Positions 1 through 64,000 of a stretch of DNA of 64,000 nt are shown here, piece after piece. The stretch is from assembly GCF_032854445.1 (NCBI RefSeq), contig NC_088295.1:74614028-74678027 (forward strand). The letters are read 5' to 3'. The notes beneath the pieces are model-generated. The model was given only the letters and a program-made list of their open reading frames with translations. It did not search any database and had not been told where the DNA came from. Position numbers and translations under genes: made by a program. The number at the start of each line of letters is the position of its first letter. Within the stretch, counting starts at the first letter, position 1. Source of the DNA: Liolophura sinensis (taxonomy: Eukaryota; Mollusca; Polyplacophora; Chitonida; Chitonidae).

Positions 1-348
1 TAATCTCTACTCTTCCATAGCCTGGAGAATAATTTCTTCGTTAAAAGTTTAATTTTGCACATGGGGATAAGGTAAAAGAATGAGGGCTCATGTTTGCCGC
101 AAATATATGCATAGTTACTGAAATGTTTTCGAATAAATATCCAATCAAGACTATTTCTGCCCTTTAAATATATACTTTTTTCAAGGTTTTAAATACACTG
201 CATGTTTACAATTCTTTTTACAAAAATCTAAAACCACATGCTTTGCACATGAATCTCTTTGCAAGACTCACTCGTAGCTCTTCAGCATTTCTCGAACTTT
301 ACCGAAGAGAACCGACGTGGTACGTTGTTCCAAGGGTGCAGGTTATTG

Positions 349-460
349 TGACGTCGCACATTTCATAAGGCAACATAATCGATGACGTCAGATTTATTAT
401 GTCGCCATTGGTAACGTCAGACTGAAGACAAGCCTTTGAGCGAAGACATCGGTACAGAGG
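349..460 (+). promoter_or_regulatory. Putative promoter of gene 1: CRE motifs, X-box and a noncoding first exon
   Basis: A TGACGTC half-palindrome lies at 349-355 and a perfect CRE (TGACGTCA) at 383-390. At 401-415 GTCGCC-ATT-GGTAAC fits the RFX X-box consensus GTNRCC-N(0-3)-RGYAAC, and a degenerate CRE (TAACGTCA) overlaps its end at 412-419. A good splice donor (AGAGG then GTGAGT) follows at 460/461. It could end a noncoding first exon that splices to the acceptor at 879/880, five bases before the ATG at 885. The motifs are visible in the sequence; their use as a promoter is inferred. Confidence 0.45.
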
Positions 461-884
461 GTGAGTCGTTATTTGAAATTTCAGTGATATAAGCCTATGG
501 CGACTTTAAAATCGCAGCTTGTATAAATTACATTGATACTTTGGTGAAAAGTCTTTGGGTTAAGCTTTTTAAGAGACTATGGGGCAGATTAAGCAGTGAC
601 CGCGCATTTCCAAACGCGTGCCAATATTTGTCAACTGCACAGTTCTGTTTATAATTATGCGTGTCAATACATTCTTTTCACACGCAACGATACATATATA
701 TTGCAGTTTGGACCTGCGTCGAAAAATACATATATGAATATTGTATTGCCACACAATACTAACTGAGATTGACCTTGAAGTTACATCATTTACCAGATCC
801 ACTAAGGTTAGAAGAAGCTTAGAATCTTATAGAGTACATGTATATATTTAGCCCCTTGCATGTAATGTTTTGATTTCAGACAAA

Positions 885-1487
885 ATGTTGACAGATTCAG
901 CAGGTCAAAGTGACGATGGAAAAGACAGAGTTGATCGTAAGTCTGTCGCCTACAATATTTATATCTTTTAACCGCTTTACTCGATTTAGTTGTTTGTGAT
1001 TTCATAATTCATCTATTTTGCCGTCGATTGAGGTATTGATTTCACCTCAACCTATCGGGCCTCTAACCACTGAGGCTGCAGTCTTGAATTCATTTTTCGC
1101 TGGCATCAGCAAGAGTTTCCAAGAGTTTCCTCTTGGATCTGTCCGATTTTCACCATCCAGAAGCTTGACAGTCGTTGTAAAAGTGAATAGTTCTTGACTA
1201 TGGCGCTAAACTAAAAATGACCAATCCAGTCAAAAAGCAAAGCAATTGCATGAATTAATATTAGCCTGCGTTGCACATACGTACATAGAATTTGTATAGG
1301 CCTACTGTTTTCATTAGCCAAAAGATTTAAAAATTCATTTTATAATTTTATGTCTTCCCATTCAAATGAAGCTACTTCTTGCATGTGTATTTTATAATTT
1401 TTGTCTTACCCAGTGTACAAGGGGACATATGATGTCCGATATGACAGGCTAGTAAAGGGAGACAGGGATATCACTGCCAAGGTAGGT

Positions 1488-1523
<36 letters not shown>

Positions 1524-4500
1524 TATAAAAAAAATATATATATATATATATATATATATCGCATTCAAATAATTCTGTATCCCGCTATTAACCGAGTTAC
1601 CATTAATTACTACTAAATTTATTTGTAATGCCATTTCTCCCATCAGCCTGTCAATGCGTACAGACGGTACAGTAGTACTGAGGTGACTCATCTATCTGGA
1701 GTCATGGCGGAAAGGCCCATGCCGCCCTTTCAGTTTATGGGCCGGTTGTACAACCACATCGGTTTGTTGCCCACAAGCCTTTATCGTGCGGACATCAACA
1801 GCAACATTGTGCCTGTAAGTTATAAATTATTTGCCTTTATTCGAACTATGTTCCACAGTTTTTGTTAAAATATTCGACCTTTCACTGATGTCAGTAACTG
1901 AAAATCAACAAAATATATCATAATTAACAGAATGTGTATATTACATATTCCAAATAGATATACATGTGACTGAAGGTAAAGCTTTCAACATTATCACTAG
2001 ACTCGAACGATAGATATAGATTTGCACAACCTTAAAGCTGTGACGCAATAATTTATGAAGCGTATTTGTTTAAGTTGGGTCGATGTTCATGATTTACTCA
2101 GCTCATGTCAGATAATCTCTTATGTTTGACCTGTTTACAGGCCTATCAGCAGGAGTTTTGGCCAAGAAAGATATTTCATTGTCTTCATCCTGTTAATAAA
2201 GACCATGCAGGTACAAATTATTTGTTTTATCTAAAAACTACTTTAAGCTAGCCGAAGAACCAGCTAAGCATATTTTAATTAGATTTGTGCTGAATATAAT
2301 AGTACACCATTATTTTTGTAACTGGTGAAAACTCGTAAGTGACAGCTTTGTTAATGAAAGTGACAGAAACATAAACCAAGCCATATGAGAGCTGAGGAAT
2401 TTATAATCCACAAACAAGTTTTCTAAATGCTTTTTCTTTGTTACGATTTTTAGATCTCTTGACCCCATTTTGCCCACAGAAGGCCGGCTACTTTCCTATC
2501 TTGCCCATGCAGGTAATATCAAATTTTCATGAACACATTTACTAATAAATCTGTTTTATATGCATGTTTGGTAGTTCGGTAGTTCGGTAGTAGTTGTATC
2601 GGAGACGGTGCTTATGATAAAAATAGGAGAGGTAAATGTATGTGTCGTGGTAGTAATTTCAGTATTCGTTGCAGCAGTGGTTGTAATCGTGATACTAGTG
2701 GTACTAGTAAGAACTGTTGTAGTAGAACGGAGGTGGTAGTGAAAGTAGTAGTGGTAGTAGTTATAGAAGTGGAGGTAGTAGTTATAGAAGCAGTGGGAGT
2801 AGTTGTAGAAGTAGTGGTTTGTAATTATAGAAGTAGTGGTAGTCGTGAAAGTAGTAGTGGTAGTATTTACATTTATTTATTTTATTTGATTGGTGTTTTA
2901 CGCCGTACTCAAGAATGTTTCACTTATATGACGGCAGCCAGTATTATGGTGGGTGGAAACCGGGCAGAGCTCGGGGGGAAACCCACTACCATCCGAAGGT
3001 TGCTGACAGACCTTCCCACATACGGCCGAAGAGGAAGCCAACGGTAGTAGTTATAGAAGTGGAGATAGTAGTTATAAAAGTAGTGGTAGTGATGGCAGTT
3101 TTAATGGCAGGTGTAGTAGTAGACTAGTAGCATTAGCATTAGTATCTAAAGTAGTAGAAGTAGTGGTCGTGGCAGTGGTATAACCTGTAGCAGTACCGAG
3201 ACTACCAACTGGCAGCACTCTCAGTAAAAGCCAGAGGATTTTAAGAGTCGGTACTTATTATAATCACTAATGTTTGTAATGCACTATAATATTGCACTAT
3301 TAATATAATATTCTCTACAGGGTGTAATGCAGAGCAATGCATCGGGCAACGGTGACTGGTCAGCTAACTGCCTTCCATGCCATCTGCAACGTAAGTCGTA
3401 ATGATCATGCATTGTCATATCGATGCACGAATAACTGAGACAATGGAGATAAACATTTAGTCTTTGTGTGCCACTGCTTGAACGTCGTCAGGCATTTCAA
3501 CCTTACCTAGCCTAGCCATTTGCACTGGTTTGGGTAAAATGTAGTTGCTTTCCATAGAGATTACAACTTATGTCAATTCTAACACTGCGAATTGTTTTAA
3601 AAACTATATGCCATCAATCTATTTTATTTTATTGCCTATTTATATGTTGTAGATACAGTGAATGTATTGTAAGTATTTATATATTTCAGAAAACCCTGTC
3701 CTTACTTCGCACGACTGGGATGTCGTACCCAGGGTGAAAATGGGACTCAAGAGTTTTCAGGTAAGATATTCTTCGTTTCTTTGAGGCGAAAGGTCTATGA
3801 GCCCATATTGTTATTATAATAGAAAGTATTATTTTCCTCTTCGTAAATGCTCGTCTTTGTACACATTCCGTAAGCATATTACTTGGCACTTTGATGTTCA
3901 AGAACAGTACTGGAACTGAAAATAGAAACACAGAAGCATCTGTAAATAAAATCACTTGAATAATTCTTTCACTCATGCCAGTCTACTTGTGATGAGTTAA
4001 AGATGTGACATATTCAAAGCACTCAATAAGAATCAAGTTAAAACTGTATACTTCAGCTTTGTTTTCATATAATTCCATATAACTATGATTACAACGTTTC
4101 CTTTCAATATTTCCAGAGAATATGAAATTGTTATCATTTCAAATTTTAGACACACAGAGAGAGAATGACCGTCAATGTCGAAAAGTGGAAACAATTTTTC
4201 TGGCAGATGTACGCCATACCCACACCCTTGCTGGCTCACGACACACTGAAAAGTAGGCACGCTGCATGTTGGCAAAATGTTAATAGAATGTCCAGCAACT
4301 TTTGTAAAGTGCTTAATGTAGTTTCTCTTGGCTTAAACTCTCCACTGTCAATCGTGTATCCACCATAAACGTCGTTGTGTTAGCATCAACAAGTACAGAG
4401 AACTGCCCTCTTGCATGATTACGGTGTTCTTCCAACAGTTAGACTCGTGGGTTTACATTCCAAAAAAAGCACTCTGCACACTGCTGTGGTTCCTGTTTAG

Positions 4501-5487
4501 ATATCATCTTACTCTAGATTCCATCACAGTATGCAATATTTCACAACCGAGCTTTACGAACTATATATAAGAATTTCTACCTCGCAACCATTCATGTGAC
4601 TCTACTGTCTTTTATTTCAGTCGACTTCATTGATAATGCGACGAAGACCTTCACCATAAAGACCGTGAATAAATTCGGTAAATCATACATCAAGGACTCT
4701 AGCTACAGCCTCGAACAAGATTTTGCAGTAAACGGGCTTCGACCCCTTGAGGTACACATACATATATGTATACAGATAGTTGTTGAGAGGTTGTGTTCAT
4801 GTATACAGGCACCATGAATAGCTGAGGTTGAATTTATCACAGAAATACAATTTCTGACAGATGAAGATTTTAGGAGCTGCCTAGATATCTACGACAAAAC
4901 TAATTTAATGTGAGGTAGTTTAGAAAATAACCTGGCGTAATGAAATTAAAACTGCCTTGATTTCTAGCACGAACTGGTAAAAAAAAATGTGATATTAACA
5001 CTGCCGCTTCAAATTTACCTGATGAATCTCTTACACTGAAGTCGTAACAGAATCATTAGCAGTTAGATTTCAACCAATGACCTCCTTCGTTTAAGACTAC
5101 GGAACGTTCTAGGTCAACAAACGTCCTTAACATTCTTTAAACGTGCTAAATTTACACTTGTTAAATAAATATTGGGGTTTTTTTTGTATTTCAGAACAGC
5201 ATAACAGAGAACGAATCGGATCACAGACGGGATTCCCGTGACAAACAGGCAGCCACTGGTAAATACATTCAGTTTGCCTTTCTGTTGTATAGAAGCTCGC
5301 AAAACTGTATATGTTCTCTGAAGAACGCATTGTGCCCTTAAGAAATTAGCTTTGGTGTCTTCTCTCTGTTAGTATTAACCATATAAGTCACCACTTACTG
5401 TTGACAGACACAAAACTGAAGCTCTCCATGAAGAAAAGGCTGGCCAGTGTTTCCAGGAAGCTGTTCTGCTGCGTCCTGAAAGATTAG
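885..5487 (+). CDS. Uncharacterised 311-residue protein, 11 coding exons
   Basis: Coding exons are 885-936, 1414-1481, 1647-1814, 2141-2210, 2454-2512, 3321-3390, 3690-3760, 4150-4252, 4621-4751, 5195-5258 and 5408-5487. All have GT/AG borders, and the phases join without a break to 936 bases (311 residues plus TAG). The 4150-4252 exon was inferred because skipping it brings a TAA soon after 4621. The product has no signal peptide, membrane span or coiled coil that I can see. It is rich in aromatic and Pro residues (PMPPFQFMGRLYNHIG; EFWPRKIFH; GDWSANCLPC). It has a basic C-terminus with two cysteines (SRKLFCCVLKD). I do not recognise the family. Short Pro/aromatic motifs of this kind occur in axonemal microtubule inner proteins, and the upstream X-box fits that, but this is inference. 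Introns hold an AT microsatellite and a SINE fragment. Confidence 0.75.
1490..1559. repeat. (AT)n microsatellite
   Basis: Two AT tracts separated by an A-rich interruption, starting eight bases after the donor of coding exon 2 of gene 1. Confidence 0.95.
2680..3190. repeat. Degenerate (GTA/GTG)n trinucleotide region split by a SINE
   Basis: Imperfect GTAGTAGTGGTAG-type repeats run from about 2680 to 2868 and resume at 3043-3190. Between them is a SINE fragment. All of it lies in the gene 1 intron between exons ending at 2512 and starting at 3321. Confidence 0.8.
2869..3042 (-). mobile_element. SINE group A, 3' part, reverse orientation
   Basis: It carries the group A tail (TTTATTTGATTGGTGTTTTA, then a CGCCGTACTCAAGAAT-like stretch) and the conserved body up to the GGAAGCC stretch. 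The tRNA-like head is missing. It sits inside a trinucleotide repeat in gene 1. Confidence 0.85.
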
Positions 5488-6202
5488 ATAATGACAGTTA
5501 CCTTTGTGTGTGTGCGCGTGTGTATGCGATTGACATGTATGTGAGTAATGTGTTCAAATGATATGTATCTATATATATGATTGATATGTGCATGTGTCAT
5601 TTATGTGTATGAATAATTTATATATGTGTGTGCGAAAAATGTATGCATGTAACTGATAAGTCTGTGTGTTTGCAGTTGATGTGTGCGATTTATTTGTCGG
5701 CGTGTGTGATTGATGTGTTTGTGTGATTTATTTGATGTGTTTGTGGAAGTGAAGTGGACGGGAGGATACTTGTGTGAATATGTGGGCGGGTTAAGGGTGT
5801 GTGGATATATGAATGAATAAGAGCCCTTAATGTTAGGGGCATGTGAATGTGTGGATAGTGTAGTGGTTTGTGTCCGTGTCCTAGAAAGTAATGAAAAAGT
5901 CAGTTTTACTGGCGAACAGCAACCAGAGTATCACCAAATGCTCCCATCTCTCGCAGAATTTGGATTTGTGTGCGCGTGTGAGCGCGCTTATGTGAATGTG
6001 CTGCAAAGTTGTGTGTGTGCGCGTGTGCGTGCTTGTGTGAATGTGTTTGATGAATGAGTGTGTGTTTCTGTAAACTTGCTGAATGGGTTGAGTGATGAAG
6101 ATGTGTGTGGTTGGGGAGGGAAGAGGGGCGTTCGTGCAAATGTATTGGATGGCTGGGTGTGTGTTTGACAAACGCTTAAGTTTAACGATTTCAGAGTCAC
6201 TG

Positions 6203-6264
<62 letters not shown>

Positions 6265-6495
6265 TCTGTGCCTTGGATGGATAGCTGGTTAAAATGTTTT
6301 CAAGTTATATTAAATATCAGCAGAGCTCTAATAGTACTTATTTTTCTTATCTGTCTTAAGGGGGAAACCACTCAAAGTTATTCTTGTTACGGACACGAAT
6401 CTACTTCAATTTACTCCAGTGAATTATACCACAAAAATGTTTGAGCTCTTTACTTGTTGGTGTAATGGAAAATAAATGTTATTTTTATGAAAGAA
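5488..6495 (+). other. Probable 3' UTR of gene 1, TG-rich, with poly(A) signal
   Basis: From the TAG at 5485-5487 the + strand is very rich in TG for about 750 bases, including an uninterrupted (GT)n tract at 6206-6258. An AATAAA hexamer lies at 6471-6476. ORFs read through here on both strands are products of the low-complexity sequence. Confidence 0.5.
6206..6258. repeat. (GT)n microsatellite
   Basis: About 53 bp of perfect GT dinucleotide inside the probable 3' UTR of gene 1. Confidence 0.95.
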
Positions 6496-6499
6496 ATAT

Positions 6500-9400
6500 C
6501 TTGTGTTTAATTTATAATTTTTTGTTACTTTCTCTTGGGCATTATATAGTGATCCAGGACAGTTTCAGTCGTTCCCAGGAAATCAAATTACAGCAACCAT
6601 AAACACCACTGATTTTCAGAGAACAAATATTGAGAATGTTTCAAATCTACACATGGTAATACCTCGCAGTAATGTATGGGAGGTAAATCGGGAAGAAGAA
6701 AGTGTGAACATCCAGAGTTGTCGTTCCTAGTGTGAATGTTGACATCACGAACAACAATCGCTCTGTGGGTCGTCTACAGAGTTTTTCGTCAAAAGGAGTA
6801 GTGCAGCTCCCATTTCATCAAAAACTTAACCAGTGCAGCTCCCATTTGTTTGATTGCGAATTTGATCTAGAGACTTTGTCAGGTACATAACGATTTAAGA
6901 TTATTTTAATCAGTAATAAATTAAACCAATAAACCAGTGAGGTGCAACTTGAACCCCTCATGAAATCTTTAATCGCCACAAGAAGCATATCTGTGATATT
7001 GCCGATGTATTCATTCATTCAGATACAGATAAACAAAAAACTGTCTAATAAACCAATGGCATAGTTTCTTAACTACTCGCCGATAAAGATTTACCAAAAA
7101 AACTAGTGTGGTGCTGAAGGAGGTTAACAGGTGATTCAGCATTTGAGTTTAATAGATTAATATGCTATACAACAAAAAAATAATTAAAACTGCAAACTGT
7201 CCTAGTACCTGTATTGTTTAGAACAGATCTTTCCTGCCTTGTCAAGAAAGTAAGTTGTCTGTGTGCCAGAATATCAAATTCGCGTTATCCAGTCAGGAAT
7301 TTCTCAAACAACAAAAATGTACTGTTCTGTTATGGTAAGGGAGTAGCCTTATGTATACGTGCCTGAACAGCCAAGGCAGAGCTTCCACATTGTTTACTCA
7401 GACAACAGTCAGGTATATACATGAAGGCCTATAATCCGTGAGATCAGAAGGAGAATGTGTTACGGTGTCATATTCCTTCACAGTGTTGTTTATAGAAAGG
7501 TCCCTGGCTTTTCACGCAGAAGTAACTCACAATATTTCCCAAGTCTATGTATACCTGTCTCCAAAACCCAAGCTGACCTATGATTATAGTTGTGAGTTCT
7601 CAGCAACGAAGTTTCAAATGTTACGCAAAGAAAGCTTCACAAATGTGTTGGAATCGGTCACGATTGTTTATATACACGTACGTACATTAAACAGCTCGTG
7701 GTCACCAATCCACTGAAAGGCTGATTTGACTACTGCCAGACTGAAGACATCAACCTCCTAGTAAAATGCTGACAGAATAATTTGTTTGACCAAGAATCTC
7801 AATCCTAGCCATTTGATCTTTCTGTCTTAAAAGCGGAGAATAATTCTATTTGCATGTCTGTAAACCGTGATTTATTTTGTGAAGCCTGTTACATATCTCT
7901 ATTCCTATAACCATAGTAGCAGTGCTATAAAACTGTTACGCTTCATCATTTCCTGATCTTTATGCAATATGTAAATTACTTTATTAAGTTGTGTATGGTG
8001 TTTTGAGGAGATTAAAGAAAGATACGTATCGAAATGTCAACAAGAAAGTACTAACGTGTTAGGTTTAGGCTATCGTCAAGGTAAATATTATCGGTAAAGG
8101 GAAGTAAAAACTGATCAGAACATTTCAGATGTTGGTAATCATAGTACATGTAGATGATAAACAAAGTCACCTTGAAGCGGAAAGATTTGCCCTACTCACA
8201 GAAAGGAAGAAAACAGATGAATACTCTACATGTGCATGTAAATACTTAAAGTGGAAGAAAACAAAAAATCAAACGGGCTGAGGCCTTAACAAAATTAAGA
8301 ATAAAAAATATATCTTTACATCTGTCATTGTAGAATATTTTTTTATCTGGTTTAATGCAATCAAATGCAATTAATGCAAATCAAATGTGGTATTTACGGA
8401 CCACTTTTGCCATTGCTTCAATGACTTGTGTGCATGAGTACATTTAGCACGAGCATAAACTTCAAAATCATTTCTTCTAAAGGTTCTAAAAAATTGGTGC
8501 GTCATCACTGTTATCCACCATTATGAATATGGGCCATAAAGCGCATGCGTCATAGAATGGAATCGTTTGTATGCATAATAATTCACTGTAAAACGTCTTT
8601 TACATAAATGTTGCTTCAGATATACGTAATAGTGGTCTTTTCATTGACACTTACTTTATTTTCGTCTTTATTTTATCTTAAATTTACTTTTCAACCCAAA
8701 ACGTTATTTCCATTCCGTGCCTAGATATAATCAGTATTCTTTGTTTTTTGGGGGTTTTTTGGGGTTTTTTTGTTGTTGTTTTTTTTTTTTTTGTTTTGTT
8801 TTTTTTTTTGTTTTTTTTTTGTTTATTTTGTTTTTTCTTTTTGATATACTGACACACCATCGAAAATACATTTTTAACACTAAGACCACGAGCTCGGAGA
8901 CTTCAACCGTTTGTTTTCCTGTAGATTGTTTCTGGGATACTACTGCCTTCACTACCCCCACAAGAACATTTGACAAGTCGTGTAATTAGCCACTCTTACC
9001 CTTATCACGTTCAGCAAATAAGAGGACAAACAAACCCAGGCTATCGGCTCTCAACTGAGTCTGTGTGCCTTCACCCTCCCGGGACAATAACCACTCTACT
9101 GCATTCCCATTCCGCCCTTGCCCTTCTGTTATGTAACATGCATGGTTCGTCCTCTGTTTTTAACTCCCCGCCTTTTGTCCATTACTATACAGTTACGGCA
9201 TATTCAAGAGATCGATACAGACAGGAAGGAGTAATATTGATTATAACGCAGAAATCAATCTTGTTCTTAGGGGTCTGTCAACCGACTCTATATCGGCAGG
9301 ATCAAAAAGCCTTAACTATTTTGCTCTTAAAACATTGGAGAAAACCCGGCATTTTAGTGGTAAATAAATGGTATGCATGTACCATACTGCTGGTGGTGCT

Positions 9401-11483
9401 AAAACTTTTCCTGTATGATATCATCCAGACACACCTCAAAGGTATAATACCCAAGCAAAATGAGGAGGCTAGTAATATGCCAAGTTCTGGATAAAATACG
9501 GTATAAATATTTTAGTGTATGAATCTTTTTAAATTTTCTGTGACCTGTTTATCATTAAAGGATTGTTTGTCGGTTCGTCACTTCCGGATTACACTAACGA
9601 CGCATTGCAGCAAAGCGAATGATAATGTCTGAATGGCTAAAAATCCTGCAGAGTACAGATGGCTATCGAGATTTACCCGCCTTTTTTTTCACAAGACCTA
9701 ATCCAGCCAATTTGGAGGATAGGATACACAGAATAGCCGTCTTGTTAAATAGCAAACCTTTTTATTAAATTGCACTCCCGCCCATATGATGTAGCTGCTA
9801 ACTCTAGATTGGAACTTTTTTCCTATGCACCGGGCCAAGCATATTTTTTTGTGCAAATCGAGTGTTTCTGCAATTTTGTAGCGGACTTTATTTTATTCAT
9901 ATTTCCACTTTTTATTACTACTGCCTTTATTACTCAGTCAGTTCCTCTACATCAGAAATGTAATGTCTAACATTAATCAAAACGCACTTCTGAATCGAAG
10001 CCTCTTTTTATTTCTAGATTCACAAGTATACAGAAGCTCTCTGAAGATGCGTGTATCGGTATTCTGTGGTATATAAATAATATATCGTATACATATGCAG
10101 CTGTCACTCCATTCACAAACTTATTACATATATCCTGAATATTTTGTTTTCATATTCAACAGTGCCGTAGGTGTGATTGTGATTACGTCACGTAATATCA
10201 TTAACCTACATCGGAACATTGGCTTGCTGGAATGTCCCTGATATCAATGAGCCTAACTGCACAGCTAATTCCATTAGTTTGACAGGATATGAAGACGGCT
10301 TTGTAACCTCTCTGCATGCATGCAGAGCACACCGCATTTTAAACCCTACAGTTGGTGTTCACTTACTTTGCTCAGCTACACCTGGAAAACGACTGAAAAA
10401 TGTCAACATGCATTACACACAAAAAAGATCCTTTATATTAGTTCTTATCATCGTCCAAATATGACAGCTTGGTTCCACGAAATTTTCTGAGGACAGGAGC
10501 CAAACACTACTGAATTATGCAATGTCCTGAGCATATCAAGTTTCATGAAAAGTGGGTTCATGATTTAAAGCAGAACAACAATCCTGAAACCGTTGTATGT
10601 CCTATATGTGCAAACATGACGCAAAATGTTCTTATGCACATCCCTGTAACTAAACTCTCTATGTATACACCTTTTAAAATTTAATAATTTTACGAACAAA
10701 ATTTGGTTGTAATTTAATCAGCCAAATGTTTGGAAAACTGACTAACAAATTCTAATGAAAATTTCGAAATGCAAGCCAACCAGATTTATATACATGCCAT
10801 GTAAAATGAACTGCACGATATTTGTGAGTTTTCACGACAATCACGACACGTTGTGGACATCCTATAAGTATTTAGTATCCATTCACATTTACACAATCCC
10901 AATTTTCGAGAAATGTCAACACGAACTTGCTGCAATACCCACAGCATCATGCAGATAGGAATCTGTCTATCATGTACTGTATACTGACACATGTAGAGAG
11001 TTGAATTTTCTGCAGCCATCACACGGTTTACCATCTACATCACATCCTCATAATAAGCATGTCTGCATATGTACACAGTAATTGGCTTTCTTGTGATGAT
11101 TAGAAGCAGTAGAGTGACTTTATGTACTGGCCATGTAATTAGATGTGTTTGTGAGCATGTTTTAACGACCTAAGTGTAATGACTGATGGACATACTAAAT
11201 AGACGGAATACTACTATGTTCTTAGCCCTAAGACAAGTCTGTGAATTTTTAACATTTCAAATAATTTTGCATGTCATTAAAATCAACATTCCAATGTTGA
11301 TAGGTTGTCCTTGGGCATTTGTATTCAGAAAATACAAGCATATGAAAGCCGTATTCAGAATTAGACATTAAAACCAATTACACAATTCTGATGAGTGCAA
11401 AAAGGGGAGCAGTATAGGTGTCCCAGTGTAGTTTCCCCTGCATACTCCCATGCACTGCTCGTAGGTCCTTGGTCCTTTATTCG
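6500..11483. other. Intergenic stretch without a recognisable gene
   Basis: I see no exon chain or conserved protein here. The 174-codon + ORF at 8970-9494 has no domain or splice context. A T/G homopolymer block fills about 8743-8842. A 16-bp direct repeat (AGTGCAGCTCCCATTT) occurs at about 6800 and 6832. Confidence 0.6.
8743..8842. repeat. Poly-T/TTTG low-complexity tract
   Basis: About 100 bp composed almost only of T and G runs. Long ORFs on both strands here are low-complexity shadows. Confidence 0.9.
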
Positions 11484-11718
11484 GGGGACCTCCGTGGCCC
11501 AGATGGTTAGCAAGCTAGCGCGGCGCAGTGACGCGGGAGCCAATGCGGTCGCTGTGAGTTCAAGTCCAGCTCTTGCTGGTTTCTTCATGGGAAGGTCTAC
11601 CGACAACCTGCGTATTTTCCGCGGGCTCTGTCCTCCCACCATATTGCTGTCCGCCGTCGTAAAAGTTAAATATTCTTGAGTTAGACGTAATACATTAATC
11701 AAATAACTGAATAAATCT
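11484..11718 (+). mobile_element. SINE group A, near full length
   Basis: This is the most complete forward copy. Its tRNA-like head (CCTCCGTGGCCCAGATGG, A-box-like) is followed by a B-box-like GAGTTCAAGTCC. The conserved body comes next, then the tail with an AAATATTCTTGAGT stretch and AATCAAATAACTGAATAAA. I defined the group from this and the other copies in the window. Confidence 0.88.
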
Positions 11719-12004
11719 TATGTTCAGTAAAGAGCAATAGTCTTCCAGGAATATGACGTATCAATGAGTTCGTCACATGTGGGAAAGTTTGCAGTAAACT
11801 TCCACAGGTGAATGGTTGCCCCACCTTCCCCTACCAGTACAAATGATCACCACTGTGTATTAATAAAATGTTTTCAGTATCAAATAACAATAACAACTAT
11901 CAAATAATAAAATACTGCACCACCCTACAGGAAGAAAAATACTTTCTCTGAGTCGGTAGCCCTCTTTGAGTCATGGAATGAACGTTTTCTTATCAGCTCA
12001 TCCA

Positions 12005-12225
12005 ATGCACTGGCTTCTGCATGGTCAGTGGAGCTGAAGGCTCGAACCCGGTTGTGGCCTATTCGGCTGCCGTTTTAAAACCTGAGGTTTGTCAGGCACA
12101 TGATGAGAGTTTTTCACTTCGGGCTCCCCAGTTTCTTCCCACCAATAAACCTGACAAAAAAAAACAGATAATTGAAATATTACTGAGCACGGCTTTTATC
12201 ACCAATCAAGGTAAACAAATTCCGT
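12005..12225 (+). mobile_element. SINE group C
   Basis: A tRNA-like head with B-box GGCTCGAACCCGG is followed by a body containing CACTTCGGGCTCCCCAGTTT and CCACCAATAAACCTGA. The end resembles the other group C copies at 19600, 25840 and 33590. Confidence 0.65.
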
Positions 12226-12229
12226 GGTT

Positions 12230-15200
12230 CCGTGCAGTCGTTGTCCCCTCAGAGGATCTCTCCTGCAGACCAAGCTCTTGAGATCGGCATAGACCCGGAT
12301 AACGCATGGAGTCTAGTTCTTCGCTTCAACGGTCTGACACTTGACTAATTGCACTGTTTAATACAGGGTATATACTTCATTACGCTTTTTGACCGCGTGC
12401 CCTGGTATTATTGCTAATACTATGTTAATATTCACCCAGTACCTGTTTCAAACTCTCAAAGAACTCAAACCTCCTTCTTAGCCGTTATAGTCAGAAAAAT
12501 TAAAACATTGCCCCACTGGAGTCAGACTGGGTGCGTTTTCACATTCCCAGACTATTAACACCAATCGGTAGGCTACAGGTCATGACCTACACTGGAGGGT
12601 TACCAAATATGAATATTCGTACCTCAAGTATTGATTATTATGTAGCTCTTTCTACGTCAGAGAAATTAACTGATCTCCCCTAAGCCCTTCACAGTAAAAC
12701 TGATGGCCAGTTTTGAAAAGCTACTGTGATATCGAAAGAGCGATCAATTCATAAGACTCGCACCATTAGTGTTAGCGTTATGCCCTCTTTTTGTCAGCAA
12801 CACTCTACACGTACAGGTAAAGCCACCTAAATAATGTCACCTAGGGGTATTTTTGCAATTACTTCTATATTTGTGTTATTCGCACAGTAAAGTAGTTTAC
12901 TTTTTCTGTATACCAAACCGGTTCCAGTCGATCTATGTATAGATTTTTACTTTCAATATCATTTCGCGCTGATGAAAGTTCATGCACTTCATGATTTGTA
13001 CACCCAAGCCTATGGTAGAAAGATATATATACACAAGTTTATGTACTGACAAACCTCACTGACATGTAGTCGTCTTGAAATCAACTATACGTGTTATAAA
13101 TAATAGGCAACGTGCTAGCGAATTTTGACCCCCCCCCCCCCCCGTCCCAACCTCCTTCCCACCTCATAATTATATTCCAACAATCTTGGCATTGTAAGGT
13201 GAATATGCATGTATTTGACCATGGCCTATGTTTGCTCTTGATAACACACGCAGTATCCTTCGTCATCGCTGACGTTTAGATGAAGTATAAAGTATATTAT
13301 ACCTAAATGAATGGTTCCTAAAACATGTGTACCTACAATAAACTCATGGTTATGGTTTTGAGTGTATATACAATGTCCTCAATAATGAAAAAAGAAATGA
13401 TTAAATCTTGCTCTAATTACAATGTGGATATTTTGCCTTTTGAATTGCAACTACATCTACATGTATAAATATATATATATATATATATATATACAAAAGC
13501 GTCGGAACAGGTCTCAAAACAAGTTTTTTTTATATATCTTCCCCATCACTGTCTAAAAGTGACAAAACGTAACTTAAATTGACTCATAAATCTAAGATAA
13601 AGCATTACACAACAGATAGAATTACAAAGTGCTTTTGTGCCGACAATGTGTTTGTTTTCCACTTCGGAAAAAAAACTTGCTTTAAAGCGATTCTGGACCA
13701 CATTCCATAAGCGGGCTATAGACTTGCCATCAGTTTGTAGAGACATACGAAGTAATTCATTCATCCGCCATAGTACAATACTTGTAAGAATAATCTCCAC
13801 GCATCTTATTAAGAAATGAGGTTGTCCGTCGACACTAATCGTAGTTCATAAAGCTGTCTGATTTATGCTATCTTAATAGGCCTATACAATTAAGACATTG
13901 GAAATCATTCACAATAGGCTAACCATGACTATTATATATGCAAATGAGATCTTCGTCATTCGATTGCTTCCCACAGTATGAATAATGGATACAAAGATTC
14001 ACTTAACATGAAAAAGCATTGAGAATAATAGAGAGCATTATTCTTATCCTTATTTTTTATTCATTTTAAATACCTCCCAGACATCCATCTGTCGTTTGAA
14101 CAGATGTTTTCTCTGTTAAGCGTGGTAACTCGTTTACCGGTTTGTGGACATTATACCGCTGTTTTATGACGAATATTAAACTGTTATAGCATGCTTTATT
14201 CATTTGCCCAAGGATAACCCAAATGAAGACATTCCACCTTCTGTTTTATTTTCCTTTCAGTGCAAAACGTGCAGGAGAGATAAAACAAGAAAATTTATCA
14301 TAGACATGTTTCTGTAAATTTAATGGTCGGCGTCTTGTTAAAAATTCGAATTGCAAATTACTGTATACGGCTCAAAATTTCGTCTTTGATGCTAAAGTTA
14401 CTCATTGTGTCTCATTCTGGGAGTTCCATTGATCTTATGAGGGTGTTTGGGGGTTTCCATTGAAGGTATTGACTGATGTCTTTTGGGCAAAGATTCAGAA
14501 CCACAATTAATACTTTGTATTAATTGTTTGTATTTGTCTCTAAAATGTATTTAGTTGGTGCCTGGGTTTATTCCGTTTATTTCATACATCGTACATCGAA
14601 ATGTGGATAAAAATAAATCAGATGTTTTTATCCATATAGATACCTTGTCATGTTATTCTGTAAACTTCCCTATGCCTTTTAAACAACTTTCAGCTTTTTT
14701 GTTTTTTATCACAGTTTTATGGCAGTTTCTATGTATTAAAGACCGTTGCATTCCCTGCTGTATAGCGGAGCAGTCACCTGATGAAATACTTAAAAAATTC
14801 CCATGTGAGTGGTGGAAAATTCCAGACCTTTGCCAAGTTACGGACAAACATGTGACATATATATATGCACACCATGTTGTTGCAAGACAAAGTGGCCTTC
14901 AACGACCGGTAAACTGCGCAAAAAGGCCACTGTCCAATGTACATGCAAGATCATGCACTCAATTACTCGAGGGTTAATATTAGAGATGTATAAAGCATTG
15001 CATATCGAGATTTACACGCCAATTAAAATGTAAAAGAGGTATATGAGGTTTTCTTTGGTAATCGATCTTAGGTACATGTTTTTGGTCCTTGATTGGGTCT
15101 GGATAAAACCATCTCGTCCCATCAATTTCACCTCACAAACTGAGTGAATCTTGTTGATCACGTATACTGATAGACTTCATTAGCACGCCCACAAACAAGG

Positions 15201-15502
15201 CCCAAATATAACACTAACAATTCACCGATTGTGTAGTCAAATATCACAAAACTGTTTAGATAACAACCGATTTGTCAAGACAGCCTGGGTTGAATGGATC
15301 ATTACCTGTGTTAATCAGCATGACTAGCCATGATTAAACACTAATTAATCGCCATTTGTTGTGGCTTTTATACACCAGGCTGACACCTAACACACAACCT
15401 CGGTGTTTGAAGGTCATCACCTTCGCAATTGTCATTTACAACTAAATGAACATTTAGCTTGCTGTTTATCAGATGTTGTGACTGGTGGCGGATATGGTAA
15501 AA
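12230..15502. other. Intergenic stretch without a recognisable gene
   Basis: AT-rich DNA with a 15-base C run at 13129-13143 and an AT dinucleotide tract at 13468-13493. The longest ORFs (for example 14555-14977, +) have no recognisable domain or family signature. Confidence 0.6.
13468..13493. repeat. (AT)n microsatellite
   Basis: A short perfect AT dinucleotide tract. Confidence 0.9.
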
Positions 15503-15853
15503 GAGTGAGTGAGTGAGTGTTTGGAGTTTAACGTCCTATTTAACAAATTTTTAGTCATATGGCAACGAAGGAATCCTTAGAGCGCATGTAATGGGCCTCC
15601 TTGTTGCAGGACTGATTTCCACCGCTCTTTTATCTGGTGCTGCTTCACTGAGACGCCTTACAGAAGGCAAGTAAGGCGCCCCTCCCGAGCCATTGTACTG
15701 ATACGGGTCAGCCAGACGTTGCATTGTCTCCTTCATGCTGAACGTCAAGTTACAACTTCCTCTTTTAAAGTCTTAGGTGTGACACGACCAAGGATTGACA
15801 CTGGATCTACCGCTCCCGAAGCGGTCGCTCTACCAACCCATCGGGGCCGGTTT
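15503..15853 (-). mobile_element. SINE group B, near full length, reverse orientation
   Basis: Read on +, it opens with (GAGT)n and GGAGTTTAACGTCC, then a GTCATATGGCAACGAAGG stretch. The tRNA-like head is at the right: on the minus strand TGGGTTGGTAGAGCG is A-box-like and GTGTCAATCC is B-box-like. Copies at 36672 and 56732 share the same order. Confidence 0.85.
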
Positions 15854-16139
15854 ATGGTAGAAGAGATTTGTGCAACAATATGTATATATGCATGAACATG
15901 GCGTTCAACCCAACGGTTAAGCGTATCAGATCGGAGACTGTGGCTAAAGTGTCCACCAGACAAGGTGCTCTGAATGTAGTGTTCACTCGTACATTTACAT
16001 GAATTTACATGAATATGCTTGTCATCCTTCCATATGAACACCAAGCCAAGTTTGCACACGAATCCAAGGAACTGTATTATGCCTCTCTTAACCGGAACAA
16101 TGCCAATGATCCGAAATAGGCAATGACAATCATTCAGGA

Positions 16140-16315
16140 AAATGCTAGTGGCCCGGGACAATGCCAGTGATTCGAGAGGAACAACAGTAATAATTCAACA
16201 CAATGCCAATGACTCCCGCACACTGCCAATGACGCCGCACACTGCCAATGCCCCCCGCACACTGCCAATGACGCCGCACACTGCCAATGACCCTGCACAC
16301 CGTCAATGTCCCAGG
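16140..16315. repeat. Short tandem repeat, ~18-20 bp unit
   Basis: The unit CGCACACTGCCAATGA and variants repeat at least five times between about 16200 and 16310. More degenerate CAATGCCAATGA-like units extend it to the left. Confidence 0.85.
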
Positions 16316-18117
16316 GCTATGTGCGATTACGTAAACATACTTTGATTTCTGCAGTTCCATATTTTAGCGATAACGAAGTCTATTGAAAGAACATTAAGTA
16401 CGACTACGAGTCTGGCACGCAATAAACGTAATGTCATTTGTGTAGTTCCTATACTTTATCTAAAGTTTCGTTTACAGAAAATCTTAGCGATATCAGGAAT
16501 TGCATGAATAGATTTTTACTTCTCAGCTTTGGGTCAAAGTCACTAGAAAATGAAGCCCCACCCAGTCACAATATACCCGCCGGACTAGTATTTGGCCTAT
16601 CATGCTGTCACTCAGATTTTCAAATTACTGGGCGGATGTAGTATAGTACAGTATAGTACAGTATTAGGAAGCCGATTTAGAATACTGGTGATAACTATGG
16701 AGAGAGTATACATCTCTTTTATTTAAACAATGTTACAAGTCGATCAAATAGCCAACTTTATTACCTAGAAATTGTAAGACTAGTTGACTGGAAAACTTGT
16801 ATATTTATATAACTATTTATCTTAGCCCCTGGATGTCTAATAACTTGGAAGCCTACCGGTACATTATGTTGTTTCGAAAGTTAAATTTATAATCCAAAAC
16901 ACCCTCAGGGCGAAAAAAACGTGTTAAGTAAAGCTAAATGCACCTTCACAAATCCTTTTTTATTTCCGTCAACAGTGGCACGAGAGACGGTAACCTACAT
17001 ACCTCTAAACTATACGCCGTTAGTCTTCAACAAGTCTAAGTCAACACACAGAATAAGATCGTCCTAGTTGGACATGTCTCTTGTTAACCGTTATCTTTGG
17101 ACAATCCCATAAACCGTTATCCTTGACAGCAACGCGGCATTCCAGTCCACTCATATATGACGATAACAAAAATCGGGTTGATTTAAGTGTTTTATGTGCT
17201 ATATAAAATGAACTGTGCGGGTGTCAAACGTTTATGACACCGGAGATTAGCAGAAAAAGCGGGTATGCATCAGAGAGGATTTTTTTAACAATAATTCTAT
17301 TTTGAGGAGTCATGTAAAGAATAGTTAAAAGCTTGTGGTACGACATTCTATTACAGGTCTTTACTCTGGTTTTGTCTTTTTGTTTGTCCGAGTTACCTGA
17401 AAACCTCTAATCTTATTTGTCAGTTATATAGACATTCGGATACAGGTAGTATATATAGGTTACCACAAATGTGAATGCTACTTCACCGCTCACTGCTTTA
17501 CACAATGACAGAATTCAGCTTTCAGCTCAAACAGCTCTTGGAACAAAAAACATATCTTGCAATTTGAGACATCGTTAATTACACAAGTACAGATTCGACC
17601 ATGTCGTTTAATACGCGTCCTGCTCGAGCAGTGGATCGATCATGTTAAATAATAGGATGTCATAAATCATACATCCGACAGTAAAACAAACAGACAGGCT
17701 GACTTACAAATCTGCTTGTCACAGCTATAAATTGATTCGTCGCTGAATATTGGGTGAAGATAAATAACACAAGAAAGTCGTCCTTTTTTGGATTCAGTCA
17801 CATCTGAGTTATCGGGCTGACATATACAAAGAACCACGTCAGAACAGACAGGTAAATGTCAAACTCATACAATCAACCCTGACAAACCATGTTACGTATG
17901 CAGGTTACTAACCTACTGAAAGCCACAGGGCGTTCACAGGTATGACAAACTCTAGGTTAAGTTAGCAGCTTAAACTCTGCTATCTGACATTTGGACCTTC
18001 AGTGTCTCCCCATTTGTCTTCTTCATACCGTTTATTTGCTACCGGTACGTTATAGTCTTCGCTGTCAAAGAATTCCATTTTGTTTTATTCATATCGTTGA
18101 CTTTCTATTTTATGAGT

Positions 18118-18300
18118 GTCATGGCTGGCCGAGTAGTTTAATGGGTTCTCTCGGTGTACGCTTAGCCTTTAACCCTGTTGCGTGCTGCCGCTGTTAGTCA
18201 GCGTGTTTGGCATTCACATGAAAACGCAGGAGGGGATCCTGCCTGTTTTTCTCTAACCGCCTTACAAATGAAAAACTCTGAACACAGGTAAAACACAAGT
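18118..18300 (+). repeat. Possible tRNA-derived repeat
   Basis: GGCTGGCCGAGTAGTTTAAT resembles a tRNA-Leu 5' end with an A box. What follows does not fold into a cloverleaf that I can defend, so this is at most a SINE-like fragment. Confidence 0.3.
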
Positions 18301-19259
18301 CAAATTAATCAATTTGGCCGGTTCTTCTGACACAATATTATTGGGGCACTTGAACTGTAATTGTGAAACATAGCGCTGAAGTAAGCCGTTGTTTGATTCA
18401 AATGGCTTGCTGCTCACTCGGCGCGCATATATATTAGGCTAGGCCCATGATTGTTGCATGTGAGGTATGCAAGGTCATGTTATGTCACAAGACAGGCCTA
18501 TTATAGTATAGCATACAAAATCAGAGACCTGTACAGATACATGTCTGCAGATATACTTGGCGCTGAACAATAGTGCAATAAATATATCATGTCCGTCGAT
18601 CAGGTACCAATCTTCTTTCAGGGTGAAAATATACACCAGACAATATAATGGCCAGATTCGTGATGTCTTTTCTTTCACATACACACCCTAATATCAGATC
18701 GGTATCCAATTACAGATTACACACTTCTTGTACAAAAATCGTATCTCCAACAATCTATACTTATGCTCGTTCGTAGTTTTCTAAAAGCCTTGGCATAAAA
18801 AATATTTGCCAGTGGTTAAGGTGTACATGAAGAATGTACATGGTAAAAGTGTACATGAAGTGCCTCCCACATCACCATGGATATCCTCTGTAAACATCAG
18901 GTTAGTGCGGAAAGAAATTTTACACAACAGATATCTTCTGTGGACATGAGATCCGCGGAATAGACTATGATATTTTAGAAACAGTTTTACAGAATCGATG
19001 AAGTTACATATGGTTTCTTTTTGCTTTTTTGCGTATGTTTCTGGTAGATTTCTTTAAACTTTTGTATATAATTTCCTGTCAGTAAAAGAATCCATTTTCG
19101 TTTGTGTTCATATTACAATTATTAACAAAGTGTTAGAGAAGAATAAAGATGCCTACGGTTTAAATCACGCCTTAGTCAGTACAATGTCTGATCAGACGGT
19201 GATACATGGAGTTCAGGTGAGGAAACATTCCCTCTGCACACGTCTGCATCAGATAGCAG

Positions 19260-19288
19260 ATAATAATAATAATAATAATAATAATAAT
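19260..19288. repeat. (AAT)n microsatellite
   Basis: A perfect AAT trinucleotide tract of about nine units. Confidence 0.95.
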
Positions 19289-19599
19289 GTGAAATCTCCG
19301 ATACAATCTATAATTGGGACACGTGTAAGAAACAAAATGTAGACATCTGCATGTAGAACTATATATATGCCAGCAGTTTATGTCAGTGGTGACACACCCA
19401 TGTATTCATGTCTTAACACAATCCCACTATAATAGTACTCTCTGTCTCTCGATTTCAGTTCAAGACATGAATTTGATTTATTCAAATGAGTTAAGAATTA
19501 TTGTTATGCGTGGCTGTTTTCTTCATGAACTCCCCAGTATATGTATACAATATGACAGTTGTTGCATGAAGTCAAAAGCATTCATTCTCGACATAAAAC

Positions 19600-19852
19600 C
19601 TGCCCCCAGGCTCAGATGGTTACAATACTGTTTTGCTGTGACTGTCAGTCCCTTGGACAATGAGGCCAAATGTTCCAATCCAGCTCTCGCTGTTTCGGCT
19701 ACGGTTTTAAGTCAGGCAATTTACCATGTGCCTTGTGAAGACAGGGGTTTTCTCCTGGCACTCCCGTTTCCTCCACCCATAAACCTGATTGCCGTGGTAT
19801 AAAATGAAAAATACCTGAGTATACCACGTTAAACACCAATCAATCAATCTCC
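19600..19852 (+). mobile_element. SINE group C
   Basis: A tRNA-like head with B-box-like GTTCCAATCCAGCTCTCGCT is followed by a body with GGTTTTCTCCTGGCACTCCC and CCACCCATAAACCTGATTGC. The tail CACGTTAAACACCAATCAAT is followed by a short ATCA repeat. Confidence 0.75.
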
Positions 19853-22194
19853 GCATGAAAGCAATTTATTCAACACAGGCTATTCTGTTGATTACAAATT
19901 AAGGTGACAACAAGATCCAAAGATTTTCACGCCGTTACGGTTTGGAATTTCCCGCTCTACGTTTGAATGACGATGCATGAAATCCCTTCAGACACAAAAG
20001 TACTATATATGCTAAAGGTACCACCATCAACGAAAACAGCGAGTTGCTACAACTGCTGTTTACATAACTGTAAACCACATCCGTAAAATATCACTAATTA
20101 ACTAAATCAGTATACGTGCACTCTCAGAAAGATGATCAATCGTCTTTATTTCAATCATCCTCACATGTGCTCATAAATATATTTCCCGTAAATAAAAATG
20201 TGTCCTTGAGGTTTATTGTACCAGATTTACTGTACCATAAATGTTGAAATATGCCTAGGTACATGTACCTCAGGATAAGCCACCGTTAAGCCCTGGACGC
20301 CAAATCTTTTGATTTATATACGCCTTTAACACGATATTAACATGCTGTTAACACTCTCAGCGGGATAGGTGTAATAACTTACGTCATTTCAAATACGATA
20401 TAAATAAGCGGTATATTAATAGTATTAAGCATGTTGGCACGTATTCCACTGTTGATTATGGAGCCAAAAACACATAAATACGTAGGCGTACAAATGTTTA
20501 CATTCTCGGGTTCACTGTAACTACAGAACAGAAGCTTATAGTGTTCCTTTTTGCAACCATCTCCATTTAACCCCGAGCGACGACACAAAACTGTCGCAGA
20601 ACTAAATATAGTGTCAAAAAATAAGTTCTACACGCATCAATTCACTTGAAAGACTAGATCGGCATCTTTGTACGTCCTGTATTATAATGACATCTTGTCC
20701 GTGGCCAGTTGCCGGAAGCTAGCAAGCTGTAGAATGTAAACATAACAGACTCTGTTGATACATATCCCGTATTGTTCATACCGAAACTGGGAGTAATCGT
20801 TTGCGTTTACATTCAAGTTAATAACAGTATTGATTTACTGAACCGGGTTAAAATGCGCATTACATCCGTATTCTCCCAGGGGTGTTGTTACATTCGTTAG
20901 CACATCTCAGCCCAGTAGAAATGGAAAAGGAGTGTTTTTGGAATGATTTCGTAGCAGGTATTTGCTTAGGTGAGGTGTACTGTTTACAAAACACGAACAC
21001 TGATTGGTTAAACAAATATCATGATAAGTAGAGTATCGGTACAGTGACAATAGATCTTCAACACCAGTAATATTGATTAGCATTTCCATGCAGTAATGTT
21101 ATTCACATTTCACGTGCTCAAATTCTCATTGCATTAACCATCTCTATTACACATTGAAATATATCATGTGTCTGCACTGAGACAATTCGCATACGCGTAT
21201 AATACGCAAGTACTTCTCTGCACTACTTCTCTTTACTACTTCTCAACGTTTGTATCTTTTAGCTCGGTGAGCTGATCAATTTGCCACCACACTGAGCGCA
21301 TAACCAATCACCGTCTCAGGCGGGATATCACAAAGCAGGATAGAGATAAAGATGGACTCAGCCACAGAATATTTCCCAGTTGTAAATAATTTATATATCA
21401 GTAGAATGCAATGCATATCCATATCCGACACCTTAACTGCGCGAGATCATATACAAAGTTAAATAAACGCTTAAATGAATCATCCAATCAGGTGTGAAAC
21501 AGAGATCCACAGCAATTTAGTAGAATATACAAATGGACGTTATTAGGAAATGGAAGGCATCTGAACAACAGCCATATATACACAGTTGTTACAGATTGTC
21601 CAGTTCTCGTCACAGTTACACGTGTCTCACATTTTAAATCATCACAAATCCTTACAGGGGCAAAGTGCATATCCAAGTTTAACGTTTATCATCGGTGTTA
21701 CCCGGGTTGCACCAAAAATCCACTAGGAATAGCATAAATTGGAAGAGTCTATCTTTTGACGTGAAAACACTTTGGGCACAACACCTGCCTAAAGATAGTG
21801 TCTTGTTAATCTTTAGAAGTTCCAGTCAAAAGTTTATTCATGAAGACGTATCCAAACATTAAATCTGTCATAATATAGAAGCCGCTTGAAATCAGTTCAA
21901 AGAAACTTTCAGGAAGTCTTGAAGGATAATGGAGAATTTCAATATCTGGAAAGATTAAGCTGATTGTCGTCAAGTCAGGGGTATCGATCCTCGTGCTTAG
22001 AGAAAATCGCACGACTCGGAAGGACACGACAGGCCTTCCGATGGGCCACTAAAGCTTCGAGGTGGCAAGGTATCTGCAGACGGCTGAGAACCACAGATGG
22101 TGTTATTATTTTAGACGTGGGCTGTAAAGTCTATCAGCTTGCCACCAGGTCTTTGGAAGATACAAGAGACTTCCTGTGGAGTTAAGTAATCCCC

Positions 22195-23301
22195 TCAGCA
22201 TTCTGCAGCCTCGGGTTCACCCTCCTGGGCCGCGTACTTATTCGCCAGCTCATCGGGTGGTCGTAAATCCACCTGGAACCGATGCTCTTTACCTTCCTGC
22301 TGTAGTTTCCGCATATTGACCCTGAACGCAAACGCCAGAGAAACGGCAACTTTCCGAGCCGATAACGAGGAATCACAGATAAAAGCATGACAATCCATTT
22401 TCTTGGATCTCGCCGACAGTTCTTGAACAACGATGAAGGTAAACACTCTCCAGAATTTCAAATCTTGGACACCGTAGGAAATAAAGTCGATTGGAAACGT
22501 ACCTGCTTGCGGCATTGAATCGTCCTTGACTCTATTGTTCTTGTGTTCCCGTAGCTCTAGACCCTTGGGGGACACCACTAAATACATCAGAGGTAGTTCG
22601 ACAGGTTTGTCGCCGGTCTCCAGCTGTTTAGTCACTTTCTTCACCATTTCATCCACAGGTTTCCGAACATGTTTAATCCCCCACAGACCGTCACATTCCC
22701 TTTTCCCCAGGTATTTGACAATAAAGCATTGTGGTAGTTTATCTATTGTCACCTCGGACAGATCTGGGTCCGGCTTAAGCTTGTCTTTGGCTGACGAGCC
22801 CTTTGACCGAGAACTGGAGGATTTATTGGTAGACTTAGTGAACTTTCGCAATAAACCTTTGACTGGATTCGTACCTTTTTTCTTGGTATTTTCTTTGGTG
22901 CTTGTTCGATTTTCGTCATCGTTCATTGTTCTGTTCTCACCTTTATGATCTGAAGAAGTCGTGCTGGTAGCGTCCGAGTTGGACTCAGGGACACCATTGC
23001 TGACACCGTCCTCGTGCTGACTAGATTCGCCGTCTTCGCTGGTACCGTTCTTCGTATCCGACGGAGTACTGGACACCGCCCCGACGGATCCCGTCTCGGC
23101 TGCCTCTGTAGACCGGGTGCTATCCGAGTCTTCTATTGAAGAGGGTATATCCCGATCGGGAATGGTCAACGCAGTCACGTCGTGAAGTCTCTCAATGATG
23201 TCTTCCGCGTCGCCTTCACTGTTAATCGAGGCATTTTCCGCGCTGTAATTTGAATCGTTCAATTTGTCATTGGTGGGCTGATCGTTTTCCACGGCTGCCA
23301 T
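22195..23301 (-). CDS. PID/PTB-domain adaptor protein, 368 residues, single exon in the window
   Basis: The ORF runs from ATG at 23299-23301 to TGA at 22195-22197 with no need for introns. Residues 1 to about 150 are acidic and Ser/Thr-rich, so probably disordered. A basic stretch with KGLLRKFTKSTNKSSSS-like sequence follows. From about residue 190 (PQCFIVKYLGKRECDGLWGI) to about 340 the pattern fits a phosphotyrosine-binding/PID fold: the YLG strand, a VSPKGLELRE strand, an FISYGVQDLKFWRVFTFIV strand pair, MDCHAFICDSS, and a C-terminal helix with ARKVAVSLAFAFR. Such domains bind NPxY-type peptides in adaptors (GULP/CED-6, PID1, FAM43), but I cannot assign the subfamily. The role is probably cytosolic signalling or receptor adaptor work. 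AATAAA on the minus strand near 21832 is a candidate poly(A) signal. Weak minus-strand TATA-like sequences lie near 23812 and 24095. Confidence 0.85.
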   Translation of the reverse strand: MAAVENDQPTNDKLNDSNYSAENASINSEGDAEDIIERLHDVTALTIPDRDIPSSIEDSDSTRSTEAAETGSVGAVSSTPSDTKNGTSEDGESSQHEDGVSNGVPESNSDATSTTSSDHKGENRTMNDDENRTSTKENTKKKGTNPVKGLLRKFTKSTNKSSSSRSKGSSAKDKLKPDPDLSEVTIDKLPQCFIVKYLGKRECDGLWGIKHVRKPVDEMVKKVTKQLETGDKPVELPLMYLVVSPKGLELREHKNNRVKDDSMPQAGTFPIDFISYGVQDLKFWRVFTFIVVQELSARSKKMDCHAFICDSSLSARKVAVSLAFAFRVNMRKLQQEGKEHRFQVDLRPPDELANKYAAQEGEPEAAEC

Positions 23302-24100
23302 TTTGAAGCACTAGTCAATTTGCTGTTCAGACTAACAACTGATTTGCCCTGCTTTTTTGTCCTCACATCGAACTTGTTCAGTCAAAGGCACTTCTGTTTA
23401 ACAACCACTCATGAACTTGATTTGAGCTGGACTGTGGATCTTAATACGGTAAGCCGCTCAGCCGTGCTTTTACCTGTCCTGAGTGTCGTGCTGTACCTGT
23501 TCAGGTAAACTAGTCCATGTGCTCTCTGGTAGTCCGGTAGTAATGATAGGTTAACCCAAACAGGTAACACAGCCAGGTAGGCTATATAACATGAGTCCAG
23601 TTAGCACTCACCAGCTGCTTCTCAGTGTGTATTACCAAGCAGGCCTGTCTCCGCGCCGTTCTCTTGGTACCTCCCCTTCCACCACAAGTCTATTAACCTC
23701 CGTTTGCCTAAAACACCTTTACCTGTCACACAGGTAACACAGAACTAACTCCAACGGGCTGAGGCTAGCCAGCAGGTATAAGGGAAATCGTCGTCACTGC
23801 GTGAGCACCGCTATAAATAGACAATAAGGGGAAAAAAGTGCGGTGCGCACGCCGGAGTGAACTGAGCTAAAAGGCTATGGAAGATTTGCTGATGTCCTAC
23901 CGTACTCTCCGGTCTTCTCTGATAACTAAACCCTCCGAGTTGTCCTTCAGACGAACCACTTTGTGAGGCTCTCGCCAGGAATGTCGGTTATAATGTCAGT
24001 CACTTCCATATTTGGCAGATATCGCCTTGCAACGTCACACAAAGCCACACCTTATTCAAAGCGAGGGGGTAACTGAAGGTAAACGTCCCCGGGTATATAA
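23302..24100 (-). promoter_or_regulatory. Probable 5' UTR/promoter region of the PTB gene
   Basis: It is more GC-rich than the surroundings and lies directly upstream of the PTB start codon. Minus-strand CTATTTATAGC (near 23815) and TATTATATAC (near 24095) are weak TATA candidates. The start of transcription cannot be fixed from sequence. Confidence 0.3.
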
Positions 24101-24892
24101 TACCGTGTAATAGGGGATGGGTGGCACGGTATGAATAGACCCAGTGGAATCACAATCTGCAGAATGCAGCAGTAAGAAGGTCTACGCCTTCACTCACTGT
24201 CACCCACAAGGACAGAGTGAGGGAGCAAAAAAATAATAATAATAATAACTGTAATCATCCTGTCCCCCTCGCTGTTACTATAACAGCTGCCCGCCGGTGT
24301 TTTTCCCTTTGAATTATTTATACAGAAGTTCACCGTTTACTATATTATTCCATGCTCGTTTCACCAAAATCGATTCTCTGTGATGTTATCTGATTTGACA
24401 CAACCATGGATGTATACACCGGCTCACAGTATGAATGGGCGCATTGACAGAGAGAGCTTTTAGCGCATGCACAAATAGATATATTTATACGACTGAAGAA
24501 GAAGAGGCCGATGTCTGACCGACCAATGGTTGACACATCCACACCGGAATGTCTTTATTACCTTGGTAAACATTTTCTCTAGTAACACGTGTCACTGAAC
24601 CAAATCTCTAGCCCACAAAAACCTGGGATTGACGTGGTATTGCAATGTGTTCAGTGTTGCGTGTCGTGTCTTATATCATCTGCCCACGCTTTTCTTCCAT
24701 TTGTGAAAGAAATATTACAAAATTTCAAACAAATGTCGAACCGATCTCTATTTAGGATTTGCTTTCATGTGAATTTATTCCTGAGTCAAGGGTGCGTTGA
24801 AATTAATACTAGCACTGGGCAATGCATGGCAAATATGTAGAGCCGTTACTCAGGCTTTATCAAGCTCTGTAGCACATCAACATATGCACATC

Positions 24893-24958
<66 letters not shown>
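24893..24958. repeat. (AT)n microsatellite
   Basis: About 66 bp of almost perfect AT dinucleotide. Confidence 0.95.
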
Positions 24959-24962
<4 letters not shown>

Positions 24963-25839
24963 CTGAATTTAAACGGATATACAGTTGGTCACGGAGAATC
25001 GTGTTTTTACCAGTCACAATGCCGTCATGACCAATAACAAGGTAATAAGTGTCAATCAATAACATTTACATATATTAATTTCTGATTTAATATGTAAAAT
25101 GCAGCCTATAAAACTGTCTTCAAGTATACGATATTTAAAATGTTCATCATTGAACACAAACCAAACTTTATACAGAACTAGCTTTTGAGGCGATAGACTC
25201 GAAAAATTCTGTCGCCTGCTTCTGAGCCCACACCGCCTGGGCTTCATTTTTTTTTCTTTCAAAAATTTCACAAATGTTAAATTCAAAAAGTTGTAATAAT
25301 AGCGATGTAATCCGCAACGATTAATCATTTAAACAGGCATAACGGTGCATAAAATTTTATTCCTCACCCATGAAACGAGAGTAAGATCAACCTTTGCTAT
25401 GATTTACCTATTGTATAATTCACCAGTTGAGTCATTTGGTGAGGGCATATATACTACAGCCTGCAAGATCATGAAAAAAACCGAAACAATATCGTCTATC
25501 GCTAAATTCAACAAAACTAGGTCACAATATTTAGAATCAGTACAAAAATTGTATATCTACTAATGTCATCTTGAACTGAGCCAAGTCGAGATAGTATTGC
25601 CTCCAGTCCAGGTCGTATCTCAAATCGGAACATCTGTTCAGAGCGTGTGCGTCAACGTGGTACCGGTGTGTAGATCAGCTCACAACTACCATGGATTAGT
25701 GTGACAGACAGTATCATTTTTTATGTATCTAATCCACCATAAGAACTTTGCCTGCGATTATGTAAAACGGTGTCAAATAAACATACTATATCTACACACA
25801 ATATAGTGTATGTCAGGTCTCTGACAGTTTTCTTCCTAC

Positions 25840-26020
25840 CGCAACCTATGGCATGGGCTCGTAGACTCGAATCCAGCTCTCGTTATTGCCAGGGAATTTG
25901 CAGGCATATCTGGTGAAAAGGTGGCCGTTTACATGGCAGCCCGGTTTTATCCACTCATAAATGTGGCTGTTGTCGTACAGGTGAAGTCCTTGAGCACGGC
26001 GAAACCATCAGCAAAATAAA
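25840..26020 (+). mobile_element. SINE group C, diverged
   Basis: B-box-like ACTCGAATCCAGCTCTCGTT, then a body ending in CCACTCATAAATGTGGCTGT, similar in order to the copy at 19600. Confidence 0.6.
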
Positions 26021-26589
26021 TTATTATATACCTATAGCAGACCTAAGTACATATAAATATCGCTTGCGTTTAAAATGAATTCAAAGATTGATTTGTTTGG
26101 CGTTTAATTACGTACACAAGAATTTTCCACTAACATTACCGTGAAAAGGTTTAAAAGTGTTTGGAAACCGGAGTAGTCCGGGTAAACAAGTTACCTTCGC
26201 CTGTTACTAACAAATGTCAATCCGTCAACCAGTGCTTAGCAAGCGAAGTTTAAAATGCAGGTGAAACTTTCTTGCTTCACTAGACATACTACAGCACCGA
26301 AATCAGTGCACGAAATCAGGTGAGAAAAGGCTATAGTTATAAGTTTCTAGAAGTCCAGCAAACAGGTTTCAGAGCATATCCCATCGGCTGACTACGGAAT
26401 GGGAATGCTTCGACATAGACAATGACTATCATCCTACTAGAAGAGCAGGTTAGAAACCCTGCCTAATTTATACTACATACTCTAGTCAAAATAGAAAAAG
26501 CCAAATACCCCTATAACTATGTTCTGTAGACTGCTATAGTGCACAACTCTAAATAGAGGATGCTGTTTATTGTGTGTGGACCACCGCCG

Positions 26590-26632
26590 TATAAATGACA
26601 AATTCTCGAATACGGCGTCAAACACCAACCGA
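26590..26632 (+). mobile_element. SINE group A tail fragment, forward
   Basis: Contains TACGGCGTCAAACACCAACC and GAATAAATG. It abuts the next copy tail to tail and makes an inverted repeat with it. Confidence 0.75.
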
Positions 26633-26885
26633 ATAAATGTTTATTTATTTGATTGGTGTTTTACGCCGTACTCAAGAATATTTCACTTATACGACGGCGG
26701 CCAGCATTATGGTTGGAGGAAATCGGGCACAGCCCGGGGTAAACCCACAACCATCCGCAGGTTTGTGGCAGACCTTCCCACGTATAGCCGGAAAGGAAAC
26801 CAGCATGAGAAGGACTTGAACTCACAGCGACCGCATTGGTGAGAGGCCCCTGGGTCATTACGCCGCGCTAGCGCAGGCCCCTTCG
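26633..26885 (-). mobile_element. SINE group A, near full length, reverse orientation
   Basis: It starts with the TTTATTTATTTGATTGG tail and runs through the conserved body (ACGACGGCGGCCAGCATTAT) to the tRNA-like head (GACTTGAACTCACAGCGACC; GCCGCGCTAGCGCAGG). Confidence 0.88.
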
Positions 26886-27174
26886 AATAAATCAATATAG
26901 TATGAGTCAGAATGTCAGTGAGACGGCCGTGATGACAATGTATACTTTATGATATTGCTATAAGGAAGTACAGGTGGTGAGATACTCGAAAACAGCTCGT
27001 GGGTAACTTACTTAAAATGCTGCTGAAGCTCATTATGCATATATGGGTATGTACTTTACTATGCAGGCGTGTACATTTATCAACCCTTGTATGACTAATG
27101 TGTTTTGCTGCACATAGTTTTGTCATGAAAACCTGGCAACATTCGTAGTAATGTCACATTTGCATTTTATTCAG

Positions 27175-27177
<3 letters not shown>

Positions 27178-27218
<41 letters not shown>
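27178..27218. repeat. (AT)n microsatellite
   Basis: About 41 bp of perfect AT dinucleotide. Confidence 0.95.
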
Positions 27219-27221
<3 letters not shown>

Positions 27222-30200
27222 TCTGTGACAAAAAATAAAAACGACTTATGAAGCGAATAATAATATGTGTTGTACTTGTACACCAGACTGTTTAGGTGTA
27301 GGCCTGAACCTTGTGAGTTATGTTCCACTACCTTTTCGTTGACGGAGGTAACAACTTTGTGATTGTTCCTTAATAATGACATTACAATTTTGTTTACATT
27401 TCGACTTTATAAAGACAAAAACGTGAGGGGTCTCCGAGAAAGAATAGCAGACTGTCAAGTATAGGTCTAGGCCTCGACATGCACAATTAACCCAAGTAAT
27501 GAAACAACCACCTATACAAGGTGCACGACTCATAGATGAAGTGGACTCGAACCAATGCGCTTCAGTTTAAGTTACTAGCGATGAGCTGCGGGCATGTAGG
27601 CCCTATGTAAGGTAAATCGCACATCTGCCACTGTTTGACAAAATTAAAAGAGGGTAGTTATGAATCAAAAGAAAAACTACAACCGCAAAGTAGTTTCGGC
27701 TGAAATCAACTTAATTGTATGCTATCAAGCATCGACTAGCATTAGCTATATCTAAGCGCACAGCCGCTTTCAGGTATCATGGACAGTGCTGTAGAAACCA
27801 GCCACTTAAGAGAGCGCACCTCTGTCCAGTGGCCAAAACTGAGAAATAAATAATTCACAATACAGCCGAGAAATCCCACAATAAGTTAGTGTTGTCTTGA
27901 ACCCAGAACCATCGTTATGTAAATGACTCCATGTTAAAAGTTAGGATTTCAGAAATCTGACCGACATTGATCTACCCGACAAAGCGATATATACAGCTGT
28001 TTGTCTCAGCTAAAAACAAATCTATACGCCTTTTATTTATTCACACATCATTGCAAATTTGCTCACATGATGCTAACTGCATGTTCACTCTGCGCGTAAG
28101 GTAGACAAATTAGGTGACTGAGGCAAGTGAACATTCAGAGATTTCTCAAATCTTAATGGCGTAACAAAAGCAGACTGTAGAAAGAACGACATGACTAGAC
28201 ATCCACTGCACCCATCGTGCATTTAAACGCTCATCTGTCAGCTGGAATTCAGAAGGCTGTCAGCACATGATGGGGTAGATTCGTATCTGATTTCGATTGT
28301 TACGCCTACTATGCAGCGGTTTGTCCCCGAAAGCCTAGCGTCGTTGTTAAGATTTGCTCACTGCTCAAGGCTAATCAGTGTTGAGAAAATGACCCGTGTT
28401 ACTCGAAAAGTGCACAACGTCAGCGCAGTCAAGCGAATACAACATTTCATCTTAGCTTCCACAATTGAATTATGCGTAGCCAACAGGGCAGGACAGCGAA
28501 GTGAATCTAACGCTCATAACGTTTAGGTAATAGGCCGTAACATATGTGCTCAAGGTTATTTCCGGTACACTGAGCACATGCCTGCTAAATTTTCAGCAAT
28601 GCATCAAGACAAACAACCTTTCTTTTAGATGCTGTTTGTGAAATGATCCCAAGATGAAGTCTTTATAACTAAGGGATCTGTGGCTTATGAAGATACTTTC
28701 TGTAAATAAATGTATGAGTGCAAAAAACAAAATTGTGAACAAACACCACCATTAGGCTATTGTATATTATATTTGCCATTACATATTACGCCTACTCCGA
28801 AACAACGTGCGATTCTACTCAGAAAAAATTCATCTGAGGGATTAATGCGTCCAAGATGGTGTCCTCTAATATGATTGACGTTCCACAGAACGTGTGTACG
28901 TTGTAAGTGTATGTGTGCCCTAAAAGACACAGTGAAAACCAGGATTTAAAAAAAGGAAGAAGAAGGTATACAGTCCGTTTTCAGAGATCTTTCATGTGTT
29001 GTACGAGCTGATGGAAAGCTAAGAAAACTGATGTCGACTAAACGCATGTTCCCTAGTTGCCAAAATTACTCTCTTAATACGCAATTGTTAAATAGTCAAC
29101 ATTTAATGTGTTAAATGCTATATATAAAATGTGGGGGCAACATTTTAAAATGCAATGAATAATGGTGTATAACATTATAACAGATTTTCATAATATCTAA
29201 TACGGAACACAACAGCTAAAAACTTTCGTTTGACCTAAACCAGTGTTCAATTACATTTCGGGGCATTTTTTAAGTTTCTAACACTTTAAAAAGTGCTAAC
29301 CTGACATAAATGCTTTCTCTCGTCCGTCACCGCCAAAATGTTGCATTTGATATTATTAAAAGTATATATAACATTTAAGTTTTAAGAAAGAATGAGTATG
29401 CACATATGCATGTGAATAGGAAACTGTGGAAAAAGTTGCCGTAACAATTCTGGTATAGTGTAAAAGAGGGGGAAAACCAAACAGTTAGGCATGTTATACT
29501 GGATCTATATTTATGAGGGACAATTACAGTTTGGTTTGCCCCGACCACAAATAAAATAGCTCACAACACTATGGGTTTACTCTCGCTCTGTATTTCTGTT
29601 TTCTTTTCATAAATAATTCCGCTCGGGTAAAACAAGGCACGATTCATTAATTCGTTGACATGTTGCATTAATCACTGGGAATTTCATGACAGGGTGTGTT
29701 GACATGCGCTGTGACCACTCACAGTTTGTAGGGAACTCGGCTGACATGTGTAACTTCTGTAAATCCCAGGTTCACTGCGACTTTTTTTAAAAAACAAACC
29801 GCCGAATTAATTCGCTGTGTTAAACCCATTGTGTGCGAACAGCTGTTTAGTTGGTTGTTTTCGGGCCGGTAAAACAAGCACGCTGTCTAAATTTGGGGTA
29901 AGGCTACATAGCAGAGTGTTTCACAAAAAGAGTAACTTCTCAAGGTAAAAATACATATAAAGCACAAAAAGATAATATCTTGTCATTAATGTTACATTAA
30001 ACAGGAAAAAATGTTGTTGTTTAGTTTTGTTAGGTCGTTGCCGTATTACAGTTTAGCTGTGGAATAAAGCATTGCCTCTTTAATGAAAATCACCGTTAAT
30101 TTTTTCTCAAACACAGTATGTCCCTACAGGACGAACACAGGACTAAAAATTTCTTACATTTGAGTTTTTTTTGTTAGCGAACTTTTGCTTTATTTTATTC

Positions 30201-30245
30201 ACAGTGTATTAATATTTAGCAATATGGGGCCCGACGATATGTACT

Positions 30246-30322
30246 CATACTCCTTACAGCGCATGTACCCAGGCCACACTCTCGCTTTACATGAGAGCGG
30301 CGCATACGCTGTAAGGAGTATG
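30246..30322. repeat. Perfect 16-bp inverted repeat, ~77 bp overall
   Basis: CATACTCCTTACAGCG (30246-30261) is the exact reverse complement of CGCTGTAAGGAGTATG (30307-30322). The 45-bp loop holds a smaller CTCTC/GAGAG pairing. Confidence 0.9.
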
Positions 30323-30835
30323 TATGTACATACCTAAACATCTACCCTGAACACATGCGGGGAATTAACAAATCTCCGGTTCAGAACGGTTTGGATTACC
30401 ACTCTTCAGAGTTGACAGTCGACCAGTTCTTCTGGTCTGTTCATGCTTTATGTCTCATTTGATACATGCCGTGTCATTCCCGTACAACTGGTTTGTGTTG
30501 AGTTATATCCACTTCCAAATTCCGCCGGCGATTGTAATCTGTGAAGTTAAATATTTGGGAAAACATAAAATCTATTGTTTGTATTTCAAGATGACATCTG
30601 AAAAAATGAATCTGAGATTCATTATTAACTTGTCAGATTCCGACAAAGGTTACGTATATCATGTGGAAGAGAGAAGCAGCTCGCGAGCGTCTCGAAACTT
30701 GGCGATTCCTCGTGCCTTGTGAGCATTAATTGGATTAAAACGGTAGCAAAGGTAATAATATTGTATCTTAATATTACAATCATTTGAGTTCTAAGCATAA
30801 AAAAGTAGATCGCCTCTAAAGCTGGTCACTAATTA

Positions 30836-31142
30836 CAGTGGTGCTGCCTCATCGTTTATAATGGTTGTGTTTTCTCAGTTATAGTGACGCTGTCTCACCA
30901 GTTATAAGGGTTGTGTTTTCTCAGTTATAGTGACGCTTTCTCACCAGTTATAACGTTTGTGTTTTCTCAGTTATAGTGGTGCTCTCTCACCAGTTACAAT
31001 CGTTGTGTTTTCTCAGTTATAGTGGTGCTGTCTCGTTATTTATAATGGTGCGTCTCGTCATTTATTGTGGTGCTGTTTTGTCATTTATAATGGTGCTGTC
31101 TCGTCATTTATAGTGGTGCTGTTTCGTTGTTTATTGTGGATA
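30836..31142. repeat. Minisatellite, 23-bp monomer with a 46-bp higher-order unit
   Basis: TTTCTCAGTTATAGTG anchors recur at 30871, 30917, 30963 and 31009, exactly 46 bp apart. From about 31020 a simpler 23-bp unit (ATGGTGCTGTCTCGTCATTT plus 3) takes over for about five copies. Confidence 0.9.
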
Positions 31143-32624
31143 CAGAAGAGGGGCCCCTGTAGAACATAATGCTAGCAGACACGACCAATTCCAGTTTTCA
31201 TACCGCAGAACTATACTTCCTACAGCCTTCGTTAGGGACAATCTTTTGTTATTTTAAAGACACATGTAAATCAATTTTATATTGAAATGGCATCTCCGCA
31301 GTTTATGTTTATGCACACAATGTTAATCAGGTAAACATTCGACAAATGTTACGTGTATCACTGCTGTAGGAAGCTGTCTTCCCATATCAGTCATTTTCCA
31401 TCATGTTTATCAGTTCCAAATAACCCCAGGCATCGTGAGAGGGCCCATGTTATATACAACTAACAAATTATGTAACCAGAACGCGGATTCTCTATACCGA
31501 CGACGAATAAGAATATCTCAGAATGTAGAATAACTGTCTAAATGACCTTTTGATGGGGTTCCTGTGCAAGTTGTAGGCAAAGAGACGAGTGGAGTGTAAA
31601 TGTCAGGCACATTGCTCACAAGTTAAACAGTCAGATTAGTCTCGGTCCTCAGCGGACGGCCATTATAAACTATTCGACTAAACCATAACCTTACTTTATC
31701 GTTACTCAGGGAAACAGGAAGTAAAAGAGTTTAGATTAGATTATTTCAGATAGAAGTTATCATGCTACCTGAATAAGGTTCACCTTTAAACCTGAAAGAG
31801 TTGGCATATCATATGAGGGGAGGAAACCTCATGATTAGTACACTCCACTTACAAATACTTAAACATAAGGAAAAAATCAAACTGAAATCAAATGTTGACA
31901 CTTTTTGATAAAGATATACTTTTGGATACAGTTTTACACTTCAGTTTTTGCAATCTTTTACTGCAAGTCGTGAATGTGTATATCATTTTAGTTCTCTATG
32001 TACAGGTCGTATAATGTAGATTTGACGATGTAAATAGTTCCGCCAAACAATAAGATTATTGTATTACAGATAAAAGTGGAAACATGCAGCATATAAGAAA
32101 AAGATACACACTGATGAATATTCATGACATATGGCATTCGTAACTCTGCTCCCTTACTGATGTAATGTAACCGGAAAGTCTGTCAAGCCGCCCTGGAGCA
32201 AGGACATGTACATACGATTTTGATATAGGCGCGTGAACTAATTTTAATCCAAGACGCCGTCGACTTCACGTTGTTTATTGATGACAAGATGATAACAAAC
32301 GCTTGACGCTTTCTCATTCAAAAGTCAACTCTATGACATTGGATCCAAATCCTCTTACAGCCATGGTATACTGGTATAGTGTAGTGATGACAAGACTACT
32401 AAAATGACTCTACAGGCTTGTAGAACAAAATAGTACTCAGTAGTTAATTCCTGAAGCCATTGGATGGAGTTACAGAGTAGAGTTTTGGAAGGGGTGAAAA
32501 CATGCCAGACAAAACTATTATTTGTTGATTATGAGGAATTAAAGTTTCTTAAATATCCAGGTAAAATCCTAAAACTTTCCAATGCCAGATGAATATCACC
32601 GTATCCCTCGATTAAGATTGATCA

Positions 32625-32736
32625 CTTTGGTGGTCGTGGATTTCCCCAGGGCACTGTTCGGTTTCCTCCCACCATACGGCTGGCTGCAGGCGTATAGATG
32701 AAATATTCTTGAATAAGGCGTAAAACACCAATCAGA
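32625..32736 (+). mobile_element. SINE group A, 3' half
   Basis: Body and tail only (CCTCCCACCATACGGCTGGC; GCGTAAAACACCAATCAG). Its end abuts the left 175-bp inverted repeat. Confidence 0.8.
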
Positions 32737-32912
32737 ATTGTTTCACCAAGCTGAATGTCTGAAAGATAACAATATCCATTGTGTTTAGCAGTGTTGTATT
32801 TGTGGATTTCAGCTTTTTAATATATACTGGTAACTGTATCTAGATATGATAGGCTGGGATACAACAGCGTAATGTTTTAGATATACAAGATTTAATTAAC
32901 ATGTTCCGATAA
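32737..32912 (+). repeat. Left copy of a ~175-bp inverted repeat pair
   Basis: It is the near-exact reverse complement of 34905-35084. By eye there are about five substitutions and one ~10-bp indel. It starts ATTGTTTCACCAAGCTGAAT and ends near AATTAACATGTTCCG. Confidence 0.92.
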
Positions 32913-33589
32913 GTCAGTTAAAGTTGACGTGTATCAGTCGCAGTCATCCAGAAGTTTAAAAAAAGGAATGAAATATTTACATTGAACCCGAAAACCTCGT
33001 CGCTTACTGTTCGTTGTTTGCGCTTGCGCATGCGGTCTTATCTCACAATAATCTGGATCTCCAAGGATTCGTGTTGATTTACACGTCTAGAAAGAAATAG
33101 GCACACTCGTATCCCTCGCAAAGTTACTTCCCTTGAATGTACATGTCAAATGCAGTTCCCTCCAGGTAGGGCCTACGTCATTAACTGTAAATCGACACAG
33201 AAGCTGTCACGATCTCATTGGCACATCAGCAGGAGCTTTTGCTGTGGGGCACTAGTTATATCTAAGTATAACACCAAAGGGAGCATTTATACGGATATAT
33301 CCGGTTTTCCTATCCGGCATATGCAGTTTGTGACGATGGTGTGTAACCGCTGTGGGGCCTATTATAGGAACCGTTTTCGCATGACTGCTTTTATATCGAT
33401 ATGCACGGTGCTTTTTTTAACATTTGTTGGTTTTGACCTAAATGGCATAACTTTAACTTTGATTTTGCATGCTCTGGATATACATGTATATAGGTCAGCT
33501 GTGCTTTCGTGTATATACAACAGCACCTGGCCTCACAAGCATAAAGCATAGTCTAGTCCCCCCCCCCCCCCCACTCACACACAAGCAAA

Positions 33590-33780
33590 TCAGAACCTCG
33601 CCATGCAGTTGGGCCAGTGTTTCGAATCCAGCTCTCGTTAGTTAGGCTGCGATTTCTGCTCTGAACGATTTGTCAGATAACTGCAACGGAGCTGGTTTCC
33701 GTCAACCTAAATACCTAACCGCCGTCTTGTATGTGAAAAAATATTGTGGAAGACGTTTAACTCAAACCAAGTGAATAAAC
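33590..33780 (+). mobile_element. SINE group C, diverged
   Basis: B-box-like TTTCGAATCCAGCTCTCGTT follows a degraded head; the end is AGACGTTTAACTCAAACCAA then GTGAATAAAC. Confidence 0.55.
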
Positions 33781-34811
33781 ACATTATTGCTTGCTGATGT
33801 GTGTTTGAGAATGAGCATTCGTAGAACGTCGGCAGGTTTGTCCTTTTTTTTTGTCACTGACGGAAAGTCAGCGACGTATACGTCAGGACTGCACATCCGA
33901 GTTATCAGTTCAGCATTGCATGACCCTGAAGTAGGATCCGCTTGGTCCGCATAGCCAACTTGTGCATGGCTAACTCCGTGTTTGAAAAATTTGTGAATCA
34001 TGAGACAAATAAAAAAAGTTGTCTGTCTGTGTAATGGCACATTACATAGTGCACTTTCTACGTTTTTTTTTAATAACCGATCCTACAGGTAAAAAGAACC
34101 CAGTGACATCATCAACTCCACAACAACATCGACATTTCTAGTCAATAATCTGGTCCATAAATCCTAGTTTAAAATTCAAATATTCAAATGCATTAATTTC
34201 AATCAAGAAAAGGTGTATTTAGAGATAATTTCGTATCTCATAAATAGTGATTTTTTTTTCATTCTGTCCTTCAACTGCAAGCCTACATTAATCTTTTATA
34301 TAATGACTTTGTAAAACGACTCCCGTTATCAATCGCCTAGAATCCTTTCTTCTTCAAAAACTAACCATTGTCGACACTGACTATATCCGCCAACGTGCCA
34401 TGCAGACAACTGGCATGTTGGTCTATATCAAATCACAACCATCTCCCAAACGCTCTCTCAAACATATCTGTGTATTTGTTGGTAGTATGCGCGTGACAAC
34501 AGTAAATGTCTTGGGAAATGCGTATCAAATGCTGGGTGCTCCACTTTAGTATCAGTTCTTCGAATCCAACCCTGTAGTGGGCTCGTCAGAATTCGTCAAA
34601 TATAGGTAGACAGTGAGATAAAGGTTCTCCACACACGTAAATTTCATCGTAAATTTTATTATGATTTGCTTATGATATTTTGACAAAAGACAACAGACTT
34701 TTTTCATTAGAGAGTCTTAGATACACACAGCGACCGAAAGATTTCAAAATAAGGGAGGCAACTCCGCCAACCCTCCGTAATATAAGATCGATGCATGCAA
34801 ACATGTTAATT

Positions 34812-34905
34812 TGGATTTATTTCTTTATTTGGTTGGTGTTTTACGCCGTACTCAAGAATATTTCAGTTATACGACGGCGGCCATCATTATGGTGGGAAGA
34901 AACCG
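34812..34905 (-). mobile_element. SINE group A tail fragment, reverse
   Basis: Carries the tail TTTATTTGGTTGGTGTTTTA and the start of the body; it breaks off at GGTGGGAAGAAACCG, where the right inverted repeat begins. Confidence 0.85.
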
Positions 34906-35084
34906 AAACATGTTAATTAAATCTTGTATATCTAAAACATTACACTGTTGTATCCCAGCCTACGTATATACACATATCTAGATACAGTTACCAGTATATA
35001 TTAAAAAGCTGATATCCACAAATACAACACTGCTAAACATAATGGATATTGTTATCTTTCAGACATTCAGCTTGGTGAAACAAT
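34905..35084 (-). repeat. Right copy of a ~175-bp inverted repeat pair
   Basis: Reverse complement of 32737-32912 with an extra ~10 bp (TGTATATACG, as read on the minus strand). It ends CAGCTTGGTGAAACAAT at 35084. Confidence 0.92.
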
Positions 35085-35152
35085 GTAGACATCTAACGAG
35101 CTTTTCACTTTACTATGTTGTTTGTTAACATGTAGGCCTACATTTGGTTTGG

Positions 35153-35311
35153 GAACCTCCGTGATTCAGTTCATTAGCGCGCTGGCGCAGCGTTATAACT
35201 CAGGAGTCTCTCATCAATGCGGTAGCTGTGAGTTGAAGTCCAGTTCATGCTGGCTTCCTCTCCGGCCGTAAATATTCTTGAGTACAGAGTAAAACACCGA
35301 TCAGATAAATA
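35153..35311 (+). mobile_element. SINE group A with internal deletion
   Basis: A tRNA-like head (CCTCCGTGATTCAGTTCATT; B-box-like GTGAGTTGAAGTCC) is joined directly to the tail (GTAAATATTCTTGAGTACAG; AAAACACCGATCAGATAAAT). The middle of the body is missing. Confidence 0.82.
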
Positions 35312-35334
35312 CGTTTGGTTAGCAGCTTAGGCAA

Positions 35335-35500
35335 TATTTAAGAGTATTTCACGGATATAAAGGCGGATAGGTTTATGGAAAGAGGAAACCGGGAAGATAC
35401 CAGAGAAAACCACCGCACCTCACTATGTACCAGGCAAATTTATCTCCTGACATACGGCCTTAGTCAATCCAGCGATTGCTGGAAGCAAACGTTGATCAAA
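35335..35500. repeat. Possible further interspersed repeat
   Basis: GTATTTCACGGATATAAAGG followed by GAGGAAACCGGGAAGATACC and AGAGAAAACCACCGC looks like a diverged SINE body of another group. There is no second copy in this window to confirm it. Confidence 0.35.
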
Positions 35501-36671
35501 TGATCTAACGTGAACATTTTAATGCGAGAAAATCGACCGTGACTCGGTCGCTAAATATCCAGTGAATCATAAAGTGGTGAAGGCAGTCTCCATTCCTTAT
35601 TGATCCCCATGGATTAGTGTGAGTTAAGCCAAGATTTGGTAGACAATTAACAGCTACCGGCTATACACGGTGATATCTATAACAGGTCATCTGTGTGACA
35701 CACTGGCGGATATAGTACTACCGCAACCAGATGCATATGTATGTATACATGTGGAATCGACAGGAGCTGTTAATAAAGCCACTCAAAGACAAGTACATTG
35801 CTACAGATATCGAGATTTCCTTACTGATTCAGCTAGCACGTCAATACCGCTTTCCCTATGGAATCAGGCTAATCTTGTCGTTTAACTTGTTTGATCTGAT
35901 TTTATGTTCCTTTAACACCGAATGTATTTAAGATTTTGGGATGGGGATACATAGCTCGCCAATGCAAAACATGGATATTGACCTAAAACATTCAAAAATA
36001 CATATATACAGTCTACATGTACAAATATGTGGGTGCACTAAACCATGACCTATTTATGAGCAAGTCGACCTATTTTTTACCTGTCTAGATTCTAACTTCC
36101 TGTTTTAACAAATGTCCAAATACCTTCATATTTATCAAGTGCTGCCTCACTAGAACGCCTTGCAGAAGTCTTTTTGAAAGAGTCCCAACTTCCAACATAT
36201 TAATCAAGTGCTCCTACGAGTGGTGTTTTCCCCAGATCTTTGCATTGTTATGATTCAAGCGAGTAACCATGTCTATGTTCATACAATGAAGTTATAATTA
36301 CGTGTATATTCATCGTATACGAATGCAGATGTGTCACGGACGAAACCACATGTGACACTAAGGTCATATATTGAAAATCATCAACCCAAAATACAATTGA
36401 TGATGAATACAGACTAGTTATTTTGGGAAAGGGACGAGTCATTTTTGGGTAATGGCAAAAAGTTTGTGTGAATCAGAAACTAGTGCAATTGCATGAGAGC
36501 GTGTGTAAGTTCCATATGATACATGTATGTTATCCGTAGCACACGTTGTAACTTTATTATGCAAGTAATTTGCTTCACACACGGGAATGTTCAGTTAAAT
36601 ATCTGAACATTGCGATAATTAAAATTTCTCTTTTACACACTACATTAAGTTGTAAATGGGGGTATTATCTG

Positions 36672-36992
36672 CGTAAGTGAGAGAGTGCTTGAGGTTTAAC
36701 GTCGTACTTTACAATTTTTCAGTCACATGACGACGAGGGAATCCTTAGAGTGCATGTAATATGCCCCTTTTTGCAGGGCGGATTTGCGCCGCTCTTTTGT
36801 CTAGTGCTGCTTCACTGAGACGCCTTACCGAAGGCAAATAAGCCCCGCCGGAGCCATTATACTGATACGGGTCAACCAGTCATTGCACTATCCCCTTCAT
36901 GCTGAACGCCAAGCGAGGAAGTTACAACTTCTTCAATTAACATCTCAGGTTTGACTCGACCCACGATTGACCCTGAATCTACCGACAACTAA
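36672..36992 (-). mobile_element. SINE group B, reverse orientation
   Basis: Same order as the copy at 15503: GTGCTTGAGGTTTAACGTCG, AGTCACATGACGACGAGGGA, GCTGCTTCACTGAGACGCCT and ATGCTGAACGCCAAGCGAGG. It ends before the tRNA-like head. Confidence 0.85.
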
Positions 36993-37483
36993 TTTTCGCC
37001 CCAATTCCCTTTATTTTTTGTGAGATTTCGCGATATACTGATCGTATTAACGATTCAGGTTTTACAGGAATTTGACGGTTCACTACAAACACATGTACAA
37101 TGTACATGTACATAGAAAGCAACTAGCTATCAAGCTAAACACACTCACACATGCAGCAGCTGGCGCATGTGTTTGAAACAGAGCTATCCGATCAGTGACA
37201 GTGTAGAATGCTCATGAAGATGGTGTAGTCTAGAATAATAAACATGCAAGGACAGGCTATGCATTTCACATGGGTTGAATGCGAAATGTGGCTTGCTCAG
37301 CAGGATGTATGATAACATGTTGAACCTATTAAATTGACCAGGTTATGGCTATATAGTGCAAAACGTCGAGAAATAATGCTAAATGTGTACCGCTACATTA
37401 TTTTATACCTAATTCAGGTACGAAAATCGGTTTGCTGAGGACAATGTCATGCAGTATCGTTAGCATTTACAGGTAGGTTGGGC

Positions 37484-38263
37484 CACGTGGTATATAAGCA
37501 CATTTGGCTGTATCGATGGCACTAAAATACGTCGTAATGTAACGTAATGCACTGTTTTGTTTCGTCCACAATAAAGCCCGTGTATACACCTTGTTCACTC
37601 GGCAGTGGTTGCCGTGTCTTTGACCCCGCAATATCCTTCAAATATCGTGCAATTCCACATGTCGATTGCAGCACATTGCCTGGCGCCGCCCACGTTCAGC
37701 CTCACGTGCCAATGCACTCCACACAGCCACGTGGTTAGTACAGAGCATGGTTTCGATCACATTTCATGGAACTCCGGAAATAAAAAAAATGATTGCACGC
37801 TCACTCCCCAAGGACGGTTTAATGATAAATAAATTGGGCATGGAGTCACAATGCAATGGTGTTGCGTCAGACATAATGGCCTATAATTGTCTTTTATTCC
37901 TATCGTGATCTAGCCATTTTTAATCATTTGGAGGGCACGTGCCTTTGAAAGCAATGCCCCCCTTGTATCTTTACCCAAGGCCCTGCAGTGGGATCATTAA
38001 GCTCCACATCAGTGCATATAACTGAGAACCCACGTGGGTGTTACCGAACTGCCGAGTGGATCTACACATGCAGCAAGCTATACCTGTGTATAACGGACAA
38101 TAAGGGAATCAGTGATCAAGTCAGTTCCTATTCCTATGTCGGGTGGACTAAAAAACTAAAAGAGTGTCATTTTTCGAATTCCTTGCCGAAATCCCGCACT
38201 AAAAAGCGATGTCCTTCAAACGACCGCCATTGAATTACGTAGAGCGGTATCACGGAACACGTG
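37484..38263 (+). promoter_or_regulatory. Six CACGTG E-boxes and a TATA box upstream of the SLC17 gene
   Basis: CACGTG occurs at 37484-37489, 37703-37708, 37728-37733, 37936-37941, 38031-38036 and 38258-38263. The first is one base before TATATAAG (37491-37498). The SLC17 start codon is at 38685. CACGTG is bound by bHLH-ZIP factors (TFEB/MITF, USF, MYC) and by CLOCK-type bHLH-PAS factors. The motifs are visible; their regulatory use is inferred. Confidence 0.4.
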
Positions 38264-38684
38264 CGTGAATCAAACCTGCTCTGGTTGAACTGACGACTGT
38301 CCACAGGAATCAAGTGTTCTCAGTACCTGTGCAGCGCTACACTCAATGACTTCAATGCCGACATGCCAGTCCGCTAAGATCATCGATCTCGTTGTTTGTG
38401 AGGATATACCTGCGTCTGTACTGAACAAAGCCATATTTAAACGATTCTCCATGAAGCAACATTGGAGGGTGCATGACATTCAGGACGACAGTGCAAAATT
38501 ACATACACAGGGGACGTACGTATAAACACCAGGGACCTGCGCGTGCTGACAGATTGCAAGCAACTCCCTTACTGACACAGTACTGGTTAGGGTAGCGCCG
38601 TCCGTGTAGACCTAGACCATTCATCTAGTGGTTGTGTTTATTTTACTGGATTATCGCTTGGATTATCTAACTGGATTATTCAAA

Positions 38685-41600
38685 ATGGGCGAAAAACCAG
38701 AATCGTCTAAGATGGAGAAGCCTCGCTTCCAGGGGTTCGATGTAAACGAGGGTAAGCCATCTGTACACTTAATTTAAATGTCTGAGCTTAAATGTTAACG
38801 CCTACAACCGGTTATTCATAATGCAGTGTGAATATTATGGAACTATTGAGAGTAGCACTTACATACGTACATGTAAACCTACTGATACGCAGATGAACCG
38901 GTTATATGTAACATTGTATACGCGTGCACAAAATTCCTCGCAAATTATTCTTAATTAGTTTATGCAACTGAGAAACGACAATGCTGTCTTTAAATTGCTT
39001 CTCACTCAACACGGATATTGTTCCCCTGATGTGCAAAACCGTAACCTGAACGTCACCATGCTCGCCTTAGGCCAGAACCTGCTAATGTTGAGATTATGGT
39101 AGCTCAATCCACTACCAAAATTGTTTCCATTACTTTCTACCTTTGCATCGAACTAAGAAAGCCTTTATCATTGAACAAAATAACACAGAATGAGTACTAA
39201 TAATTTTGTTGTGTAGCTTACGCTCGTGCAAAGCGTTCCAGCCGCTGTCCTGAAGTGACATGGTTGGCGCGTGAAGGTCATTAGGCATTAAGGTCAAGGT
39301 TAACCGTGCACTCAGTTACAAGTGATCTTTACATGCAAATGCAGAATAGAGCAGAACGTCTCCGACCGTCTCTTGTAACATTGTGGTGACTTGATCTGAA
39401 AGCACATGAGCTGTTTTTCTAGGGGAGGGTGCTACATAAAATAAGGTCGTGTGGAAGAAGTGGTGGAAACCGCCGCTTGCCTCTAGTCACGTACACGGCA
39501 TCCGCGAATAGCTCCTGATCGATTTCAGAAAACAGGGAGTTTATGATTAGGGTTAGAATTCATACGCATGTTACCTTCCGCGTATAGCCTTGCGGATTAC
39601 GTACAACTTGTTCCGAATGCGTTCACGTAAAATCAATTATAGAACAAAATGTCAACTTAAACACACACTGAGGCCAGAGTGCAATCATTTCCTTTTAAAC
39701 AATTTTTTTTAATAAAAACAACTTCTTTTTTTTTTGTCTCGCAGAAAATTTAAAACATGTCATGAGCCTTGGGAATCAATCAGTAAATTAATATTAACTT
39801 ATATCTTAATTATCCCTTGACAAAGTAAACATGCAGACTTACACTCATTAATTGTCATCGCCTGATTCTGTGGTACACTTGTCTTATTAAGTTAGATTCA
39901 GGTGAAGACAGTGTTTGGTATTCGGTGATACTTTGGGAGTGCATACGGAGATGATGCCACATACTAAACACTATGCGTTTAATACATTGATTACGAAAGG
40001 AAAAATTTAATATTCTGTGTTAGCAGTGTACAGCTTATAATGTCAGTTCCTAAGGTTTCACCTTTCTGCATGTTACATATCTACACACATATCAAAGTCA
40101 TTTTTTTCATTTTGCGTTAACATCTATAATTGCATTTCTAATTGTTTACGTCATGTACACGTGACATTGTCTCTGTTGATATCAACATCCGAACACCTAT
40201 GCCACTATACCGCGTATGTGTCTATATGTACAAGCTATGTTGATATCAACATCCGAACACCATTGCCTGTTTATTCCGGGTATAGAGCGGTGCAGATCCC
40301 GGTAACCCTTTATCACTCGGGGTAATACGGAAAGTGCTTTCGTAATCTCTGCGCCAAGTCGAGCTGACCCTCCCCACGTCCTCGACTGGATATGTCAGCA
40401 GCGCTCAGTGGGTCTGTTCGCCGCCTCGATCGATTCACGACTGCTAACAAACACATCCGCCTGGCTTGAAAAGGACCGTCTGGGCCGCGTAATAGTTTTT
40501 TACTCGTTTTCTATAGCAACCTGTCATGTAAATTTAACCAGCTATAATAGTTTGGTGTCAGTCTCTGCTGATCACTTTGCCCAGTTGATTTATCACTGAA
40601 ACTGCCATATACGTACACCATTGGGATAACAGCAACGTGCATGTGGTATATACCTTCCCAGTTGTGCCTAAGAAGAAACCAACATGAGCTGGACTTGAAC
40701 TCACTGCGACCGCACTGGTGAGGGGCTGCTGTGTCATTGCGCCGCGCTGGCACGTTAACCACCTCGGCAACGGAGGTCTGAATTAGAACGGCACAGTTTA
40801 GCTCACCGTTTTCATCCGTATTAGGCAAATGTCGGCTCAAATATATATTAACACCCGAAGTGACAGGTGCGTAGGACTTTTTGCGCCCCCTGCAAGGCCT
40901 ACTGATCGGACTACTAACATAGTTAGGAGTCGAAACGTAAACGGCCATAAACTGGTGAAATGAACAGAGCCAGATACGAGCTGGCCTCTTTTAAGTCCAG
41001 CATTTCAACGCTATAGTGTAACCGTGGCCTATATATTAGTTTGAATTCTAAGAAATACATGAAAATCATTGTGCCTGATTTTAATCTGGCTTCCTTCTTT
41101 TGACGAAGAAAAATCGTATACATCCATTTCTCATTAAGTGATATTGCGAAATACAGTTCTCCGGTGATTTATGTGAAAACTTGTGAAAGAAAACCCCAGG
41201 GATGCTTCCTAACAGGGTTACATGCCTAGCCAGAATCCAGAGTAGGAAAAGCCGAAACATGTTTGCAGACTTGAGGAGATTGGCACTTTGCCCTTTTCGC
41301 TGTCATGGTTCAGGCCTATAGGTTATCCTCTGCATGATCGATATGTCTCGCGATCAGCTATAAATACCTGTAAAACAGTTTTTCACATATTCACGATTAA
41401 AACGGAGCATGATCAGCAATCAAATTCCAGTTTTGAATCTTTGATGTCCAGATGTCCAAGGTCTATTTAACTTGCCGCAGACGAAAATACTTCAACATAT
41501 AAAGATCGCCTACTGAAATGTGAACAATTTTTACCATTACATAATCGATGAAACAGTGACACATTATTACATCCAGCCGACTACTTAATACATGAGAAGT

Positions 41601-44600
41601 TGTCATGGAGTTTTTATATATTTCATTGGTAATTTTAACTCGGCACTCGCTCTCTTAAACGACGATTGTCAGTTTGTTCGAATTGTTCAAATTTTTATCA
41701 TCTCGAATATTTTACTATTTCTTACGGCAGGCTTCGTTTCATTAAGGGTTGGTTTTTTGCTGTTGGCTTAAATGTTACTTTCAAATATTAGAAACATCTT
41801 GTTATGAATGACCACAATACTTTCTTGCAATGCCATGGTTGACGTCAAAGCGGCACGTGTTTGGCATCACTTATTTCTTTTCTTTGTTTTAGTGCCATTG
41901 TGGACCTCAAAGCTGTTTCCGGTTGCTATCATTTGTTTTTTTGCTTCCTTGCAGCGGCATGGTTGACGGCAAAGAGGCTCCTGATGGTCATCATTTGAGT
42001 TTTGCTTTCTTTCAGTGCCATGGTAGACGTCAAAGCGGTTCCTTGTGTCCATTATCTGCGTTCATTTGGTTTCTTTCTTTGTCATGGTGGACATCGAAGT
42101 GGACCTTCATGGGCATCTTTTGTTTCTTTGCTATCTTGAAGTTCCATGGTGGACATCAAAGCCATTCCTGATGGCCATTATTTGTTTCTTTGCTTTCTTT
42201 CAGTGCCATCAAAGGGGTTTCTGGTGGTCATGATTTGTTTCTTTGCTTTCTTTCAATGCCATGGGACCATCATAGCTGTTTTTGATGGCTAGCATTTGTT
42301 TGTGTGCTTTCTTGCAGTGCCATAGTGGACGTCAAAGTGGTTCCTGGTGGGCACTATTTGTTTCTGTGCATTCTTTTAGCACTATGGTAGACGTCTAAGT
42401 GGTTTATTATGACTATCATTTGTTCCTTTGCTTTCTTTCAGTGCCATGGTGGACATCAAAGCGGTTTCTGATGGCCGTAATTTGTTTCTTTGGCTTTGGG
42501 AATTTGTACGCTCAGCGAGTGAACCTCAGTATGGCCATGGTTTGTATGATAAACCACACGGCTACCGATGTTGGCATGGAGTCAAAATATCCGGAACAAT
42601 ATCACAGTCACATTGGGCACACGAACGACTCCGGGTATTCACACGTTACCACTCAAGGACCCGTTGACCTTGAGGAACAGTGCCCTTCACATGGTCATTC
42701 GGATAATGAAACGATTAGCCAATCAGAGGTAGGTATATGGGCCTGAATTCTTAATTTAGTCATTAAGATACAAACTACTAATATTCTATAATACACAATT
42801 AACGGTGTTCAGGTGCTTTGCTGTTATTGGTTTTCGTTTGTTTTTTTGTTTTGTTTTTTTTTACTTATACTTGAGTTTACGTTGTGCAAACATTTAAAAC
42901 TACAGTTTTTTCGTCTTTATTTTATTTTTTTATTTGTTCAGCAAGGCAATCTCGTCTGGGATAAACAAATCCAAGGACTTCTTCTTGGCTCTTTTTTCTG
43001 GGGATATTTATTTCCTCAAGTACCTGGCGGTTGGCTCAGTGAAAAATTTGGCGCCAAAAAGGTTACAGCCGCCGGAATGTTTCCTGTCGCCATTTTGACT
43101 CTCTTGACACCCGTCAGCGCTACCACGAGCCCTTGGCTCCTCCTTGTGGTCAGAATCCTTATCGGAGTAGGGGAGGTAAGTTAGTCATTTACATCTCCAT
43201 GGAGATATATTATCTCTTTTAAATGAATGTCATAGCTGATCAGTCTCAAGTTTCGTCGGACATGTGTTTATATTTATCGGTTGAGCTTGACTTTTCTTCT
43301 TTATTGTCTTGAGCCATAATCGTTCATTCTTCATTATTGTATTTATTGTATAGAAAATACGACATTTTCAGCCAATATCATAATTCGGTTGATTACACAT
43401 TTCCAGGCTGTCATGTACCCTGCTGCTCAAGCCCTGTTTGCCCGCTGGGCGGCGCCCTGGGAACGGAGTCGTCTGATTGGTATATCATACGCAGGTGCGT
43501 GTTTTAGGCTTTTGAGAGGAGAAATGCGGCTAATCCAATGAGAAACATGGCGGCATAAATACATTTAAGTTTCTTGAAAGAGCCTTTCATTTTATGTCAC
43601 GTTTACTGTGTACTAAGGAAGTACATGTTCCCAGTTAATGCTTCCGCAGACAGGAGGCTGGATTTCACTGGTTAACTGCGACCGATTTACCTTACATGGA
43701 TAAAGCATTATGGACACGATAATTAATTGAGTATTAAGTCTGACCCAGAAAAGCAGTCGAAACCATTCCATAATAGGCAATCTTTACGTAATCTCCTTAT
43801 TCCGTTTCAAAAGCACGACCATAATTTTTATGTGTAGCTTTTTCATTTGTCGGCATCCATAATGACTCCGTTGCGTAGACCCTAACACAGCAAAAAATCA
43901 ATCAATCAATCGTTATTCATGACCAAATAATGCGCCAAACCTAATCGACAATCAAGAGTGACAAACAATGTCTGGATGGATTGGGGCATAATGAAACATA
44001 CTGCTACATTGCTGTCCATTGCGGTAATATGGGACAGACGCTATCGATTTTGGACTTCATGGTTATATCCCTGCTTGCTATTAAACCAGATACCAGCAAG
44101 TTGTCTCTTTGCTCTCAGGTGGTCAGCTAGGGAATGCCATAGCCTTCCCCGTGTCCGGATTACTCTGCGATTATGGATTCGGTGGTGGATGGCCGTCCAT
44201 ATTCTATGTATTTGGTAAGCATCAGTGATTTGGCTTCTCAGAATCGTGGAGTTTTTCATAATCCAGAACTTTTTTGCATGTGGATGATGAAAGGCTTCAG
44301 GTTCCTTTGTACATGTAGGTAAATTCATCATTTGAACACTCTTCGTAACGCTTTGGGAAATCAGTCTTAAGCTATGAAATACGTTTACTTTTGTTTTAAT
44401 TCTTAAATACTTAAGTGGCAAGGTCTGCCAGCAACCTGCGGATGGTCGTGGGTTTTCCCCGGGCACTGCCAGGTTTACTCCCACCATAACGCTGGCCGCC
44501 GTCGAATAAGTGGAATATTCTTGAGTGTGGCGTAAAACACCAATCAAATAAATAAATAAATAGTTTGTACCATTTTGTTTCGGAACAGCTTGCCTACGCT

Positions 44601-47600
44601 GGGTTAAATAATTCATTAGTAAATTGAGTTTGACTCTGATATTAGTTAATTAACAAAGTTTAATGGCTTGCCATCAACTTGTCCGTTCTTGATTTGTTTT
44701 TCGTCTTGACTGGCTAATGAATTCTGTATAGCAACAAGAAAACGAAACATACTAATGGTAAAAAAAAAATTACCCCCCCCCCGCCCACAACCTTCATTCA
44801 CCTAGATGGCTTGACCTTTAAAATGTTTTTGATCTAAGCACTGGGTGCAGGCGGTGCCTTTATCTGTTAAGATCAGATTTTCATTGTGATTGGAGAGCCT
44901 TAGAAGTCTTACTCCCCACTTCCTTACGGTTCCGTCAGCCGTTAAATACAGATCTAAGATCGATTTTATTCTGGCACTGTTCCATACAGTTGTATTTTGT
45001 GGCAATATAGTTTCTGTGTAACGCTGATGGCTTTTAAAAACCCGTCAGTTAGTCGTATAAATTCAAGCCGTCTTTGAATCTGTCACAGGTACATGTGGAT
45101 TTATCTGGTGCGTGGTATGGACGATATTTGTTCACGATTCCCCGGCAGAATGTCCGAGAATTACCGACATTGAACGGAAATACGTCGAGCAGTCGCTGGG
45201 ACAGAGTAACAAGAACAAAAAGGTCTGTTAGGTTAATGCATTTAAGAAATGAACTCAAGAAATGAACGGCTATAGTTGTCAAAATTTGGCTGAAATTTCA
45301 TGGCCTTATTTCTTTTTTGATTTGATCGGTGTTTTATGCCGTATACTCAAGAATATTTCACTTATGCGACGGCAACCAGCATTATTGTAGGAGGAGACAT
45401 GACCTCAAGCTATGATCATTCATTCATCGTCGTCAATGACAAAACATCCATCCGATCGATCTGTCAGATATTTAGTTCATCCATCAATACCTCTGCCAAT
45501 CAGTCAGTAATGAACAAATCAGCTGTTGAATAGTCAGCTTTTAAGATGACTCGCGTTTTATTCATTAATTTATTCGTTTATTTGATTGGTGTTTTACGTC
45601 GTACTTAAGAATAGTTCACTTATGCGACGGCGGCCAGCATTATGGTGGGAGGAAACCGGACTTTAACTCTCAGCGACCGTGTTTGTGAGAGGCTTCTGGG
45701 ATATTGTGCCGCGTGGGCGTGCTAACTCCCGCGGCCACGGAGGCGTCTTATTCATTAATACAGAAAAAGTATATAACAGTGTGTACATTACAGGCAATTG
45801 GTCTAATACTCAAGCAAACGATTAAAACAGCCGATCTATTTAAAGAGCTCAGCATTTTCTTATTAAACTTGTACCTCTCAGAAACCGGACACGCCTTGGA
45901 AGCCATTTTCAGCAGCCCGGCTGTCTGGGCCATCATTGTGGCCCACACCTGTGGTAACTGGGGAGCTTACTTTATCCTTACCAGCATACCGGCCTACATG
46001 AAAGAAGTACTCAAGTTTGACATCAAAAAGGTAGTATTGCATTTTTTTCATTTCTAAATTCTAGACCAGTTGATGACCTCTAGTAAATTATTATCATATC
46101 ACTACACTTTTTTACCTACACTCAAAAAGTTAATCTCTTGAATTTATTTTATTATTATAACTCAACATCGTATCATATTCAACATAGTATTCAAGCCTAA
46201 TAGAATCTATATGTTCAATTAATACAATATGTGTGTTATATTTAACATAATAATCTGCTGCAATAGCGGAATACATTGTAGCATTCCTCAGACAACACAT
46301 TTTCTGATAAATTTCACAGATTATCTATTTGAGAGTAACTCCAGTGAGCCACGGTACCATAGGGGGTCTATGTTGCTACCATATTTGGCTAATTACATGA
46401 ACAGTTAGAATAAAACCCTAACAGGGGACGAGAAGCTGTATTTCACCAGTTACGTGTCGCCATTAACCAGCAATCACTCTGTCGTCACTGTTCTGGTTGT
46501 ACTCTCCATGCTGTAGTCGTTTACATCGTAATTAATGCTTTGTTTGTTCAAAGAATATGTGATATGTGAAAACACACTTGAACTATCATAAATCTGACCA
46601 TGTGTTTTTATACAGCTATAGTTTGTCTTGAGATTGAACATTTCATTGAACATTGACACATTAGCAAACGTTATTTATCATGCGTATGTTTTTAAAATGG
46701 TTGCAAACAAATCAACTTTGTAGTTCTTTGGACCACTGTAATGTACATACCTCCATTGCATGTACAATACTTTATCGCCTTTCCTTCTTTGTCTGGTTAT
46801 TATTTCTCATTTGTTCGGAATATTATGTTTCTCGAAATGACCATTTCTAGTGCCATGTTGTGACAAAATGGGCTATTTTCGATACTACTTGTTTCCCCCA
46901 CTCTGGATGTGTTATAATACCGAGCGGGCTGTTCTCAATGTTGCCGCATTTATCATTTGGATGTGTTTATTATACAGAGTAGAATGTTTTTAATTTTGCT
47001 ACATTTCTCATTTTTAAACGTGTTTTCAGGATTTCTCTTATAATCCCATGTGTTTTATCTCCCAGATCGGATTGTTTTCAAAGTTGCCGTGTTTCTAATG
47101 TTTGACATGTTTGGTTACAAAATAGATTGTTATCTTCCTGCATGCTTTACATGGTTCTCTCATTACGGATGTGTCATTTTATAGAATGGACTGTTTACAA
47201 GGTTGCCTTATATCTAACATTTTTATTTATTTATTTATTTATTTTTTTCGAAACTAGATTGTTATCTTCCTGAATGCTTTATCTCACATTCTGGATGTGT
47301 TGTGTTGAACAGTGGTGCTGTTTATATAATGTTAGATGTGTCATGTTACAGATCGGTCTGTTTACAATGTATTTTGTCACTTTGCATGAGTGTTTACAAT
47401 ATTACAGTATCACAGATTTTTGTATGTTCTGTTACAGAACGGACTGTTCACAATGTTGCCGTATCTCTCATTTTGGATGTGTATTAACATTGGAGGCACA
47501 TTGGCCGACTTTCTCATTGAAAAGAAGATTTTAACAGTTGTCTGGACCAGAAGAAACTGATGGACACTATAGGTAAATGTTAAACCATTAGTAATCCGCC

Positions 47601-49239
47601 GTGAGTGGTGGCCTGTCACTTATCTGCTTTCCATGAAGACATTCCTAACCTTTGTCCAGTTGAGCTTAACTGTACATTAGGCTTTGTTCCATACTCTAAA
47701 AGGAGTGGATCTTTGAGGAATTCTCAAGTGGCAGCCAAAGACACGAAGTTCCCGGGAACGTATGCCGCGATTTATTACAACTTGACAGTTTAATCAGACT
47801 TAGTTCCAAATGTAGTCCAGGTTATACAGCAGGAAATCAAATCCAATCTACGTTCCCAATTCTGGAATCGGAAGCTGTTTTGATTTTTAGCTACGAAAGG
47901 CAGCCCTTTTAGTTGCTCCTTCTGTTTGTTGGTCGAATGTTCTTTGGGTCTGTCGGTCTGTCAAATACTTGACATATCCCATCTTCTAGCATATGGGCCT
48001 GGGCGAGGGGACAAAGTGCAAGACAACGTCATGCAACGACTTTTTTTAATCAAAAAATGATTAACCATTAAATATGAACATACACTTGTTTGAATTATAA
48101 TCATGTTTCGTGTGAACGAGATCGAGGATAAATAGGTGGTAGTGTCACCACAACTACATACACTGACTATCGTTATGAATTCAATTCCAGCCTGAGGTAA
48201 TTTTGTGCGGTCTTGCCTTTATAGGGCTGGTGATGCCTGGTACCCTAATGGTTATCACGGGCTACATGAGCTGTAATCAACCAACAGCTGCCGTAGCCCT
48301 GCTCGTCCTAGCCATGGGTTTCAGTGGATTCCAGTTTGCCGCCCACTTCGTCAACCACGGAGACATCGCACCATCCTTCGCGGGTACTCTCTTCGGCATC
48401 TCGAACGTAGCAGCGACTATACCGGGAATTCTGACTCCATATGTTGTTGGAGCCGTGACAACAGAGGTAATGTCATACCAATTCAACTTCACGCTTCATG
48501 GGTAGAATGGATCGTTGGAGGGTATAAAAAATAAATAACAGCCACTTATAAACTCGACCACCATCAAATAAATAACAAACTTTTGAGAAGAGCGCTAATA
48601 GCCAATCAAATAACTAAATACATTAAGAATAACATCGACAGTTTTTATCCAATAATACACGTAGTTGTACAATGATTCGACTAACTCCTAAATGCATTCA
48701 GCTAGCGAATGTTGAAAATGGAAGCTATCTTGTCCTTGGGTATCTTGATGTCTGAATTCATCTTGTCATTTGTGTTAGACCAGTTTAAAAAAACACTGTT
48801 ATCTTACAAAAGGAAATATAAATAAATTTGTTTTATCACTTTAGCCCAAATTACTGTCAGTTATATGGCCTCATGCCGTATATAGCTTTGAAATTTGGCC
48901 ATGCGCAGATCAGGGTTTCTACACCAGCCAGCTATGTCACGTAATTGTGATTAATGGAGACTTCTTCTTTCGCAGAAAACCCGTGAACAGTGGCTAATAG
49001 TATTCTATATCAGTGGAGCCGTCCACATCTTTGGAGCTTTATTTTACTTCATCTTCGCTCGTGGCGATATCCAGTCGTGGGCTGTCATTCCGGATGTAGA
49101 CAACACGAACCACGCGGAGAACGCCAACGCTTTATTAGAAAAGGGAAGAAGGTCTTCTGATACCGGCAAAAGTGGAGACACGTTGGTAGTAGAGAACGAA
49201 AATGACTCCAAACTTCTGGATGACAAGGCTACAGCATAA
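38685..49239 (+). CDS. SLC17-family (sialin/VGLUT-like) MFS transporter with two apparent 1-base frame breaks
   Basis: Coding exons are 38685-38751, 42442-42728, 42942-43175, 43407-43494, 44119-44214, 45089-45222, 45882-46030, 47438-47572, 48225-48466 and 48976-49239. They would give about 565 residues if one base were present near 45902 and one near 47546. SLC17 proteins carry organic anions (sialate, glutamate, urate) across lysosomal, vesicle or plasma membranes. Family marks are [11 protein letters not shown] in TM1 (Arg48, aligned with sialin Arg39), a long first loop with sequons NHT, NDS and [15 protein letters not shown] (MFS motif A), and [14 protein letters not shown] (SLC17 signature). 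Further marks are [14 protein letters not shown] and [18 protein letters not shown]. The substrate cannot be read from sequence. Human sialin has 495 residues, so the loop and C-tail are long. Introns 1 and 7 carry splice-junction tandem arrays. In exons 7 and 8 the codon frame shifts, so this copy may be broken or contain base-call errors. Confidence 0.92.
38752..42441 (+). other. SLC17 intron 1 (3.7 kb)
   Basis: No coding sequence recognised. It holds a 24-bp direct repeat at 40174 and 40238, a SINE fragment at 40644 and the ~62-bp splice-junction array at its 3' end. The phase-1 junction (GAG G to TG CCA TGG) joins exon 1 with exon 2. Confidence 0.6.
40644..40778 (-). mobile_element. SINE group A, head half, reverse
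   Basis: Contains CCAACATGAGCTGGACTTGA, ACTCACTGCGACCGCACTGG and the tRNA-like head GTTAACCACCTCGGCAACGG; the tail is missing. Confidence 0.82.
41825..42500 (+). repeat. ~62-bp tandem array built from the exon 2 splice acceptor plus exon 2 start
   Basis: The anchor GCCATGGTGGACATCAAAG (or a variant) recurs at about 41832, 41894, 41956, 42017, 42081, 42142, 42204, 42258, 42319, 42380 and 42443. Spacing is 61-64 bp except one 54-bp step. Most copies are preceded by a pyrimidine tract and AG (CTTTCTTTCAG-like). The last copy is the real acceptor and first ~45 bases of exon 2. Confidence 0.93.
44412..44562 (+). mobile_element. SINE group A, 3' part
   Basis: Body and tail (GGCAAGGTCTGCCAGCAACC; ATATTCTTGAGTGTGGCGTA; CAATCAAATAAATAAATAAA) in SLC17 intron 5. 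Confidence 0.86.
45312..45402 (-). mobile_element. SINE group A tail fragment, reverse
   Basis: GATTTGATCGGTGTTTTATG and CTTATGCGACGGCAACCAGC in SLC17 intron 6. Confidence 0.8.
45562..45748 (-). mobile_element. SINE group A with internal deletion, reverse
   Basis: Tail and first body half, then a jump from GGGAGGAAACCGG to the head region (CTCTCAGCGACCGTGTTTGT; GCGGCCACGGAGGCG). It lies about 130 bp before SLC17 exon 7. Confidence 0.84.
46910..47490 (+). repeat. Degenerate tandem array built from the exon 8 splice acceptor plus exon 8 start
   Basis: Variants of ACGGACTGTTCACAATGTTG and ATCTCTCATTTTGGATGTGT recur about eight times before the real exon 8 start at 47438, with spacing mostly 54-61 bp (some longer or shorter). 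Examples are GCGGGCTGTTCTCAATGTTG (46924), ATGGACTGTTTACAAGGTTG (47185) and TCGGTCTGTTTACAATG (47353). The array is more diverged than the one in intron 1. Confidence 0.8.
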
Positions 49240-49338
49240 ACTACTTGTTGATATATGGATATTATATAAATTTTACTAGCTTCGAACCCTTGCCATTGAC
49301 AACATGACGACGACATGCTGTTCAAACCTGTGCTAAAT

Positions 49339-49344
49339 AATAAA
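49339..49344 (+). terminator. Poly(A) signal of the SLC17 gene
   Basis: AATAAA lies 100 bases after the TAA at 49237-49239. Confidence 0.6.
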
Positions 49345-50577
49345 GTGTGGGACAGCATCGTAACAGTTTTATGACACTATTCCACATATGAGGTTTCTGA
49401 GGATAAAAGGAAAATAGATTGCTGGAATTTGACGCCCTGTGTATGGAAAATGTTTCAGCCATAGCTTTGAGAAGGTTCCGGATTAAATCTGGTACAACAC
49501 ATCATATTACCGAGCCATTTACTGAGGTGATCCAAGGGCCGTATAACCAATGTTAAACCTCCCAGAGGTTCGTTTATGTCGTGCTTCAGCATGACGCGCA
49601 GACATATAACAGCGCATAGCTGACATGCCTGCTTAAACGAGGGCGACAATCAGCAAAATGAGTCCAGGTCTGTTTGAACAACGAGTTCCGGTTGTACAGA
49701 GACGGTGTAATCTACACAAACAAAAGCTCATTACCTTATTCATGTTTTAGAATACAATATTGTATGTTTATGGCCTATAGATTGTAAATAGCGTAGGCAG
49801 AATCTCATTGAAAACCATATACGGTTGTACGTGTGCAACGTGTGATATTTCCTCTTCCATTTTAACTAACACATATTTTCATCTGGAGTAAGTAGTTTTT
49901 TTTCCCATAATACAAGGAAACAAGCTCAAACGTTTCTCTACAACATTGCCTGTATAAAGCTACGTATAGATGCAAATTACAGCTCACTGAAAATACAAAT
50001 TTGCTTGTGCAAATAACCTGCTGATATGTTCCCATTCTCTGTGCTCATATACTGCATCTAAGAAAAAAAGAAATTGCTTATAATGTAAAAAGATATATTT
50101 ATAAAGAACTTCCTCCATTGTCTTCCACCTGATGTTGAGCACCACTGTTTATAATTTATCCCCTCATTAAGTACATATATAACAAATACCATGCAGGAAG
50201 TGTGTTTTTGACCAGTACATATTTATGGGTTCTCGTAGTTTTGCACCCACCGTTTGCCATGGTTATTGGTAGGACAGAGGTGACGGTCTCCATGCTGTCG
50301 CCTATATGATGGAGACATGCTCCGTGACTGGCAAATCGTTTTGTATTATTACTGAGGAAACAAACCGAGGGAAAAACTGAGGAAGATACGGATACAAGTT
50401 CTGTACATTTTTTAAGATATTTGGCCTCAAAGTATCAGTTCATAAACCTTAGTTTATAGGGTGAAGTGGGTGGAGAAGGGACATTTACATTGCTACAAAG
50501 TGGCCCTATATCAGCGTCATGTTCACTTTGTTTCTTAATACACAACAAATCATTGTACACCAAGGTACGTTTTCTTT

Positions 50578-50622
50578 TGAGTGAGTGAGTGAGTGCTTGG
50601 GGTTCAACGTCGTTTTCTTATG
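50578..50622 (-). mobile_element. SINE group B short fragment
   Basis: (GAGT)n followed by GCTTGGGGTTCAACGTCG only. Confidence 0.65.
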
Positions 50623-51679
50623 ATGTTATTTATACGTTGTCTTTTAGTTTTATCCTGCGTATAATAAAATTTGTTGATATCCTTTTTCACCAAAACCACG
50701 TGATCCTGTGTACACTCTGCACATCCTAGATCATCACCTAATCGTTGGGGAATCTGGCTGTATACCAGATAGAGTCTGTCCAAAAAAAAGAGAGAAAAAA
50801 ATAACCAGATATACCCTTGCTTAAAACAATTTCAGGCATACAGCGGATCATGAAGTTTTTGGTGGTGGTTCTTTACATTGAATTACCACACAGTAGATGG
50901 ACAAATCATGAAATAGTCAAATATAAAGAGTGTTTATGCTAACACTGTTCAGTATGCTGAATAAGCCTGATAGGCCTATGTCTAGATACTCAGATACTTT
51001 GCCACATACATGTATGTCATTCATAGGAGACACCCAGGAAAGTTAATCGTTAAAAATACTCCTTGGAAAATTGACGTTAGATACAACTTTCCCAGAGTTT
51101 AATGCGACGTTATTTCAATATAACGATGCAATCTTGTGCTTTAGCAAGTTCGTGTGTCGTAATATTTATGGTTTCGTTAATTCTTCCTGATGAAAAGAAA
51201 AGAGCTTTTATCATCAGCAAAGAGAATGCATGCACCAAGTTCATTAGCCAGAGCAGAAGAATTTATATCACTGATCTAAATCAGAAAGAGTAAAGGATTC
51301 ACCTACATTCCAGTCTGGAATTTTGTTGACAGGGTTCATCGTCTGATTACCCCCATACTTGCTGGGTATATTACTGACGACTCAAGGATGTTCAGTGTGG
51401 AGTATTCGAATAATTGGTACATGTGAATTAGGCGATCATGGAATCACAAACCAGCACTATATAGTGATACCCAAGAAAAATAAAAAAAACATGCTGGAGA
51501 TCAACTTTCGGGCAATACCACTAATAATCCAACACATTCAGCTTAGGAGGTGACACCTTCTATGGCCTGGTGATAGAGGCGTCTGCCACGTAGTCGGGAG
51601 AGCTGAGCCCACTTTTCATGAAGTTCTCTTAATGTTACGAACTTGCAACTACCATGACAAGGTAACGCCTACATTACTG

Positions 51680-51693
51680 GTTGCCATGGTAAC
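51680..51693. promoter_or_regulatory. Orphan palindromic X-box-like motif
   Basis: GTTGCCATGGTAAC fits the RFX X-box consensus (GTNRCC-N2-RGYAAC) and is nearly palindromic. No gene start is recognised nearby. Confidence 0.3.
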
Positions 51694-51984
51694 GTAAAGA
51701 GTTTTCATGAAATCCAGTTGGGACTACCAATCAGGTCATAGTACTTGCAGCTGCCTGGCTTAAGACTGAGAGGTTAAAACAGTGAAATATAACTGGTTCG
51801 CCTGGTGTCAATATAATGTGACTGGGAGGGGTGTCATGTCTGGTGTCTTCCGCATGATACTGCAGTGGTGGCAGCACTATGACGGCATGGACTCGCCGTG
51901 GGATGAGACACAATATCTGTACATACATCTAATAACTCTTTGTCATCAAGTACAACCCAAAAATCAAGAACACATAAACATGAC

Positions 51985-52060
51985 CATACATACAGTTAGA
52001 AGGTCGCTGGTTTACTCCGGGCACTGTGGTCTCCTCCAGCCATAACCTGACACAATGAGT
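51985..52060 (+). mobile_element. SINE group C fragment
   Basis: GGTCGCTGGTTTACTCCGGG, CACTGTGGTCTCCTCCAGCC and ATAACCTGA match the 3' body of group C. Confidence 0.5.
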
Positions 52061-55000
52061 GACCATAAAGTTTAACTACATGTGTATAGTCTATATAGCA
52101 GATATTTACAAAAGGGAAGTATAAAAAAAACAACGGAAGACAAAAGTATCAAGGTATATAATAGATGTTTTATATATGATCATAATGTTGAATAAATACA
52201 CACAGCATAGAAATGAAGTCGCTTCATCGATAAAACGTAGAAAGTTTGGAGAGAAATAATAATAATAATAGAATTTGTTGAAAACGTTGGGGAAAGTTGG
52301 TTATTGTAAGATGAAATGGATCATGACAATCTGTCACATGGTTAACCTATACATATATATACACTATCCTGTTCCTAGTATAGACAGCATCACAAAGGTT
52401 TAAAAACAGAAGTCCAAGGTTAGAGGTCAGGTTCTCTTCTGGCAGATTGGTACACAGGTAGTAAATGTAAACATATCTGCCAGTAACACATCCACATCCG
52501 ATGACCAAAACTGTTTGACAAAACTTGTAAATGATATAAGGGTGGGTATATGACAAATCAAAAGCTCAAAATATCGTGCATTTGGAGAGAAATTGGAATA
52601 AATATAGAGAGGTCACAACAGTTTCAGTAAGCCATGTTAGTAGCTTAACGAGGTAACCCTTCGGACACTGACGTCACACAACCATTTGTCTATAATGGAT
52701 TTTGTCCCTACACCCCTGAAAGAGGTCACATTAATATACCACCTGACCTTCAGTATACTGCTATCTCAACATATCCTCAGGGGTTACTTGGGGTACTAGC
52801 GCTATGAATCCTTGATTTTACCATACAAAGCAGACTCCAAGAAACATTCTCATTATCGCAATAATACGTTAGTTTTTCAATAATTTTCTTACAAATTTAA
52901 TAAGAATTAACATCCAAGTTAACGCTATGATTAAAACAAGTTAAGTCACTACACCCAGTCTTTTTAAATGCATAAACAGTTCCTGTCCAAGGACAAAATT
53001 AACCCAGGTATATGATATGTAGTGAAATGACAATGCCATATAGTAACAAAAAAAAAAAAACAAACCCCCCCAAAAACTATGGTATTTCAAGGCTAGTAAA
53101 ACTGTACCAACTGTGTGTCGTCTGCTTGTGAAAAAAGTTGAGACAAACATCAACTTGCCCTGTTTCTCTCAGGTAGAGGGGAAGACTTCTTTTACCACAT
53201 ACGTGTACAGTGTACCTAAAAGTACAATTTATTTTCAGTTTAAGAGAAAGCTCTGTGACAGCGATCGAGACTACAGCACAGCTGCTGGAGTGAACAACCT
53301 CTTGGTCAGACTGCCACGCTTTTTGTCCAAAATAGGGAACCTGTTTTAAGAAGGCACTTTGCTCATTCTTCCTGTATGTCCACTTGAAGCAGGTTAGGGT
53401 ATTTCTCAAAACGGAGGAAGTCAAACTCTGAACAATAATCAGCACAATAACCCTTGAGTTTTAATGTCTTAAAAAAAATGAGGCTAATATCAGATGCATT
53501 GTTAGATCCAGAGTCCAGAGATTGCATTGTTTTTTCTTTTTCTTCAGATCTTATATACATATATCAAGTCTACTGTGCTGGTTTCCCAAACCAATGGCTC
53601 AAATGTACAGTACACATATACACTGCTTACAGACACAGACAGCATCAGGTACAGAAAGTGGGGGTGGGAGTTGTATAAGCCATGATTAAACACAACCATC
53701 ATACAATCACATGCTTTGTACAAAACCAGGGCACATTTTAACTGCACACCACATTACACCAGCAGTTACAATTACACTGATCTGGGCAATTTAGTCTCCT
53801 AGGGATTAAAATTATGCGCTCTTAATCAGCAGACTAGCTTTACAAATATACAGCTACAAATAAATTTAGATTCATAAACGTAAGATAAATCTCAACACTT
53901 CTTAATGCAGCAAAGTTTTTTTTACACAATGTGCCAATATCACACAATACCTTATCCACACACCATAAAACATGGATATAGCACAGGGACAGTTGTACAG
54001 ATGACATAAAATCATACGTATAAAGCTATCAAGAAGTACATAAAGCACTAGTGCCAAAACCATGAATGAATACTGTAAAATAAAACTAAATTTAACATAA
54101 ACTTTGAATAAACATATTATGACTATCAAAGAGAAGATGAGCATTATCTGCCAAATTATGTTGGGCAAAGTAACTAGCTGGCTACGGTCCACACCATGTT
54201 GTTAGTACTTGTCAATAAAATTATGATTCTCTTCATAAGGCTAACCATACAAATACATGTGTTAAGCATGTAAGATTTAAATATTCCATGCTGGATCCAA
54301 ACCATACAGGGCCATTTTAGAACTACTGTTTGCACAAGTTTTCAATAACTTAGTTGTTGTTTATTTGCACTATTTGCAACTACCCTAGTGCCTATTAACA
54401 GTATATTGTACTGTAATCAGCCTAGACAGAATTCCAACTTTAGTGTATTGCATCTTCTGTTTGGCTGTGCTTGGTATCTTATTGTATCATAGTGCAAAAG
54501 ATAGTCATCCTGTTCCATCTGAACTTATTTATCACCATCACCTTCATTCTTCCTTTATTGACTTAACTCTTGCCAGCATTTTACAAGTCATAAATAACAT
54601 CAAACGTCTTAATGCAAACCATCTCTTGATAAAACATTGAAGACATTTCTTAACAAATTACACTAATAATTTATACAAATGTGGCTTAACTCTTTGTTCT
54701 ATATTAGCACAAACTAAAGGCCAAAAACATTACAAGCTGAACTAATTTTTTTTCACCACGTTCAGGATACTTTTCATTTTTTCAGGCTTTATTCACTAAT
54801 TTGCAAAATGAAGGTCACAATGACATCTTTTACTTCCCTTTCTGTTCATGATCTGATAGCCACATAAAATAATCAATGTACCTGTGTTTGGAAACTGAAT
54901 TGTTTACGTCAATAGAATTCTTCATGTTTGACTTTGAAATAATCAGTGAAATTTGGTGAAACATGGTTATGAATCTGTAATACTTGAACAGTGCTGAAAT

Positions 55001-56401
55001 CTTAGAACATGGATCTGACAAAATCTGTGATTGATGAAGATCTAATGGCTGGTGATTCTGATGCTTTGTTTAGGAAACTTAAAATAATAATTCGCAGCAG
55101 TATCTGCAGACAAATGCATATGGTTTGTGGAGCATCAGGGAATAAAGTTATGGCTCAAAATGGAAAATCTCTACGAAGGTCACTGGCCCACATGAAGATG
55201 GCATTCGAGCAATGTGATACTCCTGTTTGGCATACCTCAGTCATTTTAACTGCAGATGCCCATGTGTGCCATTACTTCCTGTAGTGTAGCTTATTAAAGT
55301 GAAATGCATGTAATACCATCATCCTAACTTTAGTCTAGTACTGTATTTAGCAACATATACAGTGTACCGATGGGTACAATGGTATTTTTCAACCCCATAA
55401 GCGGAGAGAAAAAGAAAAGGAACAAAAAAACAACAATTGTACACTTATTAAGACATTTTGGCTAAGGAGAACCTTCTGGTGAAACATATCAAAGAGTCTG
55501 TTTGAAAAGTTGAATAAGTTAGCATGTTTAGTAAGTATTGAGAGGTTGTGATAAAGTCCCACAAACCTTTCACTTGTATGTCCATGCGATATAAGTAAGT
55601 TGAAATCATGCAGTTTTCCAGTAAAACTGGATCAGTTTAAATTCGTCATTCATGTAACCCTTCTCTTGGCACTGTGAGTCCTGCAGGTGTGGCAGCAACA
55701 TAGAGTTATATCACAAAGTTACCTCCCTTGAATGGAGAAAAAAAACCATACACATATACCATCAGGTTAAGAGAAGTGGCTACCCAGAAAGGAGGTTAAA
55801 AATGAAGTTTCCTGGGTAAGTGTATTATTATGGGGTTTCTTATAGGCCCATTGTCTGGTATACAAATAAACTCCAAGGTTTCCAACTTAAGAAGCTGTAC
55901 ATCAGCTACATTACTCTTATGCAAATGACATCTAAAATGTGCTGCATAAAATTTCTGTAAAATGTGTCTTTAATTTTCAGCTGCAACATGGCAAACACTA
56001 TGTGTCAGTCATATTTTTGACATCCTAGTTTTAACATAGGCCTGAGTGCAAAATGACATCAACACATGTCACAGCTACTGATAATTTTGTGCAAATAAGA
56101 TGTCTTAGAGGGCAGAGAAGTTGCTTATATTTTGACAGGTTTTTTTCTACCTTCTTTCTGGTTGGTCATCTCTCCAAACCTGAGCAGGAATAGAAAAAAA
56201 AAAGCCTCTAAAGCCAAAACCCAGCTAAGAGCAAGCTGTAGTTTTCATATGAGGACTCCTTACACGTCTTCTCTTTGGTGGAACCACCAGGACAATGTGT
56301 TCATGATTTGTGTCACTGGAGATCTGTGCCATCTTCATGCCTTAACCAGTGGCTGTGGTAGGTAAATGACCATGATTGTCTGACTGGCTGAATGTGTAGT
56401 A

Positions 56402-59400
56402 TCACAGCTTCAACAGTTCTTTTTGGTGTTCCAGGATAATGTCCATAGCTTTGTGTTCAAACTTTGCTGCCATAAGACTAGCCATGGGATCGAGTTCTGG
56501 ACACCTCATCAAGGTTGGAGCAAAAACAATCGCCAGATTTTCTGGATTCATCATGTTGGAGTGACGTTTCTCGATCACCCTACAAGAAAGAAAAGACAGA
56601 AAGAAGAGCATGAGCCAAAGCAACTACTGAAATGAGTGTATATTACATGACTGGTAACAAATGTTTAACCAGACAAGAAGGGGAACTTATTAAAGGGAGA
56701 TAACCAATACATTTCTCACATTGTTCTTGTCTCTGTATGTATGTATGTATGTATGTTTGGGGTTTAACGTCGGAAAAATTCAACAATTTTTCAGTCATAT
56801 GACGACAAGGAGTCATTAGGTGTGTGTACATATACTGTGTCTTCTTGTAGCAGGGAGAGTCCATGTTGTCAAAGTGTTGCTGTCACTGAAATATCATGCC
56901 AAAGACACCAGACATGACACCCCACTCTGTTTCCTTGCTCTAACCTCTCAGTGTTGAGCGCCAAGCGAGCCAGCAAACAAGTACCAATTTTGATATCTTC
57001 GGAATGATAGGACCTTGGTTGATCCTAGGTCTCTCGCCCTTGAGGCAGACGCTCTGACCAATTGGCCACCAAAGTGCTATTTCTTGTTTCTGCTGAGGCA
57101 TGTGAGAAGCAACAGAACAACATTTAGGCAGGAAATCATTGTTATAAATCAGGTCTATGAATCATCGAAGAATACCAGTGCAAGAAAGAGCATATTAAAC
57201 ATATTCTTGTTTAGCTTAAATAGGACTATCACCTGGCCAAGTGGGAGAGGAGGTATTTCAGTGTCTGGTAATGAGCTGGTGGTAACAAAGAAAACCCCTC
57301 CTTAATTAAACTCTTCCTTTCTTCATCTGATATACTGTCCAATTCTACAAAAAAAAAACAAGTGTTGTCCATAATTTCCATTCATAGATAAATGTAATCA
57401 TTACAACTAGACTGATTAACATTTAAAAAATTAAAGCAATCATCATAGAAAATTGTTATCTCATTCAAACAACACCTTTTTTGGTGCTCTAAAAGCCTTC
57501 AGTGAGATGATAGAAACATTATCCGATGTATTTGTGCATCTAACTTAATATCTGAGACTTCATATACAGTGTGAAATACATGTATGCATCACAAGAAAGC
57601 AAGAAGTTCATGTCGCCATTACCCTGTAAAATAAACAACTCGAGGGTAAATCAGTACAGTTATATATTGGTTACTGATTCAGTTGCTGTTCTATAGCCTT
57701 TCAACATTACTGCCAAAAGATGAACTTTCATGCACTGATGGTTGTAGCTACTGTACAAGTATGGAGATTGTGTACTTACTGACAGCCTCCATGATCCTGG
57801 GGTAGGCATCAAATGAGATGAGTGGTATAGGAAGCGAACGGAAGTAGAGCTTGAGGACACTGGTTATTGTGTTGATGTCTTCATATCGGGTCTCTGATAT
57901 ATCCACAGATTCACCATCTGTATGGACAATCACAGAAAGAAAACACCGTAAAATATGGTTGACAATACAAAAGTGAAACTCATCAAATCACCAACATTTA
58001 TATGTACTGTAAATGCCTTTTTATTTGTGGGCATAAACTTTCACGGATTTGGTTAGAAGACACATTCACAGGAATCAACTTTCGCGGATCTTAACAGAAT
58101 TTTTGGACAACTGATAAATGAAAATCAAACTTCAATACAGAAACGTCAAGTAATAAAACTCAAGCATTCAAGTAACAATGTTATCATTTAAACTTGTTTG
58201 TACCTGTAAGATGTGACAAAAATTCTATATAATAGAGTAACTTGATCAGACAAAGGAAGTTAATCCTCCTAAGCTTTTAATCTTTTGAAAACTGTTAATC
58301 TTTATAAGATGAAGCCCTTATCTGCTGTGTGAGCAAATATTCATGTAACTCACTTAGGGAGACAACGAAGGATTAAATGTGATATAAATAAACCCCACTG
58401 TTTAATTCTCATGCATCAGCAGTGTGAGTGAACTGTTACAGATTTGAGAAAATTTCTCAGAAATCATCATTATGAAAAGGAAGTTTGAAGTGCCGAAACC
58501 CCCGAGCAATGTATCGGGCACGGCGGAAAGGTGATCTGACTGGAAGACAAGTACAGTTGATAAAAAGACAGCCTCTCTCATCGTATGTATATTGAATCAC
58601 GTACACACGCCCAGAACAAATTATCAATTTGTATGTCTCTAACCATGGCAATAAATCAACAACAACAACATCACAATGAGGCAATACTTAGACGGAGCTA
58701 AGTCTCCTTGAACGAAAGCAAGGTTAACTGTTGATCAACTAAGCTGGATTTGTCAAAGCCGGAATGCATTCTAATTAGGTATTTCTAATTACTGTAGTGC
58801 TTGGTAACAAATTAATAACTGCAACGCATGCTACATTAATAAATTACTTACATGGGTTTTATATTCCATGGCACTTATTTTCGCGGAAATGTGTTTGCCG
58901 CAAAATCCGCGAATGTGAGTACCACACGAATAAAAAGGCATTTACAATATATACAAACTTATCAAATCAGTTCCATTAGAACAAAAAGACGAAAAACATA
59001 CGATTCAGCAACCCAAAAGTGAAACTCATGGAAACTCGTCAAACCAGACCCACTAATGTGGAACTCAAGCATACATACCAAATTGAAAAACATAAATAAT
59101 AAACTAATCAAATTAGTTCCATTGATATGGTAAGATGTAAACATATGTCTTGGTGAGCCAAATGTGAAAATGACCTAATCAATTTCATCAATGTAGAAGA
59201 GTGAAAGCATTGGCTAATTAATTGGTTCCGTAAGTGTACACAAATGTACACAAACACTTGTGACCATATTAACTCTGTCTGGCAAACAGACACCACTTTT
59301 TAAGATACCGCATTTAAACTTGCATTGGTGTACCTTTGTCAAATGCTATTCGAATGGCTTCCACATCGTCATGGAAACCTGCAACCCTGTATAAACCTTC

Positions 59401-62400
59401 TATTTCAATACCTGTAAATAAACATAAAATAGCATTAATTGCCTGTCAAGTTTCCACATGCTAATTACATTCAAGCATTATGAAGCTATTTGACTACATC
59501 AGCTCTAGACATATTAATACTATTATGAACATACACAGTACACACATGAAAATCTTGTAAGACACCACAGACAGCAAAACTTCCTGACTTCCTAAAAATA
59601 AGTGACCTAACGTTAAACCACAGAATGTCATTTAAAATACTACTTTAGGTGTTAAAACTTACATTTTTTCACTAAAATATCAGCCTACCTTCCAAACAAA
59701 GCTTCACGCACCATTCCAAAGTCAAAACTCCCAGAATCAGGGAAAACAAGCAACTTAATCAGAGAAGAAATCTTCTTTGTCAATAATCGCTAACATTTAT
59801 TTATTTGTTTAATTGGTGTTTTACGTGGTACTCGAATATTTCACTGTATGACGACAGCCAGCATGTTGCTGCAGACCTTTCAACATACAGCCGGACAGAA
59901 AGCCAGCAAGAGTCAGCATGAACTCACAGCGACCGCATTGGTGAGAGGCTCCTGGGTCATTATAATCGCAAAGAATTTCAATTATTCTTAGTCATATATA
60001 GCTGCATAGCGTGTATGTACATCTTATAGAATTGTTTTATGTATAACTATCAGATGCTGGTGGATAACTGACAAAGTTTGCAATTACAGTACCATAGATG
60101 AATGTGAGGCAACACAAAATCAAAAAATATACCGATACATGTATATGTGTACATTTAATTGTTGAAGATGTTAAAGATATGATCTACTGCATCTGCTGAA
60201 ACAATGTGAATTTAAAATAAAGGCCAAAAAAATTACCTTATGTACTGAAGCTTTACATTTTTCAGTAGAATAATATTTATTTATTCATTTGATTGGTGTT
60301 TTACGTCATACTCAAGAATATTTCACCTATACCACGACAGCCAGCATTATGCAGGGAGGAGTAGAATAATAATACTCCAACCTTCTGAATGAACCCCTTA
60401 GCTCCTTTCTAAGATCAGGAGAACTCTCAGAGTCTGGCAAAACGAAGATGAAAGTTTATATAAAACTTAACTGCTTACCCCTTGATTCTATTTCCTTTAC
60501 ACACTTTTCCACCACAATAGGTATGAGAGTATTCTGAGCTTTGACTAAAGTAGTGAGATCCGCCCCAAATATCCTCTTGATGTACTTCATGTCTGGCATA
60601 CAGTCGTTTGGCACCTGCTCTGAGCACTTCTTGTGAGCCTGGAAACCACAGTCTGTACTCAAAGAGAAAACACCAGGTAGGGCTCAGAACAAACAACCGT
60701 CTGCATAACATACTGAGAAGAAAATTATAGCCCATGCCAAATTTAATTCATAAGATGATACAAAAAATTTATATACTGGTACACTATGAAAGCACACAAC
60801 TGAAAACCAGTTGAAGTGAGAGGTGTTAATTGTTAAAGTAAACATGTCAATCAGTCAATAAACCACAGAAGACCATTGCCCTGACCAGAATGCATCTTTA
60901 TCACTCACAAATGTCATATTGGCCTCAATATTTGTTTTTTTCTGCCTAAATTACATAAAATTGCCAAGAACTTCCATGTTACGTATTTCCAAGGTGTGCC
61001 TGTACATGTATGACGTGCATTTTTCACGAGAAAGCTTCCACTGTTAGTATTTTCAAATTTCTTGTTTTCTATTTTTGTCAACTCTTTCAGTCATTTGTGT
61101 ACTAAAACAATAATTCTGATTGGTAGGAAGGTTTTGCCTATTTAGCCAGAGACATGGCAGTGGCAAAGTTGGAATTATGTCATTTTTACTTCAGATCTTT
61201 CTAAGGCTGACCTTAGCAAAATTGAATAATGTAGCACTGGATGTAATATTACAAGGAGTTATTCCCCTTGATCATGCAGTGCTGTATTCACACTTCCACC
61301 CATGTGAAATAGCTGGCAAGGAGCCAGGTAAGGAGTTAATGTAGTGTGAAGCATGGAGACTGCCTTACCTTGACACTTGACACCTTGAGCAATAATACCC
61401 CACATAAAATTGGCACAGAAATCACACCAATGCAGACCCTTAAAATTATGAACCTGCAAAAACAGAACATTATGATTCAAAGAACTGTGTAACTGCTTAT
61501 GGGTAATTTCTCATGTACTCATAAAAAACTGACCTACATTATACATCACATTAAATACTTATATATGTACTTAATTAAGGCTTAACACTGTGATGTAAGA
61601 TTTTTAACTCATGCAACAATGGTCATTTTCATGGGTAGGGCGAACACAGTGCCATCAAGTGTTTGTTGCCACCAAGATCCCTAGAACAGTAGATGCTGAG
61701 CAATGTTGATCGTTACTTGTCAGCCATTGGGTTTGAGCCAACACAACAATGTCCTAGCAATTTTCAGATAAACATCTTCACCACTTGCCCACAACCCACC
61801 CCTGTCAACAATTAAAGCCAGTTTTAAGAGCATAAAGTGATAGGGGCATACCTTAAAAACATGTGTCTTTTCAAAATCTTGAACATTTAAAAGTTCTTCT
61901 ACATTCTCTTCTTCTGTAATTTGGTCCTGCAAACAAAGCAGATCATCACCTCAATGCACAAGTGTACTCCACAAATTATCACCAGATAATCAGAACTGCG
62001 CACATACTACAGTCTGCAGGAAAGCCACATCAGTGAATCAGAATGAATGAATGACTGCAGTTTAATATTTCAGCCTTATAAGAACAACAATGAATTAGAT
62101 GTGACTAAACAGCTTACTGGTTGTACAATGTAGTTGGTCCCATTGGTTCCGTCTGTGCGGTCAGAAGGCAGTGAAGAATCTTTCGTTTTGGCATTGCGGC
62201 GTTTCTTCTTCCCACTGTACACCATGTATGGGGATTCTGCATAATTTGATTGGCTAGAGAGTGCCGCGATATAATCGGCAGCGCGGGACTCCAAGTAGAA
62301 GGTAATGAGACCATCAGCCACCAGATCGTGCACAGTGTCAAAGCGCTTCTCACCAACGTAGTGTTTGCCGTCATGGTACAGCTTGTAGTTCTTGGTCTGC

Positions 62401-63528
62401 TTGTCAAACCTGTAGCAACCAGCTAATCTTCATCAATATATTCTTAACAAAATTTGTAAATTATTTAACCTTATTAACATGAATAAGTTACATGTGAGAT
62501 AATGAGTCGGTTAAATTATTAAAATTTAAAATTAGTTTTCAATACAGGAGCAATGTTTGTCCATTTAAAGAGCACTCACCTGATGGCTAAGGTGTAAGCC
62601 CCTGGGGCTCTCTGGCTCTCTCTCACCAGGTAACAGCCATCACCCTCCTGCAACAGACTGTCTGTCTCCTCACGGCTGATAAACCCATGGAACCTACAAA
62701 TAAGAATAAGACATTACTTACAGTCTGTTGATAAAATACAAATTCCTGTTGATTCTGTTACATACAGTTACAAGAAATTGTCCCACCTTACTTAATACAT
62801 TTTCAGTATATCTCAGCAATTTCAAACTTATCAAAAAAAAAGTTCCTGAAGATTAACATTTATTAGGTGACACATTTTGCTTGATTATGCTTGATTCGTC
62901 CACCTTGTAACATCTGATTAATATCTTATCAGAACTAGAGCCCAAGGGCTTTGAAATGGGTCTATTGCTCTTCTATTTATATTTTTCTTGTAACTAATAC
63001 CCAATTGTCTTCTAGTGCAATTCACTGGTATTCTCCACCCACAAAGGGCCTATTAATTACTCTATCTGTAATGGAGGACCCAGCTCCACCTCATTCTGGC
63101 ATGACTTTAAAGAGAATGCATTGCACCAGAACATCATATTACGATATACTGTTACATTGTAAACATTTTCTTGAAAATTTTTTTGTAAGTAAGTCTTTAC
63201 CACTTCAATTTGTTCTGTTAGTGTGAGCATGAAAATCTTCATTATTTGTTCCACTACAGTATGTGGCAACAGATCAAAGCAACACATTCTAATACAATAC
63301 ATGTTTTGCTCCTTAGATTGTACAGTTGGATAGCAACAATACAAACATGGCAAGGACATATAAAATACATGTACAATCTGTCGACCTTTTTTTTTTTATC
63401 TTTTCAGGATTATACCCAAATGTTCATCACATATAGCAAATGCAATTAACAGCTCACTCCACAACTTACCAGATAACTTCTTCAACGGACCATGAAAAAC
63501 TTTGTATAACAAGTTTGTTGGCATTCAT
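56402..63528 (-). CDS. CHN: Chimaerin: SH2, C1 and RhoGAP protein
   Basis: Coding exons, in gene order: 63528-63470, 62693-62580, 62409-62118, 61926-61852, 61453-61369, 60652-60479, 59411-59334, 57917-57780, 57344-57233 and 56579-56402. All borders are GT/AG and all phases agree, giving 434 residues (human alpha2-chimaerin has 459). SH2, about 20-105: FHGFISREE and GCYLVRES with the phosphotyrosine-binding Arg. C1, about 182-231: [20 protein letters not shown] and [18 protein letters not shown] keep the Cys/His zinc ligands; this domain binds diacylglycerol. RhoGAP, about 244-434: IEGLYRVAG has the catalytic Arg finger, and [20 protein letters not shown] follows. Chimaerins are Rac GTPase-activating proteins recruited to membranes by diacylglycerol. 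The first exon is the least sure part. Its frame stays open to a possible acceptor at 63578, so it may be internal, and usual chimaerin N-termini read YGREFHG where this one reads VIWFHG. CHN1 and CHN2 cannot be told apart here. Confidence 0.93.
56732..57072 (-). mobile_element. SINE group B, near full length, reverse
   Basis: (GTAT)n and TGTTTGGGGTTTAACGTCGG at the left, CAGTCATATGACGACAAGG, then TTGAGCGCCAAGCGAGCCAG. The tRNA-like head is at the right (GCAGACGCTCTGACCAATTG). It lies in the last chimaerin intron. Confidence 0.86.
58008..58946. mobile_element. Possible non-autonomous DNA element with 21-bp terminal inverted repeats
   Basis: TGTAAATGCC plus TTTTTATTTGT (58008-58028) is the reverse complement, with one mismatch, of ACGAATAAAAAGGCATTTAC plus A (58926-58946). 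TTTCGCGG-type motifs lie inside both ends. It is about 940 bp, in a chimaerin intron, with no ORF of note. A clear target-site duplication is not visible. Confidence 0.5.
59793..59965 (-). mobile_element. SINE group A with internal deletion, reverse
   Basis: TTTATTTATTTGTTTAATTG tail, a shortened body, then head-side sequence CATGAACTCACAGCGACCGC and GGTGAGAGGCTCCTGGGTCA. In a chimaerin intron. Confidence 0.84.
60270..60362 (-). mobile_element. SINE group A tail fragment, reverse
   Basis: TTTATTTATTCATTTGATTG, then TACTCAAGAATATTTCACCT and ACGACAGCCAGCATTATGC; about 115 bp from a chimaerin exon. Confidence 0.84.
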
Positions 63529-64000
63529 GTGGTTAGGAAGATGAACTATTGGGCAGTAACCCAAGGGGTCAAGCAATGCTAAAGACAATTTTCAGAAGCA
63601 GTAATCCCTACTTTTCTAAGGGAGTACTGGGGAAGTCAACCACAGTACGCATGTTTTGAAATACTCAACACTTAATTTTGGGTCTCCAGCAATACACCTG
63701 GAGAGTATGAAGTGGACTGAGTGAAGGGGGTTGAGAAAATGGAAAGACATACATGTGCATATGCCTATGTATAGACCTACTGGTACAGAGTTTCTTGCAG
63801 TTACATATCGGAGTACATGTCGATTGCCCAGAATTACGACTTGTCATAGCATTCTAGAATAAATTAAATATTTCAGCCCTTCGTCATGAGGAGTGAATTT
63901 GAATGACATTCATAGGCCTACATTTATTTATTACACCTGAACTCATAGGCCTACTGGGTTTATTCCATAACTCACTCACTCACTCACAACTTTACCTTTT

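Follow-up and report, generated by a model that had tools for sequence, protein, structure and literature searches.

A tandem array of an intron-exon junction in an SLC17-type transporter gene of Liolophura sinensis, and similar arrays at other splice junctions of its genome

In an SLC17-type (sialin-like) transporter gene of the mollusc Liolophura sinensis, intron 1 ends in a tandem array of about 11 diverged copies of its own acceptor junction, the last of which is the real start of exon 2, and arrays built in the same manner adjoin acceptors and donors elsewhere in the genome. Our reading, to which we would give a probability of roughly 0.7, is that the junction was tandem-duplicated in an old burst, as one case of a genome-wide habit of forming arrays, and that the extra copies have been tolerated as intron. 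The gene lies in a stretch of 64,000 nucleotides of contig NC_088295.1 (assembly GCF_032854445.1, positions 74,614,028 to 74,678,027), called the window below.

Results

The gene is on the forward strand of the window, and its features are collected in Table 1. Exon 2 matches solved sialin chains (E 1.9e-5) and exon 3 matches MFS_1, while three of five peptides of the gene compared with Pfam, that of exon 2 on its own among them, have no match at 0.01; the name given to the gene therefore rests on the sialin chains and on MFS_1. Exon 1 is a candidate, put forward on its ATG, its phase and its donor (GAGG|GTAAGC, with the GT at 38752), for which homology support was looked for and none was found. 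As to exon 2, homology, frame and phase together suggest that the last acceptor of the array is the one in use.

Table 1. Features of the transporter gene and of the junction array (window coordinates; each copy is counted from the first base after its acceptor position)
Feature	Start	End	Strand	Remarks
Candidate exon 1	38685	38751	+	22 residues + 1 nt; ATG, open frame, phase 1 fits exon 2
Intron 1 (as read here)	38752	42441	+	3690 nt
Junction array	41820	42497	+	TRF, period 62, 11.1 copies, 68% matches; intronic 41820-42441, exonic 42442-42497
Copy 1	41831	41892	+	exon-like part and acceptor of copy 2; own acceptor position CAA (lost)
Copy 2	41893	41954	+	decoy acceptor TTTTAG, AG 41891-41892
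Copy 3	41955	42015	+	decoy acceptor TTGCAG, AG 41953-41954
Copy 4	42016	42079	+	decoy acceptor TTTCAG, AG 42014-42015
Copy 5	42080	42141	+	acceptor lost (CTT)
Copy 6	42142	42203	+	acceptor GAAG, AG 42140-42141
Copy 7	42204	42256	+	decoy acceptor, AG 42202-42203; 1-base difference from real site over last 20 nt
Copy 8	42257	42317	+	acceptor lost (CAA)
Copy 9	42318	42379	+	decoy acceptor TTGCAG, AG 42316-42317
Copy 10	42380	42441	+	decoy acceptor TTTTAG, AG 42378-42379; tail is tract and AG of real site
Real exon 2	42442	42728	+	G|TG = Val + 29 residues on; sialin-like first membrane helix
Exon 3	42942	43175	+	MFS_1 match (Pfam), tblastn; end approximate

A first-pass annotation had placed about 11 copies with a period of about 62 bp at the end of intron 1, and TRF finds just that. 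Moreover, identity at lag 62 is 0.532 within the array, as against a maximum of 0.352 at lags 61-63 in 2000 shuffles and 0.333 in the best window of the same size clear of the array (at 46801), so that the periodicity, whose absence the annotation had named as a ground for giving up its reading, is clear by autocorrelation. The 11 aligned copies are spaced by 62, 62, 61, 64, 62, 62, 53, 61, 62 and 62 nt. Each unit joins about 10 nt of the intron end, namely the tract and AG, to about 52 nt of the start of exon 2; its T-rich tract is for the most part made of Phe-rich helix codons of the exon itself (TTTGTTTCTTTG), after which comes CTTTCTTTCAG. The annotation had described every copy as mimicking the tract, the AG and some 45 exon bases. 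The AG is kept in seven of the ten upstream copies (2, 3, 4, 6, 7, 9 and 10; it is lost in 1, 5 and 8), and the exon part is slightly longer than had been thought. The annotation was right that the unit is a junction rather than a whole exon, and that the last copy is the real exon start at 42442. In its head-to-tail units of tens of bases (62 bp x 11.1) the array is minisatellite-like, and with a unit made of intron end, AG and exon start and a terminal copy that is the real one it is at the same time a tandem duplication over an intron-exon junction. Exon duplication, with or without mutually exclusive use, was considered and rejected, because the copied part of exon 2 amounts to only about 52 of its 287 nt and lacks the donor.

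Where did the copies come from? Parts of this genome are rich in tandem arrays, and one could suppose that this one is a dispersed satellite, or a repeat derived from a transposon, whose end coincides with the exon by chance. We give this hardly any weight and have rejected a dispersed origin, since the whole array, used as a query against the 609-Mb genome, matched one place, namely itself (in a search that skips very common words); in that search the second ground on which the annotation would have abandoned its reading was likewise not seen. What is more, the sequence of the copies is that of an SLC17 exon start, which stands in single copy in two paralogues. In these paralogues, L003 and L004, exon 2 begins as CAG|TGCCATGGTGGAC[A/G]TC, at the same codon and in the same phase and with no TRF array adjoining; of their first 16 exon nucleotides, 16 and 15, respectively, are identical to the real exon, and 15 and 16 to the array consensus. 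The exon is thus the source, an old exon start having been copied into its own intron, and the shared codon and phase of the acceptor imply that intron 1 is probably older than the array. A paper on the intron position in SLC17A5 was looked for in the open-licence literature and none was found.

Tandem arrays are a weak point of genome assemblies, and collapsed or expanded repeats could in principle yield an array of this kind. We consider such an artefact the least credible of all the explanations weighed here, because the copies are individually distinct, with a mean difference of about 28%, which is not the kind of divergence that arises through faulty assembly; in addition, the array of another locus (L016, below) is interrupted by a SINE-like insert.

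The divergence is star-like: mean identity between copies is 0.70-0.74 at every separation, with no fall with distance, and the Jukes-Cantor (JC) value between copies is about 0.35. This pattern, taken from one genome, argues against recent turnover of the array and fits one old burst without later turnover. Under a star model the change per site is 0.188 in the copies and 0.066 in the real exon, a ratio of 2.84, and the difference between the copy and exon branches was zero or negative in 7 of 1000 column bootstraps. Retention at the three codon positions is 8.06, 8.19 and 7.80 of 10, which shows no coding pattern. Selection on the AG was not seen (7/9 kept in copies 2-10 against 6.05/9 for the mean dinucleotide column, a weak test with 9-10 copies), nor was selection on the tract (T columns 8.08/9 against 7.75/9). 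The annotation also took the array to act as a row of decoy or alternative 3' splice sites, which is at most a possible role: with the AG retained near the column mean and the codon positions alike, there is no sign of selection either keeping or purging the sites, and the intronic copies look neutral. As for branch points, a CTGAT precedes the AG by 32-33 nt in copies 4 and 7, copy 9 having TTGAT instead, and at the real site a TTTAT lies 36 nt and an ATGAC 30 nt upstream of the AG; the motif is too loose, and we dropped it as evidence.

Use of an upstream copy would add 62-549 nt to the transcript. Spliced to an AG at an upstream acceptor position, candidate exon 1 would in all seven cases run into a stop 24-52 codons from the ATG, which bears out the annotation's claim that the copies are unusable as one added coding frame, as also follows from 62 not being a multiple of three. 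These early stops, together with the similar decay at the three codon positions, led us to reject a coding role. A related proposal is that the copies diversify the N-terminus, as small alternative exons or as in-frame extensions of the exon. From 41700 up to the real acceptor there are 24 upstream [ACT]AG sites, of which only one is open and in frame, a weak taAG at 42398-42399 that would add 42 nt, or 14 codons. A donor array at another locus, L030, has an exact period of 75 bp, a multiple of three, and its first six extensions, out of seven, keep the frame open. However, the seven stops and the unit length speak against this in the window, L030 lies in a locus with apparent frameshifts, and we regard the proposal as very improbable.

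The strength of the acceptors was scored with a crude matrix made from 29 acceptors of other SLC17 exons (boundaries were set automatically for 37 of 63 exons). Copies 2, 3, 4, 7 and 10 score 8.6-11.6 against 7.2 for the real site, and copies 1, 5, 6, 8 and 9 score lower; the real acceptor outscores only one of the 29 training acceptors. In other words, on this crude matrix the real site does not stand out by its local signals, and with five of the ten upstream acceptors outscoring it, local strength leaves the supposed silence of the decoys unexplained.

Would this not suggest that the upstream acceptors are poison sites in real use, whose early stops send transcripts to decay and so tune the amount of transporter? 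That seven upstream copies keep an AG, that all seven lead to a stop and that half of the copies locally outscore the real site would agree with such a role. We still think it unlikely, as the AG and the T columns are kept about as well as neutral columns are, and 10 of the 13 SLC17 loci have no TRF array at the edge of exon 2.

These 13 loci are the basis of our survey. Searches with two exon-2 peptides gave an SLC17 set of at least 13 loci including that of the window, five of them weak (E 0.13-0.65), with exon 2 found again in all 13 by tblastn at E 0.01; in total, 63 SLC17 exons were located by tblastn in 269,511 bases and arrays were called by TRF. That the acceptor lies at the start of the match was shown for part of the 13 "exon 2" loci; in L038 and L040 the open frames extend further upstream. 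Arrays adjoin the acceptor side in 3 of 13 copies of exon 2 and in 0 of 50 other SLC17 exons, the acceptor of exon 3 of the window gene included, and they adjoin the donor side in 4 of 63 exons. Six of these seven edge arrays are built of their own junction, three at acceptors (window, L006 and L016) and three at donors (L043, L030 and L031); the seventh, adjoining exon 3 of L037, consists of intron only and was left out of the count. The excess at the acceptor of exon 2, as well as the presence of three of the donor-side arrays at exon 3, are post hoc observations on few loci.

In L006 the acceptor array has a period of 105 bp and 5.6 copies, and the first 38 nt of the exon match 24, 24, 24 and 23 of 38 positions at four of five acceptor-equivalent places, which are the top four of 1440 registers in a register-fixed test; an untargeted local alignment of the exon with the array was not significant (p 0.36). 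The acceptor array of L016 has a 41/81 bp period and up to 29 of 36 matching positions, with weaker copies further upstream. Inside it, at about 1016-1296 of L016, lies a SINE-like insert with a poly-A tail, flanked on both sides by AAATCCCCAG, which could be a target-site duplication or mere array sequence. The tail of the insert resembles a SINE known from molluscs.

Of the donor arrays, that of exon 3 of L043 (G000:C6) has 15.5 copies of 55 bp at L043:1994-2866; in its unit the final ~46 nt of exon 3 are joined to a donor resembling GTAAGT or GTGAGT, giving a row of decoy 5' splice sites. That of exon 3 of L030 (G000:C3) has 8.5 copies of 75 bp at L030:7090-7723, with a GT in each of the eight copies scanned, and that of exon 10 of L031 has 2.9 copies of 60 bp. 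A k-mer test on the edges of the 63 exons flagged four of the junctions, namely the acceptors of the window and L016 and the donors of L031 and L043; it flagged neither L006 nor L030, of which the former rests on the register-fixed match and the latter on inspection of its copies. As measured, less than one quarter of the unit is intron in three of the seven arrays; in L006 and L031 the register of the units is problematic.

The six SLC17 junction arrays represent four loci: the window, L006 and L043 have one each, and L016, L030 and L031, which appear to be a single locus whose exons 2 and 3 seem to be frameshifted, have three. This last locus may, to judge from its reading frames, be a pseudogene, and its three arrays are therefore no proof that such arrays are tolerated in a working gene. 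Among the exons recovered for L006, L043 and the window gene, none shows a frameshift-type break.

As an unrelated control we took 20 of 117 kinase matches, chosen for high scores and for short open frames without a stop, with 400 nt on each side. One of the 20 exons, L051 of what is presumably a PASK-like kinase gene, has an acceptor array of about 80 bp x 5.3 (L051:1-424; G000:C3:13489209) which carries the first ~33 nt of its exon, with 28 of 36 positions matching, where the best of ten shuffles reached 21; none of the 20 kinase donors lies in an array. A kinase exon in its own junction array means that the phenomenon is not special to SLC17, just as the arrays at other acceptors and at donors mean that it is not peculiar to SLC17 intron 1.

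How common are arrays in general? They cover 11.8% of the 269,511 bases of the SLC17 set, unevenly (between 0 and 24% in single blocks; 2.3% for the window), and 5.7% of the 18,802 bases of the kinase set. No enrichment at junctions was seen in the SLC17 set, with coverage of about 4.4% within 50 nt of exon edges and 7-13% at 150-1499 nt. The window itself has a second tandem array at 30833-31139, with 23/46 bp units and TTTTCTCAG and CTCACCAG ends, at neither edge of which we recognised an exon by eye. Two further open frames in the window, both on the reverse strand and judged by eye, resemble a PTB-domain protein (22198-23310) and an SH2 domain (62079-62429).

Discussion

The events that we propose would be as follows. 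A stretch over the acceptor of intron 1, made of about 10 nt of tract and AG and about 52 nt of exon 2, would have been duplicated and then amplified to about 11 copies, with the T-rich helix codons of the exon probably providing the short homology for the first duplication. The copy adjoining the body of the exon would have been kept by selection as the real exon start, while the ten upstream copies would have turned into intron and drifted freely. Tandem arrays would arise in many places of the genome and some of them would happen to straddle splice junctions, where they persist, we believe, because splicing removes the extra copies together with the intron. The true site is the last copy in acceptor arrays and the first in donor arrays, in both cases the one adjoining the exon body. 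Given that arrays are common, uneven and not enriched at junctions, a general habit of tandem duplication is the likeliest cause. That said, a purely random process does not predict the concentration of acceptor arrays at exon 2, which is a post hoc comparison.

A different cause would be that splice junctions are themselves preferred starts of tandem amplification. The arrays described here would then belong to a genome-wide class, numbering thousands by extrapolation, and the triggers could be, for example, the tract-AG or exon-end-GTAAGT contexts, RNA:DNA hybrids or splicing factors that make the template slip. We hold this to be rather improbable; if true, junction arrays would be a source of splice-site sliding, in-frame extensions and recruited poison sites.

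Under the general habit that we favour, the decoys would be mostly ignored, with the copy nearest to the exon body winning under pairing across the exon. A transcriptome-wide study (PMC9225289) states that where recognition works across the exon, it favours the sites nearest across it, and that exons whose upstream intron is long and whose downstream intron is short behave much as under exon definition. Exon 2 probably belongs to this class, judged by its intron lengths of 3690 nt and about 213 nt (intron 2) rather than by the cut-offs of that paper. It should be noted that, according to the same study, 3' sites overall favour the upstream site, and exons between two long introns lose only part of this bias.

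It has long been asked, often with engineered constructs, how the spliceosome passes over pseudo-sites that are close to perfect. The arrays offer a natural series for this question: in several genes a single acceptor or donor is repeated many times over, and some of the repeats have local signals as good as those of the real site. RNA-seq junctions of the arrays would measure directly how far the choice of site depends on local strength, on order and on the distance from the body of the exon. What is more, the arrays suggest that junctions can multiply without breaking the gene, and such multiplication is a plausible first step to intron gain, to acceptor sliding and to new in-frame extensions.

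Comparison with known systems

Several known systems resemble the array in part. An array in an intron is, as such, familiar from intronic minisatellites or VNTRs, for example in ABCA7 (PMC5954066), and from intron 1 of earthworm metallothionein (PMC12783039), but the unit here is the gene's own splice junction and its terminal copy is exon, which neither description mentions. The NAGNAG tandem acceptors (PMC3250501) likewise place more than one AG at one intron end, but they do so at a spacing of 3 nt, whereas the AGs here are about 62 nt apart and each has a tract of its own.

Closer to our case are models of intron gain. In the Rogers model, as cited in PMC4974935, an intron is gained via a duplicated exon segment bearing AGGT, with ATP2A1 and multi-copy cases in fission yeast as examples, in the latter of which one intron spans four or two duplicates. 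Short tandem repeats and splice sites derived from copied exon sequence are common to these cases and to ours. However, in the Rogers model the exonic unit supplies both the GT and the AG, while here an existing acceptor or donor is copied and the old intron lengthens.

The closest likeness is with RdRp of potato, in which a tandem duplication across the boundary of intron 1 and exon 2 made a new intron (Ma, Lan and Niu 2016, PMC4974935). There, too, the duplicated unit lies over an intron-exon boundary and includes the tract, the AG and the exon start, and it also has a putative branch site. That was one duplication, with a recruited donor and a new intron, whereas here there are about 11 copies and no new intron is apparent; and, unlike the potato case, the kind of array described here recurs at donors and in an unrelated gene. 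Among the open-licence papers listed in our searches, represented mostly by titles and the starts of abstracts, multi-copy junction arrays appear nowhere beyond the cases that PMC4974935 cites. Within the compass of these sources, what is new here is that junction arrays of many copies occur at acceptors as well as at donors in several genes of one genome, with potato RdRp as their single-event precedent.
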